A stretch of 64,000 nucleotides of DNA from Lithospermum erythrorhizon (Eukaryota > Streptophyta > Magnoliopsida > Boraginales > Boraginaceae): positions 90,324 through 154,323 of the forward strand of contig JADFUC010000743.1 of the NCBI GenBank assembly GCA_019722365.1, given 5' to 3'. Below are positions 1-64,000 of this stretch, one piece after another. The notes beneath the pieces are model-generated. The model was not told the DNA's origin. It worked only from the letters and a program-made list of their open reading frames with translations, and searched no databases. The translations under genes and the position numbers were made by a program. The first letter of the stretch is position 1; the number at the start of each line of letters is the position of its first letter.

Positions 1-1267
1 CCATGGCTCTCGGTCCACTTATCACAATAAGTTTATCGCCACATGACCTAAATGCCAAGCCCCATCCATTCATCGAAGCAGCTCTTTCAGGCAACCTTCC
101 TAATGTCACCCACACCCGATTTTCTTTATTATACTTCCTCACCTCCATGTCAGCATAGTCAGCGGCATACAACTCATTATTTACAACAGCAATCAAAGGA
201 GGTGCTTCGGATGTAGCAGGCGTCTCAACTCCCCTAGCTGCACCTGTACGCACAGGGGACATGTTTGGAATTTCAGTCCACGTTTCAGTTTCCATGTCAT
301 ATTCTTCGCCACATGTTAGAAGTTTCGACTCGCTTCCTCCAATACCACCAATGACATAAAATTTGCGGTCCATAAAAACACCAGAACACATCTTTCGGCA
401 TTTATTCATGCTTGGAAGTGTCCTCCAAGTTCCGAGTTCTGAATTATAGAGCTCTGCGGAACTTAATATTTTACCTTCTGAGTCGCATCCACCAGCTAAA
501 ATTGCAATCTCCCCAAGGCTGGCAGAACTAAACAAACACCTAGGTGCATTCATACTCATACCAGATGACCAAGTGTTGGTTAATAAACTATATTGATAAA
601 TGACAAGGGAAAGTACCTCCTTTCCAAACACTAGAAGCTCTGTTCCAACTGCCAAGGATTCCTTATCCGATAACAGAAAGCAATCATTAGGATTCATTAT
701 TGGAAGGTGCATCCAACGACGACTACTTGGATCAAAAGCTTCCCACTCGAACAGTTGGCAAGAAAAATAAACCCAGTGTTCAACCACACCAGACTGGCGC
801 CTTAACCTATAAATCTCACCACTTCTAATTAATGAACGGAAATCTCGATTTAAAGATGCAATAGAACCATAGTCGAACCTTGAGCAACGAATTAGGCAAC
901 TAATAGAATTATCCCTGCCAATGTTATGAATCAGGGAACTTGAATCAGAATTATCCCCAGCATGTCGCTGATTACTAGCTGTTTCCAGCAGGATCATCGA
1001 AATGCTACCTAATGTCAGTGATGTATCCAAAATTTCTTCACCATCAGACCGCTTCAAAGACTTCCTGATGATGAATTCTTCCTCTTCGTCTTTCTCAAGT
1101 GGCCGCTTTCCATTATAAACATCAATTTTATCTACCCTGAAAGACATACAACCCCAGTTACTCTCTCGCTCACAAGCGCCATGATAGTTATTCGAAACCA
1201 AACAAGACTGATCTTCCAACATATCATCCTGATTCAAATTCAACAGAACTCGACTATGTAAGACCAT
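1..1267 (-). CDS. F-box/kelch-repeat protein (3' end outside window)
   Basis: An uninterrupted frame of 422 codons starts at the ATG at 1265-1267 and runs off the window edge, so the C-terminus (probably 20-40 residues by comparison with the family) is missing. Residues 1-115 are an acidic, poorly conserved leader. An F-box-like segment follows at about 118-160 (DNSISCLIRCSRFDYGSIAS, then FRSLIRSGEIYRLRR). Kelch units follow from about 205 to the edge, with the usual Gly-Gly pairs (LAGGCDSEG near 260, VIGGIGGSESK near 310) and downstream Trp residues (GTWRTLP, ETWTEIP, RVWVTLGRLPERA). Family knowledge: such proteins are substrate receptors of SCF E3 ubiquitin ligases; the F-box binds SKP1/ASK and the kelch propeller binds the target. 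The layout resembles the Arabidopsis At1g74510/At5g60570 group. The whole visible ORF is in one exon, with an intron in the 5'UTR, typical of this group. The substrate cannot be inferred. This is the best-preserved gene in the window. Confidence 0.93.
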   Translation of the reverse strand, partial: MVLHSRVLLNLNQDDMLEDQSCLVSNNYHGACERESNWGCMSFRVDKIDVYNGKRPLEKDEEEEFIIRKSLKRSDGEEILDTSLTLGSISMILLETASNQRHAGDNSDSSSLIHNIGRDNSISCLIRCSRFDYGSIASLNRDFRSLIRSGEIYRLRRQSGVVEHWVYFSCQLFEWEAFDPSSRRWMHLPIMNPNDCFLLSDKESLAVGTELLVFGKEVLSLVIYQYSLLTNTWSSGMSMNAPRCLFSSASLGEIAILAGGCDSEGKILSSAELYNSELGTWRTLPSMNKCRKMCSGVFMDRKFYVIGGIGGSESKLLTCGEEYDMETETWTEIPNMSPVRTGAARGVETPATSEAPPLIAVVNNELYAADYADMEVRKYNKENRVWVTLGRLPERAASMNGWGLAFRSCGDKLIVISGPRAM

Positions 1268-1295
1268 CCTACGATCTCAGTCCTTTTTTCTTCAC

Positions 1296-2012
1296 CTGCA
1301 CTGAGATGCAAAGCAGAAAATCAGAAATAGATCAACAAAAGTGCTAGGTAAATCAATATAGTCGATGCAAAGGATCAAATCAGTACAACACAGGAAAAAA
1401 ATTCTACATAGAAGATATTGCTCTACAAATCTCAAAAATTCTACATAGAAGATATTGCTCTACAAATCTCAATCTTATTCTTTATTTCGAATAATAGTAT
1501 AACCTCATAACACCATCATATATATGGAAAATAATGAAAGTAAATACATAAACATATAGTTTTCATCTATAACACTTAGGGATCAAAGTCTACAAATGTG
1601 ACAACTCAGTTACACAGATCAAATAGACACTAGAAAAAAATGCAATCATTGATATATATAAAAACTGAACAAGTCAAAGTACCCAAAAACAATACAAATT
1701 CAATAACTTTAAGAGCAACCCAAATCAAAGAACAACTCAAAACATCATAAAAAATAAATCTTTAAACCAACTGAGCTGAAAAAACAATTCACTTAATTAG
1801 TCCCTACCCCAGATCTCAGAATTTTAAAACAAACAATACTCAGAAACAAAAAAAAACACCATTAAAGCCTCAATCTTTGCATTGTTTTTATCAGAAATAT
1901 AAATATTCCGGATTCATTTCTACATAAAATACCTCAAAGAATGCTAAAATAACCAATTGAATACCAAAAAAATGAATTAAGAGTATTAAATGCAATGATA
2001 TAGATAACTTAC
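1296..2012 (-). other. Intron in the 5'UTR of the F-box/kelch gene
   Basis: Reading the minus strand, a strong donor (AATT|GTAAGT) lies at 2012 and an acceptor (TGCAG) ends at 1296, 28 bases before the start codon. The intervening 717 bases are AT-rich with stops in all frames. The acceptor one step upstream (CTCAG) is a possible alternative. 5'UTR introns are common in this F-box/kelch clade. Splice sites are inferred from consensus only. Confidence 0.6.
1401..1474. repeat. 37-bp tandem duplication inside the 5'UTR intron
   Basis: A 37-base unit beginning attctacatagaagatattg occurs at 1401-1437 and again directly at 1438-1474, essentially without differences, so the duplication is recent. 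It lies near the acceptor end of the intron and does not touch coding sequence. Confidence 0.9.
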
Positions 2013-2264
2013 AATTGGATTAATGAGGAAAACTTGAATGAATTGAACTGAAAAAACAAATCAAACAATTCTTTTCTTTATGCTGCTTTGTAAACAATAG
2101 CATAATCTAAGAAAAAACAAAGAGGAATAAAAAAATACCAAGTTTTTGTTATTTTTATATGAATATATTTATAGTGTTTGTGTATGTTGTATGAAATTTC
2201 AGTTGTTGAAGTTGTGTACCTCCCTCTCTCTCTGATAGGAGTTAAAAGGAGTACTTGTATTTTA

Positions 2265-2310
2265 TTGTACAATTTGGATTCTCAATTCTCTATCTATATA
2301 TATATCTCTG
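2265..2310 (-). promoter_or_regulatory. Likely core promoter of the F-box/kelch gene
   Basis: On the minus strand a TATA-type run (atatatatatagatag) lies at about 2294-2308, followed by the AT-rich 5'UTR and a CT-rich stretch near 2220-2235. A start site about 30 bases downstream, near 2265-2275, would give a leader that is spliced at 2012. No in-frame upstream ATG conflicts with the main start. Confidence 0.4.
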
Positions 2311-2439
2311 CAAATTGAAGGAATTTAGATAACTAACACTTTTTTAAAGTAATTTTAATTTTTAATATTTTTTTATTTTTATTCCCCAGCTGCATTTAAT
2401 AAAATATTTAAGCTATTTTTTCGTCACTGTATGTGAATT

Positions 2440-3030
2440 ATTACTAACCTACGCGGTTGCTCTTGCTTGGCCCTTCGCGCATACGCTGCTGCTCCGCCGA
2501 CACTTTTACCGCTTTCGCTTTCACGGCTCGCCTGCAGCTGCCCTCCATCGCCGCTTTATTTACTACGAAACCCTGACCACAACCTGCACTCACCGCTGCC
2601 TGCCACCGTGCCCAGCGCTACGAAAGAACCCCTGACCCCGCGCATAAATTAGAGAAAACCGTCCCCTCCCCGATTCGACGCCCGCGCCGCTCACATTCGC
2701 GACTCGGCCAGCCACCGCTTGTTTTCGGGCCTTAACTGGCCTCGATTCTCACCTCCGTTTGAAGAAACCACAACCGCCTCTCATGCAATTTATAGAGGCT
2801 TCAACCTCCTCCCGTTTTGGGAAAATTTGGGTAGAATGATTTTGTGGTGAGGTGGGGGTGACGGTGGATGAGGATGGGGTGGTTTTAGAAAAGAATTAGG
2901 GAAGGAGGGTACAAATGGAGCAAGGTAGGGAGGCGGTGGGGAAGGAAGATGAGAAATAGTGGTGGTGGTTGGTGGGCTGGTAATGATGAGTAGTAGTAGT
3001 TGGTTGGAGAATAGTTTAGTAAGGTAATTT
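2440..3030. repeat. Degenerate palindrome, GC-rich left arm
   Basis: The plus strand from about 2795 rightward (gttttgtggtgaggtggggg ... ggatggggtggttttag) can be aligned with the minus strand from about 2785 leftward (gcgaatgtgagcggcgcggg ... ggggaggggacggttttc). The turn is near 2790, where GCCTCT and AGAGGC flank a short loop. The right arm is ordinary purine-rich DNA. The left arm is unusually rich in CpG and carries many small indels. Small open frames here look like by-products. See findings for the artefact question. Confidence 0.5.
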
Positions 3031-5700
3031 AGATATTTTAAGTGAAATGTATGCTAAAAATAAAGAAAAAAAATGATCTTGGAAATTAAATCAACGAGGA
3101 TCTTCAGTTATCAAAATTATCACCTGAATTCTGAGAAGGCAATTTGATTTGTTAGCAGTTTCTGTATAATCTTCCCCAAGGTGACCCTCTTTTTCAAAAG
3201 TGAGTTGTCCTAGAATAATATCTGATAGTTAATTATGGTGTCATTCGATTCATCAGGTACTAAAAGTTTTTATTTTAATCGTTTGATACAAAGTTAGATT
3301 CTTTTATGGGTTGAATCCATACTCCTTCAAGAGGAAAGATCGATGATATATGACTTTAGTTAACTTTATCGATTGAGTTATCAAGCTGAATGCGCATTTC
3401 TCTTACTTTATGCCCATATCACCCCTCCTATTATACCTCATATATTTAGATAATTAATATTTCTTCATTTTCAACTATAAAAAAATCTTTATTTTCATTT
3501 TAAATTTTACTCAATTATATTAAACTTCGTTCTAGTCACATTATTATATAAAATATTAGGGAAATTTCATTGAATTTGGGCGCAATGCAACAGCTTAGCT
3601 TGGAACATCCTCTAAGGGTCTCATATATCTATATCAAAAGATAAATAAAATTACATAATAATACTTGTACACATTACAACACTTATATGTCATCATATTC
3701 AATGTTCAATTTTTTAAAATAAAACTAATACATGGTCAATTATTTTTAAAGTTAAATCTCTCCGTTAAATTGAAATGGATATATTAGTGGGGAGTGGGTC
3801 AATATGCAGGTTAGGATGACTTGGTTTTTTTGAGAATATGAGTTGGCTGATCGGCGTGGACCGTGGTGTATGCAATTGGAACGAAGAGATGGTCAACTGG
3901 GTTTGACCAAGCATTATCAGATGAAGCTAAATATTGTGATATTAAAGAACTTTTTTAGTAACATATTAATCCGTCGTTGAATGTTTCGTTTAGTAAACCG
4001 GATCGAATATTTATTTTTATGAATAAATAACTCAAATTTTTTAATAATAAGATACTAAAAATATATTTAGTACCATAATAAGTCAAATTTTATATGATGA
4101 GTGGTCACTAGTTTGACATACGAGGAAGGTTAAATTTCATATGTAATAGTCAACTTCTATCATTCAACTAATATATTATGCCTTTAAGAGCAGAGTAATT
4201 TTAACAAAATTAAAACTATGTATTTTGTAGCTTTTACATTTTTGTAACAACTGAAATATGAATTGCTAGAAAATTGACAAAATCAAGAAATGCTAATATA
4301 GAAGTGGGGCACAGTAAAAGAAAAAAAAACGAGGCATATATAGATTCACAAATAATGGCGGAATCGCAATTTTATCTAGGATAGCAAAGTAATTATATAT
4401 TATATAAATAAGGAAAATATCTAAAAAATTTAGAGAGTGACTAATTTTGAATAAATAAATGATAAATTTTAATTTTTTAATAATAAAATATAATTTTAGA
4501 AATTTTAAAAGGAAGTAAATGCTTCCCATGAATTAAGTACACAATAAATAGTTTAGTATTTTTCATGAAATTTGTTACATCATATCATCTTTATTCGAAT
4601 TCTTTATTAAGTCCTTCGTAAGACTGAAACCTGCTTAATGACGTCCAAGCCTGTAAAACATATATACATAAAATATTTTTCGAGGATGAAATATTTATGT
4701 ATGAGACTCGAACATGAACTTCTTGCATATGACTAATGATATGATACCACTTAATTACTCCTAATTACCTATTTCTCATTCTCTTACTATGAACTATCTA
4801 AAAGATAATGGTGGCATATCTGTAAGGGAGTTAAGTAAAGTTGATAGAGTAAGTGAATTTTAAAGGGGCCAATTATGAATTAATGACACCTTTTATTCGA
4901 ACTTATCATATATTTAAATTGTATCTAGTTTAATGTAAATTTAATTTAGCGATTGTGTGTGATTTCGTCTTATTACAAGGTTAATCGTAAAATTACGTAT
5001 TGAAAGTAGTTTAAAAGGAAAACAGTTCTACGTCAATTCAAAACGTATCACTTAATTCACGCTTTTATGTGTCACGCCAAAAACATAGGTAATGTAGGGC
5101 CTTTGGATAAGATTTTCAACCTTTTGTTAATTGACCGCTTTGTTAATTGACCGCTAGATGTATCACATTGTTTTGTTCTATTAGGCGCCCATTAACTAAA
5201 AACACCATTTATTGTATCCAGCTATACAATTTGCTACAGAAGAAATTAATTCAGTATTATCATCAAGACTTACTAGCATAATTGTCGGTACCTTCTTTTT
5301 TGTTGAGGATAGAAGTGGTAAAATAAATAGCATTGATTACTTGGACAATATTTGGTATTAGTCAAAGTAGTGCGTGTTTTATTTTTCATAATCAGTCAAA
5401 ATAGTGTTCAAATAGAATATAAAGAGGAATAAATTATGAAATGAATTTAGTGATGGTGAAAGAATCTTTTTACCAAACTCAGGACAAAAACTTTAACTAG
5501 TTCCTTAGTATTGAAAGTTGAAATTATAAAAAATGTAAATTTAAAGACAAATTAAATTATAATAGTAGTAGCTTTCACGAGGTCATGATAATGGTACTGT
5601 ATTTTTATGTGTCTTTTTAATATATAATTGACCTTTATATTTAGTTGAAAAAATAAAAGTTAATGACAATGGAACTATGCGACCACCCCTACTTATTGTA
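3030..5700. other. Intergenic DNA, nothing recognised
   Basis: AT-rich sequence with frequent stops in every frame. I found no family motif, RNA gene, long repeat or clear transposon end. Confidence 0.6.
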
Positions 5701-5707
5701 ATAAATA

Positions 5708-6038
5708 CTTTTTCCAATTCAAAATAATTATCATTTTTGAAAAATCGAGGTGAATCTTTTATTTATTAATTAACTGCTAAGCTATAATTTCAAAATTATA
5801 AAAAAATAATATTGTAAGCTACTTTAATTTTAAAGATGAATTTAACTATATAAATTTTATATTTATTAGAATAATGAATAATTTCAAAAATTATAAGAAA
5901 ATAATATTATGAAACTACTTTAATTTTAAAAACGAATTTAACTATATAAATTTTATATTCATTAGAATAATGAATAATTAATAATTGATGGTCCAAACTC
6001 TACCTCAATTCTAAAAACGACAGTCATTATGTGGGCAG
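5708..6038. mobile_element. Stowaway-like MITE with internal tandem duplication (diverged)
   Basis: TA dinucleotides at 5706-5707 and 6039-6040 flank a 331-base segment whose ends pair imperfectly: left aataattatcatttttgaaa, right (reverse complement) ataatgactgtcgtttttag, each followed by a shared gaggt. Inside, a unit of about 94 bases starting atttcaaaattataa at 5787 is repeated at 5881. It has no coding capacity. The terminal bases are diverged from the usual CTCCCTCC, so this is a moderate call. Confidence 0.4.
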
Positions 6039-7339
6039 TACAAGTATTAGTTTCTCAATTTGTCACTTACATGAAAATTAATACGCATTTCTAAAAAGCA
6101 CCTGCTATTGCATATTTTGTAAAATTGTTTTCCTCATAAAACATTACTATTCAGTATTCACCCACTATAGATGTTTTGTTTAAGTTGTATATATGAAAGT
6201 GTTGCCAATGTAAAACATGGATAAAACAAAAAAGTTGCTCTGATCAACCAATCAAAATCACCCACGTAAACTCTACTTGTGAAGATTCTTCCCAAGATGG
6301 TTGATACATATATATTATACGCATGCATTATTTGGTTGCGAATTTTTGGAGAATTTTTATATAAGGAATTTAGTTTTTCTTTTTTAAATTATAAATTATA
6401 TTGGAGAAATTTTAATGAAAGCATATCTACATGAGTTATTTTTACTTAAAATAAATTGAAAATAAAAACAGGTGTACATTTAATTACTAGAAAAATAAGT
6501 GTAGATTTTTTATTTAGATGTGGTAGTATAAAAAAAGTAAAAAATATATAATTTCAATTATAAAATTAATATATATAAATGTGATTTATTAGGTATTAAG
6601 TAAATATAAAATAATATGATATAGGAAATTGTGTATATAAAAGAGAAAATAATTTTTTTGATAAAATATATATTATAGTGGATGAATAGTTTAATTTATA
6701 TGTTGATGTGGAGATGGATTGACATATTAGAAATTGTGAAAAATAGAGGATAAATTTGTTATTGTTGCGAGTGCTCTAAATACAATATATTATATTCCAT
6801 ATAAACGAACAAATCCATTACTAATATCTCATATATTTTCTAATTTGTATAACATATTTTGTAAATGATGAGTGATGTTTTTCATTTTCCATTATTCTCA
6901 TCTAAAACGAACAAATCCTTACTAATCCCTCTCATAATGGCTCAAATGATCTATTTAATTTCATCTTTATCACTAGAGGCAAATATTTGAGATGGTCCCT
7001 ACTAGTCACAATTGGGTAGTAGTTATGATTTGTATCACTTAGAGGCCAAAGATTTATTATATATTCTGCCGACCAATCTAAAGTTGGATGAACCATTATC
7101 CAAATCTAAATGATTTAATTCAATTTTCCAATCACCACAATAGAGGAAGGGCATGTTTGTTAAATTTGAAAATTAAAAGTGCGAAATTAAATAAGCGAAA
7201 CTTCATTTATGGCTGAATCCCGAATCTCTTGAAAATATTTAGGGGTTTTGATAGGTTGAAAACAGGAGTAGTTATATCGACAAGCTTTACCTAATCTATT
7301 TCATTTATATATGCATCATATATTAAATAAATAATACTA

Positions 7340-8375
7340 CAATAGATATATAAATAATAAATATTATTATTATGAATAAAATAAATATGATTACTAAAAT
7401 ATATTATTAATTATTATTATTATAAATATTATAGTTATTATTATTATTATCATTAATTAATATAATAATAATAATAATCATTATCCATATTATTATTATT
7501 ATTTTTTTAATTTTTTAATTTAAATTATTATTATTATCATTATTATTTTTTATTTTATTATTCTCATTTAAATATTATTATTATATGTATTATTATTTTT
7601 ATTATTATTATCATTATTATTACTATCATTTTAGTTATTTTTTGTTATTATTATTATTCTAATTATTAATATTACTTCCTCCGTCTCAAAATAGATGATC
7701 ATTTAAAAAAAATTTATTTTCATAATAATTGATTGTTTGTATTTTTAATATTCTTTTTTACATTTCCAATGTACCTTTTTACAATCCCAATATAGCTTTT
7801 TACAATCCTAATATATTTTTTCACTATTTCTTAATAAAGCACTTTTAATCTAAATGATCATCTATTTTGAAATGGATGGAGTATTATTATTATTATTATT
7901 ATTTTAATTTTATTTTAATATTATTTATTTTATTATTATTATTATCATTTTTTTATAATAATAATTATTATTATTATTATTCTTATTATTATATGTGTTA
8001 TTATTATTTATTATTATTACTATTATTGTTTTTATTATTTTTTATTATTCATTATTGTTTTCATTATTAATATTATTTCATTATTTTATTATTATTATTA
8101 TCATATTTATTATTATTATTATTCTTTTTGTTATTATTATTAATTACTATTATTATTTGTTATTAGTATTATTAATATTAATATTATTTATTATTATTAT
8201 TATTTTTTGTTTTTCTTATTATTATTATTATTATTGTTATTTTATTTTTCTTTTATTTTATATAACTATTATTATTATTTTTTATTTATTATTATTAATA
8301 TTATTATTTTTATTATTCTTATTATTAATATTATTATTATTATTTATCATTATTTTTATTATTGTTATTACAAAA
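7340..8375. repeat. Imperfect (ATT)n microsatellite tract
   Basis: About 1 kb dominated by ATT/TTA triplets with scattered TTG, TTC and ATC variants, interrupted once by a MITE at 7675-7881. The open frames here (runs of Tyr, Ile, Leu and Phe) are a consequence of the triplet repeat and not genes. Confidence 0.9.
7675..7881. mobile_element. Stowaway MITE inserted in the (ATT)n tract
   Basis: The left end cttcctccgtctcaaaatag and the right end (reverse complement) ctccatccatttcaaaatag continue as matching arms (atgatcattt) for about 30 bases. TA target duplications lie at 7673-7674 and 7882-7883. Length is 207 bases, AT-rich and non-coding. These are hallmarks of Tc1/mariner-related Stowaway MITEs, which are moved by transposases encoded elsewhere. 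Confidence 0.85.
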
Positions 8376-9201
8376 TAATGTGGAGTAATAAAAATAGTAA
8401 TAATAATAATGGAGGAATAAATGGGATGTGAAGAAAATTATGAAAGGAGAAGTATGTAAATTTGAACTTTATCATTTTTAATTTTTTTAAGAGGAGAAAA
8501 TTAAGTAGAAAATTATGTTAATTTGGACTATATAGATAATGATGATAAAGTCATAGGGAGTATTTATTTTGTTTGAGTCTTTGCATTTGTGTGTTGGGAG
8601 ACTGTTTTTTCGAATTTGTTGAGCTTGGATGTTTATTTGAATTTCCTAAAACATTAATACAGAGAAATGACATTTAGTTTGAAAGAAAGGCTACATTCAA
8701 ATTTGCAATAATTAGGTTAACTATCATCTTCCCTATTGAATTTTCCATGTATGCATCTTTCAATCTGTATTGATGAGCTGTATTTGAATTGGAATAAAAT
8801 TTTGAATATTTATGAACTATTTTTCCGACATGGTCGTGCTCTGCCGCCATGGTTGTTGGTAGAAATTAATGTACTTGGTTTTTAGAGTATGCGCATCAAC
8901 TTCTTTAAAAAAATTCTAAAATTCACTCTAAATTGTTATTTTTATTATTTTTAGGACTTAGTTTTTATGTATGTTTTTAGCAATTTTCTATTTCTCACTT
9001 TACTATTAAAAAAATAACAGGAACAATATAAATTTAGGGACTGAAGAGAGTATGGAATAATTTTATAAAGGGTAACTTATTTTAGGGTAGGTAAAAAAGC
9101 AGATTTTTTTTCATTTTTAATGATTTGAGCCCATATTTTCACTTTTAGGGGAGCTGCTGCACATGCTCTTTTAGTTATTAGCTACACATAACAACTAGGT
9201 A

Positions 9202-9439
9202 CTCCCTCCGTTTTTTAATTTATCATTTTAGTTATTTGTATATAAATTCAGAGAAATAAAAAATAATTAAAAAGTATATTGAAAATGTAGAATGAAAATT
9301 AATTAAAACTATAAAATTGGTTGATTGATAATTTAAATATAAAAAGTAGTCAACAAATACATAGAAAATGTAACATTACAATTTATTATGCTAAAATGAA
9401 AAAATTTAGACTAAAATGACAACTAAAAAATGGAGGGAG
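9202..9439. mobile_element. Stowaway MITE
   Basis: Terminal inverted repeats are ctccctccgttttttaattt on the left and (reverse complement) ctccctccattttttagttg on the right, flanked by TA at 9200-9201 and 9440-9441. Length is 238 bases with no coding capacity. The ends are close to the canonical Stowaway terminus and well matched, so the insertion is fairly young. Confidence 0.88.
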
Positions 9440-9479
9440 TATAGATAAATGAAAATTATAAGCAATAATAGTTGGAGCA

Positions 9480-9860
9480 TACTTTACACTTGGGTTGTTA
9501 ATGAGTCGATTCGAACGAGTACGGGGTTACCTGATAGTGTAAGCACGTTAACGAGTCGGGTAATTACCCGATGGTTTCGGGTATCGAGCTAGAAACGTAT
9601 TAGAGTTCGACTCGATTAACTTTTGTGGGGATTTCGAGTCGAGTACATATCAAGTATTGGGTTACTCGTTACGATCATAGAAAACCGTACTCCGCCTCGG
9701 TGTGCGAAACGTCAATTATTTCGGATATTTAATCTAGCGGTTTCAAATATATTCGATAAGTTATTAGTACAAAGTGATACTCAAATCCGATTCACTAAGC
9801 TTTCGAATAGATTATTAAGTAGGGTCTTTCGAGTTGGATATATGATTACTCAATAATCCG
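9480..9860. other. Intergenic segment rich in gagtcgggtaattaccc motifs
   Basis: Short self-complementary stretches (gtcgggtaattacccgat near 9557) and repeated gagtcg/cgagt words give this stretch a different texture from its surroundings. The 77-codon open frame at 9623-9856 matches no family I recognise. It could be part of a non-autonomous DNA transposon. No ends or target duplication were found. Confidence 0.3.
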
Positions 9861-10089
9861 TTCACTACAATTGACAATATTATGGAATAATAATTTAAAA
9901 TCAGGTGTAACAATTAAAGTTAAACATAAGGATAATAAATAATGAGAAATAAAACTCAAAAAATTATTTGAGGTGGTTTTACACGTATGGTCTCAAAGAT
10001 TTTTTTTTGTAGTTCTTCAAATGTCTGGTGGGCGTGGCAGCCTATTGGGGGAGGAGCTTTTAGAATTCTGAACCAGATCTATTAGTGCA

Positions 10090-10165
10090 CACGTGCCGCT
10101 CGCTGGATTTTGAGGTCAAATTAAGACATTGGCATAGTACAACGAGCCACGTGTCGGCTCACGTG
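10090..10165. promoter_or_regulatory. Cluster of three G-boxes (CACGTG)
   Basis: Perfect CACGTG palindromes occur at 10090-10095, 10148-10153 (in a GCCACGTGTC context) and 10160-10165 within 76 bases. G-boxes with ACGTGTC flanks are known binding cores of plant bZIP (ABF/ABI5) and bHLH (PIF/MYC) factors. No gene start was found nearby, so the target is unknown. Confidence 0.5.
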
Positions 10166-10190
10166 AGAAGCCGGCTACTCAGATTTTGTA

Positions 10191-10572
10191 CTCCCTTTTT
10201 TCTTTATTTGTTGATCTAGCATTTACACATAAATCAAAAAAAACATAATTAAAAATTATATTTAAAATGAATGATAATTAATTCGCTATAACGTTGATTG
10301 GTTGATAGTGTAAAAAATAAGTAAAAAATGTTCGAAATATAAAGGGCGAACTTACATCTTCAAATAATAATGTTGAAATAAAAAAATTTATCTTCAAATG
10401 GCATTTCATCCCAAAATCTGAGATGCTCAAATTTAAAATCTCAAAATTGATTTATATTTGACCCACATTTGTAGATATTAATTGAGGAAAAAGAATTTGA
10501 AATTGAGAAGAGTTAATTTGTATAAAAAATTGAGAAAAGTCAAATGTTGCTTAGATTATGGAATAGAGAGAG
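10191..10572. mobile_element. Possible degraded Stowaway-like element
   Basis: TA-flanked segment with weakly matching ends (left ctccctttttt, right reverse complement ctctctctattcc). The inner arms diverge quickly. It is non-coding and reported only because the end motif and TA flanks resemble the better MITEs nearby. Confidence 0.22.
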
Positions 10573-10838
10573 TATCATTTCTTATGTAGTGAATAACATA
10601 AAACATTAAATAATACGGTAGGGATAAATCAAAGTGGTAGTTCGAAATATAGATGAATTATTTTAGAAAATGAATAATTTAACATACATACAGGTTCAAA
10701 TCTCCTTATTTTTGAATAATTAATTATTCACTAAACAATTCGATTTGTCGGGATGAGTGATTGACAAAATTGCAGGTTCGAAATACATTCTTTTTCTTGG
10801 AGATCATATGTAACAATCTCTATGACTGCTCAAAGTAT

Positions 10839-11112
10839 TGAGTTAATTATCAATTTGGTTATCCTACATAGTGAGACCAAATGATCCCAAATGATTCAAA
10901 AGTTTGGATTTATTAGTTTCAAAAAGTGGCTCTATGTGGGTACGATTTGGTCCTAATTTCACCGTAATGGTAATTCCATAAGTTCGTATATGACACCAAA
11001 TTAGCTAGGGACTAAAATTGCACCCATATAGTCACTTTCAATGAGTAAATCCCAACATTTGAATTATTAAAAATCAAAACACAATTTGATCTACTAAATT
11101 AGCAATTAACTC
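10839..11112. mobile_element. Mutator-type foldback MITE with 9-bp target duplication
   Basis: Identical 9-base repeats TCAAAGTAT at 10830-10838 and 11113-11121 flank a 274-base segment that folds back on itself almost completely. The left arm from tgagttaattatcaatttgg through ggctctatgtgggtac pairs with the reverse complement of the right arm (gagttaattgctaatttagt through gactatatgggtgca), about 130 bases per arm. A 9-bp target duplication with long inverted repeats is typical of Mutator-like (MULE) MITEs. No ORF. Transcripts would form a long hairpin. Confidence 0.85.
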
Positions 11113-11199
11113 TCAAAGTATCCAAGACTTTCGATCTTTATCTTTAGACTAATGTACTATCTCTTGTCCTAATCCTAAATGTCAGTATTCTAAGTGATT

Positions 11200-12030
11200 T
11201 AAAGGAAATTCTCGTCCCATGATCAGTTGAGGCATATCCCGTGATTGACCTCCTCGGTGAAATCTCAGGATAGAGATCTCGAGAAGCTGCTAATATGACA
11301 GTTTCACATATTTTAAGAATTCACAAAAACGAGTAATACATAATGGAAATACTAATTATTAAAGGCTTTTGAATAGTAAAACAACCTTAAAATTCAAGCA
11401 AGCGAAGTCCACATATACAGCAGTACAGCACAACTCACAGACAAGAGATTCTGGCGTGCACTAACAGCTTATAATAATCCTCCCACATGAATCAAGGTAG
11501 CTAATTTTCCAATGTGTCAACCACTTGTCTAAAGACGTGTGTGGTCATGTGAAGCATTATTGGACGATGAGATAAAAAAGGTCCTAATTGGTTACTCCGT
11601 CCATAATGGCAGCTAATTACAAGATTATCTACAAAAATATTGATATTGTAGAGAAAAATAAATAATTACTCAGTATATACAACCATGTCTCAAATATTTG
11701 ATAAATTTTTATATTTAATTAATCGTTCTAAAATTGTATAACTAGTTACCTTTTTGAATTTTCTAATTAATATTTTTATTTTGAAGCGGGATCACGATTC
11801 ACAAAATAAGCTGCTTTTAAGCATAATATAAAAATTATAATAAAATACGATATCCATAGAGTAATAAAACTATTACTTTAACCATTTAATGTTCTCTGAC
11901 TAAATAATATAGCATCATCAAATTATTTGTTTTTTTATCGGTTAAATTGGTATGACTTAAAAAAATTAATTTAATTTTTTTGTTGATCCTAATATATAAG
12001 ATTCATATTTGCATGAAATTAAATAACAAT
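11200..12030. other. Intergenic DNA, nothing recognised
   Basis: No coding, RNA or transposon signal found. AT-rich with stops in all frames. Confidence 0.5.
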
Positions 12031-12039
12031 ATTAATATT

Positions 12040-12235
12040 AATAATAATTCTACTCAAAACATATGGTTATTTACCTAATACCTATTATTATTATTATAAT
12101 AATAGTTCTACATAATAAATAATAATAATAACTCTTCAAAAAACATATCATTATTTAAGAAACACCTATTATATATAATAATAATAAATTAATAATAACA
12201 ATAGTTCTATATAAAAATATTATTATTTAACTAAC
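12040..12235. repeat. Short tandem repeat of an AATAAT-rich unit
   Basis: Roughly three diverged copies of a unit of about 70 bases containing ttctac/ttctat, aaaacatat and ttatttaac/cacctatta words between AAT triplet runs. Non-coding. Confidence 0.5.
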
Positions 12236-12581
12236 AATAATTATTAAAGATTGAAAATGACATATGATTAGAAAATCATATTAATGAAAGGAGTAATATA
12301 TTAATAATATACTCCGTATAATTTATAATCATAGGCATGTGCGCTGAGATTGAATCGTAGAAGTTATCTGAAACAAAATTGAGCTGAAAGAATTGTGTTA
12401 TTCAGTGGACATTTGAATCATTAAACATGCACTAGACATAAATAAATAAAACTAATTAAATAAATTATATATATGCCAAATACATGTGATATCATCTTGA
12501 GCCATTAGGTATGTGGCGTGATTATCTTAGAACTGATAATACTACGTATGTGCCAAGTATAAGGATGATGAATATTTAATA

Positions 12582-12779
12582 CTACCTCCATTTTTTGTGA
12601 CGTTTTTGGGCCTCGAGGTAAAAGCTTTGGCCAATTAATTACTTAATTCTTTATTATTTTAATAAATACTATATAAAGTTATATCATTAGATTTGTATTT
12701 GAAAATAATTTCATAATATTATTTATTATAATTTTGAACATATAACTTAAGAATAATTGATTGTCAGTTAAAAACAGAG
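12582..12779. mobile_element. Diverged Stowaway-like MITE
   Basis: TA at 12580-12581 and 12780-12781 flank ends ctacctccattttttgtgac (left) and ctctgtttttaactgac (right, reverse complement). The match is partial, the length (198 bases) and AT-richness fit, and no ORF is present. Confidence 0.38.
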
Positions 12780-12929
12780 TATGCGGAAGAATCAAATAAA
12801 AAGGAGAAACGATGATTAATGACTATTAGAAGCTCTAATGTTTAGATTTTAGATTGAAGTATAATTTATTAGTAATTAATAAGTGAAAAGAAGAAACTTA
12901 AGCAATGACTTTATTAAATTACTTTTATA

Positions 12930-12951
12930 TATGTTGTTATTGTTATTGTTA

Positions 12952-12982
<31 letters not shown>

Positions 12983-12983
12983 A
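12930..12983. repeat. Compound (TTATTG)n/(ATT)n microsatellite
   Basis: gttattgttattgttattg is followed by an uninterrupted ATT run of about ten units. A likely polymorphic simple repeat. Confidence 0.9.
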
Positions 12984-13620
12984 GATAAAACGGCCCGTGA
13001 TTATGATAAGCACCTAACCTAGTGACCAATGAATTGAGATGGAAATGCACTATTTCCAAATAAGGAAATGTCCCTTCAATTGGCCAGCTTTTCTTCGTGG
13101 TTTTTTTTTGGGATAAAAGCTTTTCTTAGTTGTTGATCAAAGTATATTAGTTTGATATCTACTGTATATAATATGTATATGCTGTGAACAAAGACAGCAT
13201 TATTATTTCAACTCCATCAACAGGATATAAGCTGTAAAGATAGTGGTTCGGCAGCCTCACGTTAAAAGCAAATTTAGGCGATTTTTATCTAATATGTTTT
13301 GAAAAATGGTGAAATATTGTCAAATTATTATTCGAAGGTGAGTAAATTGTAATTCGGTCATAATAAACTACTAAAAATGAAATTATAGTGGCTAAGGTAA
13401 TAAATGCCTAGATACAAAAAATATATGGTAATGCAAAGAGTGGGAATTGAAGACATGAGGATCACATGTGGAAGCTCTTTCTCGAATTGGTCTATCACGT
13501 ATTTCGATTAAGTTCAGTAGATGTGAACCAATAGAGGTCCGCCCTGCCGAGCGATCCCATTATTTTTTTGGAAGAAAAAAAATAATGAATAAATTTAAGT
13601 CATCAAAAGAATGAGATAGA

Positions 13621-13727
13621 TGTTTAGTAAGCCTTTCTCTTCCTTGTTTATTCTGTTTCTAAAAGTCCAACAACATATTAGTACTGCTTCAAATATTATT
13701 GGACCCTCAATTTTAACTAATAATTGG
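13621..13727 (+). repeat. Left copy of a 105-bp direct repeat flanking a gag relic
   Basis: Starts tgtttagtaagcctttctct and ends near ccctcaattttaac. The same sequence returns at 14767-14877 with a few substitutions and an 11-base insertion. It is not recognisable as an LTR (no TG...CA ends seen). Confidence 0.85.
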
Positions 13728-13789
13728 TATGGCGATTGAAAGAGTAATCTCTATACCATGATAGTATCGTAAAATTATGACAGATTTTA

Positions 13790-14700
13790 CAAGCTCTCTC
13801 GCTACAGTTGAGAAGCTCAACAACAATAATTGGTGATCCTGGAGTACTCGCATGAAGTTCTATTTGATTGGGCAAGATTTATGGGACATCGTTAGCGGAA
13901 GCGATGTCACACCACCGACACCCGATCCTGGTGAAGTTAGGAAGTGGAGGATTAAGGCAGGTAAGACTATGTATACCTTAACTGTAGGTGTATAAGATGA
14001 GTTTTTACATAGAATTAAAGACGTCCAATCGCCAAAAGAGGCATGGAACACTTTGGCTACAATTTTAGCTAAAAAGAATGATGCGAAGTTACAATGGCTC
14101 GAAAATGAGCTGTTATCGATCTCCTAGAGAAATATGAGCATGAGTCAATATTTCTCGAAAGTAAAATCTCTAAGTGATGAGATTTCATAGTTAGATCCGG
14201 ACAATGCAATTATTGAGACGCGAATGAAGAAAATTATCATTCATGGACTCAGGCCGGAGTATAAGGGCATTGTCACGGCTTGATTCGAGGCGGGCCACCC
14301 GGGCAACGTTAGCAGACACGGAGAATGCTGTTAATGAATAGGAAAAGAGCTGACTGGACCATCCCAGCCAATATGTTAGAGATGAAGAGGAAGCTCTCTT
14401 CATCAACAAAGAGAAGGAGATAGTTGGGGCGAAGTCGAAGATCGAGGAAAGTTTAGGGAGATCAGGAGTTACCGCCATAGCAGTGCTTGATCAACAAAGA
14501 TGAGATCAAATAGTCGTCAAAGTGTAGAGTGTTATAGTTACGGAAAGAAATGACATTTGGCTCGGAATTGCTGGTACAAGAAAATTTAAGGCAACATAGT
14601 CACCTCGTTAAGGAAAGAGGAACGTGAGGAGGAAGACTGGGACTTTGAGATATCCTTATTTGTGGAAGAATCCTCTCATCGTTGATCAAAGGGAAAAACC
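13790..14700 (+). pseudogene. Ty1-copia gag relic (capsid-type domain and damaged zinc knuckle)
   Basis: Plus-strand conceptual translation shows the copia gag pattern: NNNNWxxWSxRMKFYLIGQD near 13811-13870, LWDIVSG, a conserved KEAWNTLATI stretch near 14035, and a later SQYFSKVKSLSDE...HGLRPEYKGIV segment. Gag of this family forms the particle that packages element RNA. The frame is broken by several stops (near 13993, 14125, 14188 and 14280). A CCHC knuckle is suggested near 14527 (CYSYGKK, a stop, then HLARNCWY), but its second cysteine reads as Tyr. No protease, integrase or reverse transcriptase follows, so this is an isolated fragment. Open frames on the opposite strand here are shadows. 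It is flanked by direct repeats at 13621 and 14767. Confidence 0.75.
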
Positions 14701-14766
14701 TTATAGAGGAATACACACTTTCAAACGATAAGTGAGTGAAAAGCATGCAAGAAATAGAAGCCAAAT

Positions 14767-14877
14767 TGTTTAGTAAGCCTTTCTCTTCCTTGTTTATTCA
14801 GTAGTGCTCTGTTTCTAAAAGTCCAACAACATATTAATACCTACTTCAAATATTATTGGTCCCTAAATTTTAACAAT
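14767..14877 (+). repeat. Right copy of the 105-bp direct repeat
   Basis: Matches 13621-13727 base for base over most of its length, with cagtagtgctc inserted after ttgtttatt. Together with the left copy it brackets the gag relic. Confidence 0.85.
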
Positions 14878-14899
14878 AGATGCTTTTTGTATGTGTAAA

Positions 14900-17800
14900 T
14901 CCAAGTAAATATATACTTCGTTCTAAATAATGTACCAATATTTAACATCTCATGTGTCATTACATTCTGGTTGATGATTATTATTTATAATTTGGATGGA
15001 GTGAGAAAGAAGGAAAATATGATGAGGGGACTGCCTCGCCATGCGACATGCTTGCTTGTATGGCTGTTTGCATAGCTTGACTCCTTTGGATGGTAGATTA
15101 GTTTGGATTTTAATTTGTCATGGACCCACTTCAACACATGTAAAGTTGGGTTTATTATCAATGTTTTCTACAATGATATAGCTAGTTGTTAATATGGAAC
15201 CAATAAAAGTTCTATCATCTCAATTAGAGGCATTGCTTCAACTTGGCATGTATGAAATTGGCTCCACTACTAGTTCAATGTTAAAATTTGGTTTTCAATA
15301 TGGATGAACTCGTTAAGTATTCCAATCCTTTTCAAATAACTTATTCCAAACCTAAGCTAGCAATAAGTTGTTTTCTATACCCTTCTCTATACCCTTCTCG
15401 GTCAATAGGCACGAGGGAAATTATTAGGAGGGAGCAAATGTATAGAAAGCCAGATAATAATAAGCTGTTATTAACAATGTGGGAGGTCAAATAAAGGAAG
15501 AGACGTAGTTTGAATGATATTCTTTTAATATTCTTTGAGAACAACTGGTTTCAAACTATGATAGGCAAATGTCAAGTTCAGACCTCTACTATAATTTGCA
15601 ATCTCAATTTATCCACGTCTCTTAATCATATGTTATTCCATTATAAGTGGGAATCTTATTGGTGTCTTAAAACTACTCACTTGCAGGGTGAGGTGAGAAT
15701 AATAGAGATAATTGCCTAAAACAGTCCCTAGAATTTGCTGTGTACTAGTAGTCCCCTCGACTCATTTAGTGTTATACGGGAACGACAATGTAAAACCAAT
15801 TCCCGATACCCGACCGAAAGTACTGACTGATATTCACCACAGTTATACCACGCGGTATGTTTTGGTCTCGATACCGAACTAAATCGGACCGATAATCCAT
15901 AAATATACGCCTAAATTTTTGGTATATGACAAAATATTCTACCTCGGACCGAAATATCAAAAAATCATAAACGAAATATGCAATTTTTTATCACGATAAG
16001 ATTCGCCCAAATCGAACTACAAAAAATCCTGACCCTTGCATCCACATGGTGTTATGTGCTAGATCTCGATCCAATTTTTTTGCCTATACGTGAATCGACC
16101 GACCTATAATAGGCTCCCGATCCTTTGAGGAATTTTTTTTACCCGAATTCAAACTTGGTAACCGCACTACTATCATTCATGGAGAAAAACCACTCAGGTA
16201 ACACGTTTCAAACTCCAGCGACTATCAAATAACCAACACAAACTTCAAATAACTAAATTCGCTTTTTTATCAAACTCCAAAGCATCAAGCTACAAGAATT
16301 ATCTCAAGAATAATATATATAATATAATGAATATCAAATTTCAATATTTTGATTACAGTTATTTACAAAATTCTTTAGGCTATCAGACGCTTAAGAATTG
16401 AGTTGTTGCTAATTTACAAGTATGATTGCTAAAAGGTTGTTGATGTGATTGACAAAGGGCAGTAGTGGTTGAGCTGCGGAAAAGTGCAAAATAGAAAGTA
16501 ATTAAAATTTAAAAGAACTCATCTTGCTTTTACAAATTAAATTTTTTCTTTTAATGTCACCTAGCTAGCATAAAGTAGATTTATTAATTAATCTTTAATT
16601 TTAATATTCCTATAATAATAATCTTTTGCTTATTAATCATTCTAAGTTTTTGGACAATCGAATCTCCTCGTACAACAAGTACCCAATGCAAGAATCACAA
16701 ATTGCCAAGTGAATGTTTGCGCTTTGCCAGAACGATCTCTCCTGTGTACGACTAAATCAAACATTTAAACTGAGATAATAAATAAAGTACTCACTATTTA
16801 CGAAATTTATAAATTATACTTTTAATTTATATTATAATTTATTTCACAACGCTTATATGATCCGTTATAATTTTTTACTACTAGATTTAAAAATTTCTGC
16901 TATCATATCTTCATTTCGGGGGCTTAATAAAAAAATACACATTATGTAATTTTATTCATTGTTGAAAATATCACTTTTCTCTTTTAATAAGAAATACAAA
17001 TATGTTAGTTTTTATTTTTCATTGTTAGAAAACATCTAGTTTTCGCCTGACAAGAAGAAATTATTTAGAAGTACTATTCAATTTTATTATATATTTATTT
17101 TACCATATTTTAATTGATGATTGGATCGATAATTTTTATGAAACGCTCTCAATTTTAACCACGCAAAATGCCCAAAAAGGCCACATTGACGCCCTGTTCG
17201 AATGTGAAATACTCCAAACGAATCTATATCGATAATCAATGAAATAAAGATGACATGCCTCTTTCAAAACTATGTATTTTATAAATAATTTTTTAATAAA
17301 AAGTTAAACCTCAATAGTATATATATGATGAATATTACTTAATATGATTTTTTTTTTAAAATTTTAACATAAATAACAACTTTAATATAAAAGGTCACAA
17401 TAAGTCATTCAAATAAGCATTGTGGATACCGATTTCAGAATACCAACGCTCATCAATAAAAGAGATTATATACCTTATATATATTCATGCATGTATTTTT
17501 AGAATTATAAATATATCACGATGGTATTTCATATAGAGTGAAAACCAATATAAAGATATTACTTATTAACATAATTTGTTTTGGGCTCACTAATTACTAA
17601 TCAATATTAAAATGTGAAAGATTGATTTTTTTAATTTCTTTTCATATTGAATTCAACTCTAATTAATTATTGCATCTATAGTTTATTGATAAAGATATTT
17701 TTATTTAAGCATTAAAACTAACATGTTATATATATATTATAATAAAAAAAATAATTTTTTGAAATAAAATATCCAATCTATTACTCCTACCATACTAAAT

Positions 17801-18560
17801 GATTGTCATCCTTGATTTAAGTGCTCTAAATTGACAAACTTTTATGCTTCATCCATAAACATAATTTTCATTTGAAATAAATTTTAATGTCAATATTAAA
17901 GTACATTGAAAATATTATTATTTGATAATTTTTACCAAATATTATATATATAACATAAATAAAAAATATTTTGAATCGGAATACTTTAATCAAATCCAAA
18001 TTCAAACCATACCTATTGGGGCAGGAGTATTAGATATGTAACTCTGACACTTTTTATTTCAATTGTTAACTGTAATATGTTTGATCAAATAATAAATTAG
18101 ATATATATTTTTTAATAGTAATTTTTAAATTTAGAAAATTTAATTTATAATTTATAATTTACAATTTTATAATTTATAATTGAATAATTATCATGAAATT
18201 TTAATATGAGTAGATCAATTCATTACATTAAAATTTAAATTTACTTATCAAGTATCATAAAATTAAAAAATTAAAAACAATTATTATAACAAACACTTTA
18301 TCTCGTTAGTAAAAGATTTGGAAAAGATTTTTTATATAATTGGACAGATGTTGATGTAATGGAAGATATATAATAATTAGCATACATATGAAAGTGATAA
18401 ACTCTCAGACATATTATGCTAGTATCGTATAACTCCAACTATATTTGAATCATATGTAATTTTGAAAAGCAAAAAATTTAGGACTTATTAATTATTGAAT
18501 TGTTATATATGAGCTCATTTTAAAATTTTAAACATATTTTTTAAATCAATAGAAAATATT
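14900..18560. other. Intergenic DNA, no gene recognised
   Basis: Contains a few 60-70-codon open frames (15288-15719) with no family resemblance and no splice or codon signal. A stretch near 15770-15960 is rich in accgaccg/ggtatcg words and may be an old DNA-transposon piece. The rest is AT-rich. Confidence 0.5.
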
Positions 18561-18579
18561 ATAGGTAATTAAAGTAACG

Positions 18580-19350
18580 CTAAAACGAAGAACACACCAC
18601 ACTTTTATAAGAGAATGAATACATGGTTGTGACTTGTGAATGTGACTTAGTCATCTTGCAAAACCCATTGGAATATAGAGATAAAGATTCCAATTCATAT
18701 ATACTAATAACCTTCAAGCTTATAACACAACTCTCTAGTATTAGAAGAGCTTCTGTTCTTGCAAAACTCATTTGGAAATATACTTGGGGATCTAAATGTT
18801 TAATAGATCTCAAAACTGATAATTTAACTCCCGTAGCATCAAAATAACTCTAACTCCAATGACAATAACCCGAGTTGGCTCATCTAGATGAATCTCCACG
18901 ACCATTGTACCATCATCGAAGGCCCCTTATTGAAGCTCACTAAGGGTCTCCCTTATTGAAGCTCTCTTCACAGCCCTACTCTTGATCAAGAATGAAAGTT
19001 TACATAATGTCAACATTATTGCTGACAGTTTATTTTCACAGGTTTGGTCAACAGAGTTACAGGACACAGGATTGAAAAGGGGCAATTTACGGATGGGACC
19101 TTAAAGAAATGCAATATTTTTTGTTGTTCCCGACCAATTGTGGGTGTTTCATGAACCTTCTGGATGTTCCTTTATTTAACTTTGATTCCAATTCCTGTAA
19201 TAATTTATCTCTCGATAGAGCAATTTCAAACAATTGTATGGACTAAGTACTCTGAATTATCTATCAAGAAATATAACTCTAACCCAACACCTCTTTGTGT
19301 CCTTCGGAACAAATCTATAATCCCTTATGGCCTCAACAAAATATATCAGT
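18580..19350. other. Unrecognised segment beside the apyrase pseudogene
   Basis: Open frames of 62-77 codons occur on both strands, but none matches a family I know. A near-repeat (cttgcaaaacccattggaat at 18655 and cttgcaaaactcatttggaa at 18758) suggests an internal duplication of about 100 bases. It could hold the remaining 3' exons of the apyrase relic, but I could not recognise the C-terminal apyrase motifs. Confidence 0.25.
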
Positions 19351-19527
19351 GAAGGAACACCGAAGTAAATCAATTTAGTAATTTATGTAAAATACAGCAT
19401 GTATCTACGACAAGGAGTTGAATGGATTTTCAAGTAAAATTGTCTTGTAAGGACATCAAGTATAACATCCAGGGCAAACATATTTTGGACATCTACTCAC
19501 TGAATAACTACTTCGATAAAGACTTAC

Positions 19528-20500
19528 CTGGCCATATTAAAGCAAACTGTGACTGTACAGATTGTATGTAAAATTTCCATAACTGATCTTGCGAGAGTAT
19601 TCAGCTGGCATATCCTCATTTGATAGAAAAGTAACCAAGAAATATAAATTGTCAAACCAAGGCGCAAAGCAATAAGATTAAGTATTGAAGTTAGTACATG
19701 GGCAAGCTAGAGAATATAAATAGAAATCTCATCATTCACGAAAATGATAAAAATTGGGATTAAAACTCACTGAATGTGCTGTTATAGCTAGACATGAAGT
19801 ATATTCAAGAATCAATTTTCCAATGGATCAGCAAATAAAAAAGAAGCCAAACCTGCATAGATGCCCCGCCAAGTTCAATAATTCCAGTTGTTTGTTGGGG
19901 ATCACCTCCAAGAGTCCCAAGGGCATAGTTAGCAACAACCCAAGCATATACCCCTTCATCATAGCCCACATCATATATCTTTCTTAGCTCATTTTCCAAA
20001 CCTCAGGAATTACACTAAAACATTACCAAATCGAAACATATACATAAATAACAGTAATTCAAACATCACATTGCACTCACCACAATCATATATACTTTTT
20101 AGCTCATTTTTCAAACCTCAAGAATTACACTCAAGCAATAAAACATTATCAAATCGAAACATATACATAAATAACAGTAATTCAAACACCACATTGCATT
20201 TAGCTCGTTTTTCAGACCTAAAGAAGTACACTCAAGCAATAAAACTTTATAAAATTGATACATATTGATAAATAACAATAATCCAAAGACCACATCAAGC
20301 AATAAAACTTTATAAAATTGAAACTTGAACCCACTACCAGAAAAATCAAGAACCCCCCTTTTCCTCAGCCTACTCATACACCAACATCATCCTCAAAAAC
20401 ATCATAACTAAATACATGAATCCTAGTACCTGTACTTCCACCATCTATAACAATCCCATACCTTTTCCTATCATCAAAGTCACCATTTTTACTCAAAAAA
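19528..20500 (-). pseudogene. GDA1/CD39 apyrase pseudogene (partial)
   Basis: Three minus-strand blocks are recognisable. Block 1 (about 20400-20490): KRYGIVIDGGSTGTRIHVFS, i.e. apyrase conserved region 1 (DGGSTGTR, phosphate binding). Block 2 (19853-20001): WVVANYALGTLGGDPQQTTG, then GIIELGGASMQ, which is conserved region 4 with the usual Ala of GGASAQ changed to Met; donor CAG|GTTTGG. Block 3 (19528-19635): VTFLSNEDMPAEYSR...GNFTYNLYSHSLL, stop, YGQ|GTAAGT. The order and orientation fit a gene of the plant APY3-7 type, membrane-anchored enzymes hydrolysing nucleoside tri- and diphosphates. Breaks: the frame shifts after block 1, the exons between blocks 1 and 2 are absent, the acceptor before block 3 reads ttcttg instead of an AG, and block 3 has an in-frame TAA. 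The 3' exons were not found. Confident on family, fairly confident that it is non-functional. Confidence 0.8.
19985..20328. repeat. Tandem array of about 100-bp units copied from the apyrase exon edge
   Basis: Units start at about 19982, 20098 and 20201, with a partial fourth at 20296. Shared words are agctcattttccaaacctca, attacactcaagcaataaaa, tcgaaacatatacataaata and cagtaattcaaacaccacat. The first unit contains the acceptor and first ~25 bases of apyrase block 2; the second carries a diverged copy of that exon edge. Confidence 0.8.
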
Positions 20501-20529
20501 TAGCAAAAATAATTATAAAGCAAATATAT

Positions 20530-23180
20530 TTAATAAAAATCAACTTTTGGGCGTGTTGGTTTAAAAATCAACTGATGAAGAATCCATTTCTTGATTTTGA
20601 GATATGGGATCAGGTTTTTTTACTCCCCTTTTTGCATTAAATCGACGCATCAAAATCGAAAATTGAAATCAGATTTATGAATCATATGATTTTTTGATTT
20701 ATAAATTAAAAGAAATGATTTTTGTTCAAGAAAACTATAAATTCAAATCAAAACAGACATAAGAATAATATATGTTTACCAAAAAACAAAAAAATGGTTT
20801 TTTTTGTTGTTGATTTTTTTGGTGATATAGGTGAGAGGACTCTTCTGAATAAAAATACTGTAAAAGCCCTCTTCCTGAACTTTTTTTTTTTGATTTTTCT
20901 CTTGAAGATTTGTGAATATATACGTTTGGGGAAGACAATAATGTAAATGTTGTTCGATATGGTTTAACGGTTTATAGATGAAAATTTGAAAATTTATTTC
21001 CAACAACTATTTTTTCTTTAATTAAAAGATTTGATTAATTAGTTAACAAAAAGTAAATTTGATTATACTAAGTATTATTTTTATTCAAATTTTAAGTTTT
21101 AAGGTTTGGATATTCAATTGATCAAAATATATTACTTTGTATATTTTTATTTAAATAAATCATTGATTCAAAATTATATCAATTTTTTGGGGAATCTTTC
21201 TATTTGAATTGAAATGATGGGTGTGCTAATTTTGTAGCAGTTCTTCACATATTGTTATAAACAAATTGATATATTTGAGCCATTAAGGGTATGACACTAG
21301 AGATAATAGGGAGAGAATCATCTATTACCTATTCATTATTATTTCTCAGATCTCGTATTGACGTTTAATAGAATTTAAAAAGTTTCAGACACGGAACAAA
21401 GATGCATTTTGATTTTTATATTAAAATCGAAATCGAACATATTTCATCGTATTCTAGCTATATTGCTTATCAACAGCTTCATGGCCTGTGTCAATTGAGT
21501 AGTCATAAGGATTATGTTTCTAATCAAGCCACCCTGAGTAGCCTTGTGAAATGAGAAGTTACCAAAAAATAAATTCAACATTTGTGCCAATATCGATTTG
21601 TTTAATCATATTTGCTATTGAAGCTACATGAGGTTGATTTATTTGTTTTGACATGTATGATTAAATTTCAAGGACTAAGATTAAGACATCACTAGTATGC
21701 ACCAATATAAAATTATGACATGTTTACTCTTTTTTGGAAAACTTTATTACTCTATATTAATATTGTTTCAACCTAAGACGTAATTTCTTATTATATACTT
21801 TTGAAACAATTTAGGTTATGAAGTGTCGATGTGAATATGGGAAGTTTGTACTTCATCATTGCATTTCTGTGATGGGAAGCATGTACTTTATTCATCACTA
21901 TAATTTATCAAAACTTTACGTTACACTAATTTGAGCCTAGCTTATCAACAGATTATTACAGTATAATACTAGTTAGTACATTTATTATTTATTAGTATTC
22001 GCATGTAAGAGTGTAAGTCGGATACGTGACTTAACGAATAAATTGATTCTCACGTAAAAGGCAACTCTGTAATACAAAATAGCGGTGGAGTAGCAAAATT
22101 TATAAATATCACTAATTAATTAATCCCTCATTTGAGTGTTGGGTGAGATGGTTCAATCCATGGTTTGTTGAATTCTTTATTACTTACCTGATTAAAATGG
22201 TTTGTTGGAAATTCTTCTCATACTCTTAATTTCCACTCGTTGGTCATTCTTTGCTAATTTAGTGTTGTTTTCTTTCTTTTTATTCAATCACCTAAAAACA
22301 TGATTTTTTTTGGTACAAGTTTGAGATAAGCACTTCATAACTAGCTTAAAGTTAGTGTTTCGTATTAAGATGGTATGTGTGGACATGTCACTTCTCTTTT
22401 GCTCTATGAATTAGTGGTCAGTTGTATTGTGTTGGATTTATAGATTAATAAAACATGGTGATTAAGTGGATTAAAGTAACATTGAAGCCTATTAAACATC
22501 GAGTTGTGTTGGACTTAATCACCATAAATTCAGAGAAGAAATGTACCCCCATGTTAGGTTTCCTCACATATCTAATAATCATAGTTATGAGTTCTTTAAT
22601 TCATTATTAGCTTTGACTTCTACTAAAGACATTCGTATGTTATTGTTTTCATAAATAGAATTGTGATGGATATAAAAATGATGTATTGAGGCTCTCATTC
22701 ATTGTTAAAATAAGTCATTATCTCATTTCAGTCTAACACAAACATGCATCCCTCATATCAATTTCATCGGGTATAATATTCGAGATATTTACTTGGGTAC
22801 CAGCCAAATGTAACCAGCTCAAAATAACTCAACAAAAGAAAATCAGGATCTTGAACTTATTTACCGCCTGCGATATGGAACAATTACATGAACCATGAAT
22901 TAATCAACAGTCAATACACATGCTTAGTGTTCACCAAATACGTACACATATATTGCCAGAGAAACCATACAAGCTAAAATTGTAAGAATATTATTTTCAA
23001 ATGTAATAATATTATTATTATTATTTCAAACACATTTTAATTCTTCCTCATTAATATGATTATTAGTGGGATGTTTATTATCATATTAATATTACAAAAC
23101 CGTTACAATCGTTACAAATCTCTACACTATTAGCTTTGATGGATAGTTAATATGAGAATTATGATGAATAGTAGAAAATG
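20530..23180. other. Intergenic DNA, nothing recognised
   Basis: AT-rich. Short open frames at 20722-21006 come from poly-A/poly-T runs. No transposon ends seen. Confidence 0.5.
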
Positions 23181-23189
23181 TAATCTAAT

Positions 23190-24660
23190 TCACGAAGTCG
23201 GCCGCCGAGGTTAGACTCCGTTAGTAGAAATGGATACCCGAGTCGGCCAGTTCATAAAAATAAAAAAAGACTAGATTTAAAAAACAGCTTTAAGCAAGAA
23301 AAGTAGAAAATAGTTCCATACGCAACGGGATATCATCGTGGCGAAAACCTAACCCAACATCACCATCACATATTCGATACATAAGAGTATTATAAAAAAA
23401 CAGGAGCTGCTCAATACATCCATAATATAAATCACCCACAACCGAGTAAACACGATCACAAAACTGAAGTACATTGTGAAATAAAATGATCACTGAGATC
23501 CCCTAGCCACCACGCCTCGCCACCTAAAGGATAAACAACGAGTTCAAGAAGGTCAACAGCCGGCTCTACAACAACTACTCAACCCGAAAAGTTTGAGGTC
23601 AGCTCTAAGTCACAAAGGGAAACTTATCGGCCGGGAGCGGTGACTCCATTGATAATCTGAATGAAGTCAAGAAGTAGAAACCCACCCATGAATATATATA
23701 TATATATATATAAAAACTAGCGCTCGGGTCAATAGTAAAACACTAAACAAATAATAACGCCATCTCTACTTAGTATTTGGATAGCTTTATATTCATAGCA
23801 GTAATAATAGAACGCGAAGATCTAAATATAATGAATACATGATTTGAAAGTAACACGTGTTCTGCCAGGCTTCATCAAGATGACAAGTAACTTTCATATC
23901 CTTCATATTACACAAGCCCCACGTAATCTCGAAGGTCCACAAAATCACCAACACCAACAAAAATACCAAAACACTCTGCATCCCGATGATCCCAACCAAA
24001 ACAACGCTTCACAAGTCGAATACCGACATATGCTATAACAACCCAAAGGGTCACATATGCCCACAACGTGCTATAACGACTCTCGTAGGTCACACATATA
24101 TAAAGTATCTCAATTATCCATAACATAAAAATATCCACTCCGCCTGCTGGGCGGTACACTCCACTCGTCCATAATTACCGATCGTTTCCTCATACGCTGA
24201 TTCTGACTCAACCCCTAACACACAATTCAAGACCCACTACATGAGACCACACATGACTCCACCAAAAGTTCAACAGCACAGTTTCACATGTCACAATTAA
24301 CCACAGCACCCACAACAATAAATCACAGTCATGTTTACACGTCTTACATATTATAATCAAACATTTCGCAGTCAATACCGCATCATCAATGCAATATATC
24401 ACCCCTAACACATGTCATCTACCAATAACAAGAAATAATACAAATAAAAGAAGAATATTACATAAGCAAAGATCTACAATCCGCATAACATGCAAATGTA
24501 AGGAACCAACACAGTGAGAGAACCTCACATGCGCTTAGTACCACAAGAAATAAAACAACCTCCTGATCCAAAGTTCAACTCCTAAAAATAATATAATAAG
24601 ATTACATTTTCCATCAATACTTTTGTAGAGTCATACCTTAATTATATTCCGGTGATCTAT
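23190..24660. other. LTR-like non-coding segment
   Basis: Higher GC than its flanks, sharp composition change at both sides, no ORF of any family. Near 24031-24110 there are two diverged copies of a unit (ctataacaacccaaagggtc / ctataacgactctcgtaggt) resembling the small hairpin arrays in the LTR-like segments at 48.7-50 and 56-58 kb. Also a TATA-dinucleotide run at 23696-23712. A solo LTR is possible, but no TG...CA ends or target duplication were established. Confidence 0.3.
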
Positions 24661-26214
24661 TTAATCAAACTAGGTGTTCCTCCTACTTTTAAATGTATTC
24701 TTAAGAATTATCTGTGCTGAACTAATGTTAGCTAACTATTTAAAATTTTAATCCTCAATATTTTATAAAAAATCAAGTAAATATCATAATAGGTCCAAAA
24801 TTCTAATATTTTACCAAGTAGGTCCAAAATGTACTATATATTTAATAAAATCATTTTTATATTTTTATGTATAAAAACTTGGTTTATTTCAATTTAATCT
24901 CCCAAAACTAGTCATTTACTCATCAATAATTCAAAATAAATACTCAAACGAACTCCAAAAAATTTAATATTTGATTATAGTCCGACCATACTGCAGTAAA
25001 ATATAAAATTCAGTTTCTAAATTTATAATCATAAAAAATTTCACCTTTTTATTAAAAATCTTCATTCTAGTTAATAAATAAATAAAAAATAGCAATATTT
25101 TCCAAAAATTCCAAGATTATTATATGTTGGTTGAAATCCAGTAATAAACATAATAAAATATTATTTTTATTTTTAAAAAGTCAAAATTTATAATTTATTT
25201 TATTTTATACCTCAAAAAATCCGAAAATTATAATATATAAAATTAATTAAAAATCCGGAAAATAACTATTTCTTCTCATGAATATATTACTGGAAAACTT
25301 TATTATTATATCTATAATCATAAACATCTCAAATCTAAACATATCTATCATAAAATTCGAATTTTAATTTAATTATATAAAATTTAAATAAATTATAAAT
25401 TAAAAAAATTCAATTCTTTCCATTAACAATGACCAATCTAGACAAAGATCTTAATTTATCACCTCCCAGTTATTAAATTCTAAACCTTAAATTTTCAAAT
25501 TTTTGAAATTCTCCAAAACTCAAAAAGATGAAGATTAATTTTAAACGACGAAGACGGTAAGAAGACGCAGATATTTTCGAATTTTACAAAGGTCGAGGAT
25601 CAAAGGAAAGAGAAAATCCAGTTCTTTAAAAAAGAGCATTGTTTTTTTTTGGTTAGTGGTTGAAGGCTTTTCTTTTATTACCTTATAAAAAATAAAAAAG
25701 TCTATTAATAAAAAATGCGCTTTCAAGCAATTGCTAATCTAACATAATTTTTTAAACCCGCACGTAAAATCGTAATCAACTTTTCCTCCTCCTAATTAAC
25801 TTTTTACCTTATCATTTAAGCCGCTATTCGAGAATATTACGTTTCCTGAATCCCGCTTTTATTATATTACGCCGAATTACCACCTCACTCATTTTAATTA
25901 ATTAAACTGGCCGGGTTATTTCAAGAAAGGTCCTCCCTCTATTTATATATATGCATACTATTCTCCATCTAATCGTATGTACAAAATATTTATCAAATAC
26001 ATAGCTAAAGAGATTTATGTAATAAAAAAGAGGAGAAACTTCTTTCTCAATCAAGTAGTTCTACCTGACACAACGCTCCGGTGATATTCTATTCACGCCT
26101 CTGAATTTTGGTATACGTCAATATTAATTTGCATGCTTTATTTTACATATATATACGAGCATTCATGTAATTCAAGATGATTACGCTTTCACGCTTAATT
26201 AATCATCTAACAAA

Positions 26215-26620
26215 AAATGTAGGCTGGTTCCTTTGTCTATTCTTTTATCTATAAAAACTACCCTTCTACTTCAAATAATTCATATAACAGCTTTTGGATG
26301 CAAATTGAATTAAGAGAAGAGGGGTCTCATTCCAATTTCCAACCCGTTAGTAGTCACTTTCCTAAAGAATCCCTTATCATAATTTTGGTAAACCTTTTTC
26401 TCCATACTTGGGAAATGGACGATTCATGAAGATGGTATGTGAATGTGACATGATGAACACCCTCACCTCTCTTTTTTCTGTTTCTCCAATAGAACATTAT
26501 TACCTAGGTAGCTACAAATGCAATACACATATCTTGCTACATAAACCATGCAAGCTGAAATAATAGAGGTTGTTTCTTTGTTCTATTTTATCTATAAAAC
26601 TACCTCTACTTCAACTCCTC
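26215..26620 (+). repeat. Duplicated promoter-like block upstream of the MADS exon
   Basis: ggttcctttgtctattcttt at 26225 and ggttgtttctttgttctatt at 26569 both run into tatctataaaa, ctacc and tctacttcaa. The TATA-like tatctataaaa plus the CT-rich leader therefore occurs twice, about 345 bases apart. The second copy is closest to the MADS start codon. Confidence 0.5.
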
Positions 26621-26862
26621 AATTCCATTTTCTGCAAACTCTTCTACTTCACCTCTACACATAACACATAAGTATCGGACCTCTCTAGCTACTTGGCTTA
26701 ACTAGAATTTCTTGTTTACTACTCATATCATCATATTTTCTCTCCCCTCCCCCCATTTCTACTTTCTTGTTCATAGTTTCGATAAAAAAACTACTCCACC
26801 ATTGACTACAATTCTTGTTTTCTCTTTGAACTTTGTTTTGCTAATTTCAGCTTTCGTTGAAG

Positions 26863-27036
26863 ATGGAGTTTCCTGATAACAATCAAGAATATGATAACAC
26901 AACTAATAGGCAAGTCAGCTTTTGCAAGCGCATAAATGGTTTGCTTATTAAGAAGGCCTATGAGTTGTCTGTTCTTTGTGTTGCTGAAGTTGCCCTTATT
27001 GTCTTCTCTAGCCTCTATGAGTATGCAAACAAGAAA
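26863..27036 (+). pseudogene. AGAMOUS-like MADS-box first exon, damaged
   Basis: From the ATG at 26863 the frame reads [20 protein letters not shown], then [20 protein letters not shown], then [18 protein letters not shown]. This is the MADS DNA-binding domain of the AGAMOUS/PLENA clade (C-class floral identity factors that bind CArG boxes). Differences that should abolish function: the start of the domain (the GRGKIEIKRIE region that contacts DNA) is missing; Arg to Ile in the CKRRNG motif; an inserted Ile in LLKKAYEL; Cys-Asp changed to Cys-Val; and Gly-Arg lost after VFSS. Each change is in frame, so the ORF continues into proline-codon DNA. No I, K or C domain exons are convincing downstream. 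A 67-base exon-like piece (28514-28581, flanked by AG and GT) has a weak resemblance to the next exon of such genes. An expressed but altered protein cannot be excluded, but a relic is more likely. Confidence 0.72.
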
Positions 27037-27300
27037 CTCCACCTCATCACCACCACCTCCACCGCTAATTCCACCATCTCCACCTCCACCTCCTTCACCA
27101 CTTCCACCCCTAAGTCCACCTACACCACTACCTGTTCCTCCACCACCACAACCGGAGCTAGTTCGCCACTCAATAGGTTGTTCCATATCACCACCGGACC
27201 AATTTCGACACTCATTATGTTGTTCTATATCATCTCCACCACCACCACCACCGCTGCCGCCACTTCGACATTCCGTAGGTAGGTTGTCCCATCCTCGTTA
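27037..27300 (+). other. Proline-codon repeat DNA fused behind the MADS exon
   Basis: A run of CCACC-type repeats. In the frame continuing from the MADS exon it reads Thr/Ser-rich, ending at a stop after 27282. In the next frame it reads Pro-rich ([20 protein letters not shown] and on to 27301). The opposite strand reads Gly-rich. Within it, a unit of about 55 bases containing ttcgccactcaataggttgt / ttcgacactcattatgttgt / ttcgacattccgtaggtagg occurs three times. It resembles extensin or proline-rich protein coding DNA, but no start or signal peptide of its own is visible. Which frame, if any, was once used is unclear. Confidence 0.45.
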
Positions 27301-27309
27301 ACTAATAAA

Positions 27310-29330
27310 GTTTAATGTTTTAGAGTTTTGCATACAACAAAAATTAAACTGAAAAGCGTTTAATGATTGACATCATATCATATGTTGATATAGTTTGTAA
27401 ATAATGATGTATTTCTGTACTTCTGTTAGTTGTTTGATGAATTTGGGTATTTAGATAATGAGTTTCAAGATTTGGGCTGAACTGAATGCATGGGAACTTT
27501 GTCTGATTGTAGTTTAAGCTGTAAAGTATAAGGTTGGTTATAGATCTTGATGTTGATGTTGGTTTTGTTTATGGTATAAATGCTGATTTGATTCAAATTA
27601 TAGAGTTTAATGATTGATAAAAGCGTAACGTTGACTATTATATAATGAACGCTTATAAATCGGAGCTAAAGTGGACAAGCATGAATATTAAAACACTTAC
27701 ACTTCAACCACCTCTCTTCTCCTTATTTTGTTTCTTCTTTGATTTCTACAGGTATCATTCTTTTACACCCCCACTTGCTGGTACGTGTTTCCTATTTCTG
27801 AATTTGTTAATTGAGAAATTATTGTTAATTTATTTTAAGAGTGTCCATTATTTGTGATCATTTTAGAAGTTTGTAATAATGAATGCCAAATGTAAGCTAA
27901 AAAATGATTATACTCTATTTGTAATTTATTGTCGCCAAATTATTTCAACTATCAAGTGGTTCTAAATAAGACTTAATAAAAAATTAACTATGATACACAA
28001 TTAATATATAAAAGGGAAAAAAAAATTAAAAGATACGAAGAGAAAAAATCTCCCAAAAAATTATTATTTGACTGATCATTCGATATAATACTTCATTAGG
28101 TTTATTTTAAAGTGTTTTGAATGAACTAAACACTTTTAGTTAAATGTGTAAACCTTACACTTAATTTTATGTTAATTTAACATCTACAGTTATTTGATGA
28201 GTCTGCACCAAAAAAATCAACTAATAAAATGCAAAATGTGATTAGGGATAAAGGAGTGTATTTTTTATTTTAAATTAAAAATTATCAAATTGACGGAATC
28301 AAAAAGTAAGATAATACGGAATACATTTTTTTTACTATGAAATCAAAGTCTACTCATTCTTGTAATTCAAATATTGAAATGGTAATGCAAGAAATGGAAC
28401 ATCAAAACGTAACATCCAGTTGGCACAAAACATTAAACGGAAACATCCTTGAAACTTTGATTGGCAGACAACATAAAAGATAACCAACTTAACCAAGTTG
28501 AGTCTACTCTTTTGTAGGTTCTCACAGCAGCAGCATCCACTGGAGCTTACTACAATCAGCAGCGAACTTACTTGGGTTCTTCAGGTACATTTAAAATCTC
28601 TTTTTAACTTGTCCTAATTCTTTATTCCTTTCATCCTAGTCAAGTTATTGTTTTGATTATGATTACAATGCAGCTTGATGGATATCTCCACATGTTTTCG
28701 TAGTTTTAGATTGTTTCCATAACGTTTCTCATTTCTAATTTCCGAAACATTTCTATGTTTCGTGAATACAAAACTCATGTTCAAAACAAAATTTAGAACA
28801 ACGATACTAGCATTATTACTTATCAAATTTTCATTTTGTAACTATAACTTATCATCATCCAACCTTTGTTTACTACCCCATTCAGATTAGCTGTCGTCTT
28901 CATCACCAGCTTTGCTTTGCTGGTTCCTGCTGCTTCCACCCACACCACACTTTGTAAGTTTTATACCCTCCATTTTCATCTTCATTCTAGAGATGTAAGG
29001 AAAATTGTTTGTGAGTTTTATTCCCTCCGAGTATCTTATTTTCTAGGTCACCAAACAATGACTTCTAACAAGCTATTTCTTTTGATGCTTAAAAAAAAAA
29101 AATAAGAATAAGATTTTATTAGATCATAAGTTATTGATCTTATATTTCAAATGAATTTTTGGTTTTACAAAATTTTATTTGTAATATGCCCAACAATATT
29201 GAAATATCAAATTTTATCAATAATGATTTTCTACTAGTAATATTAAAATATCATATTTATCAATACCTTTATTTACTCAAATAATAGTTAAAGATGCTTA
29301 CAAAAAAATTTGTAAACATCCAAGTCGACT
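27310..29330. other. Mostly non-coding, two exon-like pieces
   Basis: AT-rich DNA. Two short blocks have splice-like edges on the plus strand: 28514-28581 (acceptor TTTGTAG, donor CAG|GTACAT) and about 28887-28956 (acceptor CATTCAG, donor TTT|GTAAGT). The second reads LAVVFITSFALLVPAASTHT, a hydrophobic signal-peptide-like stretch, and could be the remains of the first coding exon of the downstream pectin acetylesterase, but it has no ATG in the right place. Confidence 0.3.
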
Positions 29331-29340
29331 CAATTTCTAA

Positions 29341-29440
29341 AGATTGTTTTGGGAGGACAAACCGATTTATGAGAAGTGTCAAAAATATTACCTCGGTCGG
29401 CATGACAAAGATTCCTTTGACATCACAAGCGTGATAAAAA
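29341..29440 (-). pseudogene. Extra inverted copy of PAE exon C end and intron C/D
   Basis: agattgttttgggaggacaa, gatttatgagaagtg and caaaaatattacct at 29341-29393 are the reverse complement of intron C/D (30930-30984). The following ggcatgacaaagattccttt is the reverse complement of the end of exon C. It is less diverged than the main left arm and lies outside the order expected for it, so it is a separate duplication. Confidence 0.7.
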
Positions 29441-29469
29441 TTGTGTGGTTTTATTTGAAATTAATTATC

Positions 29470-30410
29470 AGACAGCCACTAAACAACTTCACTATAATAC
29501 CCATTTTGCGTTTCTTCATTATCATTTTGCGTTATAGAACACCTCCAGTTTTCAATGGCCTCCATTCTCTATCAGCGATGTTGATCATAGGGGAACTGCC
29601 ACGATCGTCTTTACCACCGGGAGCGTGACTTGCCAGTCCGGTCAAGTTGCACTGGCCTGGCGCAAAATGCTTTGAACTTCCCTTGTTGACCAGCCCATGA
29701 TTTATTAAACTTTGAAACCACGACCTTTCGCTCGCAAGCACACGCCGTAAAATTGGGGATGAGTTGTCTACATTTATTAAAGTCTTGAGGTCCTTGCTTT
29801 AAATTCATGACGTAAGCGAACAACGCCGCCTCCTCATCAGATACATCGAAATCTTCTGATGAAAAATAAATTTGAACTATAAAAACATTTTAAAATACTG
29901 ATTTTAGTTGCACCAAATGACGCCGCAATATTTTATTTGGGTTCTGCTGCGAATGGTTGCCATTACCGCCAGGCCTCCTCGGTTAGCGGTTTATGGCGAT
30001 TGTTTCGAGGACAAGACGGAGAAGTGCCAAAAATAGCCGGCCGGCATGCAGATACCTTTGCCCAGACCATGCCGCTTAAGACTTCTAATTGCCGAGATAA
30101 TTTTAAGATTAAGTTTTGAGCCTATTTAATGACTGACACCAGCTCTATGTCAATATGAATAATCCTGCATCCTATATCGGGCAGCTGGTCACCTATTCGC
30201 CATCCGCAAAGCAGGTGACATGTATCTTGCCCGTTGAAATCTGGGCATCGTTATGGGCGCTGGCGACGTGCCTGAAAAGGTGCAGACTGAAGCGGTATTT
30301 TTTCTGTGCCCATTTTCTGAGCATTGCTGTGCTCCAACAGTTTGACATGTTATTTGCGGCCTCAGTGATAACCATGATTTGGTCATCGTATAGCCACATT
30401 TTAAATAATA
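29470..30410 (-). pseudogene. Degenerate inverted copy of pectin acetylesterase exons A-F
   Basis: Reading the minus strand from 30410 downward recovers, in order, diverged versions of exons and introns of the plus-strand gene at 30462 onward. They are exon A (about 30390-30260), exon B (about 30245-30190, ending in CFADGE where the gene has SFAGDGE), intron B/C, exon C (about 30080-30040), intron C/D (gaggacaagacggagaagtg near 30006), exon D traces (29880-29990), exon E end (near 29750), intron E/F with exon F (aagttcaaagcattttgc at 29679-29662) and the start of intron F (29612-29480). Blocks are shortened and full of indels, and the copy is richer in GC and CpG than the gene. It cannot code. 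Open frames on both strands of this stretch are by-products. It could be an old inverted duplication or an assembly artefact (see findings). Confidence 0.72.
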
Positions 30411-30461
30411 TTAAATTTCATTAAATGTAGCTGAATCTAATATTATTCCAAATGTAATGAG

Positions 30462-33400
30462 GTTGGTGTAATGACATTAAATCATGCGTTATCCGTAAAT
30501 TTACTAAATTTGGATCGTCTAGACGCATGGCAAAACAATATAAATTTGTTGGAATTTTAAGCAATAAAGCTCAAGAAAATCCAGGTTTTAGAAAAATTTC
30601 ATCTGTCTTATATCCTTCAATTATCTTCTTTCAATTTGGCCCCATTTTGTGGATTTCTTTTAAACTGGAACAAGGTACATGTCCGCTATTGTGATGGTGC
30701 CTCTTTTGCCGGGGATGGTGAATATAAGGTATTAACATACATTATGGAGTTCTTTAGGATTAATTTCATATTGACCCATAAATTCTAGTATCAAGTCATT
30801 AAATAAATAAAACTAATCTTAAAGAAATAAATTTATCTCCAGAAAGCGGGGCTCCAGTTTCGAGGCCAACGCATATATGCAGCGGCTATCGAAGATCTAA
30901 TGGCAAAGGGAATGCGTCATGCCGATCAGGTAATATTTTTGGCACTTCTCATAAATCCATCTTGTCCTCCCAAAACAATCTCATAAATTGTATCTCAGGC
31001 ACTTCTTTCGGGAGGCTCTGCTGGTGGTGTAGCTGTGCTTTTGCATTGTGATGCATTCAGCAGCTTATTTTCAAGAACCACAAGAGTAAAATGTCTGAGC
31101 GATGGTGGACTATTCATGGACACGTAAATCTCTAATCAATTATCATTTAGTTATAGCTACTAAAATCAAGTATTGTTTTAAAATGTATTTTTTTTATAGT
31201 TCAAATTTATTTTTTCATTAGGGTTGATGTATCTGGTGGGCATAGTATGAGGAGCCGTGTCTACGGCGTTGTTAGCTTGCAGGTATTTGAAAATTCGTAG
31301 TTGATGTATCTGGTGGGCATAGACTATCCTTATCCTAATTTCTGATATGTGCAATTCAACAGGGAGTTCAAAGCATTTTGCCCGGTAGTTGTACAAGCCG
31401 CTTTGACCCAGTTTTTGTAAGTCGCATACATTAATTTTAAAAGACGATCATTATTATTAGTTCCCCTCTTACCCTATGATGACATGAAACTTTGATAGAG
31501 GCGGAATCTAGCATTGAAGTTTAAGGTGTTTTTTCTATAGCATAAAATGTTGAGAATAAATAAAAGAAATTTTACAAAATAAGATTTTATTATAGTGAAG
31601 TTTGTTTAGTGGCGGATCTCGAACTCATATTATACGAACGCCAACATATTACGAGTTAATTAATTTCAAATAAAAAATTTATTATTTTGTATTCAATTAA
31701 TATATTTTTATATAAAATGACTTATAATGAATAGTGTAGAGAATGTTTTTGATGGAGGGAGACAATCACTGTATTTTGATAAAATAATTCACTTTTTGTA
31801 ATGTAATAAAAATTTAAAATTGGAGGGGATCACATAGTGGTGTTATCGTCCGGATCCGTCCAGTTCTTGCATATCCCGGAACCCTCCCGTTAAGGAAACC
31901 GGGTAAATCGAAACTGAACCGATAACATATGTATTAAGGCCCGAGTCTTATTATTTATTTAGTCCGAGTTCAAGTTGTATTATAGTTATAGTTATTGGAT
32001 TAGGCCCGTAGGGTTTCATAGAGTAGTATATAAAGGGATGACCCCTCATTGTAATCACCAAGACTGATTCTTCAATATTACATACAATTTATCAATATGG
32101 GTTAAAAAAATATCCTGGTACCGAACTGATACGTGTTGTATAAAAATAATAAAAAGGTAAGAGGGAAGTGTTGTATGAAAATAATAAAAGATAAAGAGGG
32201 AAGAAATGGAAGAACATAAAAAGCTATAGAATTTGGGAAGAAAAAAAGTAAGAAAAAGATAAGAGGTTAGAGAAAATAAATAAAAGATAGTCTTTAGACT
32301 TAATAGGAGAGATGATGAGCTCCTAGTTGAAATTTCCACATTCTGGAGGCAAACATAAACCTAGCCATATTTGATGTCAGCAACCTTTTTCTTTCTTTTT
32401 TTGCAAACGAGATTAGAAAAGACACAACTCTTTGGACTAGAGTAATAGACATTAGACAAGAAGAAAAATATGAATGAAAAGGAAGAAGATTCGAGTAGAA
32501 TAGAAGAAGTGCAAAAGCAAAATTAGTTAGGTCGCTTTGATTGAACCTATCTGGATATCATGATAAATATAGATAAAATCACATATTCTAGATAAATAAT
32601 ACAATAATTACTATAATTACATCAATCATAATAATACCAAATCACAATAATATATTTAATACAATAATATCAACAATATCTAATAATATCTCTAATAGGT
32701 TCTCGATTAAAAAGTGACAAATTAATGATCCGATTTTATTGGACTGATAGTCCGGCACATCTCAGATCTCCTGGTCCAATAATATCACTAGGATCTCCGG
32801 GTTCCCGTCCATTAACATGGCTGCCAATTTGTTCGATATAAAAATTCCAACATATGGGATAATATTACATATTTAGGAATAATGTTGGCTTATTCTAAAC
32901 AAAATTTGTTTGTTTTTTATCACATCTATCGCTTATTTTCTAATTTTATGTGGTTCTAAATATTTTTTTCTACAGTGTTTCTTCCCGCAGAATCTAATTA
33001 ACTACGTAAAAACTCCTTTGTTTATTCTTAATGCTGCGTATGATACGGCCCAGGTAATTAATAAATAACTTTGTTGTCACAAGATCTGCACATTTTTCAT
33101 GATTGTATTTTGACCTATCTTTTATGTGTAGATTCAAGCTGGTATAGCTCCAAATGTATCAGATCCTGAAGGCAAATGGAACGGTTGCAAGTTAAACTTT
33201 GCAAACTGTTCATCATCACAAATTAAGATTTTTCAAAGTGAGTTTTATGCCATTAGAATTTTAATATTCTTCACTTGTTAATAATATTGTTTGCTTTTTT
33301 ATCTCCGATCAAATTAGGAAGTCACTTTATATATTTTTCAGAATTTAGAAATGAAATGGTGAAAGCTGTCCAAGGCTTTGGAGCTAAAAGACAAAATGGT

Positions 33401-33742
33401 CTATTTATAAATTCATGTTTCGCACACACTCAATCAGATAAGCAGGTCACATGGCTTTCTAAGAAACCCCCAATGATCGATAATAAGGTATGACTCAATA
33501 TATGAAAATCCACCTCAAATTTGTACTACTTTATGGCAATTAAATGAAAAATGATAATCATGTTTCGTTTTGTTTAAGAATTAATATTCGTACTAAAAAT
33601 TATGGTTGGCAAAATTTTATAGGGAATATCACGTTCTGTTGGAGATTGGTATTTTGACCGTTCAGAGATTAAGAAAATTGGTCTTCCTTATCCATATGAG
33701 AAAACTTGTCACAACGAGATCCTCACTACATCCCCATATTGA
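30462..33742 (+). CDS. Pectin acetylesterase (Notum/PAE family), N-terminal exons missing
   Basis: Ten exons: A 30462-30584 ([33 protein letters not shown]), B about 30650-30728 ([20 protein letters not shown]), C 30843-30929 ([20 protein letters not shown]), D 30999-31123 ([20 protein letters not shown]), E 31222-31282, F 31363-31416, G 32976-33053 ([11 protein letters not shown]), H 33132-33237, I 33342-33487 ([16 protein letters not shown]), J 33623-33742 ([13 protein letters not shown], stop TGA). Phases agree from C to J. The family are secreted alpha/beta hydrolases that remove acetyl groups from cell-wall pectin; Ser (GGSAGG), Asp (AAYD) and His (FAHTQ) of the triad are all present. 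Oddities: several cysteines are replaced (GCSAGG to GGSAGG, AHCQ to AHTQ, CPYPCDKTC to LPYPYEKTC). No start codon, signal peptide or the first ~100 residues were found. Exon B lacks a normal AG acceptor and appears to carry a 2-base insertion (ttcttttaaactgg). So it may be a pseudogene, or a gene whose 5' half lies in mis-assembled DNA. Confidence 0.82.
31302..31323 (+). repeat. 22-base echo of exon E inside the next intron
   Basis: ttgatgtatctggtgggcat from the start of exon E (31223) recurs exactly at 31302, 20 bases after the exon's donor. This is typical of a template-switch or filler-DNA event during break repair. It has no splice sites of its own. Confidence 0.85.
31835..32120 (+). mobile_element. 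LTR-like fragment inside intron F of the PAE gene
   Basis: Intron F is 1.56 kb, far longer than its neighbours. It contains a block resembling a copia LTR: a GC-richer start (ttatcgtccggatccgtcca), then a TATA signal (agtagtatataaagggatga near 32020), a leader rich in ttcttcaatattacatac, and a primer-site-like tggtaccgaactg at 32117. No gag or pol follows. Another GC-richer patch at 32735-32840 may be from the same insertion. Boundaries are not certain. Confidence 0.35.
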
Positions 33743-33759
33743 TCTTCATATTTATCTAT

Positions 33760-34590
33760 TTCAAAACACATAAAATATAGTGTTGTAAAAATAAAGTTTC
33801 TTGTTTAGGAGCACCTAACATGTGATGACACATTTAATATCTGCTACCAGATAAAATATATTTCGGATCATGTATTTTGTTTGATCTCTTATGTATTCAG
33901 AAGCCATTTGAATAAGGCTTAATTCGTGAATTTCAAGTTGCAGCCCAAACTTGAGAGAGTTAGATTTTGCCCTGATCATTCAATCTTTTTTCTAATTACA
34001 CTTTAAATTACTCTTTAGTCAAAATCTGTTATAGATTTAATAGAATTAGTTATAGGGGTAAAAAATTCATAAACCTTAAACTTTTACGTTCAAAAATGAA
34101 AATAAACAAGATAAAACCAAATCAATTAAAGTAGTTTAGGTGCTGAATTGTTAGCGAGTTCCTGGTTTCGAGCAAATCTCTGAATTTCAAGTTCGATGTT
34201 TAAGGTTTGTTCGATTGAAATTATTTAATTTCATTTCATTATTCTCACTTTTTATTATTCTCTCTAAATTTCAATATCTAAAACTTCCATTCCTAATCCA
34301 AATATTTCGAAATGGAAGCTTTAAATGTGTTTTGTTTATGAGTAATAAGAACCAAAATTAACTCTCTCTAGAAATTAACCAGTTATGAATTATTCTAAAC
34401 ATTTGTGTTATACTATATTATTAAATCAATTTAATTTAAATATTTTATTTACCGATTCATTCCTTTTTTTTATAATTTTATCATCTATATAATTAGTTTT
34501 ATATATTTAATTTAATTTACACATATTAGATTCTGCTCAAATGACTAGTACGTACTAATTAAAAATAGAAAATATTGTTATTATAAAAAT
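33760..34590. other. Intergenic DNA, nothing recognised
   Basis: 3' flank of the PAE gene followed by AT-rich sequence without coding or repeat signals. Confidence 0.5.
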
Positions 34591-34605
34591 ATTACAACAA
34601 GAAGC

Positions 34606-34992
34606 TCAGTTTTGCAAAGCTTCAATGCAGCCTTTTTCGCACAGTTGTTTAGTCCCAAAACATTCTTCATCCCCATAGTTACAAATTCGACAAAAGCATG
34701 GAGATTCAACACAGTGGTCATTCCTCAACTCACACTCTTTTGTTTTATGGATGTTAATGTTGGTATATGGATCGATGTGCTCGAAAATTCTTGAATATTT
34801 GGACCAACATCTTTTATCTCGTTACTTCCCGTTATATGGCCTATTTGAAAGAATATCGTAAATTGAAAGAGCTAAATAATATAATTCAAATTTATAAATA
34901 GAAAGATTAGACTTACAACGATCTTGAATCAATAAGACGAGAAGAATCACTAATAACATGGGCGAGAGTCGAACTTTACTTGAGGCCATCAT
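34606..34992 (-). CDS. Small secreted cysteine-rich peptide (ESF1/MEG-like), two exons
   Basis: Exon 1 (about 34992-34917) begins MMASSKVRLSPMLLVILLVL, a clear signal peptide, and ends at a good donor (CGTT|GTAAGT at 34916). Exon 2 (about 34810-34606, stop TGA at 34606-34608) has eight cysteines in the pattern C-x6-C-x4-C-x-C-x2-C-x6-C-x6-C-x3-C, ending in CEKGCIEALQN. Signal peptide in exon 1 and one cysteine domain in exon 2 is the standard layout of plant cysteine-rich peptides. The spacing C-x6-C-x4-C-x-C and the final C-x3-C recall the EMBRYO SURROUNDING FACTOR 1/MEG1 group, which act in seed development. That assignment is inferred from spacing only, and other defensin-like families are possible. 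Problem: joining the best donor to the visible AG acceptors leaves the phase off by one base, so the gene may carry a frameshift or use a splice site I missed. No neighbouring copies were seen. Confidence 0.6.
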
Positions 34993-35009
34993 TGAGATTG
35001 ACAATGTAC

Positions 35010-36260
35010 TATTTTAGATGAGTTTTTTTCTTTCAGAAAATGAAACTTGACTTGTCGTGATAGATGCAATTAAAAATTGTAATAATTTATAGAGTTCTAC
35101 TTACGTAGATAGAAGGTTCTAAAGTTAAATTATATTAAAAATAATGTACCTACTTACAAAAATAAAATATTATAAAATCAAATCTTATCTTTACAAAAAT
35201 AGAAAATTATAAAATCATATCGTGTTATATTTAATTTTAAGAGTAAATGGTTACATAATTGATATTTTATATAATCAATTCTAATATCATAAGATCGAAT
35301 GTTACAAAAAAATAAAATAAAAACTATAAACATATGCAAATAAACAAAAAAATATTTTGTATAGTGAATTCACCATAAGTTTGAAAAATGAACAAATATA
35401 TAACGACGAAGGAATTGGGGAGGGAGGGACCTTTGACTTTAGAGCTACCCAAATTCACATGGGAAGATCACAAATATATAGAGTATACAATAGTTGATGA
35501 ATGAAATACTCTACTTTATCTACCATTCATTTCTATAGGATGATTATATATAAGTCTCCTAGCTTATTCCTAGACTAGCGGTTACTGGCCAGTCTTTCCA
35601 AATTGTGGTGTTATGAAGTTCGATTTTTGGTACGTAGGAGTATTATTACACATACTTCCTCTACTTCGGCGCCGCTTTAAGCTTTCCAAAGACCTATCTC
35701 CGTGATTTCGACGGTTACATCACTACGTGAATTGGAGTCATATCCGGTGGATACGGCGCATTATGTGTAGCAAATAAGTTTAGAAGACGGTTGTTTCTTT
35801 TGGAGCTTAGACTCCCTTTCTTTAGTTTCGAATTTAATTTCAGTATGTTATCGGTTGTATGTTTCCCTTCTATCGGTTGAGTAAAAAAAAAATTAACTAT
35901 ATATGTTGTTTATCCAAAAATATATAAAACTTATTTTTCTCGCCGTTAGTTACCTTTGATTATTCAATTAATCAGCAAGATGATCTTTCTCATCTAATCC
36001 ATGTGAATTCTATTGAAAAGATCATACATAAAATATATTTGAAAGGAAAAAAGAACGATTGTGAATTTTTTTTTGGGTAAAACGCCATGGCAGAGGAGAA
36101 TAGAGGAAGACGATCTTTAAGGAGATTGATGATAAATAACATTTATTAATTGTGTATTTTAGTTTTATTATTATGTTTTACACCAAAAACAAATAATAAT
36201 AATGGATAATTAATTAGTTAGGAATAATTAAGTGGGGTGAGGTGGACCAATAAGAAAAAG
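35010..36260. other. Intergenic DNA, nothing recognised
   Basis: Upstream region of the cysteine-rich peptide gene, then AT-rich sequence. A GC-richer patch at 35560-35850 has no recognisable ORF. Confidence 0.45.
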
Positions 36261-36269
36261 GAGGCACAA

Positions 36270-39200
36270 TGGAAGGTTTATTAGGTGCAGAGGATCCTCA
36301 CAGTAAAAGTGTTTCACCAAAGAAAAGGGATGGGTCTGATTTGATCAAAGGACCATATCATTCATAAGACAATGTTGTCGTGAAATCATGCTACCATTGT
36401 AGCAAAAACACATAAGGACACGAAGATAAAAAAGAAATTATGGAGAAGCTACTCGATAACTCCCATGTTGAAAGCCTGTAAGCTTCCATGCTATACGTGA
36501 GGTTACGAATCAATGATCTAATAAGTGCAAGACAAGGCCCCAAGGCCTAAAGCAATTTCAACAAATCGAAGATGTTGAGGACCAACATAAAATGGGCAAG
36601 ATCAAAGACTCAACCAAATTGAACAAAGAACCATAAATCGGTCTTCCAGAGGTCGCACAAACACACAAAAGAAAAAGATTTATTCTCTCAAAATATCAAG
36701 TAACAAGCCAAGCATACCATGTATTGGTCCACATACTTGCCGCATACAAAATATGCACCGTGCCACAACCTCAACATCCAAATGGGGGCAAGTACCAAGT
36801 GTACAACTCCTGCTTATTCAAGATGACACTTGCCCTCACAAAGCCACCGAAGAATGATAACGCCTCCTCAGATGTGAGGATAAATCCTACCGCTTCCTTG
36901 ATACGAGCCTGAACGCCTTACAAATCTCCCTTGACAAGAGAATAACCATCTCCATTCTCCTTGATATGTGAGGTGCTGAAAAAATGTCTCCATTCTCTTT
37001 GATACGGTAGAGTAAACTGCCTCCATTCTCCTTTATACAGCCTTCAAACTGCTTAACATCTCCCATGACACGAGGCCAACCTCCTCACCACCTTTGGTAA
37101 GAGCATAAAAAGACCTATAACACTCCTAGAGGAGAGTCTAAAACATCCACCTCTTGAAACTACGCTTGACTTGATCCTAATAGGTAATGAGGCAAAATTG
37201 AAGTTCTGTCTGGTCATATAACCTCAAAAAACTCTATGCTGGACTATGTGTCCGTACGACTAGACTATGTGTCCGTACACCTTGTTTTAATGATGTCTTT
37301 AAACATTGATTTATGATATAATATATGTGCTTAATTTATTTATTTCAGGTAATGCTGTAAAGGCTTGTCGGACGAAAAGCTGATATCGATATCAAATGTT
37401 AGCATCAAGGCATCAAGACAACGAAGAAATGTCATGAGCTCCAAAGTGAAAATACAATGCCAAAACATGAGTATGGTGATATAAAAAGAAGAATCAACCA
37501 TACAAAGTTTCAAAGTGGTAATGAGATGTGTTAAGAGTCGATCATTTTACCGTCAAGAAACGACTCAAAAAGTTAAGATCTAACGTAAGAATCAAGATCG
37601 AAAGAAACGAAAGTATCGATGCAAGCCAAAGATTAGGTAAAATTTATGGCTTAAATCTTACTTTTTTACTTTCCTTTCATCTTGATTGAAGTTCGATTGG
37701 GGAGATATTTTCAAATCATTTCACAAAAGAACTTAACTATTTCTATGTTTTAAGAACAAGTTTGTCAAAAAAATATTTTGAAAATCTTAATATTTATAAA
37801 CTGTGATTTTATATCATTTTCATCAATGGTTTTAAACATATTTAAAATGCTTTTTTGAATCACAAAATCGGAGTTATAAACGGCCGGAAATGAGTTTTTA
37901 AGTCGGGCCGCCAAGGTGACCAATCGCCCTTGCAGAGCTGTTACGCAGCCAAGCATGTGTGAAATTTGAGCGTAAGCTTTGTTTTCAAGAGTTTCAATGG
38001 CCCTCTTTCGGCCTCATTTAGTCAGCATCGAGCCAAGGTCCGAAATATGTCCGTTTTTTACCGTTTGACCTCCAATTTCTTCCCCATAAAATCCCCAACT
38101 CTTCCCTCTTCTTCCCCAACTCTTCCCAATTAATCCTAAACGTTTTTATACTTATTTCACCTGAAATACAAATCTCTCAAACATGTGAGCTTTAATAGAT
38201 TATCAAAGAGATGAAGTCTGTCGAGCCTAAACTTTGAAATGAGAATGGGAAACAAAGAGTATTCAAGGTATTTGATGAATGCCCAAATGGAAGTTCAAGA
38301 GCTTCAAAGTTCATATCTACTCAACAAAGAGTTCAACAAGCTTCAAGTTCATATCTAATAATTGTAAGGAGTTAAATTACGTTTGTAATATTTTCTCTTA
38401 TCCGCTCATATGGAGCAATTGTAAAAAGGAGAACTTGTAACATCTTCAAGTGATTGAGATGTCTCTTAGATTAGTTGATTAGGCCTAGACTGCAGGACTA
38501 AGTGGTCTCGGTGAGCTGCGAGGCTTACTCAAATTAGGAATTGAGATGATTGTCGAGGTTGTGAGCTAAGGCTCAAACAATAGACAAAGAGTTCTTGTAG
38601 TTGAGGAGTTAAGTCTCCTAATTGAGGGATGATTCCCTAGCTTAGATTTGCTTGTAAGGTTCTAAGTGTATAATCCAGAACGCTTGTCGGTTAGTCATGC
38701 AGACCTTTGACGTCAAGGATTCTTCTGTCAAAGTGGTTTCGGTGGCTGCCTAGAGGCGAGCTTAGTGGTCTAGTGGTTTAGCTTAGATGGCATATATTGA
38801 GTAGCTTATTTGTACGCCATGAGGAGTTACTTCGATGCTAATATATACGGATTACTTTTCAAATCCCAATGTCAAAAGCCATGGTCGAGCACCAGTTCGG
38901 GCCAAGCCTGCTAAACACCGTGGTCAGGTATTCCTTTATCCTCAACTCTTTATCTTATTGTTGATATTATATTTTGTGATAGAAATGCTAGGATTCTATT
39001 ATATGTGTTAGTTTATGCGCCAATTTCTGAATATGCTCAAACATAATTGAATTCACTTGAAACATCGAGAACAAGTTTAGTCAAACTATAATCAATATCC
39101 TATGTCAGTTTTGTAATTCATTGCTCATGATTAGGATAGTTCGATTTGACTAATGATCTGAATTGTTATCTTCCGCATCGATATCAAATCATAATTAAAC

Positions 39201-39550
39201 TTGCTATCTAAAATATCTTAAACTCACCTAGTATATCTATGTAATGAATTGTGATATGTTTTTATTAGATTGATAGGATTGATCAATAGCCAGCTTAATT
39301 GACTTAATCATTATGTTTAGAATTTAGCTAATGTTACATTGACAAAATGAGTTTTGATGTTTATTGCACATAATGATTGCTAGATCATTTTATTGTTTTA
39401 TCTTTATCTAGTGGCCCATTTGAGGGTGTTAATATTATTTTAGCTCATTCCGTATTTGTTTACAAATTAACGCCGAATTAATGTTAAACTTGGTATTAAA
39501 TTTGTATAAGTTTAAAAATGTCAACGACCTCTTTGTCCTTATTCACCCAT
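36270..39550. other. Long LTR-like non-coding region
   Basis: Even composition, no coding frame of any family, and a texture common in LTRs and their leaders. At 36942-37065 the word ctccattctccttgatat recurs four times at 30-45 base spacing, a small tandem array. 38200-38950 has the alternating gttgaggagttaagtctcct / gagctgcgaggcttactc style typical of copia LTR U5/leader DNA. I could not find paired ends, a target duplication or gag-pol, so it may be one or more solo LTRs. Confidence 0.3.
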
Positions 39551-39559
39551 AGCTAACAC

Positions 39560-40120
39560 TCTCTATGTTCCCAAACAACTACCCAAGTCAAATACCGAGT
39601 AGAATACTACCAAGGTATCACTTCAAGGTCGATTACTCCAAGGATGGATTACATAACAATTCTGGGCATCATCCAAGCTCAACTCCCGACGATGCCTGTG
39701 GTCGAAATACGGTAGACAATCGAATATTATTAATTATTTTAATTTAATTTAATTTATTGGGATTAATTAAAATAATTAAATAAAGACTAATCGCACAATA
39801 ACATGCCGATTAGTAGCTCGGAACAGCCTCCAATTAAAATTCTATAATATGTAAATTATGGTTCCCGATATTTTAGCCACATGAAATTAATTAAAGTGGT
39901 GAAATTAGGTTTTATCATTAATTAAAACCTAATTATACATCTCTGTTTATTATGGCATTAAAATGTTAAAATTCCTAATTTACTAGGATTAAAATAATAA
40001 ATTGTTATGTTCCTGAAAACTTGATTTTCGTGACAAACAAAACTTAAAATGGCGGCCTGATAAAATGGTAAAGGATTAGCGTAAACTATATGCTTGCAAA
40101 TAAAGAAATAAAGTGGTCGC
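39560..40120. other. Intergenic DNA, nothing recognised
   Basis: AT-rich, with self-complementary ttaattatttt/aattaaaataattaa stretches near 39730. No gene seen. Confidence 0.4.
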
Positions 40121-40129
40121 TGTGATTAG

Positions 40130-42291
40130 CAAATCTGGCAAAACAAGTTATTATTATTTTATCATTAAATATCCGACGGGCCCATATCTTACCCTCAAAA
40201 TCAATGGCTAATATCATTCATGGATCATGGATCAACCAATAAGAAGAAGTCCGAAGCTTGTAAATACCTCATTATGTTCATCCAAAAGACACACCTCCTT
40301 TACAACAACAATAAAAAAATACAATAAAAAAAACCGCCTCAAAGCACTTAACATAAAAACAACCTAAAATAGTATTTCTTCAATGAAAATTTCAGCAAGT
40401 CTTCAGATATTTTAATCACACTCATGACTTCTTTTCACAACCTCACCAAGAATTATAAACTCTCATAATTTAAGAACAAGAATAAACTATCCTTTATTCT
40501 AACCTACAAGGTCAGATTTCCAACTACTATTGGGGTGTGTTTCACACACACAAAATACTACACAAAAGTATGGTATTTAGTATGTTCTAACCACAAATAA
40601 ACCTATAAGGAATTACTTGAGTTAATTACCCTCAAGAAAAAAGACTCTGTGAACCTCTTCTTTGTTCTCCAAGTATTTCCGTAAGTGTACGTTTCCTTTA
40701 AGAATCATCCACCTTCACGTGCATTTAGATTCAAGCACGACAACAATCTCCCACTTGAAGACTAAACTCGATCACCATCTTCAATCTTTAATCTCGGTGA
40801 TCAGCCTTTACCCGAGTTCATCATCGCTGCACCCTAATCGGTTGATCCCTGACTTCAGCCGCATTTTCACCAATCCCGCAACCTTGAATGCTACCAACTA
40901 GACTATCGAAGAGACATAGCCAAAATATTTACTTATGTTGGAATTTCAAATTACATTCAAATTATCATCACCATGCTCGCTTCCTCAAGAATCCTGATTC
41001 TTCATCCTGCACCTGGAATAACTCCTCCTCCAAATTACTGGTCATCAATGAATTTCTTCTTATTTTCCTCTCAGGTTTACAACTCATCATCCATCTATTG
41101 ACCTTCATGTTTGATCGTAATATCTCATTTTTTCAAGCAGTACCCTTGGAGGTAAGTAAAACACTTCACAACGACTTTTTAATCATGCCCAATTAAATCT
41201 CGATGATTCATATTATAATCCGGTAACCTTGCACAGTTCATAACCTTGGACCCTCGAAAGCAACAACCCGTACTCCCCATCTCTCCAGAGTCCGTGACAC
41301 CGATCCTCACTTCCAAGCCATCATCATCAAACCACATCACCTATGTCACAAATTTCCTCCAAGATCCTCTCATCTTCCAGATGACTCTTTCCGACAAGAT
41401 GTTCCTGTTTGAGCAACGCGTGATTTAGTTTCACATCACCCATATCACAAAATCTCCATGGACCTTCATCTTCATGATGCTTCTTCCAAGAAATTCCAAG
41501 ACAACCCCTGACGCTCCGTAAAACACACTCGTGAGTCAATCTCTATCTTCCACCATTAGTACTACACAAGAACGGCTAATAACATCCTTTCATCAAATAC
41601 CTTTCAACCTAGTCATAAAGCCTCCAATAGCTGCCCAACTATCAAACTGCTGATACCAATTGATAGGTATCCAAAGATCCACCAAACTTACAACCAACCT
41701 CCTCGATACCAATTAATAGAATCACACCATTATTGACAATCCTATTGTTTGATAATAACTCAGATCTCACTTCAGGACGAATGAAACAAACACATATACT
41801 AATCAGACATGACAACAAAAAAAGTAAATGGAAATTAAACAACACAATGATTTTATCCTGCTAATTTCAACGCGAAAAGCGTACATCCAAGACTATCAGC
41901 GGTACGACAACTTCACTCATGACTTTTTTCACAACTTCACCAAAAATTATAATAAACTCCTCTAAGCACTTCTAATTGGGCTGTCAAACTCTCCTTTAGT
42001 TCTAAACTACAAAGTTGATTTCCAACTATCATCAAAGTGTGTTTCCACACACACAAAAATACTATACAAAAAGAAGGTATTTATAGGTTTTACAATAAAC
42101 TTGAGGAGAATCATTTTTCTTCAAGAAAAGTCACATCAATTACCTACCTAAAAAGGGTAGTAATTAATTACTCCCTCAAAGAAAGAAGACTCTAAACCTG
42201 CATTTCTGTTATCCAAGTTTATTTCCTTAAGTGTAATGCTCTTCCGAATCATCCAGAGTTGTTCACGTGTTTAGGTTTCACATGTACAACA
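40130..42291 (-). mobile_element. Non-autonomous LTR retrotransposon, about 2.1 kb
   Basis: Two similar segments lie in direct orientation on the minus strand. The upstream LTR starts TGTTGTACATG at 42291 and the downstream one TGTTGTCGTGC at 40745. They share cacgtgaa, tggatgattc, ttacactta, ggaaata, gtgtgtgtgaaa-type and aagtcatgagtg words over about 400 bases. Directly before the downstream LTR is a purine tract (aagtgggagat, minus strand 40756-40746), as expected for plus-strand priming. After the upstream LTR a primer-binding-like ttggtatcagcag (minus strand 41660-41648) matches the usual initiator-Met tRNA site. The ~0.9 kb interior has no gag or pol, so the element would rely on proteins from copia relatives. 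The LTR 3' ends are uncertain. A second primer-like ttggtatcgagg lies at 41715-41704. Confidence 0.65.
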
Positions 42292-42929
42292 GATTTATTG
42301 TATTAGCACAAACTTATAAATAATAAAAATCTTTCTAGCGCTTACACTCCACACCATTCCAAACCAACCATCTCCAACACTAACTCCACAAATTCCGTAA
42401 CTCCGAAACAAAACCATACCCAACACCTCCGGAGACACTCAGTGTATAAACGTATAAAAATGGTAACAATCACAACTTTAGCTACAAATAAAATGACTAA
42501 GATTGTAAAAATAAAAACTTAAGCAAAAATAATAAAATGACCAAAATTGTAAATATCAAAACCTGTGAGTAAAAACAAACACTATAGATGGTCAGATCAC
42601 AAGAAGATTTTATTATTTATATGCGCCTCCCGAATAATAATAAAACCCATTTGGGGAAATCTTCCATTGGTACGGGTTGGCAAATTTATCAAACAGATTG
42701 GGGTCCGACTATCGCCTAGGATTCTCCTACGTATTGAACACGCCTTCAAATAATCTCACCTTGAATGAATTCCGAGTCAAGCGATTTGAGTTGATATGTC
42801 CCGGATGTGGTTTGGAACGAAGTCTTGGTCTTGAAGTTGATTTGGTCCGAATCGGGCGCTTTTAAAGAACAAGTGATCCCATGGTTGTATGGACTTGATC
42901 GCTTTGTCTTGACTTGAATCTATGTCTCG

Positions 42930-43085
42930 ACCATCGGATGTCGCCTGCAGGACGCCGCCCGCCGGGACTCGGACCGTAGGATGTTGGACCGCCGGATGTC
43001 GCCCACAGGATGCTGCCCGTTGGACTCCGACTGGGCCGATGTCGCCCGTGTGAGGATGCTGCCCGCTGGACTTGACTGGGGAGGG
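42930..43085. repeat. GC-rich minisatellite, about 45-55 bp x 3
   Basis: Unit of the form ccggatgtcgcccacaggat, gctgcccgttggac, tccgac, with copies starting at about 42938, 42992 and 43040. Many CpG sites. Open frames on both strands here (up to 114 codons) are repeat by-products. Confidence 0.75.
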
Positions 43086-43199
43086 ACTTGGATGAACCCG
43101 TGTAGCTTGAGCCGGGTTCACTTTTTAGCAATGCAGGCTTTAGCGCCTGCCTCGCCTTGGGCCTCCCGGTGACTTGTTCTAGGCGCTCTGTTTCGATGT

Positions 43200-43640
43200 A
43201 GGAGATGGCTTCAAATTTTCTCCCGAATTTGATGTAAGCAGGGCTTCAAAGAAACAGACTTCCCGCAGCCTTGGATTTGGTGCATGTGGCCCTTAGCGCC
43301 GTTGATTCCTATAGTCAGATTGAGGTACACGGGCTTTAGCAGCCGCTTTTTCCCCGCAGCCTCGATTTTGTGTGTAGGGCTTCAAAGCAGTTTGTTTCAG
43401 CTGATTTGAGGTACAGTTTTAGCACAATTCCTCGTGAATATGGATTTTGTGTGTGTGGGCTTCAGCAGTCATGATTCCCGCAAATATGGATTAAAAGCGT
43501 AGGGGCTTCAAGCAGCGATCCTCTCGCAATATGGATTCGGTGCATGTGGCTTTAACAAAGGTTTCCTCGTAGCCCGGATTTGAGGCAGGGGTCAGCAATG
43601 GCAGAGCTTCCCCGCAACCGGATCTTCGTGTATTTTTCCG
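43200..43640. repeat. Degenerate minisatellite, about 45-65 bp x 7-8
   Basis: Each unit has ttcccgcagc or ttcctcgtag, then a tatggatttggtgcatgtgg-like core, then gcttcagcag. Units occur at about 43259, 43350, 43427, 43478, 43520, 43562 and 43609. The array follows the minisatellite at 42930 after a gap of about 110 bases, and both probably belong to one LTR-like region. Confidence 0.65.
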
Positions 43641-43649
43641 CTTCTTTCT

Positions 43650-45480
43650 CTCCGCCTTTTCTTGGCCTTCTCTCCGAGATGTGATTTTTGAAAATTGTGG
43701 GGGTATTTATATGTTTGGGCCTCGACTGATAAAGCCGGTTTATTTTCGCCTCTGATCACATCTTTAACCGCTGATCTCGGCGCAAAGATCCCGACTGCTG
43801 GGATCCTTGAGATTCCGTGAGTTTTCAAGTAACCCTATATGCGCCTATTTGAGGGCATTTTGGGGCCAAGAGATGAATTTCTCTCAGACACCCCGATATA
43901 TTTTCTTTTGAATCTTCATTTAAGCCCCGTGATCTTTCTGAAACTCTATTCTAGGTTTTACAGTTAGGCTCTATTTGACGAAACCCTAACTTTAACCTAA
44001 CTTTAATATTAGGTCCTCGCTTCCGTAAAACCCTATTATTTCTACCAAACCCTAATCAATACGTATACTGTGACGTGGTGGTAACACATCCAATTAATAA
44101 ATTCATAAAATGAATTTTATTAATAAAATCTCGATCGTCTACAACGCCCCTCGAACTCGCACATACGCAGTGTGTTGCTCTGGGTGGTTCGACGAGCTGC
44201 TCCGCCAGCTTAGGATTTAGCTGGCCGGATTCTCGCTCGTCTTGATTTTCTACAAGCATCTCCCGCATCCCGATATTATTTTGGCCTTTGTCAGTATAAT
44301 CGCAAAGATCATTTAATTTCTAATTTAAGAAATTAATAATCTTCCTAGGATATTTTCTGACGCGAATTTAGTACATCGGGTTTGACGCCGCTTCTTCCTT
44401 TTTTCTGATTTTTCGATCCATCGGGTGCATGGATCATTTATTTTTCCATGGATATAGTTTTATTATGATTTATAGTCACAATAAATGTATATTACTTTAT
44501 TTTTATGCTATTATAAGAAAAATAATGAGCAACTTCTAAATTATTTCACGCTGCTCGAAAGGCAAAGGCATCTAATGACCCAGAATAGTGCATTCCAATC
44601 TTGGTCTCAGATGGGATGCAATGAAATATGGCCTTGTAAGCCCCACGGGGTTCGGCCTTTAGTATTGGGTGACTGCCTCTCTTGGTTGCATAATCCAAGT
44701 TTGACCTAACCTCTTCTATTTATTTCTTGCATTAGTTGGTCTCATGTTGTAGAAGCAAAATTCTTTCTCCTCCTCTATTCCCTCATAGCCGATTCCTTCT
44801 TAGGTAGGAAAGAGAAAAAAATCTCTTTGTGTTCTCTCATGGCTTTTCATCTTGTAGGAACGTGAGAATAACCGAATAACATTCTTCCCCTTTTTCTCTA
44901 AAGATACTTTTCAACCATATAGGTTAGAGTTAAAGAAGCAAAATTCTTTATGAAACCAAATTTTTAACTACGCGGGTTCAAAAATAATGAATTTTGCTTC
45001 TTTTGTTTTGATTTCGTGTACTCATGGATTCTCGCTCTTCGTACCTTCTTTTGTGTAAAGATTCGAAATTTTTCTGCGGGATGTTCTTGAGTGTATATTT
45101 GTAACACTTTCTCATGCAAAATATTAAGGTTTAATTGTAGTATAACCCGTAATTCCAAGAATTTTTAAATGTCGATATCAAAAATTCCATTTTGTGTGTC
45201 GCTGATTTTGGCCGATTTGTTTCCCTGCCATCGGAATGCCGGATTGACTTGAAATTTGTTGGCATTGCTCCCATAGTCGTGTAGTACATCTCTATTTGTT
45301 TTTAATTTTTGGAATTTGTTGACTCCTCGCTTGGTTTGTTTATTATCAAAGTAATCGCTTTTTTGTGTCGCTTTGTATTCCCGCGATTCCTCGTATCCGC
45401 TATTTCCGCTAAGTAACTACATACGTGTCTCGGGCGTATCGAGCGAGGATTCCAGCAAAATTGACGCCGTAATGGGTAAA
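43650..45480. other. LTR-like or intergenic DNA, nothing firm
   Basis: No coding sequence recognised. tgtgacgtggtggtaacac near 44069 and cccttaaaccct-type words suggest retrotransposon leader DNA, but without paired ends. Confidence 0.3.
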
Positions 45481-45486
45481 TATAAT

Positions 45487-45684
45487 TTCGCCCGCTTTGA
45501 CCCGTAACATATTTTCCGCCTGCTTCGACTTTACTCATATTTTCGCCCGCTTTCGATTGCGATTCATATTTTCTCGCCCGTTACCGCCTGAACTATATTT
45601 TTCGCCACCTGCCTCGACCCGGATCATTTCGCCCGCTTCGACTTTACCATATATTTTCGGTCTGCTTCGACCGACGCCTATATG
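45487..45684. repeat. 28-bp minisatellite, seven copies
   Basis: Consensus close to ttcgcccgcttcgac, tttacycatatt. Copies start at 45487, 45514, 45542, 45571, 45600, 45628 and 45656. Non-coding. The regular spacing contrasts with the degraded sequence around it. Confidence 0.85.
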
Positions 45685-46334
45685 TAGTATATAGTCTACA
45701 CTGAAGCTTCTTGTATTTACAAATTCAAATACACAAACTATGATTATGTTCTTAATCCATTTTGCAATTTGATATGATAGCCTGTGTTCAAGTTAATGAT
45801 AGTTTCAAGTGGGTCTAATTAGACGCGCAAACTAAGTGGGCCGGACGGCACACGCCCGCTAAGTACCGAATCGAACGCCCATGTCCATGTCCATCTAACG
45901 GTGTTTTCTAGTACGAACGCGACGCACACCGAGAATTATTGAGGCCTACTCCGCCCATCGGCACAGTAAATTCAGTGTGTCAAACGAACCCGACCTCGCC
46001 TACCCAACGAACCCCAAGCGGACGCCCAAGTTGGATCAAGTAGACGTCCGATTCAGAAAGAATAGCTTTATCCATCACAAGTCATACCTATTACACTATA
46101 TTGCAAATAAAAAAACTTTCACACACATAAATAAATAAAAAACCACAAATATCTAAATCAAAATATAACAAAATCATAAAACAAACTTCAAAATTATCCG
46201 AATCACAGCTTTAACATTCATAGAATAAAAACAACCATAAACATTAAACTAACCAAAGTTCATACATCTATAAAACAAAATAAACTAAGGTTCATTTATA
46301 AAAAAGAAAATAAAAAACATAGAACATTATTCTG

Positions 46335-46790
46335 CCTTCATCTATCATATCTCGGGGATTCGCGCCGCAAGATCGGCCGACGTGATACCCTGGATACACC
46401 CTCATATATCACTTTTTCAATTCCAGCCATGATGACAATCAAGGAATCCAAACGATCTTCAATCCTCCTCGTGAGATTCCAAGTTGCATATTCTTCCAAC
46501 CTACATATTTCAATATTCACAAAAAAATAAGACGGGGTGTATATAATTTAATCAATATAGAATACATTGCATTCGTACCTTTGTACATATCCAACAACAT
46601 CTCATGGTCACTCATAGGACTAGAATCATGGTCACACATAGGACGAGAAGACGAAGTAGCTACACTAGGACCTCGAATACGAGGGGAACGGATCTCTCCA
46701 GGGGGATTCAGCCATTCATCCTCGCTACACCCATTTTGTTCCCAAATGTCGTTCATGACATCCTCATACAATTCACACACCTCCCATTTT
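46335..46790 (-). other. Two-exon coding remnant inside the DNA-transposon-like segment
   Basis: Minus strand: exon 1 (to 46575) reads CELYEDVMNDIWEQNGCSED, then EWLNPPGE, and ends at a donor AAAG|GTACGA. After a short AT-rich intron, an acceptor TAG leads into exon 2 (about 46500-46365): RLEEYATWNLTRRIEDRLDS, LIVIMAGIEKVIYEGV, stop. The acidic linker, the many SSRPMCDHDSS-type residues and the C-terminal amphipathic helix resemble the Myb/SANT-like accessory proteins carried by plant DNA transposons. The SANT domain itself was not seen, so the family call is tentative. Confidence 0.3.
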
Positions 46791-47380
46791 GACTACATTT
46801 CATCTTTCCACCAATATATTTCTTGGTTGGTCAAGCATTGCTCCTCAGTCTTTTGTGCTCTAACTCACACCAGCATTTCATTATTCACATTCACCCCGGC
46901 CATTTATCAAGAAATTGATATCAATATGTACCATACGGAAAGAACGATTTTCCTTACTTCCTATCCATATTTTTAATAATCAATCTAGGTAAGTTGATCT
47001 TCTCTCATTCAATAAAGCATATGCGGATTAAGGTATTTAATGACACTACCGATTGACGTTGCTTGAAGATGATCAAAATATCTTTAGCTAGCTTTTGTTG
47101 ACCGGCCATTGTATGCCTCCAAGCCTTTTTTCTCATCATCACACATTCTATCATTTAAATAGCGGCTTGCTTCATCCTCGGGAGTAAATGGACAATTTAA
47201 ACCCAATTTCTAGGAGGCTAAAAATGGTCATTATAATCTCAATTCCAAATTCTTGAGTCATCATATGATAATCTAAAAATGCCTTTTACCATGAACATAC
47301 CAAGTAACCTAATCCATTTGCATCCACCTGCTATGCATATAAAATTCTCCGACTAATTCCGGTACCATAATTATGAAAAT

Positions 47381-47740
47381 TCAAACCAACAATGGCATTT
47401 GCATTCTCAAGTTCTTTTTCATCAACATACATACCAAAGCTGGATCTTTCTTACAACCTGCTGAGCCTCGGTGGCCCTGAATGGGTGGCGGTGGCAGCTG
47501 AGACTCCTTCCTTCCTTTGCTTCTTTCCTCCTCCCTATTCTTTTGCCTCTTTCTCCTCACCTTGTCGCGAGCAGCCTTCTCTTCTACTGCGGGACAATTA
47601 AGACCATTAGCAAATTGTGAAACGTGAAAATGTGTTCTTTGGAGTGTTATAGAACACTTTGCATACTTAAATTTAGGAAAAGATGAAGCCAGTAGAAGTA
47701 GAGATAAAAGATGAAATTGTGCTGTTGGAATCGCTTGCAA
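47381..47740 (-). other. Unrecognised 119-codon open frame
   Basis: The middle is strongly basic and helical (EEKAARDKVRRKRQKNREEE), followed by a Pro-rich patch (LPPPPIQGH). Lies inside the DNA-transposon-like segment on the same strand as the 46.3-46.8 kb exons, so it could be another piece of the same protein. No family recognised. Confidence 0.25.
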
Positions 47741-48199
47741 ATGAAGACAATGAATCCTCGATTAGTGGCTCGAGCAATTTATATGGCCTAAAATCAGATT
47801 AAACGGATGTTCATTTCGCTAACGGACATCCGCTAAAAATTAACCGGTCCACCGACTTCTCTGCATGCAGACGCCCGCTTTTAGTTATCGGACGCCCGCT
47901 TTGGAAGCATAATATAATTCGCGGATGTCCGAACCAAAACGGACGCCCTTCTTCGGGCTTATCAGACAATCGATTTCTAACAGCGATATTCGCTTTCAAC
48001 AAGGTGGACGTCCGTTCGAAGTATATGTAAATGGACATCCGTCAAGGAGGACGCCCGCTTTGACCATTTTATTGAAAACTTTACAATAAGATAATCATAA
48101 ATATGAAATGAAAAATATAAACTTATTTTTTTTATTAAGCCGCTCACATTTTATACTGACGGCGCAGGCTTACATCAACAACATAATAAATTAAAGAAG

Positions 48200-48690
48200 T
48201 ACAAGTTCATTCTTGATCTAACTCATCTTCCTCGAATAGAGCAAATCATTCTTATCTTCTTTCTTCCGCTCCTTCGTTTTCTTTATTTGTTGATGTCTTA
48301 TTCGATGTCACTCAAGTCATCAAACATGTCTTTTGTACAATTCCATAAGTTCATCTTTTATCTTGCATCCTTTTCTCCGCCTCGCCGTCTAACTTTGATT
48401 GCCACACAAACTTCTATTGCCACGAAGTGAGTCTTGAACTTCTAGTCAGATATCAAGCTTCTTTGTCATACTAAATGCGCACTCACTAGCCATAGTGCAG
48501 ACATAGAATCTGGAAAAATCCCCTTAGCCAGCTTTAGTTAGACATAAAAACACCTTCCTTGCTCTCCTACCATATTCGAGAACATCAATTGGATTTTTAT
48601 CATTGTACATGCTCATGCCTCAAAAGGTGTTTTCAAGTATCGAATAACTCATTTAAGTCTTGATATGTAGAAGTATAGAAGCAAGTTTTC
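48200..48690 (-). pseudogene. hAT transposase C-terminal (dimerisation) relic
   Basis: On the minus strand near 48510-48450 the translation reads MASECAFSMTKKLDI, matching the signature of the hAT dimerisation domain (usually VASE-AFS followed by GGR). About 35 residues upstream lies NDKNPIDVLEYGRRARKVFL, the D-(I/V)-L-x-W block that normally precedes it. Stops and frame breaks interrupt the reading and no DDE catalytic region is present. hAT transposases cut and paste elements with 8-bp target duplications. Confidence 0.55.
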
Positions 48691-48710
48691 ACTCGCATTT
48701 TAAGCGATTA

Positions 48711-50000
48711 TGTAACGACCCGCCTGTGCCCGGCCGCACTGGCCGAGAGAGTCATTAAAATCCGAACACTGCAGTCACCAAAACCGATGGAGACTTAATT
48801 CGCCTTTAAAATACAATCTGCTTCATCCAAAATGTGATCACAATTAAGTTTCCCAAATCAAAACAAGCTTTTTAAAATTTATAATCCATCACCGAGCATC
48901 GAAACGAAAAACCCATATATATACACAAATATATCCCAAAATAGCAATGTCGCAAGGCTAACAGATGATACGATCAGATCCTAATACAAATGACAACAAA
49001 TGGCTGCTAAAGTTTCAAAAGGAAAATACAACAATCAAAAAATGGGCTGACAACACATCAAAATCAACGCGAGACCCTCCCGCCACCCGACGCTCACCTA
49101 CCACTGAACAAAACTCCTCAAATGTACCTCTTTGGCTCAACTAGCCACCACAACCCGCACAGTGAAATGCCGCCCCAATGCGAAAAGAGGTAAGCCGCGA
49201 GGCTTAGCGTGGAAACTTAACACAGGTGAACTTACCATACGGAACGAGACAGTCAAAATTATAATAGCCAAATATGAATAAATATACATATATCCAGGAC
49301 TACCTAAAAAGGTCATACAACATAATTCCAAGCAGGAAATCTCTTTACATAATACATTTAAGATATAATGTATGTTCAAGAAGCACACAAATTCATAAAG
49401 AAATCAATAGACTCCAACAACGACTAAAACTCTAGTCATCAAACCTCATATCTCCTTATATCCCTCACCTCAAAGATACCATCCTCTAATGCGCATATAC
49501 TCAATCCGTCTACCTGCAAGAATGGACTAATATAAATCACCCCGCACTTATACCGTAGTATAAGGCCAAAACCGCACTTATACACAAAGTATAAGGCACA
49601 CCGCATCTTCTTATACACAAAGTATATGCACCGCTCTTATACACTAAGTATAAGGCACAATCGCCTATACACTAAGTATAACATATATACACACGGATCG
49701 ATGACATGTATGGAAACTCCTCAGAGTCGACTCCTACTGCTTATAACCCATAAGATCTTCCAGATCTCATTCAACTTACCAAAACAAGAGACGTGAGATC
49801 TTCCAAATCTTCAATCAATATCTTCGAGAATCCTTCTTAACTTGGACTCTACGTAACAAAGAGATCTCCCCTAGCTACTGCAATTCTCCAAAGCGTTTAT
49901 CATAAAAATTATGGCAAAGTTTCTCCAATAATAGTTTTACCGCAACGGCTCTTCTTACAAATGCATACCCTACCTGCTATAACATAGTAAAGGCCATTAG
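48711..50000. other. LTR-like segment starting tgtaacgacccg
   Basis: The start tgtaacgacccgcctg resembles the ends of many plant Ty3-gypsy (chromovirus) LTRs. The segment is non-coding, has a sharp composition change at its left edge and carries a hairpin array at 49541-49690. A related start (taacgactcg) begins the LTR-like segment at 56.1 kb. No partner LTR or target duplication was confirmed. Confidence 0.35.
49541..49690. repeat. Hairpin-forming 30-bp tandem repeat, five copies
   Basis: Units start at 49541, 49571, 49601, 49631 and about 49661. Each contains cttatac, a 4-5 base loop, then gtataag (a perfect 7-bp stem in most copies), separated by gcacaccgc/gcacaatcg spacers. Stems are kept or compensated between copies. 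Confidence 0.85.
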
Positions 50001-50479
50001 TTGGTGTAACAATTCGTCTCATTTAAAAACTTCACCTAACTTTATATTATCAACAAACTCCCCTTTGGGTGTTTTTTCATGACAAATGCTTCTATCCAAT
50101 GAAGTCCGCAATGCACAAGTTGATCAAACGAGATAAACACATTAAACCCCTCAGCTTATGAAATAAACATAACCATAAGAGTTCATTGTCACGAATGTTA
50201 AAGGACACAAGCAAGCATTATAAAAAACAACTAAATAAACACAATAGCAAACTCGCATTTCCCTATTTGTCTGGAAAACATAGCCAAAGACACAGGGATC
50301 TGGAGAGAGACCAGATTAACCCTGAGAGCCCTCAACACCGAGGTCTTCATCATTACCTTCTCAAGATTCGCAGAACTCAAAGACGTAATAACTTATTCGA
50401 GGTGTATGTAGTGCCGGGTCCAAAGAAAGGGTCTTTTCTCGTTGTAATAACCGCGGACAGTGGACCTTCAAGGATTTGA

Positions 50480-52640
50480 GTCAACATCACCCTCGCCACC
50501 CTTTACCCGCTTAGCTTGAATTTCATCTCAACCTTTCTCGCCGCCTTCCAAGATGTTGATGAAAGGAGAAAGCACCTCACGAGCGGGAGCCCCGAACAGT
50601 CGCCCGCAGAAATTATCAATGGTATTCCGTGAGCACAACAACGACTCTATTTCCTTTTCTTACAGTTTGTCGATCATTAGTGGGCTTGACATCCACTCCC
50701 ATACCATCTTCTCATTTAACAAGTCAGATGTTGTTGCAAAGAATATCCCACAGATCATGCTTGGAAATCCAATAGGCTTCAGAGTAGAGTGAGACTTAAC
50801 ATGATCAACAACTTGGTCATATGATTTCACCAATGTTTGAATATGTCTGGATCCAAGTACATACAATACTCTTCCCATGAGATGTGAAACATTTGTGTTA
50901 TTGGAGCCAGGTACAAGGCAAAAGTTAGTGCGCCTTTGTATACGTAATATTTGAGATCGGTAGAAGATGCACCTGGGCTTGAGTTTCATCTCGCAGCCAC
51001 TTATCCATTTCCAAATGCCTCCTATGATTTCTAGAGTTCTGCAGAGTATCCAAAGTGGTCAGGGGAATCAGACCTCCCAAAGTAATTGTTAATGACACTT
51101 GGGCTGAAAGTGAAGTTGTGCCCTGGAGTGTCAACTGGAGTATGCCTCATGACCAGATCATCAATGTTATCATGAAGACAAAGACACAAACTCCCCGAAT
51201 CTCACTCAAACCTTCGCACAATCCATCAACCTGCACTTCACTTTTGCAGAATGTCAATGGGAGTCTTGGTATGCCGGATGCAGATTCCTATTGTTGGATC
51301 TTCTGTAAAATCTTCCTACCACAAATGATATTTCATCTTGCCTCTCGAGGAGGATCAAGCACTACCTCCAAAGGTGCATCCTTCAAGCAATGACGAGCCA
51401 CTCTCCGTTACCTATCCTAGTTCTCACATCATTCTTTGAGCTTCCTTTCGATTCCTCTCTCGAGATCCTAAAGGCATCTAGATCATCTCGCCTCAGACCA
51501 GAGTCATCATGTGACAATTTTGCTCCGTCTCTTCTAGTATAGCCACTCTATCCATCTTTTTTCTTCTATTTATCATGCCCCCCCGCATTCCTCGCCATTG
51601 CCCTTCTGCACTTCTCAAGCCCTCGAGGTCTATTTCGTGTTCTCTCGTGGCCTTCCTTCATCACCTTCTTCGGGTAGCAGAAGAATGCAGGCCTCGGGTC
51701 CTCTTTCTCCCAATACCCGCTAACAAACACTACATCCTATCAAAGACACCGATCCCCCACCTCGCGATTCTGCACCTTTAGACTTTTCTCCAATATTATC
51801 TTTCCTAGTGAATCGACTAGGTATACCCTTTCTCAATCTCCTCTTTTTCAAGCCCTTATCAAATTCTCCTTAGATAATTTATCAAAGATTAAGCCGCCTC
51901 TTTCTTGATTTTCAATCCATCGCCATCATCAGCTGAATAGCCTCATCCTCTATCTCAATCTCATCAAGCATTTAATTCGTGATTCGCATTTGTCACTTGT
52001 GTTCTCCTCAACAATCAAGCGTAACACTTCCAAATCGAGATTGTACCCATAGCAATTTAATCAACCTTCACCCTTCTCTACACTAGATTTCTTTGTCTGT
52101 GAACCACCGCAAGTTACCGAAGGTACAGATCTTTGAAACTTCACCGCTGAATCGTCTGAAGCTATAATTACGCTGCCGCCTGTAAATAAATCAAAGCCTA
52201 ACTCTCACCTGTGACTTGAATTTGGTTAAGGTGCATTGGTTGAGTTCAAATACGGGGCCTTCCTCTTCCTCTCGTTCCCAAATCGAGGAATAACTCAAGA
52301 GGAACTGCCATCCTTCGCAGTTCCTCAAGTTGATCAGAACAATTTTTGGTTTAGACCTTTATATAGTCTTAGAGATGTCGTGTTTTTGCCCATGGGTTTC
52401 TCTAAAAGGAACTCGAGAAAAGATTGAAAATTCTTTTGAGTGATTCTGAGAATGCCGGTAGTTCGAGAGAATTTCAGATGAAAATTAATCTTGAGTGATA
52501 ATGTGTGATAATTTCCTTCAGGCCAATAACAAATAGAGGGAGAGAGAAAGAAACTACAAGGTACACGTCGTTTGAGCACATTCCACGATGTGTCCCTTAA
52601 TAACTCCCTTTTGATAACCGCCATACTCACTTTTGTAACC
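50480..52640 (-). pseudogene. Envelope-like / plant-transposon-protein region of a copia element (degenerate)
   Basis: The minus strand between about 51140 and 50660 carries the pattern seen in a domain common in plant retroelements and often annotated as envelope-like or putative plant transposon protein: LVPGSNNTNVSHLMGRVLYV, then a TLVKSYDQVVDHVKS helix, then IGFPSMICGIFFATTSDLLN. It lies downstream of, and on the same strand as, the RNase H relic at 52745-53570. This is the expected place for the extra ORF of Sirevirus/Maximus-type copia elements. Frames are broken many times, and the part from 52640 to 51140 has no recognisable motif. The function of this domain is not established. No LTR was paired with it. 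Confidence 0.5.
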
Positions 52641-52744
52641 GTTGCACCAATGTATTTCCACTTGTTATAACACTTGGCTTCTACAGGTGTGTTATAACCT
52701 TTCCTTAGTTGCTATTTATTAAAAGTACATAGTCCAAGAGCAAG

Positions 52745-53570
52745 CCTCAGATACTCGAACTGATTGACATCCAATCCCTTTGTAAAAATATCAGCAAGTT
52801 GCTTCTCAAGAAATTACATGTTCCGTAACTACTTGTTGTTTTCAACCAACTCTCTTTATGGGCCATGTCTAATGTCAATATGTTTTGTCTCACTGTACGC
52901 ATCGGATTCTTTTGATATACATATGGCACCTTTGTTGTCACAAAGAGAGTGTCATAACTCCTGGATTGACACCATATTCCTCCAACATTTGCTTCATCCA
53001 TAATAGTCGAGTCATAGTGCACTACTACCGCAATATACTCACTGGCAGCTGGTAGGGAGACAAGTAGTTTTGTTTCCTACTGAACCAAGAGACCAGATTA
53101 TTCCTTGTTAAGCATCCTCCCGTATGTACTCTTTCCTATCTTCTAATTTTCTCGCCTAACTGCATCATCATCACTATATCCAACCAAGCGTTTTGTTGTT
53201 GTCAAAAGCACAAAGTAAAAACTCATAATTGCACCGTGGACATATTTGCACACCCCTTGACCAAATTTAAATGGCTCTCCTGGAATGTACTGAACCTCGC
53301 ACATACACCAACCGAATGAGAGATATCCGCCCGGCTGGCCGGCCGACAGAGTAGGCTCCTATCATATATCAGATTTATCAATGATCTACACACACCCACC
53401 TTCATCTTTAAATGATTCATACGAAGTCGCTATGGCTGCTCTTTTTGAACTGCATTTTCTAGTCCAAACTTCTTTAATGTTCTTGCATATTTGGATTGAG
53501 TGATGAAGATGCTTTCTCGGTTGATTTTATTTGAATCCCGTAGTAAAAGTACTAACTCTCGTAAAGTACT
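52745..53570 (-). pseudogene. Ty1-copia reverse transcriptase 3' part and RNase H relic
   Basis: Minus strand, from 53540: an ITQSKYARTLKKFGLENA block, then SRADISHSVGVCARF (the copia SRPDI-FSVGVCARFQ motif), then after a gap the RNase H C-terminal half with VTTKVPYVYQKNPMRTVRQN and ILTLDMAHKES, ending near a terminal LALGLCTFNK and stop. RNase H removes the RNA strand during element replication. Numerous frameshifts and stops. The upstream part of pol is not present in this window. Confidence 0.7.
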
Positions 53571-53649
53571 TGAGTCCAAACTTTGACTAAAATTCTAGCA
53601 AGTTTAAGCTCTCGGTTCGATTCCCTCTTTAAGTAAATCTAGAGACATC

Positions 53650-53950
53650 TCGTCGGGTGCTGAACAAGTATTTTAGAGGATTCAGGGGTTTAAATTACTG
53701 GGAATCGTTCAACTGTCATTGCAATGAAGTAATTTATTCATACATTCATATTTTACAAGCTTGGATTAATTTACATTAATTTTATAAACCGATGTATGAA
53801 TTGGTGTTTATCACAATAAATTCACTAGATTCTAACAAAGGGCCCTCGTGAGCCCGGCCAATGTATTTTTATCTAGTTCGATCAAGGCGGTCGATTATAG
53901 TTGTTAGTTAATTTTGATTATTTCATGAATAATTGTTAAACTTAAAAAGT
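53650..53950 (+). repeat. First copy of a direct repeat of about 300 bp
   Basis: attcatacattcatatttta, ggattaatttacattaat, gtttatcacaataaattca and gattctaacaaagggcc recur in the same order and orientation at 54355-54650. The copies differ at perhaps a quarter of positions with small indels. Confidence 0.75.
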
Positions 53951-54354
53951 TTAATCAATTAAGCAATTGAAATCAATGAATAACTTGATAAGTTATTCGG
54001 CTGACTCGCTAGTATTTTAATTGACTTATTAAGTTAATTAAAAATAGAACAACTCACTAGTAACTCATTATTTAATTGTAAGTTCATAACGGCTCCACTA
54101 TTAACGAAAGCTAACCCGATTTTTAACGAGCTGTTTAACGAGTGGAATTTTGGGATCAGAGGGATTAGGTTTTCATGACATGTTAATCTACAAAAACCTC
54201 CACCCTCAAAAAAGTTGGCCGCCTCCTCTCTTGGAGAATCGAAGACTTTCTCTCTTCCAATTCACATTTCATCATCAAACTCTAGCAAGCAAATTCTCGT
54301 TCAAGCCTCTTGGTGCTGCACATGAGACATCCCCTTACCTGGCAAACAAGTCAG

Positions 54355-54650
54355 CCGAGAGATCTTCGAGGGGCTATCACGCGAGGCATTTCGTGGGAAA
54401 TTGGGTTCAATCCGTCATTGAAATGTAAGAATCTTTTATTCATACATTTGTTATTTTATGTTTAGATTAATTTACATTATTTTGAGAAACTGGATGTAAT
54501 TTAATCGCGTTTATCACGATTAAATTCATAATTAGATTCTGTCAAAGGGCCTCAGAGCCTACTCAAGTTTAATGTATTTTTTCTAGTTTGATCAGGCAGC
54601 CGATATTGTTACTAATTTTGATTATTTATGATTTATATATTCAATTGATG
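54355..54650 (+). repeat. Second copy of the direct repeat
   Basis: Carries the gtcattgaaatgtaagaatc, attcatacatttgttatttt, gtttatcacgattaaattca and tagattctgtcaaagggcct words matching the first copy. The block between the copies (54150-54428) has a 92-codon frame beginning MGSEGLGFHDMLIYKNLHPQ that I do not recognise. The ATG|TAAG-like edge at 54425 resembles a leader splice donor. Confidence 0.75.
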
Positions 54651-54659
54651 AATATATAA

Positions 54660-56080
54660 TATGGAAAAAATCAACCCATTTTAATATATGTTTCATATGG
54701 CCGGAATCATCAGTCATGTATTGATTTTGATGATTTCAAGTTATTTAATTGTTTCATGAATTGAAAGGGATTAAAAATTGATTAATTTGCATTTTTAATT
54801 TGAGGTAGAATCATTTTCGATTTTATGAAGGAGGTTTAGAAATTTCGTAAAAATTACGGAATTAAAAATGTGTGTTCTTGACCCTTTGAGGTGTTTTACA
54901 GGCCGCTTATTTTAATTTTTGAATTTTTTTATACCCAAAAAAATTCATTGAATTTCTGGATTGCTTTGGGTTTAATCGAAAACTGTGTTTGCTGATAAAC
55001 TACCACTTTCTGGACTACTCAATAATGATATTGTTGATGTTCAAGAAAATCCCTAATTTTTGAATTTTTAGAGCCTCCAAATCGCTTTTACAAAAGGTAA
55101 TTAATCTCGAAAAATCGAACTGAAATGAATAAAAATCGGACGCCGACCCCGGCGAACGGCTTCCCCAGCGCGCCCACCCGAATTGACGCTCCGCCACTGA
55201 CGTAGCCCATTGGCCGCATTTTACGCACCGATGGCGCGTGTCATTTCCCGGAGTGGCCGAGGCCGGCGGTTTTGGTCGTTGAAGTTCGTCGTCCGTTTTT
55301 AGAAAATCCTAAATGTATTTTATGTAATTATTTTTGGTTTTAAAATTTATTGGTAATTATTAATTTCGGTTTTAAATGTTAAATCATAAATTTTGTCATT
55401 AAGATGATTGAATATATATCTTGGCACGGCATTAAATTTGATTTATATTTCTTTCAAAAATTATTTTCATTAATCGATCATTTTTGAAAATATTTTCATG
55501 ACAATTTTAAATTAAATTTTGTATTTAATTATTTGTAAGTAATTATTCCATAATTAAGAGGTTGCAATTATTGTAATAATTATCATGAATCATGTGTGAA
55601 TATATTTAAAATTTATATTAATTGATAATTAATCAGAAATATAACGGTAATTAAGACAATTATGAACACAATTATTTTCTATTTCATTTAATATATGTGA
55701 TATTAAGTGCATTTATTTGTTTTAATATTTTGCCCATATATTGTTGTGAATGGAATGGAGGTGTATCGATATGACTCAGGTTTTTCCCAGCCTCAAGGCA
55801 TCAGATTGTGATAATATGACCATTCGAAATAAGCATTATTTTATTTTATTTAATTTTCTTATTTCTCCCACAAGCCAGCATGTCAGTTTGCTGGGATTAG
55901 TGCATTTTGAATTGTAATTCAAGCATCGAGTCAGACCCGTGTTTCTAAGACAAGAATTGTAATAGGCCAAAACGTTAGTTTTCTAGTTTTAAAAACGAAT
56001 AGGCTTCAGGTCATATCAGTACGCCTTGGAATGACATTTGTTTTATTTTTCATGTCAGATACGCTGATGTAAAAATCGGT
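54660..56080. other. Transposon-type non-coding DNA, nothing firm
   Basis: AT-rich except a CpG-rich patch at 55140-55290. No coding motif found. Confidence 0.35.
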
Positions 56081-56084
56081 AACG

Positions 56085-58440
56085 ACTCGTTAATAAAATA
56101 AACTAAACAATATATTTTTAAATTATTTCCGTGAATTTGGAACCTACTAAAATTTTATGTCTGTGAATGTTGGCGGCTGGAAGTTGGGCTTGTCGGATTG
56201 GGTTAAACGAGAGCTTATCGAAATGTAATTAAAGTTCGGATTTTCACTGCTGGGCTTTCGGCCCAACCCACCACCAAACCCCTTAAGAGACCATTCTCGA
56301 GCCTAAAAGCCCAAAACTAAGCTATTTCTCTTCTTTCTCCATCACCCAAATATTTATTTGTAGCACCACCATATTTTTGGATTCTTTCTTTCTCAATTTT
56401 CTCCTCTAATTCATGTTTTTGGATTAAAATTTCGGAGAAGTTTCTAAATATCATCCCCTGTCAAGTTTCAAGGTAAAAAGGAAGTTATATTTTGAGTATT
56501 TTAGAAATCTTCAATTTTTGACTTTTGTTGACATTTTGATATTTGAACTTTATTGCTCCAATTGATTCTTGCTGTAAATTAGTTATTCTGGATCGAAATA
56601 TGGTGTGTTTGATGTGAAATTTTGGGTGTTTTTAGGCGTTTGACTTTTGAATTTTTGGGGTTGACTTGATTTTTGGATAAATTATTGAATAGAATTATCA
56701 GTCATAGGGCCTAAATTGTAATATGTGGATTGATAATGATCGAGTATATTTTGGGTAAAAGTGTTGTTATAAAGAATTGACTTTCGGTGCTCGTGAGTTG
56801 ACTTTCGCCAAATGTGCTAAGTAATGTAAATAAGAATGGATCATTATCAGTGGATTGTTTCTGGAATAAAAATATGAATTATAAGTGTTGGGAAATAAAT
56901 AGGTTGGAATTAATCGTAGGGATTTTGGGTAGTAAAACGAACTTAGATTAGAGTTATAGTTAAATTGATCGGGGAAAAAGGTCAAATTGGAATTATCGAA
57001 TTATTTGGAAACGCTGGGGTCAATAAAGATATAGGCCGACATCGAATTTAGTCCGGTAGTGCGTTTATCATCGAAGGCAGCATGAAAACATAACCGTAAT
57101 CTTTACGTAAGTTGTAATTTGTAACGAAACAGAAGTTAAAAAGTCCGCATTTAAATTAGGATAAAAAGGATCATACGGTTACGAGTTGTGATTTTATTTT
57201 TGTAATGTGTCTGCTCGCATTCTGACGGGAACAGCCAGGATCGATTGATCGCTTAGCGCTTAAGCGTACTAGCCACGCGGGATTTATCACCCGCTTGTTA
57301 TCTTATTTGCGTTTGGGTGTTGTGTATGATAAGTTAAATTGGGCAATGTATCTCAGGTTTAACCTATCGTTTATCATGCGACTCATGGTCTGTCGAACTT
57401 GTGTGAATGATTAGATGTAATGTCAAAAGCATGATTGAGGTATTTATGTATGAGTACATTTATGTTTTAGCGAATATTTACATGTTTATAATGAGAGTAT
57501 TCATGCATTCATGTCGAGTATAATTGTGCCGCTGAAGTTATCCTGATGTATCTCCTCCGCTGAAAGGTGCTTCAGACGATTTGGCTTACTGCTATGGTGA
57601 TATAGATGTTACTTTGAAACCGCTGCGTGGTTTGTTGTGTGTGCTTGACATTTACCAGGGATTTGTGGATGTTGAGACGACAAGGGGTGTTCGGCGAAGA
57701 GCCTTCCGAAAAGGATGATTTGTTATATAATATGTCAAGTTGTCGGGTGTTCGAATGGCGAGTTCACGAAAAGGGATGAATCGATATATATACGTTGTTT
57801 ACGGGTGTTCAAGGTGAGCCCGCCGAAAAGGGGATGAATTGTTATATATTATGTGTTGTGGTTTCGCTTTTTTGCAAATCATTTATTTGTGATTGTGATA
57901 TTAATTTGTCAAAGTAGTTTTTGTTTGATTACGTGATGAAATATGGTCCTGTGTATTACGTAAGCTTCCAGTTTTGTACAATGTGTGCTTTATTTCCTCG
58001 GCTTGTATCCCCGTTATGATGTTCAATAGATAACATTTTCTCTGATTATATTTGTATAACTGTGATTTACCTATCCTATTGCTAGTACCGATATATATTT
58101 ATTCCTTATCAGATACCTCATTCGGATATGGGTAAGTTACCATCCCATGGTCCAGACTAAATTGTTTGTACCTTACCCCTTCCCACCTTCGATCGACAGT
58201 GCCCTTTGGAAGCAGTTTTGAGTTCGGGCGAGTGTTCGTGACCTTATTTAGGCGTAGAGGCGGGTGGCTGTGGATCCTATACCCTTCTCTTTCTATTTTT
58301 TTCTGCCAGAAATAGCTATTATTTTTGGTTTTGAAATGTTGAAATTGTAAGATGTTTTTGGTACATTTCAGACTCGTTGTTGTATGCTTATGTTTTTGGG
58401 TTTGGGCTAGTAATGCCAATGGCGGTTAAGCTTTGTGGCT
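56085..58440. other. LTR-like segment starting taacgactcg
   Basis: Non-coding, with the taacgac(c/t)cg start also seen at 48.7 kb, a pyrimidine-rich leader near 56320-56420 (ctcttctttctccatcaccc), and a three-unit 59-bp tandem repeat at 57684-57861. This fits a Ty3-gypsy-type LTR. No coding interior or partner LTR was recognised. Confidence 0.35.
57684..57861. repeat. 59-bp tandem repeat, three copies
   Basis: Copies start at 57684, 57744 and 57802. Shared words are gggtgttc, cgaaaagg, gatgaatt and gttatatattatgt. Short inverted pairs (ttcggcgaag / cttccgaa) occur within units. Confidence 0.85.
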
Positions 58441-59121
58441 GTCGAGGTTTTCGCCCGAACTATTTTATTTTTATCAAACTCAGTTCTACTGCTTTAAACA
58501 GTGTTTTCGTGTCAACCACATCGATTGCGACTCGTATATAAGCTGTGCTGATGACGACTCCATCCCTAGGCGCATTTACTCGAGGCGGTCGCTACACTTG
58601 ATTATGCGTGCTACGATTGCATGGTAAAATAAAAGAAAGAATAATAATCTTCACCAATTTAAAATTTAAGCAACGTGATCAAGCCAAATTTGTAAAGTCA
58701 GGAAATCTGTCAGATTATCCGACACCACGGCAAAAAGTTACGCTAGATAATGACAATGGATCATGTGAAGGATTTCACTAACGTTGTGGGCTTTCAGATG
58801 ATCATTCCAAGTAATTTTGGTTTAATTGGTATGCTTAACCGGTTTGTCGGAGATACAAAAGTCGGGTAGCATCTTGAATAGTATGCTAACGACACAAGAG
58901 TTATGTAGTTTTACATAATTGGTTGATAACCTACTATTATACTGGATTCAAAATGTCAGAAGTGTTTCCGCTTGATTTATGTAATAGGTCTTGATACTAA
59001 TATATTTCGGTGAGGATTTGAAGTATTAGTATTTACTTTACAATTTATTTGTAAATGTTTAGCAATTTATAGCTTATCGATTCTCGTTTGTCTTTATTTA
59101 CTTATTCTTGTAGAATTTTTA

Positions 59122-59790
59122 ATGGCTACCGCTACTACTACACTCATAAAACTCGTTTCGCTTCAGCACTTGAAAAGTGCAAGCAATAACTCGAACTTCG
59201 ACGAGTGGTCTCGAAATTTGAGAATTATTCTCAAGCAAGAGAGAACCGACGTGACAAACACTAAGGTTCCTCCAAAACCTAACGAGTGCCTCCCATCGAA
59301 AAGTGGATCCCACAAAAGCACAAGTCCGATGCTATGGATGTCCAATGTCTCATAAAGGCTAATATGGGAAATTCTTCTGCTCCAAATTCAATATGAAAAG
59401 GTAGCACCATATGACATATACCGGCAACTCGAGGAATTATTCGAAAGTGAAGCTAAGCCGGTGAGACATGACACGGTTCTCAGGCTTCCGTGATCAAGTC
59501 GGGAACGGACAAAGGCGAGCCCTTATATCATTAAAATGATTGGCTTGGTCGACGACTAACGCTTCGCACTCGTTGTCTCTCAAGAACTGGCTGTGGACCT
59601 CATCCTGAAGTCTCTTCCAGACAAATTCTCTCAGTTTGTCATGAACTTCAATATGCACAAGTTTGAGTTATCTCTAAATGAACTGCATAAGATGATCACG
59701 AATGTTGAGACGAACCTGGGTAAGACTAAACTTCATTCTTCCTCGCTTTTGGTGGTCCAAAACAAGAAGAAATTCAAGAAGAAGAGTTAA
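59122..59790 (+). pseudogene. copia gag relic
   Basis: Begins MATATTTLIKLVSLQHLKSA, then SNFDEWSRNLRIILKQER (the N-F-x-x-W motif). The frame breaks near 59230 and again repeatedly. The 3' part reads cleanly from 59593: MDLILKSLPDKFSQFVMNFN, then MHKFELSLNELHKMITNVE, ending in a Lys-rich stretch before a stop at 59788. This is the UBN2-type capsid fold. A CCHC zinc knuckle should follow near 59800-59870, but only fragments (ESKVTGCGTL) are visible. Confidence 0.75.
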
Positions 59791-59979
59791 GTTTAATAAA
59801 GAAAGCCCAAGTGGTCTCGAGGAATCCAAAGTCACCGGATGTGGAACACTAAAAAGCGGACGCATGTCATTATCAAGGGAACCTAGGTCAATCGAAGTCT
59901 AATTCAAGCAGAAGTCTACAAATGAGTAGGAAGAATGGTCTCACAACCACTCAAATGGGCGTATGTATGTTATTGAAGT

Positions 59980-60900
59980 TTGTGCCAACTTCTAATTCTA
60001 CTGCGGGTGCTAGACACCCGTCAGCGTTCTCTGGCATTTGTCATAATACGCAGAACTCAAGCCGCGAGGGAAGACCAGAGAGGGGAGATGGATCTACGTG
60101 TGGGAATGGCGCCGAAGGTTGCGCCCTTTGCAAAAGAGGATCCACGCCTTAAATTTGCTCACGGCCTTGTTTTGAACTTATTCCTAAGTTTATTTATGTA
60201 CCGCAATTTGCGTGAATATTATTGTTTTGAATACGATGGATTTTCATTTTCAATAGATCCCGATGAATTTAGGATCACCAAGAATGAGGTAGTATTTGGT
60301 ACCGCCTCCCTTCAAAATGGTCTATTCATTTTAGACATGATGATTGAGTCGTATAACATAAACTTAAAAATGGAATAAGCCTAATGACTTAAAACCGTAC
60401 ATACCGTGGCATTTCGTACAATATATTAACGAGAACCGAATCAAGAAACTCCATCTGGAAGGGATACTTGAAGGTTTCGATTATGAATCATACGAGCAAG
60501 TGTCAATCTTGTTTTTGGGCAAAATGACTAAATCACCCTTCACCGGATTCAAATGAAAGGCAAGTCATTTATTGGGGATCATATTAATTCGGCGTACGCT
60601 GGCCAACGAACACATACGTAGCAGGAGGTTATAACTACTTCATTACATTTATCGATGATTACAAGAGATACGGTTTTGTGTATCCATGAGACACAAAGAC
60701 GCAGTCCTTGAGAAATTCAAGGAGTTCCAAAATGAAGTACAAAACCAATTGAATAAGATAATAAAGATTCTCCGTCCGATAGAGCGGAGAATATTTGAGT
60801 CACGTAGCTCAATACTCATCTTGTAGAGTGTGGTATCGCTTTCACAACTCACTCGGCAGAACGCCACAACATAATGGCGTGTTCTGGAAAGGAGAAACCG
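59980..60900 (+). pseudogene. copia protease, GAG-pre-integrase and integrase relics
   Basis: The protease C-terminal half is recognisable near 60090 (GEMDLRVGM... with a GNGA-type motif in the neighbouring frame), followed by FDGFSFSIDP-like and FGTASLQNGLFILDM, the link region ahead of integrase. The catalytic DTGA of the protease was not seen. GAG-pre-integrase continues at 60430-60530 (KKLHLEGILEGFDYESYEQV, LFLGKMTKSPFTG). The integrase core starts at 60622 with GGYNYFITFIDDYKRYGFVY, holding the first catalytic Asp, and a diverged DDE Glu region (NGVFWKGETEP) occurs near 60880. Frameshifts separate the blocks. Confidence 0.65.
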
Positions 60901-61139
60901 AACCCTCTTGATATGGTTCGGTCTAAGATGAGCCTATCTCATCTACTAGTTAATTTCTGTGTGATACGCACTCTAAGTCAGCTGCACTTATCTTAAACAA
61001 ATGTCCAACAAAGTCGGTGAGAGAAACTCCCCATGAAGTTGTGGTTTGGGAAGATTCCTAAAAGTTGTTTTCTCGTGGATTTGGGGTCAGAAGCTTGGTG
61101 TTAAGAGATTAACAAAGGATAAACTTGCGCCCCAAACTG

Positions 61140-62815
61140 ATAAATGCTATTTACAGGATATCCAGTGAAAACATTGGTTATTACTTACCTAAAGTAATGG
61201 TGAATAAAATCTTCATTGCTAAGACAGGAGCGCTCCTTTGAAAAAGTGAAATATCCGCTCGTATGACTAGAAGTAATGGTGTTCATCTTGATGAAACTCA
61301 AGTCGGGATGCGAAGTCAATGTCGAGCATCTAATGCAAAAGCATCCGACGCACTACAAGAATCGCACCTTCTTTCATAAGATCCATCCTTGATCCACAAG
61401 AAGAATGGAAGAACCAACCCTTGTGAGATCCAATGGGATCGCCACGAACCGCAGCTGCATGGTGAAGCCTTCATCATTGAAAGTGATTTGTGCCCACTTC
61501 TAAAGAAGCAAACGAATAGCAAGGATGCCGATTGTGACGGCAAATAGCCATGCACCGGGAGATGGATTCTATGTACCTAACAGTTTGGTCCTTGTCGATT
61601 TACCTAACGGGGTTCGCCTCTATTGAATGTAAATGGGCATTTAAGAAGAAACATGATAAAGAATTTAAAACCGCCGATAAGTTTCAAAGTTGGGGACTTG
61701 TAAATGAAGGTTTCAAACAAGTTCACGCAAGGACTATGATTTAAAACCTACTCGCCAAGGCGCTTAAATCCATCCGGATAATCTTAGCCATTGCCGCATT
61801 TCATGACAATGAAATATGGCAAAACGGATGTAAAGATCAGCCTTCCCGAATGGAAATTTAGAGGAGGATGCGTATATGGTGCAACCTCCACGCTTTTACA
61901 TGTCCTAAAGGACTCCATGTAATGCAAGTTGCAACGCCCATTTATGGTTTTGGGCAGCATCCTGCTAGTTGAATCTACGCCATGAATCAATTAAAGATTT
62001 GCCTCATCAAGAACGAAGAAGAGTCTTGTGTATACAAGCATGCAAGTTGGGAGTTACGTGATCATCTATAGTCCTCAGACATTACTTACATAATTTATCA
62101 TTGGAAACAACATAGAGTTACCGAACTCAAATACTGGCGATTGGCCGTGGTAAATGTTTCTCAATGAAGGACTTAAAGCGAAGCACAATATATACTCTGG
62201 AATAAAAGATCCATCGAGATCGCCTTTTGCGCTAATTGACTTTGTCAGATACCCATGTGGAATAAGCGTAACGCAGTGTTCAAATAATGAGTAATTCCAA
62301 GAAGGGTAATCTCCCTACGAGACACGGAGTTCAAGTCAGCAGAGCACAAAGGTCCCACTACTAGTACGATGAACAAAATGAAGGATGTACCTTACGCTTT
62401 CGCTTATAAAATCCATCATGTACGCCATGTTAGCTTACTCAGACCTCGACGTGTCTTTTATGACCGAGTATAACCAAGTAGATACTAAGCTAATCCAGCG
62501 GTAACCATCGATTACAGCCAAGTATCTTGAAGCATCTCGAGAAGAACTAAAGATGCTTTCGGTGGCGGGGCGGAGACGACAGTTAGTAGTCACCGGTACA
62601 CCGATGCCATTTTTTCAAACCGATGCAGACGTACTATCGCTCCCGCCTCGGGTATGTGTTTCTTTGGCTCAACGGTGGAGCAAAGATTCGAGGAGTTCCA
62701 AGCGCAGTGGCATCGCGTCGATTCTACCATGCCGTAACCGAGTACACGCAACGCCTCGCCGCTAAGTTAAGCATGTCGATTAAGAAATTCATGATCGAAG
62801 CCATGTAGCATCTAG
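61140..62815 (+). pseudogene. copia reverse transcriptase and RNase H relics
   Basis: Near 61200 the linker ahead of reverse transcriptase is visible (VNKIFIAKTGA, then ISARMTRSNGVHLDE). The reverse transcriptase starts at about 61550 with REMDSMYLTVWSLSIYLTGF (normally W-L-V before P-x-G), then CKWAFKKKHD. The first palm Asp region reads MKYGKTDVKISLPEWKF and AYMVQPPRFYMS near 61870. The expected YVDD box near 62080 reads YIIYHW, so the catalytic Asp pair is lost in this reading. RNase H follows at 62610-62810 (SRLGYVFLWLNGGA, then KLSMSIKKFMIEAM). Confidence 0.65.
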
Positions 62816-62819
62816 TATC

Positions 62820-64000
62820 GGTGGACCACTGAGTTACTTGCGGACAATATCGGGGCGATAGCTCAAGCCAGTTAACCTTTGTTACATCACAAATCCAAGC
62901 ACGCACTCCGCAAAGTATCACCTAATTCGTAGATACGCTTAATGAAGTATATCAAAGTATGTAAAGTAGCAACAAGAGGTCAATCCGCCTACCCCGTCAT
63001 TAAACCATTAAATCGCAAAGCATGACGAAGACGCAAATGAATATAGGTCTTGTGATGTACGTTTACCGGTGTTAGGTTAAGCGAGTCAAGTATGTATCTA
63101 TTGTGTTACGTGAACAAATATATGAATATTGTCATTTATATTCTAGTATATTTGTTTATCGCTATTTCATATGTTTATATTTATATATAATATACATGTA
63201 TCAGATCATCACGGAAGTGAAAAGTTAAAATTTCCTAGGTTAGTCTATGTTTTCTAGAGTAAATATGAATTGTTGATTATACCTCTTCAAGCCTAGAAAC
63301 ATGCGATAAAAGTGCCCTCGTCGATGTCGAAGGCTAGTATGCATAAAGATTATACGACTCAATATGGTGTTTTGATTAGCCATCAAGATCGATCACGCAA
63401 TTGCTAAGTGACTAGATCAATACTGGCCGCCGGCCCCAAAGGATTGTGGAGTCAAAATGACCGAAACGAATTCATGTAAGACATTTATATTCAGGTCTCG
63501 CGATATTTGTTTAAATTTTAGGTTCGACAATTCTTAGACTCACGTATATAACTATCTCAGTTATATAAGTCAGATTTTGACTATGACTCCAACGCCGCCC
63601 GCTTTTAAGCCGGGATCATAACGGCATATGTTGGGTCACACGTGAGTATAACGATAAATGTCGAGTATCAAGAGGGATTTATCCGCCCTCGATATACAAG
63701 GAAGATCTCAGCCTCTCACGCTTGGTACCGACAAGCCATGGACGCCATAAATGCTTATTCACCATATACTGAAAGTAAAGAAAGTCAGTGGGTGTTTCAT
63801 GACACACTTCTTATGGTTAGCCTACGACTGTAGATAATGATAAAGGAATTGTGAAAGTAATCGCCCAAGGGCAAGTTGGGAGCGCTGAAATCAATGAGAA
63901 TCGATTCTTTATTGTGCCTGTCATGATAATTGTATCAATTCATTTACCGGGTTGGTTAAATGTGATTACAGCAATACGTAACTGAACGAAGCACAATGAG
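62820..64000. other. 3' flank of the copia relic, nothing firm
   Basis: 63100-63230 is AT-rich with tatatttatatataatatac and could be the start of a 3' LTR. The rest is CpG-rich with short meaningless frames (for example 63642-63833). No tRNA, gene or clear LTR end was recognised up to the window edge. Confidence 0.3.

Follow-up and report, generated by a model that had tools for sequence, protein, structure and literature searches.

Inverted duplication of genes is an origin of plant siRNA and miRNA loci. In the window, by which we mean the whole 64,000-nucleotide stretch of Lithospermum erythrorhizon DNA analyzed here (C334:90324-154323 of its genome), a sequence-only reading had proposed a large palindrome at a pectin acetylesterase (PAE) locus, in which an inverted copy stands head-to-head with the readable gene. 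Is this palindrome an evolved hairpin of that kind, or was it made during the reading and assembly of the genome?

Local alignment recovered the head-to-head pair of arms (Table 1), inverted and collinear over exons and introns, so that the same order on both arms held as proposed. The arms aligned to each other with a score of 484.7, compared to a mean of 135.2 (standard deviation, 14.5; maximum, 181.4) when the left arm was dinucleotide-shuffled 200 times. By this margin the palindrome is real as a feature of the assembly, and all four of the anchors named for it were located: 31362-31381 with 29662-29681 (95% identity), aaagacgatc...agttcccct in both arms, an exact 17-nt match between 30934-30950 and 30019-30035, and the pair at the turn, 30396-30417 with 30434-30455 (86% identity). 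The spacer between the arms is very short, as in a fold-back artifact. Identity is uneven along the left arm, with exact runs reaching 24 nt. Exons and introns are alike affected by the divergence between arms, with 0.126 substitutions per aligned base in exons versus 0.146 outside them and indel events at 0.237 versus 0.185; exons were hit slightly harder, with a matched fraction of 0.595 versus 0.673. A separate feature of the right-hand copy is an exact 23-base direct repeat (31223-31245 and 31300-31322), by which an exon start recurs inside the following intron.

Table 1. Positions of the palindrome, its neighbor, and the PAE exons in the window
Feature	Position	Strand	Description or basis
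Left arm	29417-30417 (1001 bases)	-	Inverted copy of the right arm with very many errors; interpreted as uncorrected long-read sequence
Palindrome turn	30418-30433 (16 bases)		Separates the arms
Right arm	30434-31696 (1263 bases)	+	Exons B through F of PAE and their introns; PF03283 match and tblastn with P0001
Piece of a different PAE copy (exon C end and intron C/D)	29032-29425	-	Similarity to C2227 and orientation
PAE exon 1 (MVMQEMEHQNV...)	28379-28420	+	tblastn with P0001 (LIER_05888, L. erythrorhizon), identity at 12 of 14 residues
PAE exon 2, portion matching QQRTYLGSS	about 28557-28583	+	tblastn of P0001; weak alone (E 0.42)
PAE exon 3, signal-peptide-like AVVFITSFALLVPAASTHTTL	28890-28952	+	Identity with P0001 at 21 of 21 residues
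Rest of the PAE exons (B to J)	30461-33739	+	tblastn with P0001 (residues 106-430), interrupted at introns; includes the right arm as its initial portion

The N-terminal exons of the gene had been claimed to be missing at the turn of the palindrome. Exons 1 to 3 were instead found upstream of it, at the three places listed in Table 1. Because these exons lie upstream, the palindrome is within the PAE gene, at the point where one expects the exon that encodes residues about 50-105. A tblastn search with LIER_05888 found no credible match to these residues in the window (the one hit, at 14987-15067, was at chance level, with an E value of 8.5), and a stretch like them is present at the paralogue C1320. 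The surroundings of exon 1 (28363-28462) have an 85% copy at C1945:59116-59215.

The right arm and the downstream exons encode a member of the plant PAE family (PF03283; LIER_05888 and LIER_24669/Leryth_016717), with LIER_05888 of L. erythrorhizon as the closest protein (77%). PF03283 scored 45.4 bits on 30461-30667, above the cut-off of 26.6, and 25.5 bits on 33132-33281 alone, slightly under it. Unlike the plant PAE genes, this copy is altered at several invariant cysteines. It departs at 18 of 133 columns that are more than 97% conserved in 120 relatives, four of them cysteines, while LIER_05888 departs at 16; because of these changes, the copy at 30461-33739 may be a decaying tandem copy. 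Its splice acceptor before 30663 was judged doubtful by eye. The left arm differs from the plant genes in having no recognizable PAE coding. It gave no tblastn hit with LIER_05888 at an E value of 10, and the three open reading frames scanned in it had no PF03283 match, with one weak, unrelated hit below the cut-off.

The body of LIER_05888 is far closer to C1320 than to the window, with 37 of 37 residues matching at C1320 over residues 306-342. Therefore, this gene model fuses window-like exons 1 to 3 with a C1320-like body. In LIER_26260 (P0238), pieces resembling exons E-F and exon B are combined; at the level of a gene model, this suggests that the species has tandem PAE copies. The protein P0233, a plant-like PAE fragment from a 714-base contig, is labeled Acinetobacter baumannii, and this label is probably contamination or mislabeling. 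Elsewhere in the window, the minus strand at 19805-20436 carries exon pieces with the motifs DGGSTGTR and ELGGAS, which we take to be apyrase-like; a nearby piece has an in-frame stop. Pfam searches of three other open reading frames of the window gave no matches.

To polarize the differences between the arms, we used as outgroups the paralogues C1320 and C2227 from the same genome, which are about 73 to 76% identical to the right arm. Of the 113 sites private to the right arm, 71 have the right-arm base in the left arm as well; there, 3 others carry the base of the paralogues, 13 a different base, and 26 a gap (first parameter set). The other two alignment parameter sets gave 66 versus 3 and 65 versus 10 for the right-arm base versus the paralogue base. 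Since the left arm shares 71 of the right-private bases and only 3 of the paralogue bases, it is, judged by these sites, a copy of this right arm at essentially zero age. A further 741 sites have one base in common to the right arm and the two paralogues; of these, the left arm matches 479, carries a substitution at 94, and has a gap at 168. By this count, nearly all change that followed the copying fell on the left arm. This one-sided change implies that ordinary evolution of two neighboring copies hardly fits, while reading error does.

The genome search bears on where else the left arm could have come from. With the left arm as the query (E 0.001, simple repeats skipped), the only sequences returned were the arm itself and an 83-base portion of the right arm, and no match was found in plasmid records. 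The right arm (761 bases as the query) had 13 further genome matches on eight other contigs. Direct comparison to the DNA of C1320 and C2227 gave one left-arm match of 27 bases (96%) in a C2227 intron. A left arm copied from another paralogue was rejected on the genome search and on the sharing of right-private bases. As supporting evidence only, the right arm was the family-like one in 28 cases and the left in 0 with the first parameter set (20 versus 2 and 21 versus 2 with the other parameter sets), counts that include 30842-30928 (29 of 174 codons) in the wrong frame.

The usual decay of sequence runs toward AT. Substitutions private to the left arm went the opposite way, with 64 from AT to GC and 14 from GC to AT (p 9e-9), and the GC content is 42.7% in the left arm versus 34.0% in the right. 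We find it hardly credible that the palindrome is an old inverted duplication decayed by mutation, an imperfect hairpin able to seed siRNA or young miRNA genes. Such a duplication would explain collinear inverted similarity across exons and introns far above chance, but of the 87 right-private sites where it has a base, the left arm sides with the paralogues at just 3, the private substitutions and gaps fall on that arm, and the substitutions are biased toward GC. The one-sided change and this bias led us to reject it.

We compared these changes with simulated decay (eight settings of 30 runs each, which assumed substitution toward AT and insertions as frequent as deletions). Among the six settings that were alignable, the excess of AT-to-GC over GC-to-AT changes never went above 1.23, versus 3.0 observed, and it was 6.0 and 3.0 on the small alignments of the two remaining settings; this result is illustrative only, because the AT-ward bias was built in. 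The asymmetry is also not decisive alone, since three of seven other palindromes show an excess (69 versus 27, 49 versus 28, and 47 versus 26). The ratio of indels to substitutions was 1.50, compared to simulated maxima of 0.60 to 1.43 in the six alignable settings and, in the remaining pair, 1.77 and 2.33, and to 0.29 to 1.12 in nine repeat pairs of the window. We did not use this ratio as proof. Given its assumptions, the simulation cannot test either the direction of substitution or a deletion excess.

PacBio missed-adapter reads are insertion-rich. Relative to the right arm, the left arm had 118 deletions (308 bases), 63 insertions (103 bases), and 121 substitutions with one parameter set, counts that vary by set (one of five left the arms unaligned). 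The left arm is thus deletion-rich and shorter than the right, which is what a fold-back artifact would give. The sequence-only reading had offered, as its fallback, a missed-adapter read used to fill a gap. The artifactual part of that claim is supported by the zero-age copying and the one-sided errors, but the missed-adapter part is not. Although a PacBio missed adapter would produce an identical mirror geometry, the surplus of deleted over inserted bases is of the wrong kind, and the matching assembly is Nanopore-based, as far as the available text of Auber et al. 2020 (PMC7261806) describes it. We rejected this source by error type and regard it as very improbable.

The window's assembly is probably the L. 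erythrorhizon genome published by Auber et al. 2020. There is a small mismatch between the window's genome (366,103,689 bases in 2391 contigs) and the figures in the part of that paper available to us (367,405,101 bases and 2465 contigs). The same text describes R9 MinION reads at about 20-fold, Guppy 2.3.5, DBG2OLC with RemoveChimera 1, and Pilon (PMC7261806). DBG2OLC, by the portion consulted of its description, patches uncompressed long reads together with a consensus step afterwards and is designed to drop chimeric reads (PMC5004134). In the sections available of Spealman 2020 (PMC7229812), a Nanopore read past an inverted-duplicate junction is of low quality, with bases miscalled or missed, and the portion after the junction is consistently shorter than the portion preceding it. 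Heinz 2026 (PMC12870357), in the excerpt available, treats fold-back reads as a general artifact and cites, from one study, typically 1 to 4% of genomic DNA reads.

Taken together, we think it likely, from the sequence, that the left arm is an uncorrected Nanopore fold-back read kept in the assembly. A Nanopore molecule would have folded back, template first and then complement, so that the right arm's own sequence was read again along its opposite strand, this time with a great number of errors. This single read may then have entered the assembly backbone, with a left arm presumably beyond polishing by short reads, and the exon for residues about 50-105 would have been displaced by fold-back sequence. 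We favor a Nanopore fold-back over a PacBio missed adapter because the second arm is deletion-rich and shorter and the assembly is Nanopore-based. The locus shares a mirror copy, a short turn, and a noisy, shorter second arm with the Nanopore fold-back errors in the text available from PMC7229812 and PMC12870357; unlike those, it was found in a finished assembly and is known from its letters alone and not from raw reads. Several points count against this reading: the uneven identity along the arm, its 27-base match in a C2227 intron, the small mismatch in assembly size and contig count, and the lack of a clear second patch in the scan described below. A fold-back read would also have had to escape the chimera removal and the consensus step of DBG2OLC, and this reading does not account for the junction of the left arm to ordinary, itself inverted sequence at its left (29032-29425).

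That neighboring sequence matches C2227:502224-502531 (76%) and 502502-502624 (83%), where the C2227 gene is on the minus strand, and it is contiguous with C2227:502224-502624. From this similarity it looks like a genuine inverted piece of another PAE copy. Part of it, 29331-29406, repeats 30916-30990 once more (88%), inverted and out of order, which makes three copies of that segment. Grouping the three copies by score gave 58 for left with right and 57 for left with third. We rejected 29331-29406 as part of the palindrome, as it belongs to the separate paralogue fragment. A dispersed repeat of about 200 bases (29071-29265) also lies inside the fragment. At least 38 of at least 43 genome matches to 28340-29330 were over this repeat, at 73 to 84% identity, with 40 of 98 candidates scored.

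The inverted fragment is relevant to a brand-new inverted duplication in the plant itself, with a near-identical left arm that was misread by Nanopore and then escaped polishing, since short reads would go to the right arm instead. Such an event would equally make the left arm an essentially new copy of this right arm, and real inverted duplicates also yield a noisy second arm in the available part of Spealman 2020 (PMC7229812). Chimera removal was active in the DBG2OLC run by the text available of PMC7261806, and the fragment adjoins the arm, so local inversions seem to occur. However, with about 20-fold long reads, opposite-strand reads would be expected to give a clean left arm, fold-back reads are a common artifact according to the excerpt of PMC12870357, and the copy would need to replace a gene exon. 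We consider this duplication unlikely.

A scan of 303.6 kb of the assembly, window included (1478 centers), showed no clear second fold-back patch among the seven other places inspected. About 40 centers scored at or above the maximum of 460 control pairs (183.5); the seven palindromes inspected were very AT-rich or changed in both directions. An inverted pair on the same contig (C334:78306-81186; L020 and L021) has changes both ways, 69 versus 89, and is probably a repeat element.

The palindrome had been proposed as a diverged duplication giving an imperfect hairpin and causing the truncation of the gene. This does not hold for a left arm that is of essentially zero age yet massively and one-sidedly different. 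The locus shares head-to-head copies of a gene fragment with inverted-duplication siRNA and miRNA loci, but an evolved hairpin of that type is expected to diverge on both arms, and here the divergence is one-sided, of essentially zero age, and not evolutionary decay. A search of the whole window at Rfam gathering thresholds gave 0 matches. As the left arm is probably an assembly error, it is probably not a source of small RNA.

An uncorrected mirror arm in a published hybrid assembly can mimic an ancient hairpin and mask a missing exon, which calls for caution. Polarizing private changes with paralogues tells evolution and reading error apart even when no reads are at hand, and this check is applicable to other palindromes in long-read assemblies. 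If the brand-new duplication were true, the plant would have a near-perfect 1.26-kb hairpin in a PAE gene with one exon removed, and this would yield double-stranded RNA, near-perfect in its pairing, that is directed at the tandem PAE family.
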